Shown in pieces: positions 1 to 50,194 of a DNA stretch of 50,194 nucleotides (positions within the stretch are counted from its first letter, which is position 1; each line of letters opens with the position of its first letter). The notes beneath the pieces are model-generated. The model was not told where the DNA came from and made no database searches. It saw only the letters and a program-made list of their open reading frames with translations. The position numbers and the translations under genes are program-made. The DNA is from Betaproteobacteria bacterium (GTDB lineage Bacteria; Pseudomonadota; Gammaproteobacteria; Burkholderiales; SG8-41): assembly GCA_016202605.1 (NCBI GenBank), contig JACQOJ010000034.1, positions 1-50,194 of the forward strand, read 5' to 3'.

Positions 1-85
1 AGAATTATGCTGAGTATTGCCAACCGGTCTCCTTTGCAATCAAAAGCCTGGCCACGGCACTGCACATAACAACTTTCTGTATCCA

Positions 86-119
86 ATAGATCAAATGTTC
101 TGCTGCACATTTGATCTAT
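86..119. repeat. Perfect 13-bp inverted repeat upstream of the helicase gene
   Basis: The arms ATAGATCAAATGT (86-98) and its exact reverse complement (107-119) enclose an 8-nt loop. The arms are AT-rich in a GC-rich setting and end 67 bp before the helicase start. It could be a repressor operator or an mRNA hairpin. It does not match the CTGT-N8-ACAG LexA box, although the helicase family is often SOS-linked. Confidence 0.7.
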
Positions 120-186
120 ACAAACGTGCAGAATCCGGGCAGACGGCGCGTGACGAGCCCGCTCGGCACGGGTTAACATCCGCGGT

Positions 187-2154
187 GTGATCGAACTCGA
201 TACGATTTTTTCCGAACGGGGCGCGCTCGCGCGCGCGGTGAAGGATTTCCGCGTGCGGCCGTTTCAGCTCGAGATGGCGCGCGTCGTAGCCGAGGCGATC
301 GACGAGAACGCGGTGCTGGTGGCGGAGGCGGGCACGGGCACCGGCAAGACTTTCGCCTACCTGGTGCCGGCGCTGCTCTCGGGCGGCAAGGTGATCGTCT
401 CGACCGGCACCAAGACGCTGCAGGACCAACTCTACGACCGCGACATTCCGACGGTGCGGGCGGCGCTCAAAGTGCCGGTCACGGTGGCGTTGCTCAAGGG
501 GCGCGCCAACTACGTCTGCCACTTTCACCTCGAGCGCGCGCTGGCCGGCGGCCGGCTGCCGACGCGCGATGACGCGCGCCACCTGGCGCACATCGAGCGC
601 TTCGCGCGCGTCACCACCTCGGGAGACAAAGCCGACTGCACGACGGTGCCGGAAGGCGCGGGAATCTGGTCCTACGTCACGTCCACGCGCGAGAACTGCC
701 TGGGATCGGAGTGTCCCCATTACGACCGCTGCTTCGTCATGGAAGCACGCAAGCAGGCGCTCGCGGCGGACGTGGTGGTCGTCAATCACCATCTGTTCTT
801 CGCCGACCTGGTGCTGCGCGACGAAGGGGCGGGAGAGCTGCTTCCCGCGTGCAACACGATAATCTTCGACGAGGCGCACCAGCTCGCGGCCACCGCGAGC
901 CTTTTCTTTGGAGAGAGCGTTTCCACTTCGCAGTTCATCGAGCTGGCGCGGGATGTGCGGAACGAGGCGGCGGTCTCCGCGCGCGATTATGCGGCGCTGC
1001 CGGCCGCGGCGCAGGCAGTGGACCGGGCGGCACGCGACCTGCGTCTGGTTTTCCCGGAAGAGATCGGGCGCCTGCCTCTGCGCGGGCTGGAAGGCAACCG
1101 CGCGTTCGAAGCCGCGCTTGCCGAGGTGCTCGCGAAGCTCGATGAGCTCGTGCCGCTGCTCGCCGAGCAGGCGAAGCGCAGCGAAGGGCTGGAGCGCTGC
1201 TGGCAGCGCACGCTCACGCTTGCCGAGATGGCCGAGCGCTGGCGCACCGGGGCCGACGCCGATCGCGTGCGCTGGGCGGAACTGTTCGCGCACGCGCTGC
1301 ATCTCAATTCGACGCCGCTGTCGATTGCCGAGACCTTCCGCGCCCAGATCGAAAATGGCGCGCGGGCCTGGATCTTCACCTCCGCCACGTTATCGGTGGG
1401 CGGTGATTTCAGCCACTACCGCCGGGAGATGGGACTCGACGATTCGCAAACGATCGGCTGGGAAAGCCCATTCGATTACGCGCGCCAGGCGCTCCTCTAT
1501 GTGCCCGAGGATCTGCCAGAGCCGAATACGCCGGAACACACGCCGGCGGTGATCGACGCCGCGCTGCCGCTCATCGCGGCGAGCGGCGGACGCGCGTTCC
1601 TGCTCTTCACCAGCCTGCGCGCAATGCGCGAGGGGCACGCCCTTCTCAAGGAGAAATTCGCCCGCCGCGGCCTGGATTTTCCGTTGCTGGCGCAGGGCGA
1701 AGGTTCGCGTTCCGAACTCCTGGAGCGGTTCCGCCGCCTGGGCAATGCGGTGCTCGTCGGCAGCCATTCGTTCTGGGAGGGCGTGGACGTGCGCGGCGAG
1801 GCCTTGTCGCTGGTGGTGATCGACAAGCTGCCGTTCGCCGCGCCGGACGACCCGGTGCTGGCGGCGCGCATCGACAAGCTCAATCGCGAGGGGCGCAACG
1901 CGTTCGTCGAGTACCAGTTGCCGCAGGCCGTGATCACGCTCAAGCAGGGCGCGGGGAGACTGATCCGGGATGAGCGCGACCGCGGGGTGCTCGCGATCTG
2001 CGATGCGCGCATTTTTTCCCGGGGTTACGGCCGGCGCATTCTTGCGAGCCTGCCGCCGATGCGGCGCACGCGCGACGCCGCCGTGGCGCGCGCTTTCTTT
2101 CAGGGCGAGGCGGAATCTCCGGCACGCACGCGAAACGACATCCGGGCGCTATAG
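187..2154 (+). CDS. yoaA: YoaA/DinG-family ATP-dependent DNA helicase (XPD-like, Fe-S)
   Basis: A superfamily 2 helicase of the DinG/YoaA/XPD type, expected to unwind DNA 5'-3' during repair or to resolve unusual structures. Its 655 residues fit the family. The Walker A motif AGTGTGKT is at residues 48-55 and the DEAH box at 228-231. Four cysteines (C111, C171, C176, C182) lie between them in the Fe-S cluster arrangement. Later segments [11 protein letters not shown] and QGAGRLIRD match the C-terminal helicase motifs. The start is GTG at 187, with no clear ribosome binding site. The gene is convergent with rimO and the 3' ends overlap by 6 bp. Choosing YoaA over DinG rests on length and overall look, so the symbol is less certain than the family. 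Confidence 0.9.
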
Positions 2155-3465
2155 GGCTTCCGCCCACAGGTCGTGGGTGTCTGACCTTGTCACCTTGACG
2201 CGTGCGAAGTCGCCCGGCTTGAGCTTGCCGGGATTGCGGACGAACACGCTGCCGTCGATCTCCGGCGCGTCCGCGCTGGAGCGCGCCACCGCTTTTGCGT
2301 CGTCCACCTCATCGATCAGAACGGTGAGGATGCGGCCGATCTTGTTCCTGAGGCGCGCGGCGGAGATTTTTTCCTGGCAGTGCATGAAGCGCGCGCGCCG
2401 CTCTTCTTTCACCTCGTCCGGCACCGGGTCGGGCAGCGCGTTGGCGGCGGCGCCCGCGACCGGCGAGTAGGCGAAGCAGCCGACGCGGTCGAGCTGCGCT
2501 TCTTCCAGGAACGCGAGCAGTTCTGCGAACTCCGTCTCGGTCTCCCCGGGAAAACCCACGATGAAAGTGCTGCGGATGGTGATCTCGGGGCACATCCTGC
2601 GCCATTCCCGGATGCGCTCCAGGGTGTTCCCGGTGTTTGCGGGACGCTTCATGAGTTTGAGGATGCGCCGGCTCGCATGCTGGAACGGCACATCGAGGTA
2701 GGGCAGGATCCTGCCTTCCGCCATCAGCGGGACGACCTCGTCGACGTGCGGGTAAGGGTAGACGTAATGCAGCCGCACCCAGGCGCCCAGTTCGGCGAGC
2801 GCGCCGGCGAGGGCGGTCATGCGGGTTTTCAACGGGCGCCCGCGCCAGAAGCCGGTCCGGTACCTGACATCGACGCCGTAGGCGCTGGTGTCCTGCGAAA
2901 TGACCAGCAATTCCTTTACGCCCGCCCTGACGAGATTTTCGGCTTCCTGCATGACTTCGCCGACCGGCCGGCTCACGAGGTCGCCGCGCAGCGAAGGGAT
3001 GATGCAGAAGGTGCAGCGGTGATTGCAGCCCTCCGCGATTTTCAGATAGGCGTAGTGCGCGGGCGTGAGCTTGACGCCTTGGGGCGGCACGAGGCTCGTG
3101 AACGGATCGTGCGGCTGCGGCAGATGGAAATGCACGGCCTGCATCACGTCTTCGGTCGCATGGGGACCGGTCACCGCCAGCACTCGTGGATATGTTTTTC
3201 TGACGATGTCGCCCTTGGCGCCGAGGCAGCCGGTGACGATGACCTTCCCGTTCTCCGCGACCGCTTCGCCGATCGCCTCCAGCGATTCATCGATGGCCGA
3301 GTCGATGAAGCCGCAGGTATTGACGACGACGAGGTCGGCGTCCTCGTAGCGCGGCGCGATCAGGTAGCCCTCCGCCCGCAACCGGGTGAGGATGCGCTCG
3401 GAATCGACGAGCGCTTTGGGGCAGCCGAGCGAAACGAAACCGACTTTGGGGATGGTCCTGGGCAC
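2149..3465 (-). CDS. rimO: Ribosomal protein S12 methylthiotransferase RimO
   Basis: A radical-SAM enzyme that adds a methylthio group to a conserved aspartate of ribosomal protein S12. The 438 residues run as the N-terminal UPF0004 domain (C15, C51 and C80 for one Fe-S cluster), the radical-SAM core with the CxxxCxxC motif at C147, C151 and C154 ([10 protein letters not shown]), and a C-terminal TRAM domain. The opening [16 protein letters not shown] is typical of RimO rather than MiaB. The start is GTG at 3463-3465 with no strong ribosome binding site. phaR lies upstream on the same strand, 39 bp away. Confidence 0.95.
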
Positions 3466-3504
3466 TGCGTGGAGAATGGTGTCGGGCCGGCGGCCCGGCG
3501 CGCC

Positions 3505-4110
3505 TTACTTCTTGCCCTCGCTGTCGTTCTTGTCGCCGCCGGCCGCGGGTGAATCCGGCGTGCTCGAATGCGTGCCGCCGAAATTCGGAAACGGAAAGTT
3601 GCTGAACAGATTGCGCGTCTGCTGCTGCAATTGCTGCTGCATCTCGAGAAAGGCGTTGGCGCTCTGTTCCAGGTAGCGGCCCATCAGTCCCTGGATCGCG
3701 GGACCCTGCATCTTGACGAACTCACCCCAGGCCTCCGAGTTCAGCATGGGGCTCTGGCCGTAAATCTGCCGGGACTGATCCTGGAGGCGTTTCTGGATCT
3801 CCATGAAGGTCTCGATGTTCTTCTCGAGGTAATTGCCCATCATGCCCTGCATCGCGTTGCCGTAGAAGCGGATGATCTGCGAGAGCATGTCGCACGAGAA
3901 CATCGGCGCTCCCGCCGTTTCTTCCTCGAGGATGATCTGAAGCAGGATGCTGCGGGTGAGGTCTTCCTTGGTCTTGGCGTCCTCGACCCGAAACTCGACG
4001 TTGCCGAGCACCAGTTTCTTGACGTCGGCGAGCGTTATGTAACTGCTTGTTTCCGTGTCATAAAGCCGTCGGTTGGGGTACTTTTTGATAATTCTGGGCT
4101 CGGCCGTCAT
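3505..4110 (-). CDS. phaR: Polyhydroxyalkanoate synthesis repressor PhaR
   Basis: A regulator that binds both DNA and nascent PHA granules, and so couples phasin and its own expression to polymer formation. The N-terminal PHB/PHA accumulation regulator DNA-binding domain is clear (RIIKKYPNRRLYDTETS, residues 5-21), followed by the PHB-accumulation repeats (about 70-110 and 120-160). The C-terminus is Gln-rich and then Gly/Ser/Pro-rich. Length (201 aa) is normal. A likely promoter with TTGCAA-17-AATAAT lies just upstream at 4141-4169. A TGC-N3-GCA element overlaps its -35 and could be an autoregulatory site. phaB and phaC follow upstream on the same strand, beyond a 348-bp gap. Confidence 0.95.
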   Translation of the reverse strand: MTAEPRIIKKYPNRRLYDTETSSYITLADVKKLVLGNVEFRVEDAKTKEDLTRSILLQIILEEETAGAPMFSCDMLSQIIRFYGNAMQGMMGNYLEKNIETFMEIQKRLQDQSRQIYGQSPMLNSEAWGEFVKMQGPAIQGLMGRYLEQSANAFLEMQQQLQQQTRNLFSNFPFPNFGGTHSSTPDSPAAGGDKNDSEGKK

Positions 4111-4140
4111 ATCTCACCCCGGCATTCTGAAGGTCGTCGT

Positions 4141-4169
4141 ATTATTCCAGAGAAGCTGCTGCATTGCAA
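4141..4169 (-). promoter_or_regulatory. Predicted sigma-70 promoter of phaR
   Basis: On the minus strand, -35 TTGCAA (4164-4169), a 17-bp spacer and -10 AATAAT (4141-4146) give a predicted start near 4134, about 24 nt before the phaR ATG. The -35 overlaps TGCATTGCA (4160-4168), which resembles the TGC-N3-GCA elements reported for PhaR operators in other bacteria. Confidence 0.5.
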
Positions 4170-4412
4170 TCTAACGGGCTGAAAAATATCGTTAAATCAA
4201 AGTGATAATCTTCCGTGCTGGATCGTGGTGCGACGCAATATAAAGCGCCTGACAAGGACGCTGTTCCCACCTAATATTTTCATTGTGCGCTGCAGCGGTA
4301 CCGCTTGGTGAGTGAATCCCGCCACTCTGCGCCGCACGACAGGACGTGGAACAGTTTGCTCGAGTCGCCGATAGCGGTAATTGTCTGGGACCTCCTCCGG
4401 AAATAAAGGTTT

Positions 4413-4443
4413 AGCCCTGGTGGTTTTCCACCAGGGCTTTTTT
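4413..4443 (+). terminator. Strong intrinsic terminator, plus-strand orientation
   Basis: A perfect 11-bp stem AGCCCTGGTGG / CCACCAGGGCT with a TTTT loop is followed directly by six T on the plus strand. Read on the minus strand (the phaB direction), the sequence after the stem is only moderately T-rich (TAAACCTTTATTT). It may terminate phaB, but its polarity fits a plus-strand transcript better. Confidence 0.75.
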
Positions 4444-4458
4444 GGCGTTGGTCAATGG

Positions 4459-5202
4459 TCAATACATGTGTTGCCCGCCGTTGATGGCGATGTTGGCGCC
4501 GGTAACGAACGCCGCTTCTTCCGAGCAGAGATAGCCGACAAGAGCCGCAACCTCTTCGGGTTTGCCCAACCGCCCCACCGGAATCTGCGGGATGACCTTG
4601 GATTCCAGGACATCCTTGGGCACGGCCATCACCATTTTGGTGCCGATATATCCGGGGGAGATGGTGTTTACGGTCACACCCTTGCGCGCGTATTCCAGCG
4701 CGAGCGCTTTGGTGAATCCGTGCATGCCAGCCTTCGCCGCCGAATAGTTGGTCTGGCCGAACGCGCCTTTTTGCCCGTTGACGGAGGACACGTTGATGAC
4801 CCGTCCCCAGCCGCGCTCGGCCATGCCCTCGATCACCGGCTTCGTCATGTTGAACACGCTGTCCAGGTTGGTGCGCATCACGACGTCCCATCCGTTCTTG
4901 TCCATCTTCCTGAAACTCGCGTCGCGCGTGATCCCCGCATTGTTCACCAGCACGTCGATCGGTCCGGTGTCGGCCGTGATCTTGGCGACGGCTTTCTGGC
5001 AGGAATCGAAATCGGCGACGTCGACTTCGACGGCGCTGAAGTCGTAACCCTGTTTTTTCATTTCGGCGAGCCATTCCGCGGATTTCTTGTTGCCGGGCGA
5101 ATAAGTCGCGACGACCCTGCAGCCGATCTTCGCGAGCCTGACGCAGAACGCCTCGCCAAGGCCACCCATGCCTCCGGTAATCACCGCCACCCGTTGTGCC
5201 AT
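4459..5202 (-). CDS. phaB: Acetoacetyl-CoA reductase (NADPH) PhaB
   Basis: A short-chain dehydrogenase that reduces acetoacetyl-CoA to (R)-3-hydroxybutyryl-CoA, the monomer used by PhaC. The open frame extends upstream to 5409, but the family start is the ATG at 5200-5202, preceded by AAGGAG at good spacing. This gives 247 aa, the usual length. The nucleotide-binding motif TGGMGGLG is at residues 9-16, NNAG at 87-90, and the catalytic triad is Ser140, Tyr153 and Lys157 (YSAAK). It lies 32 bp downstream of phaC and is presumably co-transcribed. No phaA thiolase is adjacent, so acetoacetyl-CoA must come from elsewhere. Confidence 0.95.
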   Translation of the reverse strand: MAQRVAVITGGMGGLGEAFCVRLAKIGCRVVATYSPGNKKSAEWLAEMKKQGYDFSAVEVDVADFDSCQKAVAKITADTGPIDVLVNNAGITRDASFRKMDKNGWDVVMRTNLDSVFNMTKPVIEGMAERGWGRVINVSSVNGQKGAFGQTNYSAAKAGMHGFTKALALEYARKGVTVNTISPGYIGTKMVMAVPKDVLESKVIPQIPVGRLGKPEEVAALVGYLCSEEAAFVTGANIAINGGQHMY

Positions 5203-5234
5203 ATCGATTCTCCTTGGTGAAAAACGAGCGCTAC

Positions 5235-7004
5235 TCATGGGCCCGTATCGGGCCCGCGTTGTATCCGATCGGACGGATCGCATTTTTCCTTTACGTAGCG
5301 CCCGGGCGCCGCCTCGATCTCCGCATGGCCCCGGCCGCCCGGCGCGCGGCGCGCCGCGAGCCGCGCGCCGCCGTGATTCGCGATCCAGGCGCTCCAGTGC
5401 GTCCACCAACTGCCCGGGTGTTCCACGGCGCTCTCCAGCCAGCGCTCGGGGTCGTCCACGATCGTATCGTTCAGCCAGTAGTGCCGCCGATTCTTCGCGG
5501 CCGGATTGATGACTCCGGCGATGTGCCCGCTCGCGGCCAGCACGAATGCAATTCTACCCTTGAGCAGGCGCGTGCTCGCAAACGCGGTGCGCCAGGGCAC
5601 GATGTGATCCTCGCGGGTGGCGAGCACGTACGCCGGCGCGTCGATCCTCCCCAGATCGACCGGCACGCCGCACATGGTCAGCTTACCCGGGGAGCGGAGG
5701 CTGTTCTCGAGGTACATCCTGCGCACATAGTAAACGTACATCGCTCCCGGCAGGTTCGTGCCGTCGCCGTTCCAGTACAGGAGATCGAACGGCTCGGGCG
5801 TCCGGCCCTTCAGGTAGTTGTTGACGACGTAGTTCCAGATGAGTTCGTTGGCGCGCAGGCTGGCGAAGGTGAGCGCGAGTTCCCTGCCGTGGAGGACACC
5901 GCCCGCCGCGAAATCGCGCTCGCGTTTGCTCACGTAGGCTTCATCGACGAAAACGCTCAGTTCGCCGGTATCGTGAAAGTCGAGCATCGTCGCGAGCAGC
6001 GTGAGGCTCGCCACCGGATCGCGTCCCCGCGCGCGGAGCACCGCGAGCGCGCTGGCGAGCAGGGTCCCGCCGACGCAGAAGCCGAGCGCGTTGACCCGAT
6101 CCACCCCGCAGATCTCCGCCGCGACCGACAGCGCCTTGATCACGCCATGCTCGAGATAATCGTCCCAGGTGGCGTGGCCCATCGAGGCCGGCATGTTGCG
6201 CCAGGACACCATGAATACCGTGTGACCGCGCTCGACCGCGAACCGCACGAAGGAGTTCTCCGGCTGCAGGTCGAGGATGTAGTACTTGTTGATGCAGGGG
6301 GGCACCATCACCAGCGGCCGCCCATGAACCGCATCGGTCGCGGGCCGGTACTGAATGAGCTGCATGAAGTCGTTCTCGAAAATCACCGCGCCCGGCGTGA
6401 CGGCCAGATTGTGCCCGATTTCGAACGCGGTCTCGTCGGTCATCGACACCAGGCCTTTTTCGAGATCGGCGGCGAGATGTTTCAGGCCGCGCGACAGGCT
6501 TTCGCCCTGCGTTTCGGACGCGAGCTTCAGCGCTTCCGGATTGCTCCACGGAAAGTTGGCGGGCGACATCGCATCGATCAGCTGGCGCGTGAAGAAGCGC
6601 AGTTTTCTTTTCGCGCGGGGATCGAGGCTCACTGTCTCGACGATTTCGTGAAGCCAGTTCGCACCCAGCAGATAGGACTGAACGAGGTAGCTGAAATAGG
6701 GTTCCCGCCACTCGCTTGCGCGGAACCTGCGGTCGCCGGGCTCGGGCTGGACCACCTGCGCGGGCGGGGAATGCGCGCCCGGCGTGGATATGCTCGCCCA
6801 CAATTCGAGCTGCTTGCGGTAGTAGCGGTTCTGGACTTCGAGCCATCGCTCCGTGTCCCGGGCAAAGCCCGCCGTGAGCGACTTGAAAAACACGCCGGCG
6901 TCGATCCCGGTGCCGTTCGACAGCGGTTTGAGCACCGCATCCAGCAGTCTGTGATTGAGGGCCGCCAGGACTTCGGCGGCGTTCGCGTTCTCGTTCATCG
7001 GCAC
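5235..7004 (-). CDS. phaC: Class I poly(3-hydroxyalkanoate) synthase PhaC
   Basis: Polymerises (R)-3-hydroxyacyl-CoA into PHA at the granule surface. At 589 aa it has class I length. An N-terminal PhaC domain (about 70-240) precedes the alpha/beta-hydrolase fold. The lipase-like box GFCVGG places the nucleophile at Cys310. The other catalytic residues are Asp466 (REDHIVPW) and His494 (SGHIAGVINP). WRNMPAS and NYYLKG-type segments are also typical of the family. The start MPMNENANAAE at 7004 is plausible but has no strong ribosome binding site, and a second Met lies at residue 3. phaB follows 32 bp downstream. Confidence 0.96.
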   Translation of the reverse strand: MPMNENANAAEVLAALNHRLLDAVLKPLSNGTGIDAGVFFKSLTAGFARDTERWLEVQNRYYRKQLELWASISTPGAHSPPAQVVQPEPGDRRFRASEWREPYFSYLVQSYLLGANWLHEIVETVSLDPRAKRKLRFFTRQLIDAMSPANFPWSNPEALKLASETQGESLSRGLKHLAADLEKGLVSMTDETAFEIGHNLAVTPGAVIFENDFMQLIQYRPATDAVHGRPLVMVPPCINKYYILDLQPENSFVRFAVERGHTVFMVSWRNMPASMGHATWDDYLEHGVIKALSVAAEICGVDRVNALGFCVGGTLLASALAVLRARGRDPVASLTLLATMLDFHDTGELSVFVDEAYVSKRERDFAAGGVLHGRELALTFASLRANELIWNYVVNNYLKGRTPEPFDLLYWNGDGTNLPGAMYVYYVRRMYLENSLRSPGKLTMCGVPVDLGRIDAPAYVLATREDHIVPWRTAFASTRLLKGRIAFVLAASGHIAGVINPAAKNRRHYWLNDTIVDDPERWLESAVEHPGSWWTHWSAWIANHGGARLAARRAPGGRGHAEIEAAPGRYVKEKCDPSDRIQRGPDTGP

Positions 7005-7054
7005 GGTGCAGGTTGAGACGGCCCTGTCCCGTCCAACGATAGCACAGCGTGCCC

Positions 7055-7073
7055 CGCGGCCGGAATGGCCGCG
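7055..7073. terminator. GC-rich hairpin between the ZIP gene and phaC
   Basis: A perfect 7-bp stem CGCGGCC / GGCCGCG with loop GGAAT lies 19 bp past the ZIP transporter stop. There is no T-tract, so it is at best a weak or factor-assisted terminator. Confidence 0.3.
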
Positions 7074-7091
7074 CGCCGCAGGTCCGACCGC

Positions 7092-7868
7092 TCAGGCGTG
7101 CGAATGCGCGAATTCGCCGACCAGCCAGATCGTGGCGACGCCCAGCGCGATCAGGACGACCTGCTGCACGGTCGCGTGAATCTCGGGCCTCCGGTGCAAT
7201 CCCGGTATCAGGTCGGCGACGGACACGTAAAGCATGCTGGCCGCCGCGAGCCCGAGCAGGGGCGGTATCCACTGCTCCATGGTGTGGAGCGCGAGATAGG
7301 CGAGCACGCCGCCGGCGATCATGGCCGCGCTGGAGAGCATGTTGAGCATGAGCGCCTGCGCCTTGCTGTAACCCGAGTGAAGCAGAATGAGGAAATCGCC
7401 CACTTCCTGCGGCACTTCGTGCGCGATGATGGCGATGGCGGTGACGATTCCCAATTCGACACTCGCAAGGAATGCCGCCGCGATGAGCACGCCGTCCACG
7501 AAATTATGGAAGGTGTCGCCGATCATGATCATCATGCCGCTGCGTCCATAGTCGTGAACCGGCGCCGGCGGATCGTGCGCCTCGCAGCTTTCCTGGTGGC
7601 AGTGGCGCCAGAGCACCAGCTTCTCCAGTACGAAGAACAGCAGGATGCCGAAGAGGATGGTGCCGGCCATGGTTTCCATGCTGTCCGACATTCCGAACGC
7701 ATGGGGCAGGATATCGAGAAACACGGCGCCGAGCAGCGCACCGACCGCGTAGCTGATCAGCACCGGGATTTGCGTGACCTTGGCGTTGAGCGCGAATACA
7801 GCGGCGGCAACGACGGAGAGCGCGCCGCCCAGCAGGGTGGCGATGATGATCCAGGTCAGTACGGTCAT
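7092..7868 (-). CDS. ZIP-family divalent metal transporter
   Basis: An inner-membrane permease of the ZIP (ZupT-like) family, expected to import zinc or another divalent metal. The 258 residues contain about eight hydrophobic segments. The signature metal-site helices are visible as DTFHNFVDGV and IIAHEVPQEVGDF, carrying the paired His/Glu residues. A His/Cys-rich cytoplasmic loop (WRHCHQESCEAHDPP) probably binds metal before or after transport. An exact TATAAT on the minus strand at 7945-7950 is a likely -10. Substrate cannot be told from the sequence, and no metal-regulator gene is adjacent. Confidence 0.88.
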   Translation of the reverse strand: MTVLTWIIIATLLGGALSVVAAAVFALNAKVTQIPVLISYAVGALLGAVFLDILPHAFGMSDSMETMAGTILFGILLFFVLEKLVLWRHCHQESCEAHDPPAPVHDYGRSGMMIMIGDTFHNFVDGVLIAAAFLASVELGIVTAIAIIAHEVPQEVGDFLILLHSGYSKAQALMLNMLSSAAMIAGGVLAYLALHTMEQWIPPLLGLAAASMLYVSVADLIPGLHRRPEIHATVQQVVLIALGVATIWLVGEFAHSHA

Positions 7869-7944
7869 GATGGGTGGCCAGACGGGCGTTGGAAACCGGC
7901 CGGCGCGCCCGGCGGGCGGACGTGCCGGTTAAGCGAAGTCGGCG

Positions 7945-7950
7945 ATTATA
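7945..7950 (-). promoter_or_regulatory. Predicted -10 element for the ZIP transporter
   Basis: An exact TATAAT on the minus strand, 76 bp upstream of the ZIP start, in the 148-bp gap after pgeF. No good -35 hexamer is seen at 16-18 bp. Confidence 0.35.
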
Positions 7951-8016
7951 CGCGAATTAGATTAGATCGCCGGGATGGAGCAACTACTGCAACACGCGAT
8001 GCGTGGACCATCCCAT

Positions 8017-8754
8017 TCAAGCTTCGCGCCAGATGAGCGCGGCCATGCGACCTGTAATCTTGTCGCGACGGTACGAAAAAAACCGCCCGGGATCGGAAAC
8101 GGTACACAATCCTCCCCCGTAGATATCGCTGACTCCGCATCGCGCAAGCGCACGACGGCCAAGTGCGTAAATGTCGGCCAGCCATTTCCCGGGGCGATGA
8201 GGCGTGAAGGCCGGTGCGGCATCAGGATCGCGGACGAGAAACGCATCGCGCACGTCGGCGCCGACTTCGAACGCCTGCGGGCCGATCGCCGGGCCCAGGT
8301 AGGCGAGCAAATCCGCGGCCGGAACGGCGGTCGCGATCACCGTGTTCTCGATGACGCCTTGCGCAAGTCCGCGCCAGCCGGCGTGGGCCACCGCGACCCG
8401 CGTTCCCGCGCGATCTGTCAACAGCACGGGCATGCAATCGGCGATCATCACCGCGCACACGGTTCCCGGCCGGCGCGCGACGCTCGCGTCGGCGGGCGCC
8501 GGTGTTTCGATGCCTTCGGCTTCCACCACGGTGGCGCCGTGCACTTGCGCGAGCCACTTCGGCTCCTGCGGCAGCAATCGGGCCAGAAACGCGCGATTTG
8601 CCATGACCGCTTCGCCGCGATCACCCACGCGCAGGCCGAGATTGAAGCTCGCGAACGGGCCGCTGCTCACTCCGCCGCTGCGCGTCGTGATAACGGCCTT
8701 CACCTGCATCGGGGCGGGCCAATCGGGCACGATCCAGTCCTTGGGAAAGCTCAC
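8017..8754 (-). CDS. pgeF: Peptidoglycan editing factor PgeF / purine nucleoside phosphorylase (YfiH, laccase-domain)
   Basis: A member of the YfiH/DUF152 family, known as a cytoplasmic copper/zinc-binding 'multicopper polyphenol oxidase' fold with purine nucleoside phosphorylase activity and linked to peptidoglycan precursor editing. Metal ligands are visible in LAQVHGATVVE, IADCMPVLL and VAVAHAGWRGLAQG. The open frame runs upstream through rluD. The likely start is GTG at 8752-8754, overlapping the rluD stop in a GTGA arrangement, giving 245 aa (family usual about 245). Translational coupling with rluD is expected, and rluD-pgeF is a common pair in proteobacteria. Confidence 0.92.
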   Translation of the reverse strand: MSFPKDWIVPDWPAPMQVKAVITTRSGGVSSGPFASFNLGLRVGDRGEAVMANRAFLARLLPQEPKWLAQVHGATVVEAEGIETPAPADASVARRPGTVCAVMIADCMPVLLTDRAGTRVAVAHAGWRGLAQGVIENTVIATAVPAADLLAYLGPAIGPQAFEVGADVRDAFLVRDPDAAPAFTPHRPGKWLADIYALGRRALARCGVSDIYGGGLCTVSDPGRFFSYRRDKITGRMAALIWREA

Positions 8755-9716
8755 GATTCTATCCTCAGGCGCGTGATGAGATCGCGCATGTCGCGCGGCG
8801 GCCTCGCATGCCAGCTTCTCTTGCGCTTGCTCGAGGGATGGACGAGTTCCAGCCTTTCGGCATGCAGGGCCTGCCGTGCGAAGCCGGCGCCGGCGGCGCT
8901 CGATGATGTCTTTCTTCCGCCATAGACCGGATCGCCGATCAGGGGATGACCGATCGAGGCCAGATGCACGCGGATCTGATGGGTGCGCCCGGTTTCGAGC
9001 CGGCATCGCAGGAGGGTCGCGTCGTGGAATTGCTCCAGGACCTGATAGTGGGTCGTCGCGGACTTGCCGCGGGCGACGACCGCCATGCGAGTGCGGCTCA
9101 CCGGGTGCCGCCCGATCGGAGCTTCGATCGAGCCATCGCGGCCGATGCGGCCGCGCGCCACCGCGAGGTACTCCCGGGTCACGCTGCGTGCCTGCAACTG
9201 GCGCACCAGGTCGGCATGCGCGGCGAGGGTCTTGGCGACGACCATGAGGCCGCTCGTGTCCTTGTCGAGCCTGTGCACGATGCCGGCGCGTGACAACTGC
9301 GCGAGTCGAGGCGCATGCCGCAGCAGTGCATTGAGCAGCGTGCCGTCCCAGTTGCCGCTTCCGGGGTGCACCACCAGCCCGGCCGGCTTGTTGACGACGA
9401 GCAGGGTATCGTCCTCGAAAACGATGTCGAGGGGAATCTCCTGCGGGCGAAAGGCGAGCATCTGCGGATCGGCAGCGGGAACGACGCGGATCTTCTCACC
9501 GCCCCACACCTTGTGGCGCGGCGGGACTTTCCGGCCATCGACCGCCACCTGCTCCCGGCGGACCCACAGCGCGAGCCGGCTGCGCGAGAACTCGGGCAAC
9601 AAACGCGCGAGCGCCTGGTCCAATCGCAAGCCGGCGCAATCGGACGGCACGGTCAGCTCGATCGGGGACGGTGCGCTGGCAATTACGCTATAATCCCCAG
9701 CCGGTTCGATCACCAT
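8751..9716 (-). CDS. rluD: Ribosomal large subunit pseudouridine synthase D
   Basis: An RluD-type enzyme that makes pseudouridines in helix 69 of 23S rRNA. An N-terminal S4 RNA-binding domain (LRLDQALARLLPEFSRSR) leads into the RluA-family catalytic core with GIVHRLDKDTSGLMVVAKT, where the HRLDKDTSG aspartate is the nucleophile. An upstream in-frame Met at 9824 would run into bamD. The ATG at 9714-9716 gives 321 aa and fits the family. It shares two bases with the divergent bamD start codon (9715-9717), so the bamD promoter must lie within rluD codons. Confidence 0.93.
   Translation of the reverse strand: MVIEPAGDYSVIASAPSPIELTVPSDCAGLRLDQALARLLPEFSRSRLALWVRREQVAVDGRKVPPRHKVWGGEKIRVVPAADPQMLAFRPQEIPLDIVFEDDTLLVVNKPAGLVVHPGSGNWDGTLLNALLRHAPRLAQLSRAGIVHRLDKDTSGLMVVAKTLAAHADLVRQLQARSVTREYLAVARGRIGRDGSIEAPIGRHPVSRTRMAVVARGKSATTHYQVLEQFHDATLLRCRLETGRTHQIRVHLASIGHPLIGDPVYGGRKTSSSAAGAGFARQALHAERLELVHPSSKRKRSWHARPPRDMRDLITRLRIES
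9689..9694 (+). promoter_or_regulatory. Predicted -10 element for bamD
   Basis: An exact TATAAT on the plus strand, 20 bp before the bamD ATG and inside the 5' codons of divergent rluD. The -35 region is poor. Confidence 0.4.
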
Positions 9717-10518
9717 GCGACATAGTTTAGCTGCATTCCTGGCACTGACAATCATCTCGCTCGTCGGCGGTTGCGGCCTGTTGCCCGAACAGGTCGACGA
9801 GACGCGCGGCTGGTCGGCGGCCAAGCTCTATTCGGAAGCGCGCTCGGACCTCAACGATCGCAATTACGAACGCGCGATCAAGCTCTACGAGAAGCTCGAG
9901 GCGCGCTATCCGTACGGGCGCTACGCGCAGCAGGCGCAGATCGAGATCGCCTACGCCTACTTCAAGGACGGCGAAACGGCATCGGCGATCGCGGCGGCCG
10001 ATCGCTTCATCAAGCTGCACCCCAATCATCCGAACGTCGACTACATGTATTACCTGAAAGGGCTCGCGAATTTCAACGAGGACCTCGGGTTGCTCGGGTT
10101 CGTCGGCGGACAGGACATGACCGAGCGCGATCCCAAGGCGGCGCGCGCGGCGTTCGACGCGTTCAAGGACCTGGTCACGCGCTTCCCCGAAAGCAAATAC
10201 ACGCCCGACGGCGTGCAGCGGATGAATTATCTCGTCAACGCGCTGGCGGCACACGAAGTGCACGTCGCCCGCTATTACATGAAGCGCGGCGCGTACGTTG
10301 CGGCCGCCAACCGGGCGCAAGCCGCGTTGAAGACCTATCCGCAGGCGCCGGCGAACGAGGAGGGCCTGTTGATCCTGGTCAAGGCCTACGACGCGCTCGG
10401 GATGAACGATCTGCGGGACGACGCGGAGCGGGTCATGGTCAAGAACTTCCCGAACAGCAAGTACCTCAAGAGCGGCAGCGGCCGGGACGCGCCCTGGTGG
10501 CAGATCTGGAACTGGTAG
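9715..10518 (+). CDS. bamD: Outer membrane protein assembly factor BamD (ComL)
   Basis: An essential lipoprotein of the BAM complex, which inserts beta-barrel proteins into the outer membrane. The 267 residues begin with a lipoprotein signal. The lipobox is LVGGC, with Cys20 as the lipidated residue. Five TPR-like repeats follow (for example AIKLYEKLEARYPYGRYAQQA and AIAAADRFIKLHPNHPNVDY). The YYLKGLA segment and QDMTERDPKAARAAFDAF are strongly typical of BamD. It is divergent from rluD, with start codons overlapping, and convergent with the glycine-zipper gene 24 bp downstream. Confidence 0.96.
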   Translation: MRHSLAAFLALTIISLVGGCGLLPEQVDETRGWSAAKLYSEARSDLNDRNYERAIKLYEKLEARYPYGRYAQQAQIEIAYAYFKDGETASAIAAADRFIKLHPNHPNVDYMYYLKGLANFNEDLGLLGFVGGQDMTERDPKAARAAFDAFKDLVTRFPESKYTPDGVQRMNYLVNALAAHEVHVARYYMKRGAYVAAANRAQAALKTYPQAPANEEGLLILVKAYDALGMNDLRDDAERVMVKNFPNSKYLKSGSGRDAPWWQIWNW

Positions 10519-10542
10519 GGGGTCCGTTCGTCCGGCCGGCGA

Positions 10543-11244
10543 TCAGTTGGCGATGAGCGCGCCTTCGACGACTTTTACCCGGTCTCCGACGCGGAAGGCG
10601 GGGGTGCTGTCGTAGGGGAAAGTGCGCGCGCTGCCGTCTTCCATGCGCACCGCGACTTCGTAGCTCTTGGTGGTCTTCACGCGCTTTTCGATCTCGTGAC
10701 CGGCATAAGCGCCGCCGGCCGCGCCCGCCACGGTCGCGATCTTGCGCCCGCTGCCGCTGCCGACCTGATTGCCTAGGATGCCACCCACCACGCCGCCGGC
10801 GATGGCGCCCAGGCCGCTGCCTTCACCCTGCTGCTCTATGGCGTTGATCGCTTCGACTCTGCCGCAGTTCGCGCAGACCGCCGGAGGCGCGGGAGGCGCC
10901 GAGGTGATCCGCGCCGGTTCTCCGGGGGCTTCTCTCTTCGCGGGAGCCGTATTCTTCGCTACGGCGGCCTTGGCGGGTTTCGATTGCGCCGGCGCTGCAG
11001 TCTTTGGTGTAGCGGGCGCGGCTGGCGGCACAATGGCAGCCGGCACTGCCGGCGCGGTCGCGGTCTGCGGGGCCGCCGTCTCGCTGCGCTTTGAGATCGA
11101 GCTGGGGATGATCCCCGTCATGACGCCGACGCCAACCGCGCTGAAGATGATGACCGAGATGGCGGCGATGATGACGATGGGACTGCTTTTACCCTGCCCC
11201 CGAGGCTCGGGCGTGGTGATGCCGGGGCTCTGAGATTCTGACAT
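10543..11244 (-). CDS. Glycine-zipper 2TM-domain membrane protein
   Basis: An envelope protein with one N-terminal membrane anchor (about residues 24-48), a long Ala/Pro/Lys-rich linker, a Cys pair (VCANCGRVEAI), then a glycine-zipper hairpin (IAGGVVGGILGNQVGSGSG...) and a C-terminal beta-rich part (VRMEDGSARTFPYDSTPAF). This matches the Rickettsia 17-kDa surface antigen / SlyB-like group, usually envelope-associated and of unknown biochemical role. The start chosen is ATG at 11244, preceded by AGGAAG, giving 233 aa. An upstream Met at 11262 lacks a good site. A 14-bp palindrome CTTAATATGTTAAG (11285-11298) lies about 40 bp upstream and might be an operator. Confidence 0.8.
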   Translation of the reverse strand: MSESQSPGITTPEPRGQGKSSPIVIIAAISVIIFSAVGVGVMTGIIPSSISKRSETAAPQTATAPAVPAAIVPPAAPATPKTAAPAQSKPAKAAVAKNTAPAKREAPGEPARITSAPPAPPAVCANCGRVEAINAIEQQGEGSGLGAIAGGVVGGILGNQVGSGSGRKIATVAGAAGGAYAGHEIEKRVKTTKSYEVAVRMEDGSARTFPYDSTPAFRVGDRVKVVEGALIAN

Positions 11245-11284
11245 GGCTTGCTTCCTGGTCATGGCGTGCCGAAACGCCGGAACA

Positions 11285-11298
11285 CTTAATATGTTAAG
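11285..11298. promoter_or_regulatory. Palindrome CTTAA-TATG-TTAAG upstream of the glycine-zipper gene
   Basis: An AT-rich short palindrome in the 161-bp gap between the glycine-zipper gene start and the aacS stop. Its position fits a promoter or operator for the glycine-zipper gene. No clear -35/-10 pair was found. Confidence 0.3.
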
Positions 11299-11405
11299 CC
11301 AAGGCCGGGCCGATGTGTGTGAAATAATGCACGGCGAAACAACCTGTTACACATTCCATGGCCGCCATCGGGCGGGAGGCCGGAGCGCGCGGCGATCCGG
11401 CCCGG

Positions 11406-13358
11406 TTAGGATCGGAGCTGCGGCAGGTCGCGGAACAGTTCCAGCGCCTCGGGATTCGCGAGCGCTTCGATATTCTTTACCGGACGGGCATGCACGACAT
11501 CGCGTACCGCGAGCTCGACGATCTTTCCGCTCTTGGTGCGGGGAATATCGGCGACCTGCACGATCCTGGCCGGCACGTGGTGCGGGGTGGTGTTGTCCCG
11601 AATGCGCTTGCGGATTTTTTCTTCGAGGGCCCCGTCGAGGACGAGCCCTTCGCGCAATCGCACGAAAAGGACGACGCGCACGTCGTTGTCCCATTCCTGC
11701 CCGATCGCGAGGCTCTCCACGACTGCGTCGAGCTGCTCGACCTGGCGATAGATTTCGGCGGTGCCGATGCGCACGCCGGCCGGGTTGAGCACCGCGTCCG
11801 AGCGTCCGTAGAAGATGAGTCCCCCATGCGGCGTGAGCTCGACGTAATCGCCGTGGCACCACACCCTGGGAAATTTGTCGAAATAGGCGGCGCGGTACCT
11901 GGCGCCGCCGGGATCGTTCCAGAAGCCGATCGGCATCGAGGGAAACGGCGCGGTGCATACCAGTTCGCCTTTTTCGCCGCGCACCGGCCGGCCCTCTTCG
12001 TCGTAGACCTCGACTTTCATTCCGAGCCCGCGGCACTGCAGTTCGCCGCGCCACACGGGCAGCAGCGGATTGCCCAGCGCGAAACACGAAATGATGTCGG
12101 TGCCGCCCGAAATCGAGGACAGCTGCACGTCGCTCTTGACCGCGCGATAGACGTAGTCGAAGCTCTCCGGCGCGAGAGGCGAGCCGGTGGACAGGATGGT
12201 TCGAAGCGCCCCGAGACGATGGGTCTTGCGCGGCTCCAGCCCGAGCTTGGCGATGGCATCGATATACTTGGCGGATGTGCCGAATACCGTCGTCTTTTCC
12301 GCCGCGGCGTAGTCGAGCAGGATCTTGCCGCCGGCGACGAACGGTGAACCGTCGTAGAGCATTATCGTGGCGCGCGCCGCCAGCGCCGACACGAGCCAGT
12401 TCCACATCATCCAGCCGCAGGTCGTGAAGTAGAACAGGCGATCGCCGGGCTTGAGGTCGGTGTGCAGCAGGTGTTCCTTGAGATGCTGCAGCAGCGTTCC
12501 GCCGGCGCCGTGCACGATGCACTTGGGAACGCCGGTCGTGCCCGACGAATACATGATATAGAGCGGGTGATTGAAGGGCAGGCGCTCGAACCGGATCTCG
12601 CGCGGCCGATACGGCGCCATGAAATCGTGGACATCGACCGCGCGCGGTATGCCGGCGATCTCCGGCGCGCCCCGCGTATACGGCACGACGATCAGTTTTT
12701 CCACCGACGGCAGGTTGGCGACGATTGCCTCAAGGCGCGGCAGCACGTCGATGACCTTGCCGTTGTAGAAGTAGCCGTCCGCGCTGACGAGAATCCTGGG
12801 CTCGATCTGGCCGAAGCGGTCGAGCACGCCCTGTACGCCGAAATCCGGGGAGCATGACGACCAGATGGCGCCGAGACTGGCGGCTGCGAGCATCGCGATC
12901 ACGGCGCCGGGAAGGTTGGGCAGGTAGCCGGCGACGCGGTCGCCGGCGGTCACGCCGGCCGCGCGCAACGCCTGCGCGAAGCGGGAGACTTCTCCATACA
13001 GTTCGGCGCAGGTTACGCGGCTTTTCAGCCGGTCCTCGCCCCAGAATACGATCGCGGCAGCACGGTCGCGGCGGCGCAGAAGGTTCTCGGCGAAATTGAG
13101 ACGCGCCTCGGGAAACCATCGTGCGTCGGGCATTTCCCGCCCGCCGGCGAGTACCGAGTCGCCCTGGGTGGCGGCGATCACGCGGCAGAACGTCCATACC
13201 GCGTGCCAGAAACGCTCGGTATCGGTTACGGACCAGGCGTAAAGCTGCGAATAGTCGCCGGCACTCGCGCCATACCGCTCGCGCACGAAGCGCATGAATG
13301 CGGTCAGATTCGCCGCGGCGACGCGTTCAGGGGACGGTTGCCACAGCGGCCGTTGCAT
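11406..13358 (-). CDS. aacS: Acetoacetyl-CoA synthetase
   Basis: An adenylate-forming enzyme (ANL superfamily) that activates acetoacetate to acetoacetyl-CoA. The ACAS N-terminal domain is followed by the AMP-binding P-loop [16 protein letters not shown], the later core motif [16 protein letters not shown], and the C-terminal catalytic lysine region [13 protein letters not shown]. The long N-terminus and the segment [20 protein letters not shown] are characteristic of acetoacetate-CoA ligases rather than acetyl-CoA synthetases. The start is ATG at 13358, with GAGG 5 nt upstream (650 aa). A GTG at 13382 that overlaps the lysS stop (GTGA) is an alternative. It is the last gene of a likely prfB-lysS-aacS transcript. 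Its product could feed PhaB with acetoacetyl-CoA. Confidence 0.92.
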
Positions 13359-13378
13359 CGTCGCCTCGCCGCCCCGGC

Positions 13379-14878
13379 TCACTCCGGACGCAGGTGCGGG
13401 AACAGGATCACGTCGCGGATCGACGGGCTGTCCGTGAACAGCATGACCAGGCGGTCGATGCCGATCCCCGCCCCCGAGGCCGGAGCCATGCCGAATTCCA
13501 GGGCGCGGATGTAGTCCGCGTCGTAGTGCATCGCCTCGGCGTCGCCGGCATCCTTCTGTTTCGCCTGTTCCAGGAAACGGGCGGCCTGATCCTCCGGATC
13601 GTTCAGCTCGGAAAACCCGTTCGCGATTTCGCGCCCGGCGATGTAGAGCTCGAAGCGCTCCGTGATATCGGGATTCCTGTCGCTGCGGCGCGCGAGAGGC
13701 GACACTTCGGCCGGGTAATCGAGGATGAAGGTCGGCTCGAACAGCATCGATTCGGTCGTGTTTTCGAACAGCGTGAGCTGCAGGCCGCCGATGCCGTCCG
13801 ACGGCTTGTACGGAATGCCGAGTTCCTTCAGCCTGGCGGTCAGCGCTTCACGGTTATTCAGAATTTCGTCGCCGCACTCCGGGTGATGCTTCTTGATCGC
13901 TTCCGTGATGGTCAGGCGCTCGTAAGGCTTCTCGAAGTCGATTTCACGGCCCTGGTACACGATCCTGGAAGTGCCCAGGACAGTCTGGGCGACGTGGAGC
14001 AGCATCTGCGAAATCACCGACATCATGTACTCGTAGGTGGTATACGCGGCGTAGAACTCGAGCATCGTGAACTCGGGATTGTGCCGCGTCGAGATGCCCT
14101 CGTTGCGGAAGTTGCGATTGATCTCGAAGACCTTTTCGAAACCCCCGACGACCAGGCGCTTGAGGTAGAGCTCGGGGGCGATCCTGAGGTAGAGCTTCAT
14201 GTCGAGGGCATTATGGTGCGTGACGAAAGGGCGCGCCGCGGCACCGCCCGGGATCGGCTGCATCATGGGGGTTTCGACTTCGAGGAAGCGCTTGGCGAGC
14301 AGGAAGTTCCTGATCGCCTGGATCATGCGCGAGCGCTGGACGAAGGTGAGGCGGGCGTCCTCGTTGACGATGAGATCGAGGTAGCGCTGGCGGTACTTCA
14401 GTTCCTGGTCGGTGAGACCGTGAAACTTTTCCGGCAGCGGCCGCAGCGACTTTGCGAGGAACCTGAGTTCCCTTACGCGCACGGTGACCTCGTCGGTGCG
14501 GGTCTTGAACAGGACTCCGTTGACGCCGATGATGTCGCCGATGTCGCAGTGCTTGAACGCTGCGTGCTGTTCCTTGCCCGGGTAGCTGTCGGTGAGATAG
14601 ATCTGGATCTGCCCGCTCATGTCCTGGAGGGTGCCAAAGCTCGCCTTGCCCATGACGCGCTTCAGCATGATCCTGCCCGCGACCTTGACGATGACGGGAT
14701 TCAGGTCGAGGCTGTCGCGGTCGGCCTTTTCGTGCCGCTCGATGAGATCGGCCGCGAGATCGTTGCGCCAGAAATCGTTGGGGTAGGCGGGGCCCTTCTC
14801 CCGCATCGCCCTGAGTTTCGCGCGGCGCTCCTCGATGATCTGGTTGGTGTCCTGGGACGGCGGTTGTTGTTCGTCCAT
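13379..14878 (-). CDS. lysS: Lysyl-tRNA synthetase (class II)
   Basis: Charges tRNA-Lys. The 499 residues have an N-terminal OB-fold anticodon-binding domain (about 60-170, with [16 protein letters not shown]), then the class II core: motif 2 [20 protein letters not shown] and motif 3 [16 protein letters not shown]. Length and architecture are standard. It lies 14 bp after prfB on the same strand and overlaps the alternative aacS start. prfB-lysS adjacency is widespread in proteobacteria. Confidence 0.97.
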
Positions 14879-14892
14879 GATGGATTCCGTGT

Positions 14893-16000
14893 TTACGCAA
14901 GACCCTGTTTCAGGCTGGCGGTGATGAAGTCATCGAGATCGCCGTCGAGGACCGCGTGGGTATTGCCGATTTCGACGTTGGTGCGCAAGTCCTTGATGCG
15001 GGACTGGTCGAGCACGTAGGATCGGATCTGGTGCCCCCAGCCGATGTCGGTCTTCGCTTCTTCCAGCGCCTGTTTCTCCTCGTCGCGTTTTCTCACCTCG
15101 AGCTCATAAAGACGCGATTTCAGCATCGCCATCGCCTCGGCCCGGTTGCGGTGCTGCGAGCGGTCGTTCTGGCACTGCACGACGATGCCCGTGGGCAGAT
15201 GCGTAATGCGCACCGCCGAGTCGGTCTTGTTAACGTGCTGTCCGCCGGCGCCCGAGGCGCGGTAGGTGTCGGTCCGGAGGTCGGCGGGGTTGATCTCGAT
15301 CGCGATCGTCTCGTCGACCTCGGGGTAGACGAAAACGCTCGCGAACGAAGTGTGGCGGCGGTTATTGGCATCGAACGGGGATTTCCGCACCAGACGGTGT
15401 ATGCCGCTCTCGGTCCGCAGGTGGCCATAGGCGTAGTCGCCGGTCGCCTTGAGGGTCGCGCTCTTGATGCCCGCCACTTCGCCGGGCAGTTCCTCGAGCA
15501 CGGCGATCCTGAAACCCTTGCGCTCGCAGTAGCGCAGGTACATGCGCTCGAGCATCGCCGCCCAGTCCTGGGCCTCGGTGCCGCCGGACCCCGCCTGGAT
15601 GTCCATGAAACAGTTGTTGGAGTCCATCGGATTGGCGAACATGCGGCGGAACTCCATTTCCGCCACCGTGCGCTCGAGCGCGTCGGCATCTTTGCCGATG
15701 CTTTCCAGCGCCGCGTCGTCCCGTTCCGCTTTGGCGATGCTGAAAAGCTCGCCGGCGTCGCGCACGTCGGCTGCGAGCCGGTCGAGGGTGTGCACTACCG
15801 CTTCAAGCGACTTGCGCTCCCGCCCCAGTTCCTGCGCGCGCTTCCGGTCGCTCCAGATCGCGGGATCTTCGGCGAGCTTGACGAGCTCGACCAGGCGTCG
15901 CTGCTTGCCCTCGAAGTCAAAGATACCTCCGCAGATCCGCGGCGCGGATCTCGACATCCTGCAGTTGCTTGGCAATCGCGTTGATGCGTTCGGCTTCCAT
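14893..16000 (-). CDS. prfB: Peptide chain release factor 2, with programmed +1 frameshift
   Basis: Recognises UGA and UAA stop codons and triggers peptide release. Translation starts at the ATG 15998-16000. The first 27 codons end ...RRYL followed by an in-frame UGA (15917-15919). The site reads GGAGG-TAT-CTT-TGA-C, the classical autoregulatory recoding signal: an internal Shine-Dalgarno 3 nt before CTT, slippage on CTT-T, and continuation as DFEGKQ from 15918. The joined product is 368 aa, as expected for RF2. The GGQ motif ([16 protein letters not shown]) and the stop-codon recognition SPF motif ([11 protein letters not shown]) are both present. The uninterrupted downstream frame, which opens upstream in another phase, is not the natural N-terminus. 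Confidence 0.95.
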
Positions 16001-16023
16001 CGCGGGACCCGGAAAAAAATGAA

Positions 16024-16029
16024 ATTATA
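16024..16029 (-). promoter_or_regulatory. Predicted -10 element for prfB-lysS-aacS
   Basis: An exact TATAAT on the minus strand, 23 bp before the prfB ATG, in the 57-bp gap after the upstream membrane-protein gene. No clear -35. Confidence 0.4.
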
Positions 16030-16057
16030 CACAAGGCGCAGGACCGCCCGCGCCGCG

Positions 16058-17323
16058 TCACATGAGCACGAGCGCCGTTCCCAGGGCGGCGGCCGCACCG
16101 GTGGCGATCATGGGAATCACGCACTGCCGGAACAGGGGCCCGCCGCCGACGGAAAAAACGATGGCGAGTTTGGTCGCCTGGTTCGCCAGCATGGCCGTCA
16201 CTATGGCGACGAGCGCCGTGCCCGATGCGATGTTGCCGAGCCTGAACAGCTCGAGGGTCGACAGCGTGATCGCGTCGGTGTCCGCGATGCCGGACGCCAG
16301 CGCGACGAGATAAAGACCCCGACTGCCCACGACGTCGGTGAGCCACGCCGCGAGAAACAGGATCGCGGCGAACGCAAGCCCGAACCCCAGCGCCGTGCGC
16401 AGTTCCGTCGGATTGGCCGTTTCGGGCGGTGGCAGGTCGCGGGATACGGGGCGCCTTCTGCCGGAAAAGGTCGAGATGAGACCCACGACGAACGCGCCGG
16501 CGGTCACGGGCAGGAGCGCCGACAACAGTTCGCCGGCGACGATGCCCGCGAGAATGGTGAGCCGCACCAGCAGGATGAGATTGGCGACGAGGATCACCCG
16601 CGCCGCAAGCGGGGCGAGTTCCGCGTTCCGCCCGTGGCGCGAAAACAGCATTGTGGTCGCGGTGGTCGATACGAGTCCGCCGCAAACACCCAGCACCAGG
16701 GCGCTGCGTTTCGGGTCGATCACGCGCAGCGCGATATATCCGATCAGGCTGAGCCCGGAGATCAATACGACCATGAGCCAGATGCGGTGCGGATTGAGGG
16801 CTGCGTACGGTCCATACCCGTGGTCGGGCAGGATCGGCAGGACCACGAACGTGAGCGCCCCGAACTGCAGCAGCGACCGCAGGTCGCGCCGCTGAAAGTG
16901 TTCGAGCATGCCGCGCAGTTCCGGCTTGAAATAGAGCAGGGCGGTAACCGCGAGCGCGATCACCACGGCCAGGTTGCCGTGACCGAAGTAAACGAGGGCG
17001 CCGAGCAGGTAAGCGAGCAGCACCGACACGATGGTGGTCGTGCCCGGGTCTCCCTCGTCCTCGGGCGCGCGATAATAAGAGGCGATCATCATCACGCCCA
17101 CGAGTAACAGCCCGCCACCGAGGATCCACACCGAGCCCGAGATCTCGCCGATCATGGCGCACAGGGTGCCCGACAGCGCTGCCAGGGCGATCGTGCGCAA
17201 GCCAGCCTTGACACCCGGCTTGCGCTCGCGCTCGAGCCCGATCAACAGGCCGATGGCGAGGCTCGTCGCGAATACCGGAATCAGCGCCAGCCCTGCCGTC
17301 TCGAATATCTCCACGGTCAGCAT
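16058..17323 (-). CDS. MgtC/SapB N-domain plus DUF4010 integral membrane protein
   Basis: A polytopic inner-membrane protein of 421 aa with about 12 hydrophobic segments. The N-terminal third resembles the MgtC/SapB family ([14 protein letters not shown], then [15 protein letters not shown]). The rest resembles DUF4010 ([21 protein letters not shown], and [12 protein letters not shown] near the C-terminus). The function of this combined family is not established. MgtC itself is tied to magnesium limitation and virulence, but that should not be carried over without evidence. The start ATG at 17321-17323 overlaps the recJ stop by 7 bp, so translation is probably coupled to recJ. The open frame extends further upstream inside recJ, but that part is a shadow. 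Confidence 0.8.
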
Positions 17324-19098
17324 TCCTTCCAGTGTTCGACGGTGAGTTGCACGCTGCGCGACCCGTTGTAGTCGTTCACGTCGAGGCGGTACACAGCGTC
17401 GATGCGCGCGGGCAGCGCCGGCGTCGAACCAAAAAGCATCGCGTCGAATACGCGCTGCCGGCGGGCAAGGCGCAGCTTCAGGTGCCGCTCGCCGACCGTG
17501 CGCTGGCTGACCACGTCGAACCGGTCGCAAAAGCGCGGCTCCGGGAAACCGTGCCCCCATACCTCCTGCCTGAGCAGGGCGGCCGTTTCAAGCGATGCCT
17601 CCGCGGGCTCCAGCGTGCCGTCGGTTTCGATCTGGCGTTCCAGATCGTCCGGCGTCAGCAGTGCCTGCGCGGTGTTTTCAAAAGTGTCGCTGAAGCGCTG
17701 GAAATCGAACTCCCGCAGTGTGAGACCGGCCGCCGCCGCGTGCCCGCCGAATTTCAGTATGAGATCGGGATGGCGCTTGGCGACCAGATCCAGCGCATCG
17801 CGCAGGTGCAAACCCGGGATTGACCGGCCCGAACCCCTGATCTCTCCGTCTCCGCTGCGCGCGAACGCGATCGTGGGACGGTGGTAGCGGTCCTTGATGC
17901 GCGAGGCGACGATCCCCACCACACCCTGATGCCATTCCGGGTGAAAAAGACTGAGACTGCAGCCGTCCTTCAGTTCCATGCGTTCCACGGCGGCAAGCGC
18001 GGTTTCCTGCATCCCGGCTTCGATGGTGCGGCGCTCCCGGTTCAGGTGGTCAAGCTCGGCCGCGATGGCGGCGACGCGCCGCGCGTCATCGCTCGCGAGG
18101 CATTCGATGCCGAGAGCCATGTCGGCGAGCCGTCCGGCGGCGTTGAGTCGCGGTGCGAGCGCGAAGCCGAGGTCGTGGACGGTCGCGCGCCGGGGGTCGC
18201 GTCCGGCGACCTGGAACAACGCGGCGATTCCGGGTTGCGGGCGGCCGGCGCGCACGCGCTCCAACCCGTGGTGCACCAGGATGCGGTTGTTGTCGTCGAG
18301 CTTTACGACATCGGCGACGGTGCCGAGCGCGACGAGAGGCAGCAGCTCCGCAAGGTTGGGCTCCGTCCGGGGAAATGATGAATGATGAATGACAGATGAT
18401 GAATTGTCCGTGCCGTCATGCCGCGTTGTGCGTTCCGCATTCGGAAGCTCGCTGAACGCGCCGCGCCGTCTCAGTTCGGCGCGCAGGGCGAGCATCAGGT
18501 AAAACATCACTCCCACGCCCGCCAGATGTTTGCCGGGGAACTCGCAGGCCGGCTGATTGGGATTGATGATGCACCACGCGTCCGGGAGGCGGGGGCCCGG
18601 CAGATGGTGATCGGTGATCAGCACCTTGAGACCGAGGCGGTTCGCTTCCGCGACCCCTTCGACGCTGGCGATGCCGTTATCCACGGTGATCAGGATATCG
18701 GGTCGTTTCGTGTCCGCCGCAAGGCGCACGATTTCCGGTGTCAGGCCGTAGCCGTGGGTGAAGCGGTCCGGCACCAGGTAATCGACGCTTGCGCCGCAGG
18801 CGCGCAGCGCGCGCAGACCCACGGCACAGGCCGTCGCGCCGTCGACGTCGTAATCGGCGACGATCAGCAGCTGCTTCCGGTTCGATATCGCGTCCGCGAG
18901 CAATCCGGCCATCTGCCGCAGATTGTGCATCCGTTCCGGCGGGATGATTCCGCCCAGATTCCGGTCGAGTTGCCCGGGCGCGCGGATGCCGCGCGCTGCG
19001 TACAAACGCGCCAGCAGCGGCGGTATGTCCGCGCGCACGAGTCTTTCCACCGCATCGATGGGAGCGGCGCGCGGCACGATCAGCGGCATTGCGTTCAT
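17317..19098 (-). CDS. recJ: Single-stranded-DNA-specific exonuclease RecJ
   Basis: A 5'-3' ssDNA exonuclease for recombination and mismatch/base-excision repair. The DHH phosphoesterase motifs are ADYDVDGATA (D82, D84, D86), VDNGIA (140-145) and DHH (163-165). The DHHA1 part and OB domain occupy the C-terminal half (HPEWHQGVVGIVASRIKDRY, FGGHAAAAGLTL). Length is 593 aa. An odd stretch at about residues 215-245 is Ser/Thr/His-rich and is encoded by AT-rich heptamer repeats. It sits between the conserved LMLALRAELRRRG and NLAELLPLVALGTVADVV segments, where E. coli RecJ has a much shorter link. It overlaps the upstream rpfE-like gene by 4 bp (ATGA). Confidence 0.95.
   Translation of the reverse strand: MNAMPLIVPRAAPIDAVERLVRADIPPLLARLYAARGIRAPGQLDRNLGGIIPPERMHNLRQMAGLLADAISNRKQLLIVADYDVDGATACAVGLRALRACGASVDYLVPDRFTHGYGLTPEIVRLAADTKRPDILITVDNGIASVEGVAEANRLGLKVLITDHHLPGPRLPDAWCIINPNQPACEFPGKHLAGVGVMFYLMLALRAELRRRGAFSELPNAERTTRHDGTDNSSSVIHHSSFPRTEPNLAELLPLVALGTVADVVKLDDNNRILVHHGLERVRAGRPQPGIAALFQVAGRDPRRATVHDLGFALAPRLNAAGRLADMALGIECLASDDARRVAAIAAELDHLNRERRTIEAGMQETALAAVERMELKDGCSLSLFHPEWHQGVVGIVASRIKDRYHRPTIAFARSGDGEIRGSGRSIPGLHLRDALDLVAKRHPDLILKFGGHAAAAGLTLREFDFQRFSDTFENTAQALLTPDDLERQIETDGTLEPAEASLETAALLRQEVWGHGFPEPRFCDRFDVVSQRTVGERHLKLRLARRQRVFDAMLFGSTPALPARIDAVYRLDVNDYNGSRSVQLTVEHWKEC
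18374..18404. repeat. AATGATG heptamer tandem repeats inside recJ
   Basis: About 30 bp made of AATGATG-type units (two exact copies followed by degenerate ones), AT-rich in a gene of about 65% GC. On the coding strand it reads as TTCATCATTCATCATT-type sequence and encodes SSSVIHHSS. It looks like an inserted low-complexity repeat that kept the frame. Confidence 0.75.
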
Positions 19099-20147
19099 GG
19101 CGCGGTGCCCGGCGCGTAGGCGGAAAGAGGCAGCGTTCTACGCCAGAACTTGCGCATATCGCTCCTGCCAAGCTCGAAACGCTCGCAACCTGCGGCGGCA
19201 AGCGCGGTGAGCGTCAATCCAGAAAGCCGGCCCTGCCTGAGCGCGGCGACGAGCGCGGCGATCCATTTGCGGTTCAGCGTTTCAATTCCGTCGCGCCAGG
19301 CGTTGAGGTCGCCGCGGCGCGCGGGTTGCGCCAGGTCGTCCAGCACCAGCAGGTGTCGATTGTCGTGATCGATCGTCCCGCGTATCGTTGTCAGCCAGTG
19401 ATCCGCGTCCGCGGGCGGCGGCGCGGCGAAGATGTCCGACCGCGCCGCCAGCGCCGATGCCAGCGGATCCGCCGCCCACAACGTCGAAAAATGACGCCCG
19501 GGAACGAGCGGTCGCCGGCCGCCGCCCCAAAGCCACACGCTGTTGATCGCGGGTTCTCCCCGCGCCTCACGGTCCCGATTCACCGGGTGGTCGTGAAACA
19601 GCATCTGGATTTCGTTGCAGACGTGGTGCCAGCGCAACGCGTTCTCGCCCTTCGGCAGGAAGGCGCGGATGCTGCGGCCGGAGACTTCGCCGGGCGAATG
19701 GGTGGCGATGCGCGGTTCGATATCCACGCGCAGATACCACCGTTCGGGGTGCGGCGCGCGGAACCGCAGGCCTTCTCCGGCGAACTGGCCATTCAAGCTT
19801 CCGGTGAGGGCGTCGGCCTCATCCGGGGAAATCGAGAAAGCGCTGCTGTCGGCGAGCAGCAACTGATCGTTGTAAGGTCGCAGGTGGACCGGATCGGCAC
19901 GCAACCAATAAGCCTCGCCGGGATCCCCACCGTCGAGTTCCAGGGTGAGCGGCGCCACCGGCCAGTCGGTCTGCCGCTCGACTTCGAATGCCTGGCACAA
20001 CCACGCTTCCATGGTGAGGGGAGGAAATGAACTGCGCCTGGCCCGCGCAAGCGATGTCTGCAGCTCGGGCACGACGAGATCCCGGTATGCCTCAGCGCTC
20101 CCACCGGGCGACCACCAGAGATCGGGAATCAGAAGCGTGCACTGCAT
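19095..20147 (-). CDS. RpfE-like conserved protein next to recJ
   Basis: A 350-residue cytoplasmic protein without signal peptide or membrane segment. The content and place (immediately before recJ, near prfB and lysS) match the gene called rpfE in the Xanthomonas rpf region and its many betaproteobacterial relatives, some of which are loosely annotated as phosphoglycerate-mutase-like. Recognisable conserved patches are YWLRADPVHLRPYNDQLLL, EIQMLFHDHPVN and NSVWLWGGGRRP. The His/Asp-rich patches suggest an enzyme, but no catalytic motif is certain. The start ATG at 20145-20147 gives MQCTLLIPDLWW; the open frame upstream of it is probably not used. It overlaps recJ by 4 bp, so the two are coupled. 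The lolC/lolD pair is divergent. Confidence 0.75.
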   Translation of the reverse strand: MQCTLLIPDLWWSPGGSAEAYRDLVVPELQTSLARARRSSFPPLTMEAWLCQAFEVERQTDWPVAPLTLELDGGDPGEAYWLRADPVHLRPYNDQLLLADSSAFSISPDEADALTGSLNGQFAGEGLRFRAPHPERWYLRVDIEPRIATHSPGEVSGRSIRAFLPKGENALRWHHVCNEIQMLFHDHPVNRDREARGEPAINSVWLWGGGRRPLVPGRHFSTLWAADPLASALAARSDIFAAPPPADADHWLTTIRGTIDHDNRHLLVLDDLAQPARRGDLNAWRDGIETLNRKWIAALVAALRQGRLSGLTLTALAAAGCERFELGRSDMRKFWRRTLPLSAYAPGTAP

Positions 20148-20246
20148 GGAAAACGTCGCCGTGCGGCAGTGTAGCACATGACCGGCGCGTGCTTTGGTCA
20201 TGGCGTTGTGGCACACTTCGCCTTTATTTCGGTAGCCCCGCTTCGC

Positions 20247-21491
20247 TTGAGCTCGTACGAGTTTTTCGTCGGTCTGCGCTACACGCGCGCCAGGCAGCGC
20301 ACGCGCTTCATATCGTTCATTTCCGTCATTTCGATCGCCGGCATGGCGCTCGGCATGATGGTGCTGATCACCGTGTTGTCGGTGATGAACGGATTCCAGC
20401 GGGAGATCCGGACCCGCATCCTCGGCGTCGCGTCACACGTGCAGATCAGCGGCGCGAACGGCACGCTGCGCGAGTGGGAAACGATCGCGCGGCAGGCCTC
20501 CCGCCACGGGCAGGTGATCGCCGTGGCGCCTTATGTCAACGCCCAGGGCCTGCTCACGTACGGCTCCGCCGTGCGCGGGGCCCTCATCCGCGGCATCGTT
20601 CCCCATCTCGAGGAGCGGGTCGCCGAGTTTGGAAAGCACATGAGAAGGGGCGGGCTCGAGGCTCTGCGGCCGGGCGAATTCGGGATCGTTCTCGGCGCCC
20701 AGCTCGCGCGCGCCCTCGGCGTTTCCGTCGGCGAGAGGGTCGTCCTCGTCGCCCCGCAGGGACAGGTGACGCCGGCCGGCATCCTGCCGCGGTTGAAGCA
20801 GTTCACGGTGGTCGGCGTCTTCAACGTGGACCACTATGAATACGATTCGGGACTCGCGCTCGTGCATCTCGAGGACGCGCAGATCCTGTTCCGCTTCGGC
20901 GACGCGGTCTCGGGCGTGCGGCTCAAGCTCAAGGATCTGTTCCAGTCGATGGCGGTGTCGCGCGAACTCGCGCGTCTTGTTTCGGCCGAAGTGTACATCA
21001 GCGACTGGACCCTGCAGCACGCCAACCTGCTGCGCGCGATCCAGATCGAGAAGCGCATGATGTTCCTGATCATCTTTCTGATCATCGCGGTGGCCGCATT
21101 CAACATCGTCTCGAGCCTGGTCATGGCGGTGAAGGACAAGCACTCGGACATCGCGATCCTGCGCACGCTCGGCGCAAGTCCGGCGAGCATCACCCGGATA
21201 TTCATGGTGCAGGGCACGATGATCGGCGTGCTGGGCACCGTGCTGGGCGTCGCGAGCGGGGTGCTGCTGGCGCTCAACGTCGACAGCGTGGTGCTGTTCA
21301 TTGAAAACCTGTTCGGGTTCAAGTTCTTCGCCAAGGACGTGTATCTGATCTCCGATCTGCCTTCGGAACTGCAGGCGCCCGACGTCGTCATGACTGCCGT
21401 CGCCTCGTTCGTGCTGAGCCTGCTGGCCACGATCTATCCCAGCTACCGCGCCGCGAAAGTGAATCCGGCGGAGGCGCTGAGGTATGAGTGA
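20247..21491 (+). CDS. lolC: Lipoprotein-releasing ABC transporter permease (LolC/LolE type)
   Basis: An inner-membrane permease that extracts outer-membrane-destined lipoproteins and passes them to LolA. It has the family layout: an N-terminal membrane helix ([27 protein letters not shown]), a large periplasmic domain (about 50-260) and three C-terminal helices ([15 protein letters not shown] onward), ending in [18 protein letters not shown]. The frame is open from an ATG at 20178, but family members begin 2-5 residues before [11 protein letters not shown]. The TTG at 20247 is therefore preferred (414 aa), without a strong ribosome binding site. A single permease gene accompanies lolD here, as in many betaproteobacteria, so LolC versus LolE is not meaningful. 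It overlaps lolD by 8 bp. Confidence 0.93.
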
Positions 21492-22239
21492 GGCGAGCGA
21501 CGTGAAGCCGGAGCGGGGTGAAAAGGGGGTGGGCGGGACCGCGGATCCTGATCAGATCGTCCTGTCGTGCCGCGACCTGCGCAAGACCTATTTTCAGGGC
21601 GAGGTCGAGGTCCCGGTGCTGCTCGGGGTCGACCTCGAGGTGCGTTCCGGCGAGCGCGTGGCGATCGTCGGCGCGTCCGGCTCCGGCAAGAGCACGCTCC
21701 TGCATTTGCTCGGCGGGCTCGATGAGGCGACCGGGGGAGAAATCCGCATTCTCGACCGCGATCTGCGCGGCCGGAGCGAGGCCGAGCGCGGATACACGCG
21801 CAACCATGCGCTGGGCTTCGTCTACCAGTTCCACCATTTGCTGCCGGAATTCACCGCGGTGGAAAACGTGGCGATGCCGCTCTTCATCCGGCGGATGGCG
21901 CGGGAAGAGGCCTGCGCGAAGGCGGCGGAAATGCTCGCCGGAGTGGGCTTGAGCCATCGCCTCAGGCACACGCCGGGAGAGCTGTCGGGCGGAGAACGCC
22001 AGCGCGTCGCGCTCGCGCGCGCGCTCGTCACGCGGCCGGCATGCGTGCTGGCCGACGAGCCCACCGGAAACCTGGACCGGCACAACGCCGAAGCGGTGTT
22101 CGAGCTGATGCTGAAACTCAACCGCGACCTGGGAACGAGCTTCGTCATCGTCACGCATGACGAAAGGATCGCGGCGCGCGCCGACCGCATCCTGCGGCTG
22201 ATCGATGGTGTGCTGCAAAGTGCCGGCCGAGCGGAGTGA
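21484..22239 (+). CDS. lolD: Lipoprotein-releasing ABC transporter ATPase LolD
   Basis: The ATPase of the Lol exporter. The 251 residues carry Walker [10 protein letters not shown], the signature [15 protein letters not shown], Walker [12 protein letters not shown] and the switch His in VIVTHDE. The segment [20 protein letters not shown] is characteristic of LolD. The N-terminus has an extra charged stretch (about 25 residues) before [11 protein letters not shown], so the true start could be slightly downstream. However, the ATG at 21484 overlaps the permease stop and fits coupled translation. Confidence 0.95.
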
Positions 22240-22251
22240 ACCGGGCGGGGA

Positions 22252-22278
22252 CCGCGGGCGCGGAAGCGATGCCCGCGG
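22252..22278. terminator. GC-rich hairpin between convergent lolD and a small membrane-protein gene
   Basis: A perfect 8-bp stem CCGCGGGC / GCCCGCGG with an 11-nt loop sits in the 51-bp gap between two converging genes. There is no T-tract in either direction. It may act as a shared weak terminator or 3' mRNA stabiliser. Confidence 0.35.
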
Positions 22279-22290
22279 CGTTTCGCGGCG

Positions 22291-22608
22291 TTACGGCGCA
22301 GGCAGGACGCGGAGGATATTCGTCCCGGTCACCTCGCCATAGATGCGCTCGTCCTCCAGAGCCTGCGTCAGAACGAACCGCGACGCGGAGCGCTTGACCA
22401 GTCGCGGCGCGACGATGCCCATGGCGATCACCGCGAGTCCCGTCCAGACCCAGCCGACGAGGGCGAGTGCGACGCCCGCACCCACCACGGGCATCATGAC
22501 GAAGGGCAGCAGGAGGCGGGCGCTCAGGTAACGCCCCGCCATCGCGGGATCGATTTCGACTCTGATTTCGCCCGCGCTGTAGGCGCGCCGGAATTCGGCG
22601 TGCGTCAT
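22291..22608 (-). CDS. Small hypothetical membrane protein (105 aa)
   Basis: Not a family I recognise. The start ATG (22606-22608) shares one base with the stop of the upstream glycosylase gene (TGATG), which supports it as a real coupled gene. The N-terminal 28 residues are soluble (MTHAEFRRAYSAGEIRVEID). Two hydrophobic segments follow (about 31-50 and 52-68), then a basic turn (PRLVKRSASR) and a soluble tail with ALEDERIYGEVTG. The layout suggests a two-helix inner-membrane protein with both ends in the cytoplasm. Function unknown. Confidence 0.6.
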   Translation of the reverse strand: MTHAEFRRAYSAGEIRVEIDPAMAGRYLSARLLLPFVMMPVVGAGVALALVGWVWTGLAVIAMGIVAPRLVKRSASRFVLTQALEDERIYGEVTGTNILRVLPAP

Positions 22609-23225
22609 CAGTATTCCACCGGTATCGGATCGAGACTTCGCCACAGGTACCACGTCGCAACGGAGCGCCACGGCGCCCAGGTGTCGCCGATGCCGCGCAT
22701 CCGGCGCCGGGAGAGCGCCCGCCCGCGGTTGTAATGCAGGCTCATCGCGCGCTGCAGTCCGATGTCGTCGAGGGGCAGTACGTCGGGGCGGGCCATGTGG
22801 AAGATCAGAAACATTTCCGCGGTCCAGCGCCCGATGCCCTTGACGCGCGTGAGCTCGGCGATCAGGTCCTCGTCCTCGAACCGCGACAGGGCCGCGATAT
22901 CGAGCGCGCCGGAATGGAAGCGCGTGGCGAGATCGCAAAGATATTCGACCTTCCGGCCCGAAAGTCCGCAACTTCGCAGCCGGAAGGCGCCCGCGTTGAC
23001 GACGGCGGACGGCGTCACGAAGGAAATCTCGCGGGCGAGCCGGTCCCAGACGCTGTGAGCGGCTTTGACCGATATCTGCTGCCCGACGATCGCGCGCGCC
23101 AGCGTCTGAAATGCGTCACCGCGGCTGGCGAGGACGGCGTGCCTCAATCTCCCGATCAGGGCGCCGAGCACCGCGTCGCGCGCGGCGAGCTCGCGCGTCG
23201 CCTGTTTCCAGTACTGCGGCTTCAT
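22608..23225 (-). CDS. DNA-3-methyladenine glycosylase II (AlkA-type, HhH-GPD)
   Basis: A base-excision repair glycosylase of the HhH-GPD superfamily, expected to remove alkylated purines. The helix-hairpin-helix is at residues 126-137 (TRVKGIGRWTAE) and the GPD aspartates at 153-154 (LPLDDIGLQRA). An early signature AIVGQQISVKAA (45-56) is typical. It has only the catalytic part (205 aa) and lacks the extra N-terminal domain of E. coli AlkA, which is common in this subfamily. The start ATG at 23225 overlaps the DUF2062 gene stop by 4 bp. The open frame extends much further upstream but is a shadow. Confidence 0.9.
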   Translation of the reverse strand: MKPQYWKQATRELAARDAVLGALIGRLRHAVLASRGDAFQTLARAIVGQQISVKAAHSVWDRLAREISFVTPSAVVNAGAFRLRSCGLSGRKVEYLCDLATRFHSGALDIAALSRFEDEDLIAELTRVKGIGRWTAEMFLIFHMARPDVLPLDDIGLQRAMSLHYNRGRALSRRRMRGIGDTWAPWRSVATWYLWRSLDPIPVEY

Positions 23226-23794
23226 GTCCGCGGAGCGTTGCGGGCGGCGCGCCGCCGCCGCCGCTGGTACCATTCGTAGCGCACATGCAGCTGCCACGTC
23301 CAGTCGACCAGGAAATAGCCGGCGACGGCGAGCAGCACGGCGAGCAGGGGCAGCCCGATCACCAGCGGCTTGCCGACGCTGGAGAGCCATTCGAGCGCGG
23401 CGGGGAGCCACTCGCTGAAGCCCTTGCCTTCGAGACTGAAGGCGAGCGGGGGCAGGTTTCCGTTCGTTTGCAGCATGACGTACTGCCCCAGCTTGAAAGC
23501 CGCGACATAGAGGGGAACGATGGTGAAGGGATTCGAATACAGCGTCACGATCACGGCAATCGGCAGGTTCACGTGGAAACCGATCGCGAGCAGGGCGCTC
23601 ACCGTGAACTGCACCGGATTGCTGCCCGGCACGAGGCCCGCGAACAGGCCGACCGCCACGCCTCCCGCGACCGAGCGGCGATGCAGGTGCCACAGGTTGT
23701 GATGTTGCAGCCAGGGCCCGAAGCGGGCGATATGACGATTCTGCTTGACGCGCTCGTGGCTCGGCAGGAATTTACGGAAGAACTTGCGCGGCAT
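23222..23794 (-). CDS. DUF2062 membrane protein
   Basis: A small inner-membrane protein with a DUF2062 domain. After a basic N-terminus (MPRKFFRKFLPSHERVKQNR) comes the family signature: HRRSVAGGVAVGLFAGLVPG, LAIGFHVNLPIAVIVTLYSN and PFTIVPLYVAAFKLG. One further hydrophobic segment follows near residues 140-165, then an Arg-rich tail. Molecular function is not known. The frame stays open far upstream on the antisense of comEC, but the start ATG at 23794 (190 aa) fits the family. It lies divergent from comEC, with 96 bp between starts, and is likely co-transcribed with the glycosylase and the 105-aa protein. Confidence 0.88.
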   Translation of the reverse strand: MPRKFFRKFLPSHERVKQNRHIARFGPWLQHHNLWHLHRRSVAGGVAVGLFAGLVPGSNPVQFTVSALLAIGFHVNLPIAVIVTLYSNPFTIVPLYVAAFKLGQYVMLQTNGNLPPLAFSLEGKGFSEWLPAALEWLSSVGKPLVIGLPLLAVLLAVAGYFLVDWTWQLHVRYEWYQRRRRRAARNAPRT

Positions 23795-23890
23795 GTCCTG
23801 ATGCGAACCGGCTCGAAGCGGGAAATAAGAGGATTCTAACCAAAATCGTCCACCGGCTGGGCTTCCGCGCGTTAGGGACGGAGGATCTCC

Positions 23891-26290
23891 GTGCCCATGC
23901 GCATCAATATTCTCCTGTTTGCCGCCGGCGTCTGGATGCTGCAACAGCGCGCCGAGTTGCCGGCTCCGGGCGGCGCGTGGCTGCTGTGTCTGCCCGCGCT
24001 CGCGATACCCTTCCTGCCGAAAGCGGAACGCGCCGCCGGACTGATTCGGAAAGCCCTGGTCAGGATGCTCTGCTTTGCCCTTGGATTCTATTGGGCGGCG
24101 TTTCTCGCGCAGGCGCGCCTTTCCGAGGCGCTGCCCGCGCATTGGGAAGGGCGGGACATCACGATCCTGGGGGTAGTGGCGGGCCTGCCGCAAGTAACCG
24201 AGCGCAGCGTGCGTTTCGATCTCGACGTGGAAACGGTGCTGACGGAGAGTGCCGCGGTCCCGCGGCGCATCGCGCTGAACTGGTGGGGCGGCTCCGGCCG
24301 GACCGGGCGTGCGGCAACGCGTCCCGACCTGCGCAGCGGCGAGCGCTGGCAGCTCACGGTGCGGCTGCGCCGTCCGCGCGGCACCGCCAATCCGAACGGG
24401 TTCGACTACGAGGCATGGCTGCTGGAGCGCGGCATCCGCGCCGTCGGCTATGTCCGGACAAAGGGCGACAATCGCCGCCTGGCAGCGATGGTGCAGGAGC
24501 CGCGCTACTGGATCGAGGCGGCGCGGGAGGCGGTGCGCGGGCGGATCCGGCGCGCGCTGCCCGACGCACCCTACGCCGGCGTGATCGTGGCATTGGCGGT
24601 CGGCGACCAGCGGGCGATACCACTCTCGCAATGGCAGGTGTTCACGCGCACCGGCGTCAATCATCTGATGAGCATATCCGGCCTGCACGTAACGATGATC
24701 TCCGGCCTCGCTTTCGCGTTTGCGTACTGGTCGTGGTGTCGAAGCGCCCGGCTCACGCTGCGGCTGCCGGCGCGCAAGGCGGCAGCCGCAACGGGGTTCT
24801 TCGCCGCATTCGCCTACGCCATGCTCGCAGGGTTCGCGGTTCCGGCGCAGCGCACGCTCTACATGCTGACGGTGGCGGCCATCGCGTTGTGGCTGGGCGT
24901 GACGGGCTCCGTTTCGACGGTGCTCGTCATGGCATTGCTGGTCGTCGTGGTGCTCGATCCGTGGGCCGTGCTGGCGCCGGGTTTCTGGCTGTCTTTCGGA
25001 GCGGTCGCGTTGATCATGTACGTCACCGTGGGCAGGCTCGTACAGCCCCACTGGCTCAAGAACTGGGCGATCGTGCAGTGGGCGGTGACCCTGGGCCTGA
25101 TTCCACCGCTGATCGCGCTGTTTCAGCAGGTTTCGATCGTGTCGCCGTTCGCCAACGCCATCGCGATCCCGGTGGTGAGCCTGGTCGTGGTGCCGCTCAC
25201 GCTTCTGGGCGCCGTGTTGCCCTTTGACCTCGTTCTGGTCGCGGCGCATGAAGTCATGAGCTGGTGCATGTGGGTGCTCGAAACAATGAGCGAGCTGCCG
25301 GTAGCGGTGTGGCAGCAACATGCGCCGCCGCGCTGGGCGGTCATCGCCGCGGTGGCCGGGGTGGCCTGGCTGCTGCTTCCCCGGGGCGCCCCGGGGCGTT
25401 GGCTCGGGGTGGCCGGGTTCTTCCCTCTGTTCCTCATGCCCCCGCCGCAGCTTGAGGCCGGCGAATTGAGGCTCGCCGTGCTCGATGTCGGCCACGGTCT
25501 GGCGATCGTCGCCCGGACGCGCCATCATGCCCTGCTCTACGATACCGGACCGGCATTCGCTCCCGGCGCCGACAGCGGTAACCGCATCATCGTCCCGTAT
25601 CTTCGCGCCGCCGGCATCCGCCGGCTCGACGGGCTGATCGTCAGCCACGACGACATCGACCACAGCGGTGGCGCGGTCTCGGTCCTGCAGGCGCTGCCGG
25701 TGGACTGGATGCTCACGTCGCTGCCCGACCTGGATCCGCTGCTGATGGAAACCGAGCACGCGCTGCGCTGTTTTTCCGGGCAGAGCTGGGAGTGGGACGG
25801 CATACGCTTCGAGATCCTGCATCCGGGGCGCGACAGTTACGACGAAGCGCGCATCAAGGACAACGACCGCAGTTGCGTTCTGAAGATTTCCACGCGCGCG
25901 GGATACGTGCTGCTGCCGGGGGACATCGAGCGCGGCGGCGAAGAAGCCCTGCTGGCGGCGCACCGCGAGGCGCTGCTTGCGGATGTGCTGGTCGCGCCCC
26001 ATCAGGGCAGCAAGACGTCCTCGTCGCCGGAATTCGTGGCGGCGGTGAATCCGCAGGTCGTCCTGTTTCCCGTGGGCTACCGCAACCGGTTCGGCCACCC
26101 GCACGAGGACGTGGTGGAACGCTACCGGGCGATCGGCAGCCGGATCTACCGGACGGATCGCGACGGCGCGGTCACGCTGGTATTCACCGCCGCCGGCGCG
26201 ATGCGAATCGAGCCGCATCGCGCTATCTACCGCCGTTACTGGCAGAGCGCGTTCATCGACGATCCGGTGCCCGAACCCGGAGAGTTCTAG
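23891..26290 (+). CDS. comEC: DNA internalization protein ComEC/Rec2
   Basis: The inner-membrane channel for uptake of transforming DNA. At 799 aa it has the full three-part layout. An N-terminal DUF4131 domain (about 20-190) is followed by the competence membrane core (about 210-490, with GVNHLMSISGLHVTMISG and AGFAVPAQRTLYML). The C-terminal part is a metallo-beta-lactamase-like domain (about 510-770) with VLDVGHGLAIV, the metal motif SHDDIDHSGG and LVAPHQGSKTSS. The start is GTG at 23891, chosen because GGAGG lies 6 nt upstream; an ATG at 23897 is too far from it. Competence pilus genes are not in this window. It is convergent with tag. Confidence 0.95.
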   Translation: MPMRINILLFAAGVWMLQQRAELPAPGGAWLLCLPALAIPFLPKAERAAGLIRKALVRMLCFALGFYWAAFLAQARLSEALPAHWEGRDITILGVVAGLPQVTERSVRFDLDVETVLTESAAVPRRIALNWWGGSGRTGRAATRPDLRSGERWQLTVRLRRPRGTANPNGFDYEAWLLERGIRAVGYVRTKGDNRRLAAMVQEPRYWIEAAREAVRGRIRRALPDAPYAGVIVALAVGDQRAIPLSQWQVFTRTGVNHLMSISGLHVTMISGLAFAFAYWSWCRSARLTLRLPARKAAAATGFFAAFAYAMLAGFAVPAQRTLYMLTVAAIALWLGVTGSVSTVLVMALLVVVVLDPWAVLAPGFWLSFGAVALIMYVTVGRLVQPHWLKNWAIVQWAVTLGLIPPLIALFQQVSIVSPFANAIAIPVVSLVVVPLTLLGAVLPFDLVLVAAHEVMSWCMWVLETMSELPVAVWQQHAPPRWAVIAAVAGVAWLLLPRGAPGRWLGVAGFFPLFLMPPPQLEAGELRLAVLDVGHGLAIVARTRHHALLYDTGPAFAPGADSGNRIIVPYLRAAGIRRLDGLIVSHDDIDHSGGAVSVLQALPVDWMLTSLPDLDPLLMETEHALRCFSGQSWEWDGIRFEILHPGRDSYDEARIKDNDRSCVLKISTRAGYVLLPGDIERGGEEALLAAHREALLADVLVAPHQGSKTSSSPEFVAAVNPQVVLFPVGYRNRFGHPHEDVVERYRAIGSRIYRTDRDGAVTLVFTAAGAMRIEPHRAIYRRYWQSAFIDDPVPEPGEF

Positions 26291-26308
26291 GAGGCAAGCG
26301 TGCGGCCC

Positions 26309-26878
26309 TCAGCCCCGGAGTTGGCTGTGCCTGAAGCAGCCGGCCAGGTGGTCGTTCACCATGCCGGTCGCCTGCATGAAAGCGTAGCAGATGGTGCCGC
26401 CGACGAAGCGGAAGCCGCGCCTCTTCAGGTCCTTGCTCATGGCGTCGGACTCCGGGGTGAAGGCGGGGACCTGCTTCACATTCATCCAGCGGTTCCGTCT
26501 TGGTTCCCCGCCGACGAAGCGCCAGATATAGCGATCGAAGCTGCCGGACTCTTCCTGCACCGCGAGGAATGCCCTGGCGTTGCCGATCGCGGATTCGATC
26601 TTGAGCCGGTTGCGAACGATGCCCGGATCCTTCATGAGCGCGGCGAATTCCCTGCGGCCGAACCGCGCGCCGGCTGCCGTGTCGAAACGGGCGAACGCAC
26701 GGCGGTAATTCTCGCGCTTTCTGAGGATGGTGTCCCAGCTCAGGCCGGCCTGCGCGCCTTCGAGGATGAGGAATTCAAACCACTTGCGGTCGTGATGGAC
26801 GGGGACGCCCCACTCGGTGTCGTGATAGGCGATTTCGAGTTCGTTGACTTCGGCCCACGGGCAGCGTTGCTTGGTCAT
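26309..26878 (-). CDS. tag: DNA-3-methyladenine glycosylase I (Tag)
   Basis: Excises 3-methyladenine from DNA. The 189 residues align well in memory with E. coli Tag: IAYHDTEWGVPVHHD, LEGAQAGLSWDTIL and GFRFVGGTICYAFMQATG. The zinc ligands are Cys6, His19, His177 and Cys181, and the base-contacting Glu22 (DTEWG) is kept. The start is ATG at 26878, with a weak ribosome binding site; an upstream Met at 26950 lies inside a repeat element. An AlkA-type glycosylase sits on the other side of comEC, so two alkylation-repair enzymes flank it. A 79-bp inverted repeat separates it from the transglutaminase gene upstream. Confidence 0.96.
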   Translation of the reverse strand: MTKQRCPWAEVNELEIAYHDTEWGVPVHHDRKWFEFLILEGAQAGLSWDTILRKRENYRRAFARFDTAAGARFGRREFAALMKDPGIVRNRLKIESAIGNARAFLAVQEESGSFDRYIWRFVGGEPRRNRWMNVKQVPAFTPESDAMSKDLKRRGFRFVGGTICYAFMQATGMVNDHLAGCFRHSQLRG

Positions 26879-26898
26879 CGGCTGAGCACCGGGCAGGA

Positions 26899-26979
26899 AT
26901 AGACGGGATTTACAGGATTTACGAGATTGGATCAAAGGCACCAAACACAATCCTGTTAATCGTGTAAATCCTGTCTATT
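26899..26979. repeat. Degenerate inverted-repeat element (GATTTACAGGATT family)
   Basis: The left arm (about 26899-26930, AATAGACGGGATTTACAGG...) and the reverse complement of the right arm (about 26948-26979, AATAGACAGGATTTACACG...) match at roughly 26 of 32 positions. They enclose an AT-rich loop of about 17 nt. The arms contain internal GATT(T/A)ACAGGATT-like direct repeats, a motif I know as dispersed in many environmental bacterial genomes. It overlaps the last few bases of the transglutaminase gene and ends 20 bp before tag. It would fold into a long mRNA hairpin. Confidence 0.75.
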
Positions 26980-29900
26980 GAATTTGCTGCTCCGGCGACC
27001 AGCGCAGATCGAGCGTCAGCGGGAAACTCGGGTTCATAAGCTCAGGCTGGACCGTCATCGGCCCGGGCGTGTGGCCGTGGTCCCAGAAGCGGGCCGTGCG
27101 TCGCGCTTCGGCTTCGCCCGCATTCACGGGAACGGCGTCGTAATCGCGACCGCCGGGATGCGAGACATGGTAAGTGCAGCCGCCGATCGATCGCCCGCTC
27201 CAGGTGTCCACGATATCGAAGACGAGCGGCGCATGCACACCGATGGTGGGGTGAAGGGCCGAAGGCGGATTGCGGGCCCGGAAGCGCACTCCGGCGACGA
27301 ATTCGCCCGGAATTCCCGTGGGGTGCAGCGGCAGCGCGCGGCCATTGCAGGCGATGACGTAGCGCGCTGCGGTGAGTCCGTTCACATGCACCTGCAGGCG
27401 CTCGACGGAAGAGTCCACGTAACGGGCCGTGCCGCCGCTGCTCATCTCCTCTCCGAGAACGTGCCACGGCTCCAGCGCTTGGCGCAGTTCGACCCGGATG
27501 TTCTCGTAGACGACCGTGCCGTAGCGCGGAAAACGAAACTCGATGAAAGGCGCGAACCACGAGGAATCGAACGCATGGCCCGCCCTTCGCAGATCCCTTC
27601 CCACGTCATTAATGTCCGCTTCGACGAAGTGCGGCAGCATGAATCGATCGTGCAGCTGCGTGCCCCAGCGGATGAGTCCTCCTTCGTACGGCGTCTTCCA
27701 GAACCGCGCGACGAGGGCACGCAGCAAAAGCATCTGCACGAGGCTCATCCGCGGGTGCGGCGGCATCTCGAAAGCGCGGAATTCGAGCAGGCCGAGCCGT
27801 CCGGCAGGGCCGTCGGGCGAATAGAGCTTGTCGATGCAGAATTCCGCGCGGTGCGTGTTGCCGGTGAGGTCCACGAGCAGGTTTCTCAGCAGGCGATCGA
27901 CGAGCCAGGGCGTCAGCGATTCTGCGCCCGCTTTCTGCCTCAGGGCCATCTGCTGGAAGGCGATCTCGAGTTCGTACAGGGCGTCGTCGCGTGCCTCGTC
28001 CACACGCGGGGCCTGGCTGGTCGGGCCGATAAACGTTCCCGAGAACAGGTACGACAGCGCCGGATGGTTCTGCCAGTACGTGATCAGGCTCCTCAGCAGA
28101 TCGGGACGCCGCAGCAGGGGGCTGTCCGCCGGCGTAGGGCCACCGAGCGTGACATGGTTGCCGCCACCGGTACCGGTGTGCCGTCCATCGAGCGTGAACT
28201 TCTCGGCGACGAGCCGGTTCGTCCGTGCTTCTTCATAGAGTGCGAAGGTATTTTGCGTCAATTCTTCCCAGCTCGATGCCGGGTGGATGTTGACCTCGAT
28301 TACGCCGGGATCAGGCGTGACGTTCAGAACCCTGAGCCGTGGGTCGAAAGGCGGTGCGTAGCCCTCCAGCCGGACGCGCACGCCGAGTTCTTCGGTCGCG
28401 CGTTCCACGACGGCCGCCAGATCGAGGAAATCCTCCGCCCGCTGCAGCGGCGGGATGAATACGTGGAGACGGCCGTCGCGGACTTCCACGCACAGCGCCG
28501 TGCGCACCACTTCGCGCGGTGTCGTGTGGCCGGGCTTCACGCGCGCATGGCGCTTTTTTTCCGCGACGGTATGCGCATCGTGCAGATCGCCCCGCTCGTC
28601 GAACGGATCGCGAGCGAACCCGGGTTCCATCTCCTCCGGAAGCAGTTCGGGCAGCGACGCGAGCGGCAGACGGTCGCCCATTGGCGCATCGCCGGGCAGA
28701 AGAAACAGGCGCCCGCGCCTGAGCGGCCAAGGCGTGCTTTCCCATGTCGTTTCCGCCGCGGACTGACCGCCGGGTTGGCGCGCGCACAGCGGCAAGACGA
28801 CGCCTCGCGGTTTTTCCAGGCCGCGTTCCAGCATGCGCGCAAGACGGGCGCGTTCGGTATCGGTCCTGAGCGGTGTGCGCGCCGGATCGACGTTGACCGG
28901 AAGACGGCCCTCGGCTTGCAGCAGGGGCAGAGGATCCTCGTAGGCTTCGATGGGATAACCGCGATCGAATCCAAGTGCTTCCGCAATACGCTGCGCCAGG
29001 CGCCGTGCATCGGCTGGCGTCGCATGGTCGGGCGTCGACTCGCGGGCGATCAGCGCGGGATCGCGCCACACCGGTTTCCCGTCCAGTCTCCAGAAGACGC
29101 CGAGCGCCCAACGCGGCAGAGGCTCTCCCGGGTACCACTTGCCCTGACCGTAAAAGACGAGCCCGCCCGGCGCAAACCGGTCCCGGAGTCGCCAGGCGAG
29201 TTGCTCGGCGAGCTTCCATTTTCCGGGAGAGAGGGCAGCCGTATTCCACTCGGGACTGTTCGATTCGTCGCCGGCAACGAAGGTGGGTTCGCCGCCCTGG
29301 GTAAGGCGTACGTCGCCGGCCTTGAATTCGGCATCCACCGCGTGGGCCAAGTCGTCGATCGCCTGCCATTGGCTCTCGGTGTAGGGTCTGGTGACGCGCG
29401 GATCCTCGTGAATACGCGCGACCGACATCTCGATCGAGAACTGCGGCTCGCTCGGGTCGACCGCCCCGGTGACGGGCGCCGCGCCGGCCGGTGAGGGCGT
29501 ACAGGCAAGAGGGATGTGGCCTTCCCCCGCGAGCAGTCCCGACGTGGGATCGAGGCCGATCCAACCGGCGCCCGGGATGTAGGCCTCGGTCCACGCATGC
29601 AGATCGGTGAAATCACGCTCCGGGCCGAGGGGCCCGTCGAGCGGCCTGATATCGGGTGCCAGCTGGACGAGATACCCGGATACGAAGCGCGCGGCGAGCC
29701 CGAAATGGCGCAGGATCTGGGTGAGCAGCCAGGCACTGTCGCGGCAGGAGCCGCTGCCTGCGGCGAGTGTCTGCTCGCAGGTTTGCACGCCCGGTTCCAC
29801 CCTCACGAGGTACCCGATGTCCTGCCGCAGCCGACGGTTCGTGTCCACCAGAAAATTTATGGTGTCGCCTTCCCTGAAGCCCTTGCGCCGGTCCTCAATC

Positions 29901-30289
29901 CAGCGCATGAGCAGCGGACCGTGTTCGTCGAGCGCGAGGAAAGGCGCGAGGTCCCGGGCGAGATCCGCGCGGTAGGCGAAGGGAAAGCGCTCGGCGTGGC
30001 TTTCCAAGAAGAAATCGAAGGGGTTGATCACCGCCATATCCGCAATGAGATCGACCGTAATCGTGAACTCGGTCGTTTTCCCGGGAAATACGAAGCGCGC
30101 GATATGGTTGCCGAAAGGATCCTGCTGCCAGTTGACGAAATGCTTTTCCGGCGTGACGTTGAGCGAATAGCCCAAAATGGATGTGCGGCAGTGGGGCGCC
30201 GGACGCAGACGGATCTCCTGAGGGGAGAGCGCTACCGGCCGATCGTAGCGATAGCGCGTCCGGTGATGAAGGGCAACCTGGACGCTCAC
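26975..30289 (-). CDS. Large transglutaminase-like protein with DUF2126 domain
   Basis: A 1104-residue cytoplasmic protein. The N-terminal bacterial transglutaminase-like region and thiol-protease fold have a visible catalytic triad: Cys182 (AAGSGSCRDSAW), His231 (DLHAWTEAY) and Asp247 (GLDPTSG). The remaining two thirds (about 300-1100) is the DUF2126 region, with GEPTFVAGDE, KWYPGEPLPRWALG, GGGNHVTLGG and LLEFRAFEMPPHPRMSL. Such proteins are known companions of Anbu, alpha-E and circularly permuted ATP-grasp proteins, and have been proposed to cut or re-form amide bonds of a modified peptide. The start ATG at 30289 is 39 bp after the Anbu stop, so it is probably the last gene of that operon. 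The exact reaction is unknown. Confidence 0.93.
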   Translation of the reverse strand: MSVQVALHHRTRYRYDRPVALSPQEIRLRPAPHCRTSILGYSLNVTPEKHFVNWQQDPFGNHIARFVFPGKTTEFTITVDLIADMAVINPFDFFLESHAERFPFAYRADLARDLAPFLALDEHGPLLMRWIEDRRKGFREGDTINFLVDTNRRLRQDIGYLVRVEPGVQTCEQTLAAGSGSCRDSAWLLTQILRHFGLAARFVSGYLVQLAPDIRPLDGPLGPERDFTDLHAWTEAYIPGAGWIGLDPTSGLLAGEGHIPLACTPSPAGAAPVTGAVDPSEPQFSIEMSVARIHEDPRVTRPYTESQWQAIDDLAHAVDAEFKAGDVRLTQGGEPTFVAGDESNSPEWNTAALSPGKWKLAEQLAWRLRDRFAPGGLVFYGQGKWYPGEPLPRWALGVFWRLDGKPVWRDPALIARESTPDHATPADARRLAQRIAEALGFDRGYPIEAYEDPLPLLQAEGRLPVNVDPARTPLRTDTERARLARMLERGLEKPRGVVLPLCARQPGGQSAAETTWESTPWPLRRGRLFLLPGDAPMGDRLPLASLPELLPEEMEPGFARDPFDERGDLHDAHTVAEKKRHARVKPGHTTPREVVRTALCVEVRDGRLHVFIPPLQRAEDFLDLAAVVERATEELGVRVRLEGYAPPFDPRLRVLNVTPDPGVIEVNIHPASSWEELTQNTFALYEEARTNRLVAEKFTLDGRHTGTGGGNHVTLGGPTPADSPLLRRPDLLRSLITYWQNHPALSYLFSGTFIGPTSQAPRVDEARDDALYELEIAFQQMALRQKAGAESLTPWLVDRLLRNLLVDLTGNTHRAEFCIDKLYSPDGPAGRLGLLEFRAFEMPPHPRMSLVQMLLLRALVARFWKTPYEGGLIRWGTQLHDRFMLPHFVEADINDVGRDLRRAGHAFDSSWFAPFIEFRFPRYGTVVYENIRVELRQALEPWHVLGEEMSSGGTARYVDSSVERLQVHVNGLTAARYVIACNGRALPLHPTGIPGEFVAGVRFRARNPPSALHPTIGVHAPLVFDIVDTWSGRSIGGCTYHVSHPGGRDYDAVPVNAGEAEARRTARFWDHGHTPGPMTVQPELMNPSFPLTLDLRWSPEQQIQ

Positions 30290-30328
30290 GCCGCAAGATC
30301 CGAGATGGGCGGGCAGGCCGCGCGCGCC

Positions 30329-31075
30329 TTAGAACCGCGCCCCGACATCCCACTCGGGGTTCGGCAGTTCCGCGAACACCTTGCGCAGCCCCTCGCCCCA
30401 TTGCTGGTGGATCATGGTGAAGTAGGGGTCCGCTTCCTCGATCCGGCGCTGCATGTCTATCTTCAGGCTGTCGCGGGCGTAGATCAGGAGATCGATCGGC
30501 AGCCCCACCGAGATGTTGCTGCGCATCGTGGAGTCGAACGACACGAGAATGCACTTGGTCGCTTCGAGAATACCGGTGTTGCATTTGATCACGCGATCGA
30601 TCACGGGCTTGCCGTACTTGCTCTCCCCGATCTGGAAGTAGGGGGTATCGCGCGTCGCTTCGATGAAGTTGCCTTCGCTGTAGATGTTGAACAGGCGCTG
30701 CCGCTCGCCACTGATCTGGCCCCCGACGAGGAAGGAAGCGCTCGCGTCGACCTTGCTCTGTTCCAGGTACGGTCCGTCCCGGCGCCTCACCTCACGCAGG
30801 GTGTCGCCCACCAGTTCGGCGACCTCGATCATCGAAGTGAGATTCATGATGGTCTTCTTCGAATCCGGATGGCGCGCGTGGTGGTCGAGAATGTTGACCA
30901 CGCTTTGCGTGATCGACAGGTTGCCGGAGGAGAGGATCACGATGATGCGATCGTCCTCGTCCGCGAAAATGCGCATCTTGCGAAAGCTCGACACGTGGTC
31001 GACCCCGGCCGAGGTGCGCGAATCGGATGCGAACACCATGCCGGCGTCCAGCACTACGGCAACACAGTAGGTCAT
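30329..31075 (-). CDS. Anbu, bacterial proteasome-like peptidase
   Basis: An N-terminal nucleophile hydrolase of the Anbu (bacterial proteasome homologue) family, 248 aa. Removing Met1 exposes the catalytic Thr (MTYCVAVVLDAG). The companion residues Asp18 (FASDSRTSAG) and Lys33 (SFRKMRIF) are in the proteasome beta-subunit pattern. Unlike HslV, no HslU-type unfoldase is encoded nearby, and Anbu forms open helical or ring-like assemblies in studied cases. The protein or peptide it cuts is not known. It lies 75 bp after the alpha-E gene and 39 bp before the transglutaminase gene on the same strand. Confidence 0.95.
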   Translation of the reverse strand: MTYCVAVVLDAGMVFASDSRTSAGVDHVSSFRKMRIFADEDDRIIVILSSGNLSITQSVVNILDHHARHPDSKKTIMNLTSMIEVAELVGDTLREVRRRDGPYLEQSKVDASASFLVGGQISGERQRLFNIYSEGNFIEATRDTPYFQIGESKYGKPVIDRVIKCNTGILEATKCILVSFDSTMRSNISVGLPIDLLIYARDSLKIDMQRRIEEADPYFTMIHQQWGEGLRKVFAELPNPEWDVGARF

Positions 31076-31150
31076 CGAGGCATCCAGGCGGATAAGGCGC
31101 GAAGCTTAGGCCAAACACCACGCATTGACAAGCGGCGATGCGACGACGCT

Positions 31151-32140
31151 TCAACGTCGCGCGGTCGCGGCCTGCTGCTGAGGATACACCGGCACCAGAA
31201 AATGCCTGTTGATCTCGTCGTTCAGCGCGCCCAGTTTTTCCAGAAAGCCCATGAGGTACTCGTGCAGTCCGAGGCTGATGATCTGTTCGGTGCGCCCGTA
31301 GTACAGTTGTGCGTGCAGTTCTCCGGCCAGGCGCTCGACCTCCCGGGAAGAGGATTCGCAAATGTCGCGCAGGATTTCGTAGATCTCGTTCATGCAGGCA
31401 TGCAGCGAGCGCGGCACGTCGTCGCGCAGGATGAGCAGTTCCGCGACGCGCCTGGGCATGATCACGTCGCGGTACACCTTGCGGTAGGCGTCGAAGGCGC
31501 TCAGCGACCTCAGCAGCGCGCCCCACTGGTAGTAGTCAACGGCCCCGCCGACGTCGGCCACGCTCGGCAGCAGCGTGTGATATTTCACGTCCAGCAGGCG
31601 CGCCGTGTTGTCGGCGCGCTCGATAAAGGTGCCGAGGCGGGTGAAACTGTAACCCTCGTCACGAAGTGATGTGCCGAACGTGACGCCGCGGAACTGATGG
31701 GAGCGCATTTTCACCCAGTCGAAGAACTCGCTGAGGCCCCCGGTGCGGATGCCCGCGTAGTCGCGGTTGCGCAGTTCCAGCCAGAACGCGTTAATGTCTT
31801 CGTACATTTCCGAGGTAATCGCACCCCGCACGACGCGCGCATTCTCCCGCGCCGTGTGGATGCAGGCGTAGATGCTCGACGGGTTCGCCGCGTCGAACAC
31901 CATGAATCGCAGCACGTCGTCCGGCCCGAGGGCTCCCGGGTAGCGTTCGTAATAGGCGGTCGCGAGACCGTTGATGACCAGCGGCAGCGCCCACGGCTCG
32001 GCCCATGACTGTCCGGGTTCGAGAATGCGGTAAGGGAGCAGCGACATGCGGTAGGTGACATCGAGCAGGCGCGCGGTGTTTTCCGCGCGCTCGATGTGGC
32101 GCGACATCCAGAACAGGTTATTGGCGACGCGGCTCAGCAT
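31151..32140 (-). CDS. Alpha-E domain protein (DUF403)
   Basis: A 329-residue all-helical alpha-E domain protein, recognised by its start MLSRVANNLFWMSRHIERAE followed by NTARLLDVTY, an internal echo of the same pattern (TFIERADNTARLLDVKYH) and SAFDAYRKVYRDVIMPRRVAE. These proteins are always found beside, or fused to, circularly permuted ATP-grasp enzymes and are presumed to act as their partner or as part of the peptide-modifying complex. The start ATG at 32140 is 13 bp after the ATP-grasp stop, which points to one transcript. No catalytic residues can be assigned. Confidence 0.93.
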   Translation of the reverse strand: MLSRVANNLFWMSRHIERAENTARLLDVTYRMSLLPYRILEPGQSWAEPWALPLVINGLATAYYERYPGALGPDDVLRFMVFDAANPSSIYACIHTARENARVVRGAITSEMYEDINAFWLELRNRDYAGIRTGGLSEFFDWVKMRSHQFRGVTFGTSLRDEGYSFTRLGTFIERADNTARLLDVKYHTLLPSVADVGGAVDYYQWGALLRSLSAFDAYRKVYRDVIMPRRVAELLILRDDVPRSLHACMNEIYEILRDICESSSREVERLAGELHAQLYYGRTEQIISLGLHEYLMGFLEKLGALNDEINRHFLVPVYPQQQAATARR

Positions 32141-32153
32141 TGCAAAGCAAGGA

Positions 32154-33605
32154 TCAGTCTTCGAGCACCCACGTGTCCTTGGTCCCTCCGCCCTGCGAGG
32201 AGTTGACTACGAGAGACCCCTCCCGCAGCGCCACGCGGGTGAGCCCGCCCGGCACCAGGGTCACCGTCTTGCCGCTCAACACGTAAGGCCTCAGGTCGAC
32301 ATGGCGCGGCGCGATGGCCGAGCCGCAAAAGGTGGGGCAGGTCGAAAGGGCGAGCGTCGGTTGGGCGATGTAATTGGCCGGGTTGCCCAGCACGCGCTCG
32401 CGAAAAGCGGCGCGCTCGTCCCGGGTCGCGGCGGGCCCGACCAGCATGCCATAGCCCCCGGAGCCCTGAACTTCCTTCACCACCAGTTCGTGGAGATGAT
32501 CGAGCACATACTTGAGGTCCTCCGGCTTCGAGAGGCGGTAAGTCGGCACGTTGGCGAGCATCGGCTTTTCGCCCAGGTAGAACGCGATCATGTCGGGCAC
32601 GTACGTGTAGATCGATTTGTCGTCCGCAATCCCGGTGCCGATCGCGTTGGCGAGCGTCACGTTTCCGGCCCGGTATGCCGAGAACAACCCGGCGACCCCG
32701 AGAACCGAGTCCGGACGGAATGCGAGCGGGTCGAGGAAATCATCGTCGATGCGGCGGTAGATCACGTCCACGCGCTGCGGGCCCGAGGTGGTGCGCATGA
32801 AGACCGCGTCCTGCGCGACGAAGAGGTCCTGGCCTTCCACCAGCTCGACGCCCATCTGCTGCGCGAGGAACGCGTGCTCGAAATAGGCGCTGTTGTACGG
32901 GCCGGGCGTCAGCACCGCGACCGTGGGATTCGTTACGCCGGGAGGCGCCACCGCGCGGAGGTTATCGAGCAGCACGTCGGTGTAGTGGTCGATCGGCGCC
33001 ACAGCCATGCGCGAGAACAGTTCGGGAAACAGCCGCATCATCATCTTGCGGTTTTCGAGCATGTACGACACCCCGGAGGGCGTGCGCAGATTGTCCTCGA
33101 GCACAAAGAACGCGTCCTGGCCGGTTTTGACGATGTCGATGCCGGCGATGTGGATGTAGACGTCGCCCGGCACGTCGAACCCGCGCATTTCCGGACGGTA
33201 GAGCCTGTTTGCGAAGATGTGCTGTTCCGGGATCAGCCCGGCTCGGAGTATCTCCTGGTCGTGGTAGATATCCTTGAGAAAGGCGTTGAGGGCCCGCACC
33301 CGCTGGCAGGTGCCGTCATAGATGATCTTCCATGCATCGGGACGCAGGATGCGTGGAATGATGTCGAAGGGAATGGAGCGTTCGACGCCGGTCTCGTCCC
33401 CGTACACCGCGAACGTGATGCCGAGGCGGGCGTAAAGAATATCGGCCTCGCGTTGCTTTTGCAGCAAATACTCGGGAGGCTTGTCCGCCAGCCATTCCGC
33501 ATACGCCGCGTAATGCGGGTGGACCGCGCCGGCCTCGTCATACATTTCGTTGTAGACCGTGGATGGCCGGACGCCATCGTCTCGCTTTGCGGCCGGATTG
33601 ATCAT
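32154..33605 (-). CDS. Circularly permuted ATP-grasp type 2 protein (DUF404/DUF407)
   Basis: A predicted ATP-dependent amide-bond-forming ligase of the circularly permuted ATP-grasp group, 483 aa. Family landmarks are IPFDIIPRIL, RVRALNAFLKDIYHDQEIL, DIVKTGQDAFFVLEDNLRTP, PGPYNSAYFEHAFLA and the nucleotide-loop-like VVKEVQGSGGYGMLVG, ending with a typical SSQGGGTKDTWVL. The preferred start is ATG at 33605, preceded by AAGGG; upstream in-frame Mets lie inside the leader hairpin. It is the first gene of the four-gene Anbu cluster. A sigma-54-type promoter lies 66-81 bp before the start. Substrate unknown. Confidence 0.93.
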   Translation of the reverse strand: MINPAAKRDDGVRPSTVYNEMYDEAGAVHPHYAAYAEWLADKPPEYLLQKQREADILYARLGITFAVYGDETGVERSIPFDIIPRILRPDAWKIIYDGTCQRVRALNAFLKDIYHDQEILRAGLIPEQHIFANRLYRPEMRGFDVPGDVYIHIAGIDIVKTGQDAFFVLEDNLRTPSGVSYMLENRKMMMRLFPELFSRMAVAPIDHYTDVLLDNLRAVAPPGVTNPTVAVLTPGPYNSAYFEHAFLAQQMGVELVEGQDLFVAQDAVFMRTTSGPQRVDVIYRRIDDDFLDPLAFRPDSVLGVAGLFSAYRAGNVTLANAIGTGIADDKSIYTYVPDMIAFYLGEKPMLANVPTYRLSKPEDLKYVLDHLHELVVKEVQGSGGYGMLVGPAATRDERAAFRERVLGNPANYIAQPTLALSTCPTFCGSAIAPRHVDLRPYVLSGKTVTLVPGGLTRVALREGSLVVNSSQGGGTKDTWVLED

Positions 33606-33624
33606 GGTATCCCTTAGAGCGCCC

Positions 33625-33658
33625 AACATGATGAACCGCACACGTGGTTCATTATGTT
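33625..33658 (-). promoter_or_regulatory. Leader hairpin or operator upstream of the Anbu cluster
   Basis: An inverted repeat of 13-bp arms, AACATGATGAACC and GGTTCATTATGTT, with one mismatch and an 8-nt centre. If transcription starts about 12 bp after the -12 element (near 33661), this is the extreme 5' end of the mRNA, ending about 10 nt before the AAGGG ribosome binding site. It could equally be a protein-binding operator. Confidence 0.6.
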
Positions 33659-33670
33659 AGGCACTCTTAA

Positions 33671-33686
33671 AGCAACCGGTGTGCCA
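33671..33686 (-). promoter_or_regulatory. Sigma-54 (RpoN) -24/-12 promoter for the Anbu cluster
   Basis: On the minus strand the sequence TGGCAC-ACCGG-TTGCT matches the sigma-54 consensus TGGCAC-N5-TTGCW at every conserved base, with the required 10 bp between the GG and GC dinucleotides. It faces the ATP-grasp gene. An activator site was not identified. Confidence 0.7.
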
Positions 33687-33984
33687 TCCATCGCGACTCG
33701 GATTGCTGCAGATGGTAATGCTCTGCTCCGGAGACGGTTTTGTCAAAAAAGCGCGTGTGTTTCACGATTGTCAGGTATCGCTCCCGATCCGATGCTTGCG
33801 CCGGTCCGGGAAATGAATGAACAATATGCCCAAAGCCGGTGCGCCACGAGAATCGGAGTGGGGGCGCCGGAGCAGGCGGACAGGTTCATGCCGCACGGCA
33901 CGGCGCACCGGAACTCCGACGGTGAAGGCTGTTCTGTACAAGGGGTTTTTCTCCGCGGAATCCGCGACTGGTGACGGGAACCTC

Positions 33985-36177
33985 GTGAAGGCAACGCAAC
34001 TGCAACTGGTCAGGGTCGAAGATGCCGCGGTGCAAGGCTGGCTTGAGAACGCGGCACAGCACGTGGCGCCGGCGGAGATTGCCGGCCTGCGCCGGGCGCT
34101 CGAATTCGTCGTGCCGCTTTACGCGGGACGGCGGCTGGCCGGCGGCGAGCATGTCCTCGATCGCACGCTTGCGGTTGCAGGCATACTCATCGAACTGAAG
34201 CTCGACGCCGAAACCCTGACCGCAGCGCTCCTGTTCCGGTGCCTCGATTGCACTCCGGATGCCGCCGAGACAGTGCGGACGCGATTCGGCGGCGCGGTTG
34301 CGGATCTCGCGGAAGGGGTGGTGCGCATGGAGGAGATCGGTGCGCTTTCCAGCCGTCGTGCGGCGGCGCAGAAGCCGGAACGGCAGGCCGCGCAACTCGA
34401 AGCCTTGCGCAAGATGCTGCTCGCCATGGTGCAGGATGTACGGGTGGTGCTGATCAAGCTGGCTGACCACACGCAGGAACTGCGCTACGTCATCCGCGGC
34501 GAGAACGAGGCCCTGAGAAGGGAGGCGGCGGAAATCACGCGTGACATCTTCGCCCCGCTTGCCAACCGTCTGGGGGTATGGCAGCTCAAGTGGGAGCTCG
34601 AGGACCTGGCGTTCCGCGTCCTGGAACCGGAGACCTATAAACGCATTGCGCGGCTGATTGACGAGAAGCGGAGCGACCGCGAGCGCTACATCGAGGGGGT
34701 GATCGCCGTCATCAAAGGCGAATTGGCACGTGCCGGTATTGCCGCGGAGGTCACTGGCCGTCCCAAGCATATCTTCAGTATTTATAAGAAGATGAAAGGA
34801 AAAGGACTTGATTTTGAAGCGCTTTACGATGTGAGAGCGGTCCGCATTCTGGTTGAGGACGTGAAGGATTGCTATGCGGCACTGGGTCTCGTGCATCACG
34901 TCTGGTCGCCGATTCCAAAAGAATTCGACGACTACATCGCGCGTCCCAAAACCAACAACTACCGGTCGCTGCACACGGCGGTCATCGGCCCCGAAGGCAA
35001 GGCGGTCGAGATCCAGATCCGGACCCATGAAATGCACCAGAACTCCGAGCTCGGGGTTGCCGCCCACTGGCGCTACAAGGAGGGTTCGCGTCACGACAAG
35101 GGTTATGACGAAAAAATCGCGTGGCTGCGGCAGATCCTCGAATGGAAGGACGAAGTAAGCGACGCAACCGAGCTGGCCGAGCAGTTCAAGACCGGGCTGT
35201 TCGAGGATACCGTCTACGTCCTGACGCCGCAGGGCAAGGTCATCGACCTGCCAAAGGGCGCCACCCCCATCGATTTTGCCTACCACGTTCATACCGAACT
35301 CGGGCATCACTGCCGCGGCGCAAAAGTCGACGGGGTCATGGTTCCGCTCAATACGCCGCTCGCCAACGGTCAGCAGGTGGAGATTCTCGCTGCGAAGCAG
35401 GGCGGACCCAGCCGCGACTGGCTGAACCCGCAACTGGGCTATATCCGCAGCCACGGCGCGCGCAACAAGATCCGCCAGTGGTTCAAACGTCAGAATTACG
35501 AGACCGCCGTGACGCAGGGGCGGGCGCAACTCGACCGGGAATTGCAGCGCCACGGCATGACGGGACTCAACCTCGACAAACTTTCAGGGGAATTCGGTTA
35601 CTCGAGGCTCAACGATTTTCTGGTGGCCGTGGGACGCGGCGAGATCGGGCCCAGACAACTGCAGGAAGCGTTGCGTGGCGATGAGCCGCGGCCGCCCCAG
35701 GCGGAAGAAGAACAGGTCATCACGCGCAAGCCACGCGCCAGGACGCAGGGGAGCGTGCTGGTCGTCGGTGTCGACAAGCTGCTCACCGTGCCGGCCAAGT
35801 GCTGCAAGCCCGCCCCCCCTGATCCGATCGTGGGCTTCGTCACCCGCGGGCGAGGTGTCACCGTGCACCGTAAGACTTGCGCCAACACGAAGCGTCTCGA
35901 TCCCGCGCGATGCGTCAGCGCTGAATGGGGTGCGGCGGAAGGGGCGACGTTTCCCGTGGATATCGAAGTCGAGGCGGTGGACAGGACGGGTTTGCTGCGC
36001 GACATCTCGGACGTGCTGTCACGGGATCGCATCAACGTGACCGCGACCAATTCGTTGAGCAGCGAGCTCGCGGCACGCATGCGTTTTACCGTGGAAGTCA
36101 GCAATCTCGACCAGCTGCACCGCGTGCTGGCGATGATCAGGGAGGTGCGCGGTGTCGTGCGGGCCGCGCGCCGCTGA
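33985..36177 (+). CDS. relA: (p)ppGpp synthetase RelA (GTP pyrophosphokinase)
   Basis: The ribosome-associated stringent-response synthetase. The layout is a degenerate HD domain, a synthetase domain (GRPKHIFSIYKKM, LYDVRAVRILV, EIQIRTHEMHQNSELGVAAHW), TGS (VYVLTPQGKVIDLPKGATPIDFAYHVH), the Cys-containing region and a C-terminal ACT/RRM domain (VDRTGLLRDISDVL). The HD pair needed for hydrolysis is missing (AALLFRCLD in place of AALLHDVIED). The synthetase motif is EFDD, the RelA type rather than the SpoT RFKD. It is therefore a synthetase-only RelA. GTG at 33985 gives 730 aa; in-frame GTG at 33922 and ATG at 33817 are alternatives. Confidence 0.95.
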   Translation: MKATQLQLVRVEDAAVQGWLENAAQHVAPAEIAGLRRALEFVVPLYAGRRLAGGEHVLDRTLAVAGILIELKLDAETLTAALLFRCLDCTPDAAETVRTRFGGAVADLAEGVVRMEEIGALSSRRAAAQKPERQAAQLEALRKMLLAMVQDVRVVLIKLADHTQELRYVIRGENEALRREAAEITRDIFAPLANRLGVWQLKWELEDLAFRVLEPETYKRIARLIDEKRSDRERYIEGVIAVIKGELARAGIAAEVTGRPKHIFSIYKKMKGKGLDFEALYDVRAVRILVEDVKDCYAALGLVHHVWSPIPKEFDDYIARPKTNNYRSLHTAVIGPEGKAVEIQIRTHEMHQNSELGVAAHWRYKEGSRHDKGYDEKIAWLRQILEWKDEVSDATELAEQFKTGLFEDTVYVLTPQGKVIDLPKGATPIDFAYHVHTELGHHCRGAKVDGVMVPLNTPLANGQQVEILAAKQGGPSRDWLNPQLGYIRSHGARNKIRQWFKRQNYETAVTQGRAQLDRELQRHGMTGLNLDKLSGEFGYSRLNDFLVAVGRGEIGPRQLQEALRGDEPRPPQAEEEQVITRKPRARTQGSVLVVGVDKLLTVPAKCCKPAPPDPIVGFVTRGRGVTVHRKTCANTKRLDPARCVSAEWGAAEGATFPVDIEVEAVDRTGLLRDISDVLSRDRINVTATNSLSSELAARMRFTVEVSNLDQLHRVLAMIREVRGVVRAARR

Positions 36178-36201
36178 AACGTGTCACGAAGGGAGGCCGC
36201 G

Positions 36202-37041
36202 TTGAACACTTATGACAACCTGAGTTCGGCGCTGGCGAGTGCGTTCTCGCAGGTCACTTCGCGCATCGGCGAATATCTGCCGAACCTGCTCGGCGCGGTG
36301 GTGCTGCTGCTGGCCGGCTGGATCGTTGCGCGGCTGCTGCGCGGCGTCGCCGTGAAGCTGATGCACGTGCTGGAACTGCTTTTCCTGCGCCTGTCGCGCG
36401 GGGCTCCTGAAAAGACATCCCGCATCCCTTCGGCCGCGGTGGAAATCGTGGGCAGCATCCTGTTCTGGGTGGTGATGCTGTTTTTCGTCGCGGCCGCGAC
36501 GCACGTGCTGGGTCTGGGTGCGTTCTCGTCGTGGCTGCAGGGTCTCGTGACTTATCTGCCGACGCTGATGGCCGGCGCCTTGATCATCCTCGCGGGGGTG
36601 CTGCTTTCCGGACTGGCGCGCGATCTCACGGTGGCCACGCTGCCGGCACTCCCTGAACGGCAGCGCGTGCTCCTCGGGCGCATCGTTCAGGGCACGATCC
36701 TGGTTACGGCGGTGGCGGTGGGCGCCGATCAGATCGGCATCAAAATAACTTTTCTCGTGATTCTCGCCGCGGTCGTAACGGGCGCGGTCGTCGGCGGGGT
36801 CGCCCTTGCGGTCAGCCTGGGGGCTCGATCTTATGTGGCCAATCTGATCGGCGCATATTATGTCCGGCAGGCGTTCCGCGCCGGGCAGCGCGTGCGCGTC
36901 GGGAACGAGGAGGGGATGATTCTGGAAATTACCGCGGTATCCATCGTGCTGGAGACGGAGCAGGGCCGTCTCAGCATTCCGGCCAAGGTCTACAATGAAG
37001 AGCCGATCGCGCTGCTTGCGCCACGGAGCGCCGATGCGTGA
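36202..37041 (+). CDS. MscS-like small-conductance mechanosensitive channel
   Basis: An inner-membrane protein of 279 aa. N-terminal hydrophobic helices (LPNLLGAVVLLLAGWIVARLLRG is the 'conserved TM helix' type) are followed by two more membrane segments and a pore-lining-like helix (VTGAVVGGVALAVSLGARSYVANLIG). A short beta-domain with GNEEGMILEITAVSIVLETE and SIPAKVYNEEP follows. It stops soon after the beta-domain, so the larger C-terminal MscS vestibule part is missing, as in other TM-helix-repeat relatives. The start is TTG at 36202, decided by GGGAGG 5 nt upstream. It overlaps the next gene by 8 bp, so the three genes to 39176 are likely one unit. Confidence 0.8.
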   Translation: MNTYDNLSSALASAFSQVTSRIGEYLPNLLGAVVLLLAGWIVARLLRGVAVKLMHVLELLFLRLSRGAPEKTSRIPSAAVEIVGSILFWVVMLFFVAAATHVLGLGAFSSWLQGLVTYLPTLMAGALIILAGVLLSGLARDLTVATLPALPERQRVLLGRIVQGTILVTAVAVGADQIGIKITFLVILAAVVTGAVVGGVALAVSLGARSYVANLIGAYYVRQAFRAGQRVRVGNEEGMILEITAVSIVLETEQGRLSIPAKVYNEEPIALLAPRSADA

Positions 37042-37882
37042 AGTCAATGGACTGTCGACCGCATTTGTCGAGGCGCATCCCGCCGACGCCGCGCGCGTCC
37101 TGGAAGGTCTGGGTGCGGTCGATACCGCGGCTTTTGTCGCTGCCCTCGAGCCGCGGCTCGCGGCGCCGATTCTGCGGCACGGCGGGCCGCCGTATTGCGC
37201 GCGCATCTTCGAATCGCTGGAGGATTCCCGGGTCGTTGAGCTGATTCAGATGATGGGTCCGCAAGCCGCGGCACAGATTGTTCAGCACCTTCCCGCCGGC
37301 CGTCAGATGAAACTGCTCTCCGCGTTGCCGGTCGGCATATCGATTGCCATCCGGCTGCTCATCGGCTATCCCAGGGGCACGTGCGGCGCGTCCATGGATC
37401 CGTGGCCGATGGCGCTCGGCGCCGGGATGTCCGCTGCCGAAGCGCTGGAAGAAGTCAGGAAGTTCCGGGGTGACCTCGGCGATTGCCTGTTTGTTTCCAA
37501 TGGGCAGCGGCGTCTGATCGGCGTGGTGAGCCTCGGATCCCTCCTGCGGTGCGGTCCGCGCCAGCCGCTGTCGGCCGTCATGCGAGTGCCGGAGCATGTC
37601 GTGTCCGCGCTCGCTTCGGTGTCCGCGGTCGCCAACAATTCGGGCTGGGACGAATTCCACGTGCTGCCGGTGGTGGAGCGCGAGAACCGTCTCGTGGGCG
37701 CGCTGCACCGTCATGCGCTGACCAGCGCGCTCTCCGGACCGGCGGTGCGTTCGGCACCGAACCTGGTCAGCGGGGCGTTTGGCGCTTACTGGCAGACGCT
37801 CTCGGCACTGGCGGAAATCGTGGTCGGGACGCTGCCGCCGGTGCCGTCCGTGGCAAGCGAAAGGAAGAGCGATGAGCGCTGA
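37034..37882 (+). CDS. MgtE-like N-domain/CBS protein without a transporter domain
   Basis: A soluble 282-residue protein. Its first part looks like the MgtE intracellular N domain (LSTAFVEAHPADAARVLEGLG, MMGPQAAAQIVQHLPAGRQMKLL). The middle resembles a worn CBS pair (CLFVSNGQRRLIGVVSLGSLL, FHVLPVVERENRLVGALHRHALTSAL). The membrane domain of MgtE is absent. The start ATG at 37034 overlaps the channel gene stop, and the 3' end overlaps the real mgtE by 11 bp. Position and relatedness suggest a regulatory partner of MgtE or a degenerate tandem copy, for example a cytoplasmic magnesium or nucleotide sensor. This is inference. Confidence 0.7.
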   Translation: MREVNGLSTAFVEAHPADAARVLEGLGAVDTAAFVAALEPRLAAPILRHGGPPYCARIFESLEDSRVVELIQMMGPQAAAQIVQHLPAGRQMKLLSALPVGISIAIRLLIGYPRGTCGASMDPWPMALGAGMSAAEALEEVRKFRGDLGDCLFVSNGQRRLIGVVSLGSLLRCGPRQPLSAVMRVPEHVVSALASVSAVANNSGWDEFHVLPVVERENRLVGALHRHALTSALSGPAVRSAPNLVSGAFGAYWQTLSALAEIVVGTLPPVPSVASERKSDER

Positions 37883-39176
37883 ATCCGCGATCGTGGCACT
37901 GGAGAACCGCTACCTGCGGGATTACCCGCGCGAAGCTGCGCGCAAGCTCGAAGCACTGCCGGCCGACCAGGCGGCGCGCGTGGTCGAGGCGCAGCCCGCC
38001 CAGCTCGTCGTTCCGGTGTGGGAACAGCTCGCCACGGACGTGCAGGAACGCCTGATCGAACATCTGCCGGAACCGACCGTGGGACGGATACTCACGGAAA
38101 TGGACCCGCCGCTGGCTGCCGAGTTGCTGCTCGCGTCTGGCACGGAACAGCGCGACCGTCTCCTCGGCCGGATGGATCCGGCCGCCGCGAAGCTGGTGGA
38201 AGCCCTGATCGCGTATCCGCCGGACACCGCGGGTCGTCTCATGGATCCACGGGTGTCCTATTTCCGGGACGACATGACCGCGGCCGAGGCCCTCGAACGG
38301 ATGAAGGGCTTCAAGCGCAATCGTGCGTTGCGCGATATCTACCTGGTCGACGACGAAAACCGGCTCATGGGGCGCGTGGAAATCCAGGATCTCGCGACGG
38401 CCCCGGCGGACGAACGGCTGCAACGGATCGCGCGCGCGGTCGTGACGGCGGTATTGGACGCGGCACCGCGGGAAGAAGTCGTGGAGCGGATCGAACAGTA
38501 CCGCGTGCCGACGCTGCCGGTAGTGAGTGTCGCCGGGCGACTGGTGGGCGTGATACACCAGAGCGCCCTGCTCGAGGCCCTGCAGGAGGAGGCGAGTCTC
38601 GACATTCAGACCATGGTCGGCGCGAGCAGGGATGAACGCGCTTTGTCGCATGCCTGGTTCGCGGTCGTGAAGCGGCTGCCCTGGCTGCAGATCAACCTCG
38701 CCACGGCATTTCTGGCTGCCGCGGTCGTGGGACTCTTCGAGGAAACGATCGCCAGGTTCACCGCGCTGGCGGTGTTGCTGCCGGTGGTGGCGGGGCAGTC
38801 GGGCAATGCCGGCGCCCAGGCGCTGGCCGTCACGATGCGCGGACTCGCGCTGCGCGAGATCAGCGCGCGGCATCTGCCGCGGGTCGTCTTCAAGGAAGTG
38901 AACGTCGGGCTGCTGAACGGCCTCGCCGTTGCCGCGGTGTGCGCGCTGGGCGTATGGTTGTGGAGCGGATCGGGCGGACTGGCGGCCGTGATCTCGATTG
39001 CCATGGTGGTGTCGATGGTGGCGGCGGGCTTTTCCGGGGCGGCGATCCCCATCATTTTGAACCGCCTGGGCTTCGATCCGGCGCAATCGAGTTCCATCGT
39101 GCTCACCACCGTCACCGATGTGGTAGGGTTCTTTTCCTTTCTGGGCGTCGCGACATCGCTGCAGGCATGGCTTTGA
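37872..39176 (+). CDS. mgtE: Magnesium transporter MgtE
   Basis: A magnesium-gated Mg2+ channel of the inner membrane, 434 aa. The N domain (about 1-125), CBS pair (about 125-250: RDIYLVDDENRLMGRVEIQDL, VPTLPVVSVAGRLVGVIHQS) and membrane domain (about 270-434) are all present. The conserved pore segment reads VVAGQSGNAGAQALAVTMRGLA, and the C-terminal helices end with SSIVLTTVTDVVGFFSFLG. Length is typical. The start ATG at 37872 overlaps the preceding gene by 11 bp. Together with the MscS-like channel and the MgtE-like partner it forms an ion-homeostasis set, convergent with the hydratase gene. Confidence 0.94.
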   Translation: MSAESAIVALENRYLRDYPREAARKLEALPADQAARVVEAQPAQLVVPVWEQLATDVQERLIEHLPEPTVGRILTEMDPPLAAELLLASGTEQRDRLLGRMDPAAAKLVEALIAYPPDTAGRLMDPRVSYFRDDMTAAEALERMKGFKRNRALRDIYLVDDENRLMGRVEIQDLATAPADERLQRIARAVVTAVLDAAPREEVVERIEQYRVPTLPVVSVAGRLVGVIHQSALLEALQEEASLDIQTMVGASRDERALSHAWFAVVKRLPWLQINLATAFLAAAVVGLFEETIARFTALAVLLPVVAGQSGNAGAQALAVTMRGLALREISARHLPRVVFKEVNVGLLNGLAVAAVCALGVWLWSGSGGLAAVISIAMVVSMVAAGFSGAAIPIILNRLGFDPAQSSSIVLTTVTDVVGFFSFLGVATSLQAWL

Positions 39177-39188
39177 GCGAAACCGCCA

Positions 39189-40007
39189 TCATGCGGTGAA
39201 AGTCAGATTCAGTCCGCCCACCGCGCGCAGGCCCGAGTAGCGTGATGACCAGGTTTCGCCCGGCTTGATCGGAAACGCGGGCGTCAGCGTGCCTGTCGTG
39301 ATGATTTCGCCGGCGGCGAGCGGATCGAATCGCGGCTGCTTGCTCAGAAGATCGGCCAGAAACGCGAGCGCGAGTGCGGGATGGTCGAGCGCGTTGGCCC
39401 CCACTCCGCGGCCCACCGTCACGCCATTCCTGGCGAGCGTTACCTGGCAATCGCGCAATTGCTCGACGAGCGTCGCGATGTCCTCGCGCCGTACGTGGAC
39501 GGGCGTGCCGACGATCAATCGCCAGTGAAACGAGAAGTCCGCGGCGGAATCGGGTGGCGAGAATTTCCAATCGGGGAAATGGCAGCAGACGATCTCGAAG
39601 CTGGGCGCGTACCACTCGATCCCTTCAAGCAACGTCGCCGGATCGCGGCACCCGGTCTCGATCGTTCCGCGCAGCCTGAACGCGATCTCCGGCTCCAGCC
39701 TGGCCTGCGCGCCGCCGGCGAGCGACACGGTCGCCGCGTCTTCCCGTGCATGTATCAGCGTGTCGTCATAGACGTGGGCCCAGATCGGAGAGGTTGCGCC
39801 GTACTCGGCCCATATCTTGCGATTGGTGAAGCCTATCTTGCGGCCCACCGTGCGCTCGCCGCGCGCGCGCCGCAGGCGCACAATCTCCGCGGCTACCGCA
39901 TACGCTTCCTCCCAGCCGAATTCGGTATTGTATTGCCCGATCCCGGGCACGATCTGGCCGTGGTCGAGCGCTTCAAGCAGTTCTGCGGCGATGTGGCGAC
40001 TGTCCAT
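39189..40007 (-). CDS. 2-keto-4-pentenoate hydratase-type enzyme (FAH superfamily)
   Basis: A 272-residue member of the fumarylacetoacetate hydrolase superfamily, closest in look to 2-keto-4-pentenoate hydratase / 4-oxalocrotonate decarboxylase (MhpD/DmpE/DmpH type). Landmarks are GRKIGFTNRKIWAEYG, LEPEIAFRLRG (the Glu-x-Glu metal site), GIEWYAPSFEIV and AAGEIITTGTLTPAFPIKPGETW. The start ATG at 40007 has GAGG at proper spacing. No other aromatic meta-cleavage gene is nearby, so hydratase and decarboxylase roles cannot be separated. It may form a transcript with the FGE-like gene upstream (110-bp gap). Confidence 0.85.
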   Translation of the reverse strand: MDSRHIAAELLEALDHGQIVPGIGQYNTEFGWEEAYAVAAEIVRLRRARGERTVGRKIGFTNRKIWAEYGATSPIWAHVYDDTLIHAREDAATVSLAGGAQARLEPEIAFRLRGTIETGCRDPATLLEGIEWYAPSFEIVCCHFPDWKFSPPDSAADFSFHWRLIVGTPVHVRREDIATLVEQLRDCQVTLARNGVTVGRGVGANALDHPALALAFLADLLSKQPRFDPLAAGEIITTGTLTPAFPIKPGETWSSRYSGLRAVGGLNLTFTA

Positions 40008-40117
40008 ATATCAACCTCAAAGTGACTGCGATCGGGTGCGAGGGCGCAAACATGCAAATCGTGACTCGCGTTGTGAGCCGATGTACGGCGCGGCGCTTCC
40101 GGGAGCGCGCGAGCCTT

Positions 40118-40912
40118 TCACCTGGCGCAGCGAAAACCGATATTGTGATGCCCGGAAGCCGGATTCCGCGAGAGATTTCTGCCGCGCTGGGTGGCGGTGA
40201 TTTCTGCGGCTGGCGAATCGTGTCCGCCGCCGCGCGTGCCGCGCACCGGGCCCGCGCCGGTATGCTCGCGTCCATCGTCGGCGCGGTAGGGGTAGGGGCG
40301 GTACGCGCTCGCCACCCATTCCCACGCGTTGCCCGCCATGTCCTCGACGCCGTAGGGACTCTTTCCCGTTGGGAAGCTTGTCACCGGCGCGGTTTCGTTC
40401 CAGCCGGCGTTGAATTGCGCACGCGCGCGATCCGGAGGCGCGCTTCCCCACGGGTATCTGCGGCCGTCGCCACCGCGCGCTGCCTTTTCCCATTCGGCTT
40501 CCGTGGGCAGCCGCTTCCCGCGCCAGGCGCAGTAGTCGCGGGCGCCGGCCCAAGGCACTTCCACCACGGGATGATCCTCGTATCCTTTATCCGCCGTCCA
40601 TTTGCCGTCGACGCGATGGATGCGCGCATCCGCATCATCGACGTCAAACAGCCGCTCCCCCTGCGGGTTGCGGATGCCCGCTGCATTCAGAAACTCCACG
40701 AACTCGGCGTTGGTGACCGGATACCGATCGATCGAATACGCGGGCAACGTGACGTTATGGGCAGGGCGCTCGTCCAGCGGCCCGCTATCGCTGCCCATGA
40801 CGAACGGGCCGGCCGGGATTTCGACCATGTCGCCGCGAACGCCGCGGTCCGCCGCCGCGAGCGCGTTGCACGCGACCGCCAGCAATGCGGCAAGCAGTCC
40901 CGGAAATTTCAA
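40118..40912 (-). CDS. Exported formylglycine-generating-enzyme-like (SUMF1 domain) protein
   Basis: A protein with a SUMF1/FGE-sulfatase domain, starting at MVEIPAGPFVMGSDSGPLDE and continuing with VTNAEFVEFLNAAG, VPWAGARDYCAWRGKRLPTEAEWEKAARGG, YPWG, VEDMAGNAWEWVAS, GTRGGGHDS and GFRCAR. The family includes formylglycine-generating enzymes, but also PvdO, EgtB-type and many undefined proteins. No sulfatase is nearby, so the role is open. A TTG start at 40912, preceded by AAGG, would give a clean signal peptide (MKFPGLLAALLAVACNALAA), placing it in the periplasm (264 aa). The frame is open to an ATG at 41038, but that would put a long non-signal stretch in front. Confidence 0.75.
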   Translation of the reverse strand: MKFPGLLAALLAVACNALAAADRGVRGDMVEIPAGPFVMGSDSGPLDERPAHNVTLPAYSIDRYPVTNAEFVEFLNAAGIRNPQGERLFDVDDADARIHRVDGKWTADKGYEDHPVVEVPWAGARDYCAWRGKRLPTEAEWEKAARGGDGRRYPWGSAPPDRARAQFNAGWNETAPVTSFPTGKSPYGVEDMAGNAWEWVASAYRPYPYRADDGREHTGAGPVRGTRGGGHDSPAAEITATQRGRNLSRNPASGHHNIGFRCAR

Positions 40913-41002
40913 GGCACACCTTGAAAGATGCCGACCGTGGAAATAACAAGCGCTTTCATTTCGCTCCTCCGGAATCGCATGATGCCAATACTCAGGCCCG
41001 AT

Positions 41003-41031
41003 TTGAAGCGGGACCCCGATTCCGATAAAAT
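41003..41031 (+). promoter_or_regulatory. Predicted promoter of tRNA-Val
   Basis: TTGAAG (41003-41008), a 17-bp spacer and TAAAAT (41026-41031), ending 12 bp before the mature tRNA 5' end. Good match in sequence and spacing. Confidence 0.55.
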
Positions 41032-41043
41032 GCCGCATCTTTC

Positions 41044-41120
41044 AGGCGCGTAGCTCAGCTGGTTAGAGCACCACCTTGACATGGTGGGGGTCGTTGGTTC
41101 GAGTCCAATCGCGCCTACCA
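41044..41120 (+). tRNA. tRNA-Val (anticodon GAC)
   Basis: A 77-nt cloverleaf can be folded by eye. The acceptor stem is AGGCGCG / CGCGCCT, the D arm GCTC...GAGC, and the anticodon stem CCACC / GGTGG with loop TTGACAT (anticodon GAC). The T arm is GTTGG-TTCGAGT-CCAAT, and the terminal ACCA is encoded. It stands directly before thrS, as in many betaproteobacteria. Confidence 0.96.
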
Positions 41121-41126
41121 GTTGTT

Positions 41127-41151
41127 AAGCCGGGGCGGGAAGCGCCGGCTT
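41127..41151 (+). terminator. Hairpin after tRNA-Val
   Basis: 10-bp arms AAGCCGGGGC / GCGCCGGCTT with one mismatch and a GGGAA loop, starting 7 nt after the tRNA. There is no T-run (GACTCC follows), so it may pause or process the transcript rather than end it. Confidence 0.45.
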
Positions 41152-41266
41152 GACTCCGTGCGTTGGAACACATGTGTAGCAATATTCAACGCGCGGGATA
41201 ACGAGCGGAGTCAGAAGCGGCGGCGATGGCGGCAGCCGGTCTGACTCTTGTTTTTTGAACGCTAGG

Positions 41267-43183
41267 ATGCCGAATATCCGACTGCCCGACGGATCGGTCA
41301 AGACGTTCGACCGGCCGGTGACCGTCGCCGAGATCGCCCAGAGCATCGGCGCCGGCCTCGCGCGCGCCGCGCTTGCCGGACGCGTCAACGGCAAGCTGGT
41401 CGACACCGCGCACGAGATCGCGTCCGACGCGGAAGTCGCGATCGTGACGGACAGGGACCCGGCAGGCCTGGAAATCATCCGTCATTCCACCGCCCACCTG
41501 CTGGCGCACGCGGTAAAGGAGCTGTACCCGGATGCGCAGGTCACCATCGGTCCCGTGATCGAGGACGGCTTCTACTACGATTTCTCCTACAAGCGCCCGT
41601 TCACGCCCGAAGATCTCGCGGCAATCGAAAAACGCATGGCGGAAATCGTGGGACGCGACATCAGGGTCGAGCGCACCGTGATGCCCCGGGATGAGGCGGT
41701 CGCATACTTCAACGGCATGGGCGAGCGTTACAAGGCCGAGATCATCGCCTCGATTCCGGACGGCGAGCAGATCTCTCTCTATCGACAGGACAATTTCGTG
41801 GACTTGTGCCGCGGCCCGCATGTGCCCTCCATCGGCAGGCTCAAGGTGTTCAAGCTGATGAAGGTGGCGGGAGCTTACTGGCGCGGCGACTCCAGAAACG
41901 AGATGCTGCAACGGGTCTACGGCACGGCATGGCTGAAAAAGGAAGATCAGGACGCATACCTGCACCGGCTCGAGGAAGCGGAAAAGCGCGATCACCGCCG
42001 GCTCGGTCGCCAGCTGGACCTCTTCCACATGCAGGACGAAGCGCCGGGGATGGTGTTCTGGCATCCGAAAGGCTGGGTGATCTGGCAGGTCATCGAGCAG
42101 TATATGCGGCGCGTGCAACTCGAGAACGGCTATCTCGAGCTCAAGACCCCCCAGGTGATCGACATCTCCCTCTGGAAGCGCTCCGGGCACTGGGACAATT
42201 TCCGCGAGAACATGTTTTTCACCGAATCGGAGTCGCGCGACTACGCGGTCAAGCCCATGAACTGCCCGGGCCACGTTCAGGTATTCAATCAGGGTATCCG
42301 CAGCTACCGCGATCTGCCGCTGCGGCTTGCCGAATTCGGGTCCTGCCACCGCAGCGAGCCATCGGGCGCGTTGCACGGACTGATGCGCGTGCGCGGCTTC
42401 GTGCAGGATGACGCGCATATCTTCTGCACCGAGGAACAGATCGAAAGCGAGGTCATGCGTTTCATAGACTTCCTGCAACGCGTGTACGCGGATTTCGGTT
42501 TTGACGATATCCCGGTCAAATTGTCGACGCGCCCCCCGAAACGGGTCGGCGCCGATCACGTCTGGGACCGGGCCGAGGCCGCGCTCAAGACGTCGCTCGA
42601 GGCAAAAGGACTCCCTTACGACGTCAATCCTGGCGAGGGTGCATTCTACGGGCCGAAGATCGAATTCTCGCTCAAGGATACCTTGGGACGCGTATGGCAG
42701 TGCGGTACCATGCAGCTCGATTTTTCCATGCCCGAGCGGCTCGGCGCCGAGTACGTGGCGGAAGACAATACCCGGAAGGTACCGGTGATGCTGCACCGGG
42801 CCACCCTGGGGTCGTTCGAGCGTTTTATCGGCATCCTGATCGAGCACTTCGCGGGCGCGATGCCGGTGTGGCTGGCCCCGGTGCAGGCGGTGGTGATGAA
42901 CATCTCGGAGCACCAGCGCGACTATGCCTTGCAGGTCGCGGGCGCGCTCAGAAGGGCCGGGGTGCGCGCCGAAGCCGACTTGAGGAACGAGAAAATTTCC
43001 TATAAAATTCGAGAACATAGTTTGCAGAAGCTGCCCTACCAGATCGTCGTTGGCGACAAGGAAGTGGCGGCGCAAAAAGTTGCTGTGCGCACCCGCAAAG
43101 GCGAGAACCTGGGCCCCATGGCCCTGGAGGGTTTTATTGCCCGCCTGCAAGCCGAGGCGGCGCGGATGGGGCGCACAGCGTAA
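41267..43183 (+). CDS. thrS: Threonyl-tRNA synthetase
   Basis: Charges tRNA-Thr. The 638 residues follow the standard plan: TGS domain ([20 protein letters not shown]), editing domain with the His/Cys site ([19 protein letters not shown] and [10 protein letters not shown]), class II core (zinc Cys in [13 protein letters not shown], motif 2 around [20 protein letters not shown], motif 3 [17 protein letters not shown]) and the anticodon-binding domain. The ATG at 41267 matches the family N-terminus. A TTG four codons earlier is not needed. The ribosome binding site is weak (CTAGG right before the ATG). It is followed 27 bp later by infC. Confidence 0.97.
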
Positions 43184-43210
43184 GATGGATCACACAAAGG
43201 AGTCTGTCGC

Positions 43211-43804
43211 ATAGCACAGGACAAGGAAGCCCGGATCAACGGCGAAATCAACGCTCCGGAGGTTCGGGTCATTGGTGCGAACGGAGAGCAGATCGGAATC
43301 CTGAGCATCGCAGCCGCCAACAAACTGGCGGAGGAAGCCGAACTCGATCTCGTGGAAATCGCGCCGCAGGCGAGCCCGCCGGTTTGCCGCATCATGGATT
43401 ACGGGAAGTACAAGTACCGTGAGAGCAAGAAGCGGCACGAGGCGAAACTCAAGCAGAAGCAGGTCGTCGTCAAGGAGATCAAGTTCCGTCCCGGGACCGA
43501 CGAGGGCGATTACCAGATCAAGCTGAGAAACCTCATCCGCTTTCTGGAGGAAGGCGACAAGACGAAGGTCACGCTGCGTTTCCGGGGGCGGGAGATGGCG
43601 CACCAGGAAATCGGGATCAGGTTGCTGGAACGGGTCAGAGGTGATCTCGATCTTTACGGCGTGGTCGAGCAGTTTCCCAAGATGGAAGGCCGGCAGCTGG
43701 TGATGGTGCTGTCGCCCAAGAAAGGCGGTAAGGGCGCGCCGCATCCCGCAACCAAGGCGGCGGGGGCTCAGCCCAAGGCGGCGCACGCCGCACCGAAAGC
43801 GTAG
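43211..43804 (+). CDS. infC: Translation initiation factor IF-3, with ATA start codon
   Basis: IF-3 proofreads start-codon choice and keeps 30S subunits free. The frame has no ATG, GTG or TTG at the family N-terminus, and the first ATG is far inside the protein at 43394. A strong AAAGGAG (43196-43202) lies 8 nt before ATA at 43211, giving (M)[12 protein letters not shown], exactly where IF-3 should begin. E. coli infC likewise uses a rare start (ATT) for IF-3 self-control. The 197 residues include VDLVEI-type [38 protein letters not shown] and [12 protein letters not shown], with an extended Lys/Ala-rich tail. Confidence 0.95.
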
Positions 43805-43917
43805 GGGTTTGGAAGGCGGAAGCGGTTTCTGAAATTGTGAAGAAGTAGTTGTCCGGGTTTTCGAAGTCCCTGCGCAGGCGAGGGCACCCGGCGCTAGGCT
43901 AAAACACGGGAGTCATC

Positions 43918-44112
43918 ATGCCGAAGTTGAAGACCAAGAGCGGCGCTGCCAAGCGTTTCAAGAAGCTCGGGCGCGGCGGATTCAAGCGCAGCAGGGCGAA
44001 TCTGCGCCACATCCTCACCAAGAAGAACACCAAGCGTAAACGCCAGTTGCGCGGCACCACCGTCGCGGACGCCTCCAACAATCGCGCGCTGCGCGCGATG
44101 CTGCCGTACTGA
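43918..44112 (+). CDS. rpmI: 50S ribosomal protein L35
   Basis: A 64-residue basic ribosomal protein with the typical start [20 protein letters not shown] and end RALRAMLPY. It lies 113 bp after infC and 11 bp before rplT. The preceding gap may hold the site through which L20 represses the operon in other bacteria, but I could not define it here. Confidence 0.97.
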
Positions 44113-44123
44113 GGAGTTGAGCC

Positions 44124-45589
<1,466 letters not shown>

Positions 45590-45590
45590 T

Positions 45591-45666
45591 GCCGCGGATG
45601 AACGCAGACAGGCGCAGGTTATTTTTCGGTCATGGCGGCGCGCATCGGCGTCTATCCACGGTTCAG
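45591..45666. repeat. Degenerate inverted-repeat element (CCGCGGATGAACGCAGA family) in the pheS-pheT gap
   Basis: The left part CCGCGGATGAACGCAGA (from 45592) and the reverse complement of the right part (CCGTGGATAGACGCCGA, ending about 45661) match at about 13 of 17 positions. They enclose a spacer with a short AT-rich run. The sequence resembles a dispersed CCGCGGATGAACGC repeat that I know from many environmental genomes. It fills the gap between two genes that are usually directly coupled. Confidence 0.5.
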
Positions 45667-45671
45667 GGATC

Positions 45672-48026
45672 ATGAAGTTCTCGGAACACTGGCTGCGCAC
45701 TTTCGTCAACCCGCCGCTTTCGACCCGCGAGCTGGCCGACGCGCTCACCATGGGCGGCGTAGAGGTCGAGACGATCGAGCCGGTCGCGCCGCCGTTCGAG
45801 CGCGTGGTCGTTGGAGAGGTGTTATCGGTCGACAGGCATCCCGATGCGGACCGCCTGACCGTGTGTCAGGTCAACGCCGGTGCTGCGCCGCTCGTGATAG
45901 TCTGCGGTGCTCCCAATGTGCGGCCCGGAGTTAGAGCGGCGACGGCACTGGTCGGCGCAAGGCTGCCGGCGGGCGAGATCAAGGCCGCGAAAGTGCGCGG
46001 CGTCGAGTCCCACGGCATGCTGTGCTCGGCGAAGGAACTGGGTTTGAGCGGGGACGCCGAGGGCGTGATGCTGCTCGGACAGGACGCGCCGGCAGGCACT
46101 GACGTGCGTGTGGTCCTCGATCTCGATGACCGGCTTCTCACCACCAAGCCCACGCCCAACCGCGGCGACTGCCTCAGTATTCTGGGCATGGCGCGGGAAG
46201 TGGCCGCGGTCACCGGCTGCAAACTGACGCCCGTTCTCGTCAAGCCGGCGATGATCGCGATCCAGGACCGGCTGCCGGTGATGCTGGAGGCAAGGGACGC
46301 CTGCCCGCGATATTGCGGCCGGATGGTGCGCGGCGTGAACGCGCGGGTCGCAACACCCCAATGGATCGCCGAGCGGCTCGCGCGCAGCGGCATCCACTCG
46401 ATCAATCCGGTGGTCGATATCACCAATTACACGATGCTCGAGCTCGGCCAGCCATTGCACGCATTCGACGGCGCCAGGCTCGCCGGGGGACTCCGCGTGC
46501 GGTTTGCGCGCGCCGGCGAAAAAATCACGTTGCTCAACGCCGAGGTTCTCGAACTCACTTCCGACTTCCTGGTCATCGCGGACGAGCGGGATCCGGTGGC
46601 TCTTGCCGGCATCATGGGCGGGATGGAAAGCGCGGTGGTGGCCGCGACCCACGATGTGTTTCTCGAGAGCGCGTACTTCGATCCCGATGTCATCGCAGGC
46701 AAGTCGCGGCTGCTGGGATTCGGATCCGACTCGTCATACCGGTTTGAGCGCGGCGTGGATTTTGAAGGGACGGTGCGCGCGCTGGAACGCGCGACCCAGC
46801 TCGTACTGGAAATTTGCGGGGGCCAGGCGGGACCGATCACCGAGGCGCGGGCGCAGTTGCCCAGGCGCAGGCCTGTGACACTGCGCCTTACCCGCGTCCA
46901 GGACGTGCTCGGGATCAAGCTTGGCGCGAAACAGGTGGGATCCGTCCTGCGCCGTCTCGGATTCGAGTTTACGGCTGCCGGAGACAAATTCCGCGTGGTG
47001 CCTCCATCCTACCGCTTCGACATTGCCATCGAGGAGGATCTGATCGAGGAGGTTGCCCGCATCCACGGCTACGACAACATCCCGGCGGCCGTGCCGGCGG
47101 CACCCGCAGTGATGCTTCCGGCGCCTGAAGCGCGGCGCGACGCCGCGGCGATCCGCCGGCAACTGGTGGCACGCGATTATCAGGAAGCCGTGACCTACAG
47201 CTTTGTCGACCGCGAATGGGAGGCGGACTTTTGCGCCAACGCGGAGCCCATAGCGCTGGCCAATCCGATCGCCAGCCAGATGAGCGTGATGCGTTCGAGC
47301 CTGATCGGCAGCCTCGTGGATCGCGTGGCGTTCAACGCGAACCACAGACAGACGCGGGTGAGGCTGTTCGAGATCGGACGCTGCTTCGAGCGCGGGGGTG
47401 ACGGGAACTACCTGCAGCCGGTGCGCATCGGCGGGATCGCTTACGGTGACGCCCTGCAGGAGCAATGGGGGGTCGCGGCGCGCAACGTGGACTTCTACGA
47501 CGTCAAGTCAGATGTCATGGCGCTGCTCCCGACGCGGGACGCGCGCTTCGATGCTGCAGCGCATCCCGCGCTGCATCCGGGCAAATCGGCGCGCATCAGT
47601 CGCGGCGGCACGGTCATCGGATGGATCGGGGAATTGCATCCTCGCTGGCAACAGAAGTATGATTTGCGCCTCGCTCCGGTACTGTTCGAACTCGACTTCG
47701 AGCATGTCGCCAGGGGAGGTGTACCGGTTTACAACGAAATCCCGAAAGTCCCGCCGGTCAGACGCGATCTCGCCGTCATACTCGACGAGGCTGCGAGTTA
47801 TGAAGCGATACTGGAGGAGCTGTCCAGCAGGAAACCCGTTGTCGTGGCCGATATCTGGCTGTTCGACGTGTACCGCGGGCCGGCCGTGCAAAAAGGCAAA
47901 AAAAGTCTTGCATTCAGAGTGTTATTGCAGGATACTCACAAGACTCTAACGGATGCGGAAATCGATTCCGCCGTTTCCCAACTGATCCAGGTATTGCAGA
48001 AGAGATTCGACGCGAAGCTCCGTTGA
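45672..48026 (+). CDS. pheT: Phenylalanyl-tRNA synthetase beta subunit
   Basis: 784 residues with the complete bacterial architecture: an EMAP-like tRNA-binding domain near the start ([23 protein letters not shown]), B3/B4 editing domain ([20 protein letters not shown], then [20 protein letters not shown]), B5, the catalytic-like core with RRDLAVIL-type [18 protein letters not shown], and the C-terminal FDX-ACB anticodon domain ([20 protein letters not shown]). The start ATG at 45672 lies after a repeat-containing gap. Its 3' end overlaps the region before ihfA. Confidence 0.97.
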
Positions 48027-48037
48027 AAGGGGAAGAG

Positions 48038-48343
48038 ATGACTTTAACTAAGGCCGAACTCGCAGACCTTCTTTTCGAAAAAGTGGGGTTCAACAAGCGC
48101 GAAGCCAAGGACATGGTCGAGTCTTTTTTCGAGGAGGTGCGGCTCGCGCTGGAAAATGGAAAGGGCGTGAAACTCTCCGGTTTCGGCAACTTCCAGTTGC
48201 GCAACAAGCCGCAGCGCCCGGGCAGGAATCCCAAGACCGGTGAGGAAATTCCGATTACCGCGCGTCGTGTCGTGACGTTCCATGCATCGCAGAAACTGAA
48301 GGCGATGGTGGAACAGAACTATCATGGAAGCGACCAGCAGTAG
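48038..48343 (+). CDS. ihfA: Integration host factor alpha subunit
   Basis: A DNA-bending architectural protein of the HU/IHF family, 101 aa. Signature: [24 protein letters not shown], then [31 protein letters not shown] with the minor-groove-inserting Pro in GRNPKTGE. The ATG at 48038 is preceded by AAAGGGGAAGAG, which decides against the earlier in-frame TTG. IHF commonly assists sigma-54 promoters, such as the one predicted in this window. The 3' end overlaps the merR-type gene by 20 bp. Confidence 0.96.
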
Positions 48344-48695
48344 CGGTCCCAGGGCCGCTCTCCCGCCGATACCGGCCAAGCGCTATTTCACGATCGGCGA
48401 GGTGAGCGAGCTGTGCGGCGTCAAGCCGCACGTGCTGCGCTACTGGGAGCAGGAGTTCACGCAGCTGAAGCCGGTGAAGCGCCGGGGCAATCGCCGGTAT
48501 TACCAGCACCATGAGGTGTTGCTGATCCGCCGCATCCGGGAGCTGCTGTACGACCAGGGATTCACCATCAGCGGCGCGCGCAACCGCCTGGATGAAGTGA
48601 TCGCCGAGCCCGCCAGGCCGGCTCGCTCGGCGCGCGCCGGACTCAATTTCGTGCGCAAGGAAATCAAGAGCGTGCTCGAATTGCTGCGCGCATGA
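48324..48695 (+). CDS. MerR-family transcriptional regulator
   Basis: A 123-residue regulator with a clear MerR winged helix-turn-helix ([25 protein letters not shown], then [18 protein letters not shown]) and a short helical C-terminus without recognisable effector-binding cysteines. This gene directly after ihfA is conserved across gammaproteobacteria and betaproteobacteria, and its target is not known. It overlaps ihfA by 20 bp, indicating coupled translation. A terminator follows at 48741-48769. Confidence 0.92.
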
Positions 48696-48740
48696 CGGGC
48701 GGCGCCCGCTGCTTCGCATGCGTTACGGAGGCATGTGCAG

Positions 48741-48769
48741 ACCGCGGCTCCCGGGCTGCGGTTTCTTTT
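48741..48769 (+). terminator. Intrinsic terminator after the merR-type gene
   Basis: ACCGCGGC (48741-48748) pairs with GCTGCGGT (48755-48762), with one G-T pair and a 6-nt loop, followed by TTTCTTTT. It ends the thrS-to-merR operon and leaves the aminotransferase with its own transcription signals. Confidence 0.7.
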
Positions 48770-48784
48770 CGTGACCCGCGATAA

Positions 48785-50119
48785 ATGAATCACGTTTTTC
48801 ATCGCAGCGCGCTCGGTGAGCCCGCGATGGCGGTGGCCGGGGAGGGATGCTATCTCACGGACAGCGCCGGCCGGCGCTACCTCGATGCTTCGGGCGGCGC
48901 TGCGGTTTCCTGTCTCGGGCACGGCCATCCCGCAGTAATCGCTGCCATCCGCGAGCAGGCCGGGCGGCTCGCCTACGCGCACACGTCGTTTTTCACGAGC
49001 GAGCCCGCGGAGCAGCTCGCGGACTGGCTGGTCGATGCGGCGGGCGGGGCGTTCGAGCGTGTGTACTTCGTCTCGGGCGGATCGGAGGGGATCGAGGCGG
49101 CGCTCAAGCTCGCACGCCAGTATTTCGTGGAGATCGGGCAGCCGGCGCGCGGGTGCTTCGTCGGCCGCCGGCAGAGTTATCACGGCAACACGCTGGGGGC
49201 GCTCGCGGTCGGCGGCAACGCGTGGCGGCGCGCGCAGTTCGCGCCCCTGTTGATCGACGCGGAGCATATCGCGCCGTGCTACAGCTATCGCGATCGCAAG
49301 GAAGGCGAGAGCGAGGACGCGTACGGGGAGCGCGTCGCTCGCGAGCTGGAAGAAACCGTGGAACGGCTCGGTCCGGGCAGGGTCATTGCCTTCATCGCCG
49401 AGACGGTGGTGGGCGCCACGCTCGGAGCGGTGCCGGCGGTGCCCGGTTATTTCCGGCGCATTCGCGACATCTGCGACCGTCACGGCGTGCTCCTCATACT
49501 GGACGAAGTGATGTGCGGCATGGGGCGCACGGGGACGCTCTTCGCCTACGAGCAGGAAGGCATCGTGCCCGATATGGTCGTGATTGCAAAAGGGCTGGGC
49601 GGCGGCTATCAGCCGATCGGCGCGCTGCTGGTGTCCGGGAAGATCTTCGATGCGGTGCGCGGAGGAAGCGGATTTTTCCAGCACGGCCACACGTATCTCG
49701 GACATCCGATCGCGTGCGCGGCGGCGCTTGCGGTGCAGCGCGCCGTGCGCGAAGGCAATCTGCTCGCCAACGTGCAGGAGCACGGCGCTGCGTTGCGAAC
49801 GGCGCTTCATGTACGGCTTGGCCATTATCCCAACGTCGGCGATATCCGGGGACGCGGGCTGTTCCTGGCGGTGGAACTGGTGAGAGACCGCGCCACCAAG
49901 GCGCCGTTCGACCCGGCGCTCAAGCTCCATCTCGCGGTCAAGCGCGAAGCGATGGCACGGGGATTGATGTGCTATCCGATGGGCGGCACGATCGACGGGC
50001 GTTTCGGCGACCATGTGCTGCTAGCGCCGCCGTTCATCATCGAGGATTCGCACGTCGCGGAGATCGCCGCGAAGTTTTCAGCGGCGGTCGATGCCGCGTT
50101 GGCGACCGTCAAAGCCTGA
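48785..50119 (+). CDS. Class III pyridoxal-phosphate aminotransferase
   Basis: An omega-type aminotransferase of 444 residues. The PLP-binding lysine is Lys269 (VVIAKGLGGGYQPIGA). The cofactor Asp is Asp240 (LLILDEVMCGMGRTGT), and SGGSEGIEAALKLARQYF contacts the phosphate. The start segment YLTDSAGRRYLDASGGAAVSCLGHGHP is typical. Substrate cannot be told: related proteins act on 4-aminobutyrate, beta-alanine, putrescine, adenosylmethionine-8-amino-7-oxononanoate and others, and no pathway genes are adjacent. The ATG at 48785 has no obvious ribosome binding site. It sits between the merR-type gene and tRNA-Pro, which are often direct neighbours in related genomes. Confidence 0.9.
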   Translation: MNHVFHRSALGEPAMAVAGEGCYLTDSAGRRYLDASGGAAVSCLGHGHPAVIAAIREQAGRLAYAHTSFFTSEPAEQLADWLVDAAGGAFERVYFVSGGSEGIEAALKLARQYFVEIGQPARGCFVGRRQSYHGNTLGALAVGGNAWRRAQFAPLLIDAEHIAPCYSYRDRKEGESEDAYGERVARELEETVERLGPGRVIAFIAETVVGATLGAVPAVPGYFRRIRDICDRHGVLLILDEVMCGMGRTGTLFAYEQEGIVPDMVVIAKGLGGGYQPIGALLVSGKIFDAVRGGSGFFQHGHTYLGHPIACAAALAVQRAVREGNLLANVQEHGAALRTALHVRLGHYPNVGDIRGRGLFLAVELVRDRATKAPFDPALKLHLAVKREAMARGLMCYPMGGTIDGRFGDHVLLAPPFIIEDSHVAEIAAKFSAAVDAALATVKA

Positions 50120-50141
50120 GGAACCGGCGTTTGCGCTCTGA

Positions 50142-50147
50142 TATAAT
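50142..50147 (+). promoter_or_regulatory. Predicted -10 element of tRNA-Pro
   Basis: An exact TATAAT ending 9 bp before the tRNA 5' end. The -35 would fall at the end of the aminotransferase gene and is weak. Confidence 0.45.
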
Positions 50148-50156
50148 GCGCACTCC

Positions 50157-50194
50157 CGGGGCGTAGCGCAGCCTGGTAGCGTACCGGCATGGGG
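50157..50194 (+). tRNA. tRNA-Pro, 5' part (window ends inside it; anticodon probably GGG)
   Basis: The sequence from CGGGGCGTAGCGCAG onward gives the tRNA-Pro acceptor 5' strand, D arm (GCGCAGCCTGGTAGCG) and the left half of the anticodon arm (CCGGC then ATGGGG). Reading T33 as the T of ATGGGG puts GGG at the anticodon. The 3' half is outside the window. Confidence 0.8.

Follow-up and report, generated by a model that had tools for sequence, protein, structure and literature searches.

Anbu is an ancient relative of the proteasome with an obscure substrate and function, and a locus that carries an Anbu cluster behind a recognizable promoter element raises the question of when, and by which regulator, such a cluster is switched on. 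The DNA analysed here (the window) is a stretch of 50,194 nucleotides from the MAG of a betaproteobacterium. A sequence-only reading of it had noticed a full match to the RpoN -24/-12 consensus on the minus strand in front of the ATP-grasp gene of the cluster, and had proposed that the cluster stays silent until an enhancer-binding protein fires, for example under nitrogen limitation. In our judgement the element, TGGCACACCGGTTGCT, is probably the sigma-54 promoter of the ATP-grasp/Alpha-E/Anbu/transglutaminase operon and is driven by NtrC under nitrogen shortage; we hold the claim at this strength because of the behaviour of a Pseudomonas putida rpoN mutant, which is considered below. The features to which the text refers are as follows.

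26975-30289, minus strand: large transglutaminase/DUF2126 protein (Pfam DUF2126, Bact_transglu_N, Transglut_core)
30329-31075, minus strand: proteasome-type subunit, Anbu by context (Pfam Proteasome, 23.0 bits with a cut-off of 22.4; gene neighbourhood)
31151-32140, minus strand: Alpha-E protein (Pfam Alpha-E)
32154-33605, minus strand: circularly permuted ATP-grasp protein, whose gene heads the cluster (Pfam CP_ATPgrasp_2, CP_ATPgrasp_1; start ATG 33605)
33613-33670, minus strand: dispersed palindromic (MITE-like) element between the -12 and the start codon, with a 91% copy in contig C17
33660, minus strand: predicted transcription start, 12 nt past the C of the -12 GC, placed by the usual spacing
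33671-33686, minus strand: sigma-54 -24/-12 element, an exact match that is conserved in orthologues
33718-33746, minus strand: sigma-70-like pair TTGACA-N17-GAGCAT, a possible basal promoter, present in 4/4 genus loci
33827-33843, minus strand: NtrC-type site CGCACCGGCTTTGGGCA, 157 bp upstream of the -24
33817-36177, plus strand: divergent RelA/SpoT-type gene, as listed ORF (Pfam RelA_SpoT, TGS, HD_4)

The Anbu cluster and its -24/-12 element

The ATP-grasp, Alpha-E, proteasome-type and transglutaminase genes occur together here, all on the minus strand and tightly packed, the combination expected of an Anbu operon. The ORF list starts the ATP-grasp gene at GTG 33641, and there is an in-frame ATG at 33605; the ATG is the most likely start because the sequence that follows it can be aligned with the beginning of the gene in the nearest relative (L083). 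Counted from this ATG, the element faces the ATP-grasp gene at 66-81 bp from its start, as the sequence-only reading had stated, and its full fit to the RpoN consensus also holds, since TGGCAC-N5-TTGCT at 33686-33671 has 0 mismatches to TGGCAC-N5-TTGCW and the correct GG-to-GC spacing. The motif strings for sigma-54, NtrC, IHF and sigma-70, together with GAFTGA, are used here in their familiar forms. For the sigma-54 motif and GAFTGA, these forms agree with the available text of two published papers (PMC5491218, PMC10274813). Apart from the element there is no exact match in the window, nor in the whole 2.8-Mb MAG, where the reversed pattern gives 4 matches; thus the string alone is without significance. 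Weak matches are likewise uninformative, since the window contains 24 with up to two mismatches and 20.2 are expected. With the string match per genome within chance, the weight for a real promoter rests on position and conservation. The rpoN gene itself was found in the same MAG (Sigma54_DBD match, E 1.4e-65).

Conservation was examined in the best 80 of at least 592 confirmed relatives (named loci) and in 30 loci of the window's family, counting the window itself. Removal of 2 duplicates from these 110 upstream regions left 108, the window among them and one only 99 nt long, which were scanned in gene orientation for the best site per locus. That site had 0, 1, 2, 3 and 4 mismatches in 26, 42, 27, 10 and 3 loci, respectively, as compared with 0, 1.2, 13.9, 54 and 38 in dinucleotide shuffles (0.8 with five mismatches) and 0, 6, 11, 51 and 38 on the opposite strand (2 with five). 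The scan of orthologous Anbu clusters, which had been proposed as a check of the promoter, therefore finds the element kept with at most one mismatch in 68/108 upstream regions, where 1.2 are expected. Two of three coding controls were near or below chance, and the third, 900-1300 nt past the anchor, exceeded it (1 exact, 5 one-mismatch and 21 two-mismatch sites), for which a conserved coding stretch is the one explanation that we can offer. We judge the element to be real because most orthologues carry it at the same position and facing the same way, and on the sequence comparison this putative promoter is the most conserved feature that we found in these upstream regions.

The GG..GC core is kept in 81 of the 95 sites with up to two mismatches and is missing in 14, of which 12 read TTGA or TTGT at the -12, many under Oxalobacteraceae names (Undibacterium, Duganella, Massilia). 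A conserved TGGCA[C/T]-N5-TTGAT, with TTGAT instead of TTGCT, occurs in nine Burkholderiales loci (L010, L012, L021, L025, L027, L031, L032, L052, L062), several from Oxalobacteraceae-named genera, and these have a -12 box without GC. A second sample was drawn from the phylum, where 155 of the 299 genomes searched had a match; the 89 upstream regions examined contained sites with up to two mismatches in 10/15 regions of the same order (3.1 expected), 20/27 of the same class (4.2 expected) and 20/47 of other classes (5.6 expected). The element is weakened, with 2 mismatches, in L083. In a multiple alignment of five loci the promoters stayed out of register, and the alignment was set aside.

Nitrogen control of orthologous operons and a possible sigma-70 route

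Nitrogen control of this operon type is already in print for Burkholderia cenocepacia and P. putida, and the promoter in the window is a further case. In B. cenocepacia H111, I35_5080-83 are reported as common sigma-54 and NtrC targets, with transcript levels 6.0- to 9.4-fold lower when ntrC is mutated, and expression of the cluster is lost without sigma-54 (PMC5491218). In P. putida, PP_2685-2688 are described, citing Hervas et al., as likely controlled by NtrB/NtrC (PMC7801951). Table 2 of that paper gives 12.6-, 11.0- and 14.7-fold increases of PP_2686, PP_2687 and PP_2688 under nitrogen limitation in the wild type, and 14.2-, 16.0- and 19.6-fold increases in the rpoN mutant; urtA and the urt genes show the same pattern there. 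A PP_2688 promoter fusion was induced 3.7-fold on nitrogen depletion, and the PP_2685 promoter showed no response to nitrogen (PMC8050072). Induction was also seen in PMC3325844, and nitrogen induction of Anbu is mentioned in PMC5666114 and PMC6376114; in the available text of PMC5748707, on P. phymatum, no mention of a transglutaminase was found. The open-licence literature searched yielded neither a paper that brings Anbu and NtrC together nor, among the matches listed, any account of sigma-54 or NtrC sites being conserved at Anbu clusters.

The sequence-only reading had tied the sigma-54 promoter to nitrogen limitation and had expected from it a physiological clue to a pathway with unknown substrate. 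The nitrogen link is supported by the conservation in orthologues and by the published orthologous operons (PMC5491218, PMC7801951, PMC8050072), and the clue is not a new one, nitrogen induction of Anbu being already in print. The published induction when nitrogen is limiting comes from orthologues, and so does the loss of expression in mutants of ntrC and of sigma-54, the latter from a single species; for the window both would follow by analogy.

On the dependence on rpoN the orthologues disagree, with a yes from B. cenocepacia and a no from P. putida, and the latter result argues against sole reliance on sigma-54 in P. putida. It could be, albeit at rather low probability, that NtrC regulates the cluster largely via a sigma-70 promoter, either with two routes of which the sigma-54 element is one or with little use made of that element. 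Besides the induction kept in the P. putida rpoN mutant (PMC7801951 Table 2), this reading draws on the sigma-70-like pair, found as TTGACA-N17-nAnCAT 51-63 bp upstream of the -24 in all four genus loci, and on the NtrC boxes that persist in Polynucleobacter-type loci without a sigma-54 element. However, the -24/-12 is better conserved than any other upstream feature found, expression in B. cenocepacia does depend on sigma-54 (PMC5491218), and the sigma-70-like pair is not enriched across 94 loci (at least 9/12 bases in 12, with 7.3 expected) and fell below threshold in a generic promoter scan, which made no call. A sigma-54 promoter is the reading we prefer, and the sigma-70-like pair may give a basal level. 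The claim that the cluster is silent until an activator fires is accordingly worded too strongly, given this pair, the induction in the rpoN mutant, and the description of Anbu as constitutively expressed in moderate amounts (PMC5666114).

The sequence-only reading had also placed ihfA elsewhere in the window, which agrees with a peptide near 48227 that has a signature of the IHF/HU type and that we read as the ihfA product. Across the 94 loci the IHF consensus was matched in full in 5 (0.4 expected) and at 8/9 bases or more in 15 (7.5 expected), the window having 7/9, which gives a weak hint of bending at these promoters.

NtrC-type sites, the probable activator and a palindrome in the predicted leader

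Activator sites were sought 20-220 bp upstream of the -24 in 94 loci (1 of 95 was dropped as too short). NtrC boxes with at least 11 of 14 consensus bases occur in 46/94 loci, where 1.6 are expected and the coding control tops out at 10 bases, and those with at least 12 occur in 16/94 (0.08 expected). With a leave-one-locus-out matrix, an NtrC site at p <=0.01 was found in 55/94 loci with a sigma-54 site and in 2/107 coding controls; the figures for training loci are biased upwards because the consensus had served to choose the sites from which the matrix was built, a set of which the window was never part. When the same-class sample was searched without bias for inverted words, CACC-N5-GGTG, which consists of NtrC half-sites, came first (7/27), followed by CGCA-N9-TGCG and GCAC-N7-GTGC (6/27 each), all with 0.27 expected.

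No convincing NtrC-type palindrome had been noticed in the region by the sequence-only reading, which left the activator open. Neither point stands. The search for an activator site, which had been suggested for 33690-33850, turned up the NtrC-type site CGCACCGGCTTTGGGCA at 33827-33843, with 14.2 bits by a matrix that leaves out the window, a score reached by 23/3000 shuffles (p = 23/3000); the runner-up in the window's upstream region scores 2.6 bits. By plain counting the site has 10 of the 14 consensus bases, which is equalled or beaten in about 11% of shuffles, and we rate this putative site as of moderate quality. Together with the boxes in 46/94 orthologous promoters, it indicates NtrC as the activator.

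The accompaniment of element and box is not uniform. NtrC sites are present in 7/14 loci without the GG..GC core and in 48/80 with it, a difference that is not clear, and of the 13 loci that lack a sigma-54 site, 6 nonetheless carry one for NtrC at p <=0.01, five of these 6 being Polynucleobacter-type. Within the window's family, the loci with poor sigma-54 sites, L083, L094, L095 and L100, showed no NtrC site (p 0.62, 0.67, 0.20 and 0.82), nor did 5/23 loci with a good element at p 0.05. In the other-classes sample of 47 regions, plain NtrC consensus counts are low. The commonest inverted word there is TGCC-N9-GGCA, with the total length of an NtrC box, in 10/47 regions (L181, L182, L188, L190, L194, L195, L198, L199, L206, L219; 0.6 expected).

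A relA/spoT neighbour is present in 15/30 family loci, the window's own included, and in the window, as in those loci, it shares a common control region (33687-33984) with the Anbu cluster, so that, in principle, both genes might make use of the NtrC-type site. The RelA/SpoT gene's true start may be further in than listed, in which case the NtrC-type site would be intergenic. A sigma-54 promoter for relA itself was considered and rejected, the best relA-facing site having 2-4 mismatches in 14 relA loci and as few as 2 in only one.

A working sigma-54 promoter fired by another enhancer-binding protein of the organism is a less probable alternative than the sigma-70 route. No NtrC above the cut-off was found in the MAG, whose assembly is 73.66% complete, and it encodes four clear enhancer-binding proteins of types other than NtrC, presumably GlrR-, PilR-, PrsR- and ZraR-like from a reading of their sequences. 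Against this stand the NtrC-type site in the window, the NtrC boxes in orthologues, and an NtrC protein above the family cut-off in 55/60 family genomes, including all four other genomes of the window's genus that were examined. We infer that the promoter works in the window's organism, that NtrC is present there, and that transcription begins at the predicted start. On this reading, when nitrogen is short, phosphorylated NtrC would bind near 33835, loop the DNA and spend ATP to open the sigma-54 polymerase poised at 33671-33686, and transcription would run from near 33660 through the whole cluster.

The palindrome at 33613-33670 begins one base past the sigma-54 element, and similar copies occur in 25/60 family genomes, the window's own included; some of these are inverted ends 200-400 bp apart, and they are spread over many contigs. 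By our reading of the coordinates, the copies appear to resemble a MITE family. An integron attC, an idea prompted by its end sequences, was rejected on account of the dispersed copies and their MITE-like inverted ends; the palindrome is absent from the list of the repeat search. From the C of the -12 to the start codon there are 67 nt in the window and 14 nt in L083, L084 and L085, for which reason we read the palindrome as an insertion. The fold of 33600-33664 reaches -29.3 kcal/mol (z -4.7, 0/200 shuffles) and that from the predicted start is less unusual (-22.3, z -1.9, 7/200 shuffles); on this model the palindrome would form a hairpin in the 5' UTR. With their ATG 14 nt past the C of the -12, L084 and L085 would make a sigma-54 transcript with almost no leader. 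A chance match or a dead promoter, for example one silenced by the insertion, is very improbable, for although one exact match per 2.8 Mb against 4 for the reversed pattern is unimpressive and the palindrome starts at the very next base, the element is intact, most orthologues have it in the same place and orientation, and a ribosome-binding-like AAGGG precedes ATG 33605.

Polynucleobacter-type genomes and comparison with known systems

Three things are new in this study: how widely the element is conserved, the mobile palindrome that separates the -12 from the start codon, and a natural experiment offered by a genus in which most genomes examined show no rpoN. The last of these, a side result, most merits follow-up. 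Two loci, L056 and L064, are named Polynucleobacter, and genus g14 was placed with them on the basis of 81-87% DNA identity of the ATP-grasp gene. Among 41 Polynucleobacter-type genomes (G209, G261, G351 and G358-G395; loci L236-L238 and L243-L279), rpoN was found in 14 (13/36 of those at least 90% complete) and was not found in 27, and NtrC was found in 40. GAFTGA is the motif that contacts sigma-54. It is present in the NtrC of 6/13 rpoN-positive and 0/27 rpoN-less genomes (Fisher p 0.0004, uncorrected for kinship). Of the 27 rpoN-less NtrCs, 22 have GAFPGA, one each has GAFLGA, GAFQGA and GAFANA, and 2 have an otherwise changed loop; the T-to-P change has been reported to inactivate Bradyrhizobium NifA (PMC4641369). 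Among the matches listed in the open-licence literature, none concerned Polynucleobacter.

The DNA side was examined in nine loci (L050, L055, L056, L060, L064, L137, L142, L144, L288), in all of which a TGCAC-N7-GTGC box, or one close to it, followed by GCACCA, is kept before the ATP-grasp gene and in none of which the -24/-12 is intact, having decayed. The rpoN status was determined for four of them, three being rpoN-less and one (G390) rpoN-positive with GAFPGA. The rpoN-positive arm is thin because an Anbu-cluster gene was located in only 1/5 rpoN-positive genomes sampled by position, again G390. That 7/13 rpoN-positive genomes also have no GAFTGA, G390 being the one of these whose Anbu promoter was looked at, counts against a simple story. 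We regard it as an evenly balanced proposition that the tie of NtrC to Anbu is firmer than that of sigma-54, and that the Polynucleobacter-type NtrC has turned into a sigma-70 regulator by a separate, betaproteobacterial origin; it is the P. putida rpoN-mutant result that brings this reading to that level.

Control of the Anbu operon by nitrogen starvation in many Pseudomonadota, apparently even without sigma-54, would place the job of Anbu within the response to nitrogen scarcity and would tell experimenters when to seek its substrates. The rpoN-less genus, in turn, is a natural setting in which to test how an activator of sigma-54 promoters is put to new use.

Among known systems, I35_5080-83 of B. 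cenocepacia resemble the window in their DUF404/407 (ATP-grasp), DUF403 (Alpha-E) and transglutaminase-like genes and as sigma-54 and NtrC targets; unlike the window, they are given without promoter or binding site, and are not described as Anbu, in the available text of PMC5491218. The PP_2688-PP_2685 operon of P. putida shares with the window its Anbu, transglutaminase, Alpha-E and ATP-grasp genes, but Anbu is last there with the transglutaminase before it, whereas the transglutaminase/DUF2126 gene follows Anbu in the window. The P. putida operon is induced when nitrogen is limiting and has been placed under NtrB/NtrC, its PP_2688 promoter works in a reporter, and its induction persisted in the rpoN mutant (PMC7801951, PMC8050072). 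The Polynucleobacter-type NtrCs, finally, are like those of Rhodobacter capsulatus and Caulobacter, which have no GAFTGA and act with sigma-70 (PMC10274813), a mode of action that would be shared here. In Rhodobacter and Caulobacter, however, the loop is deleted, whereas in the Polynucleobacter-type proteins it mostly carries the single T-to-P change, in a group in which rpoN was not found in 27/41 genomes.
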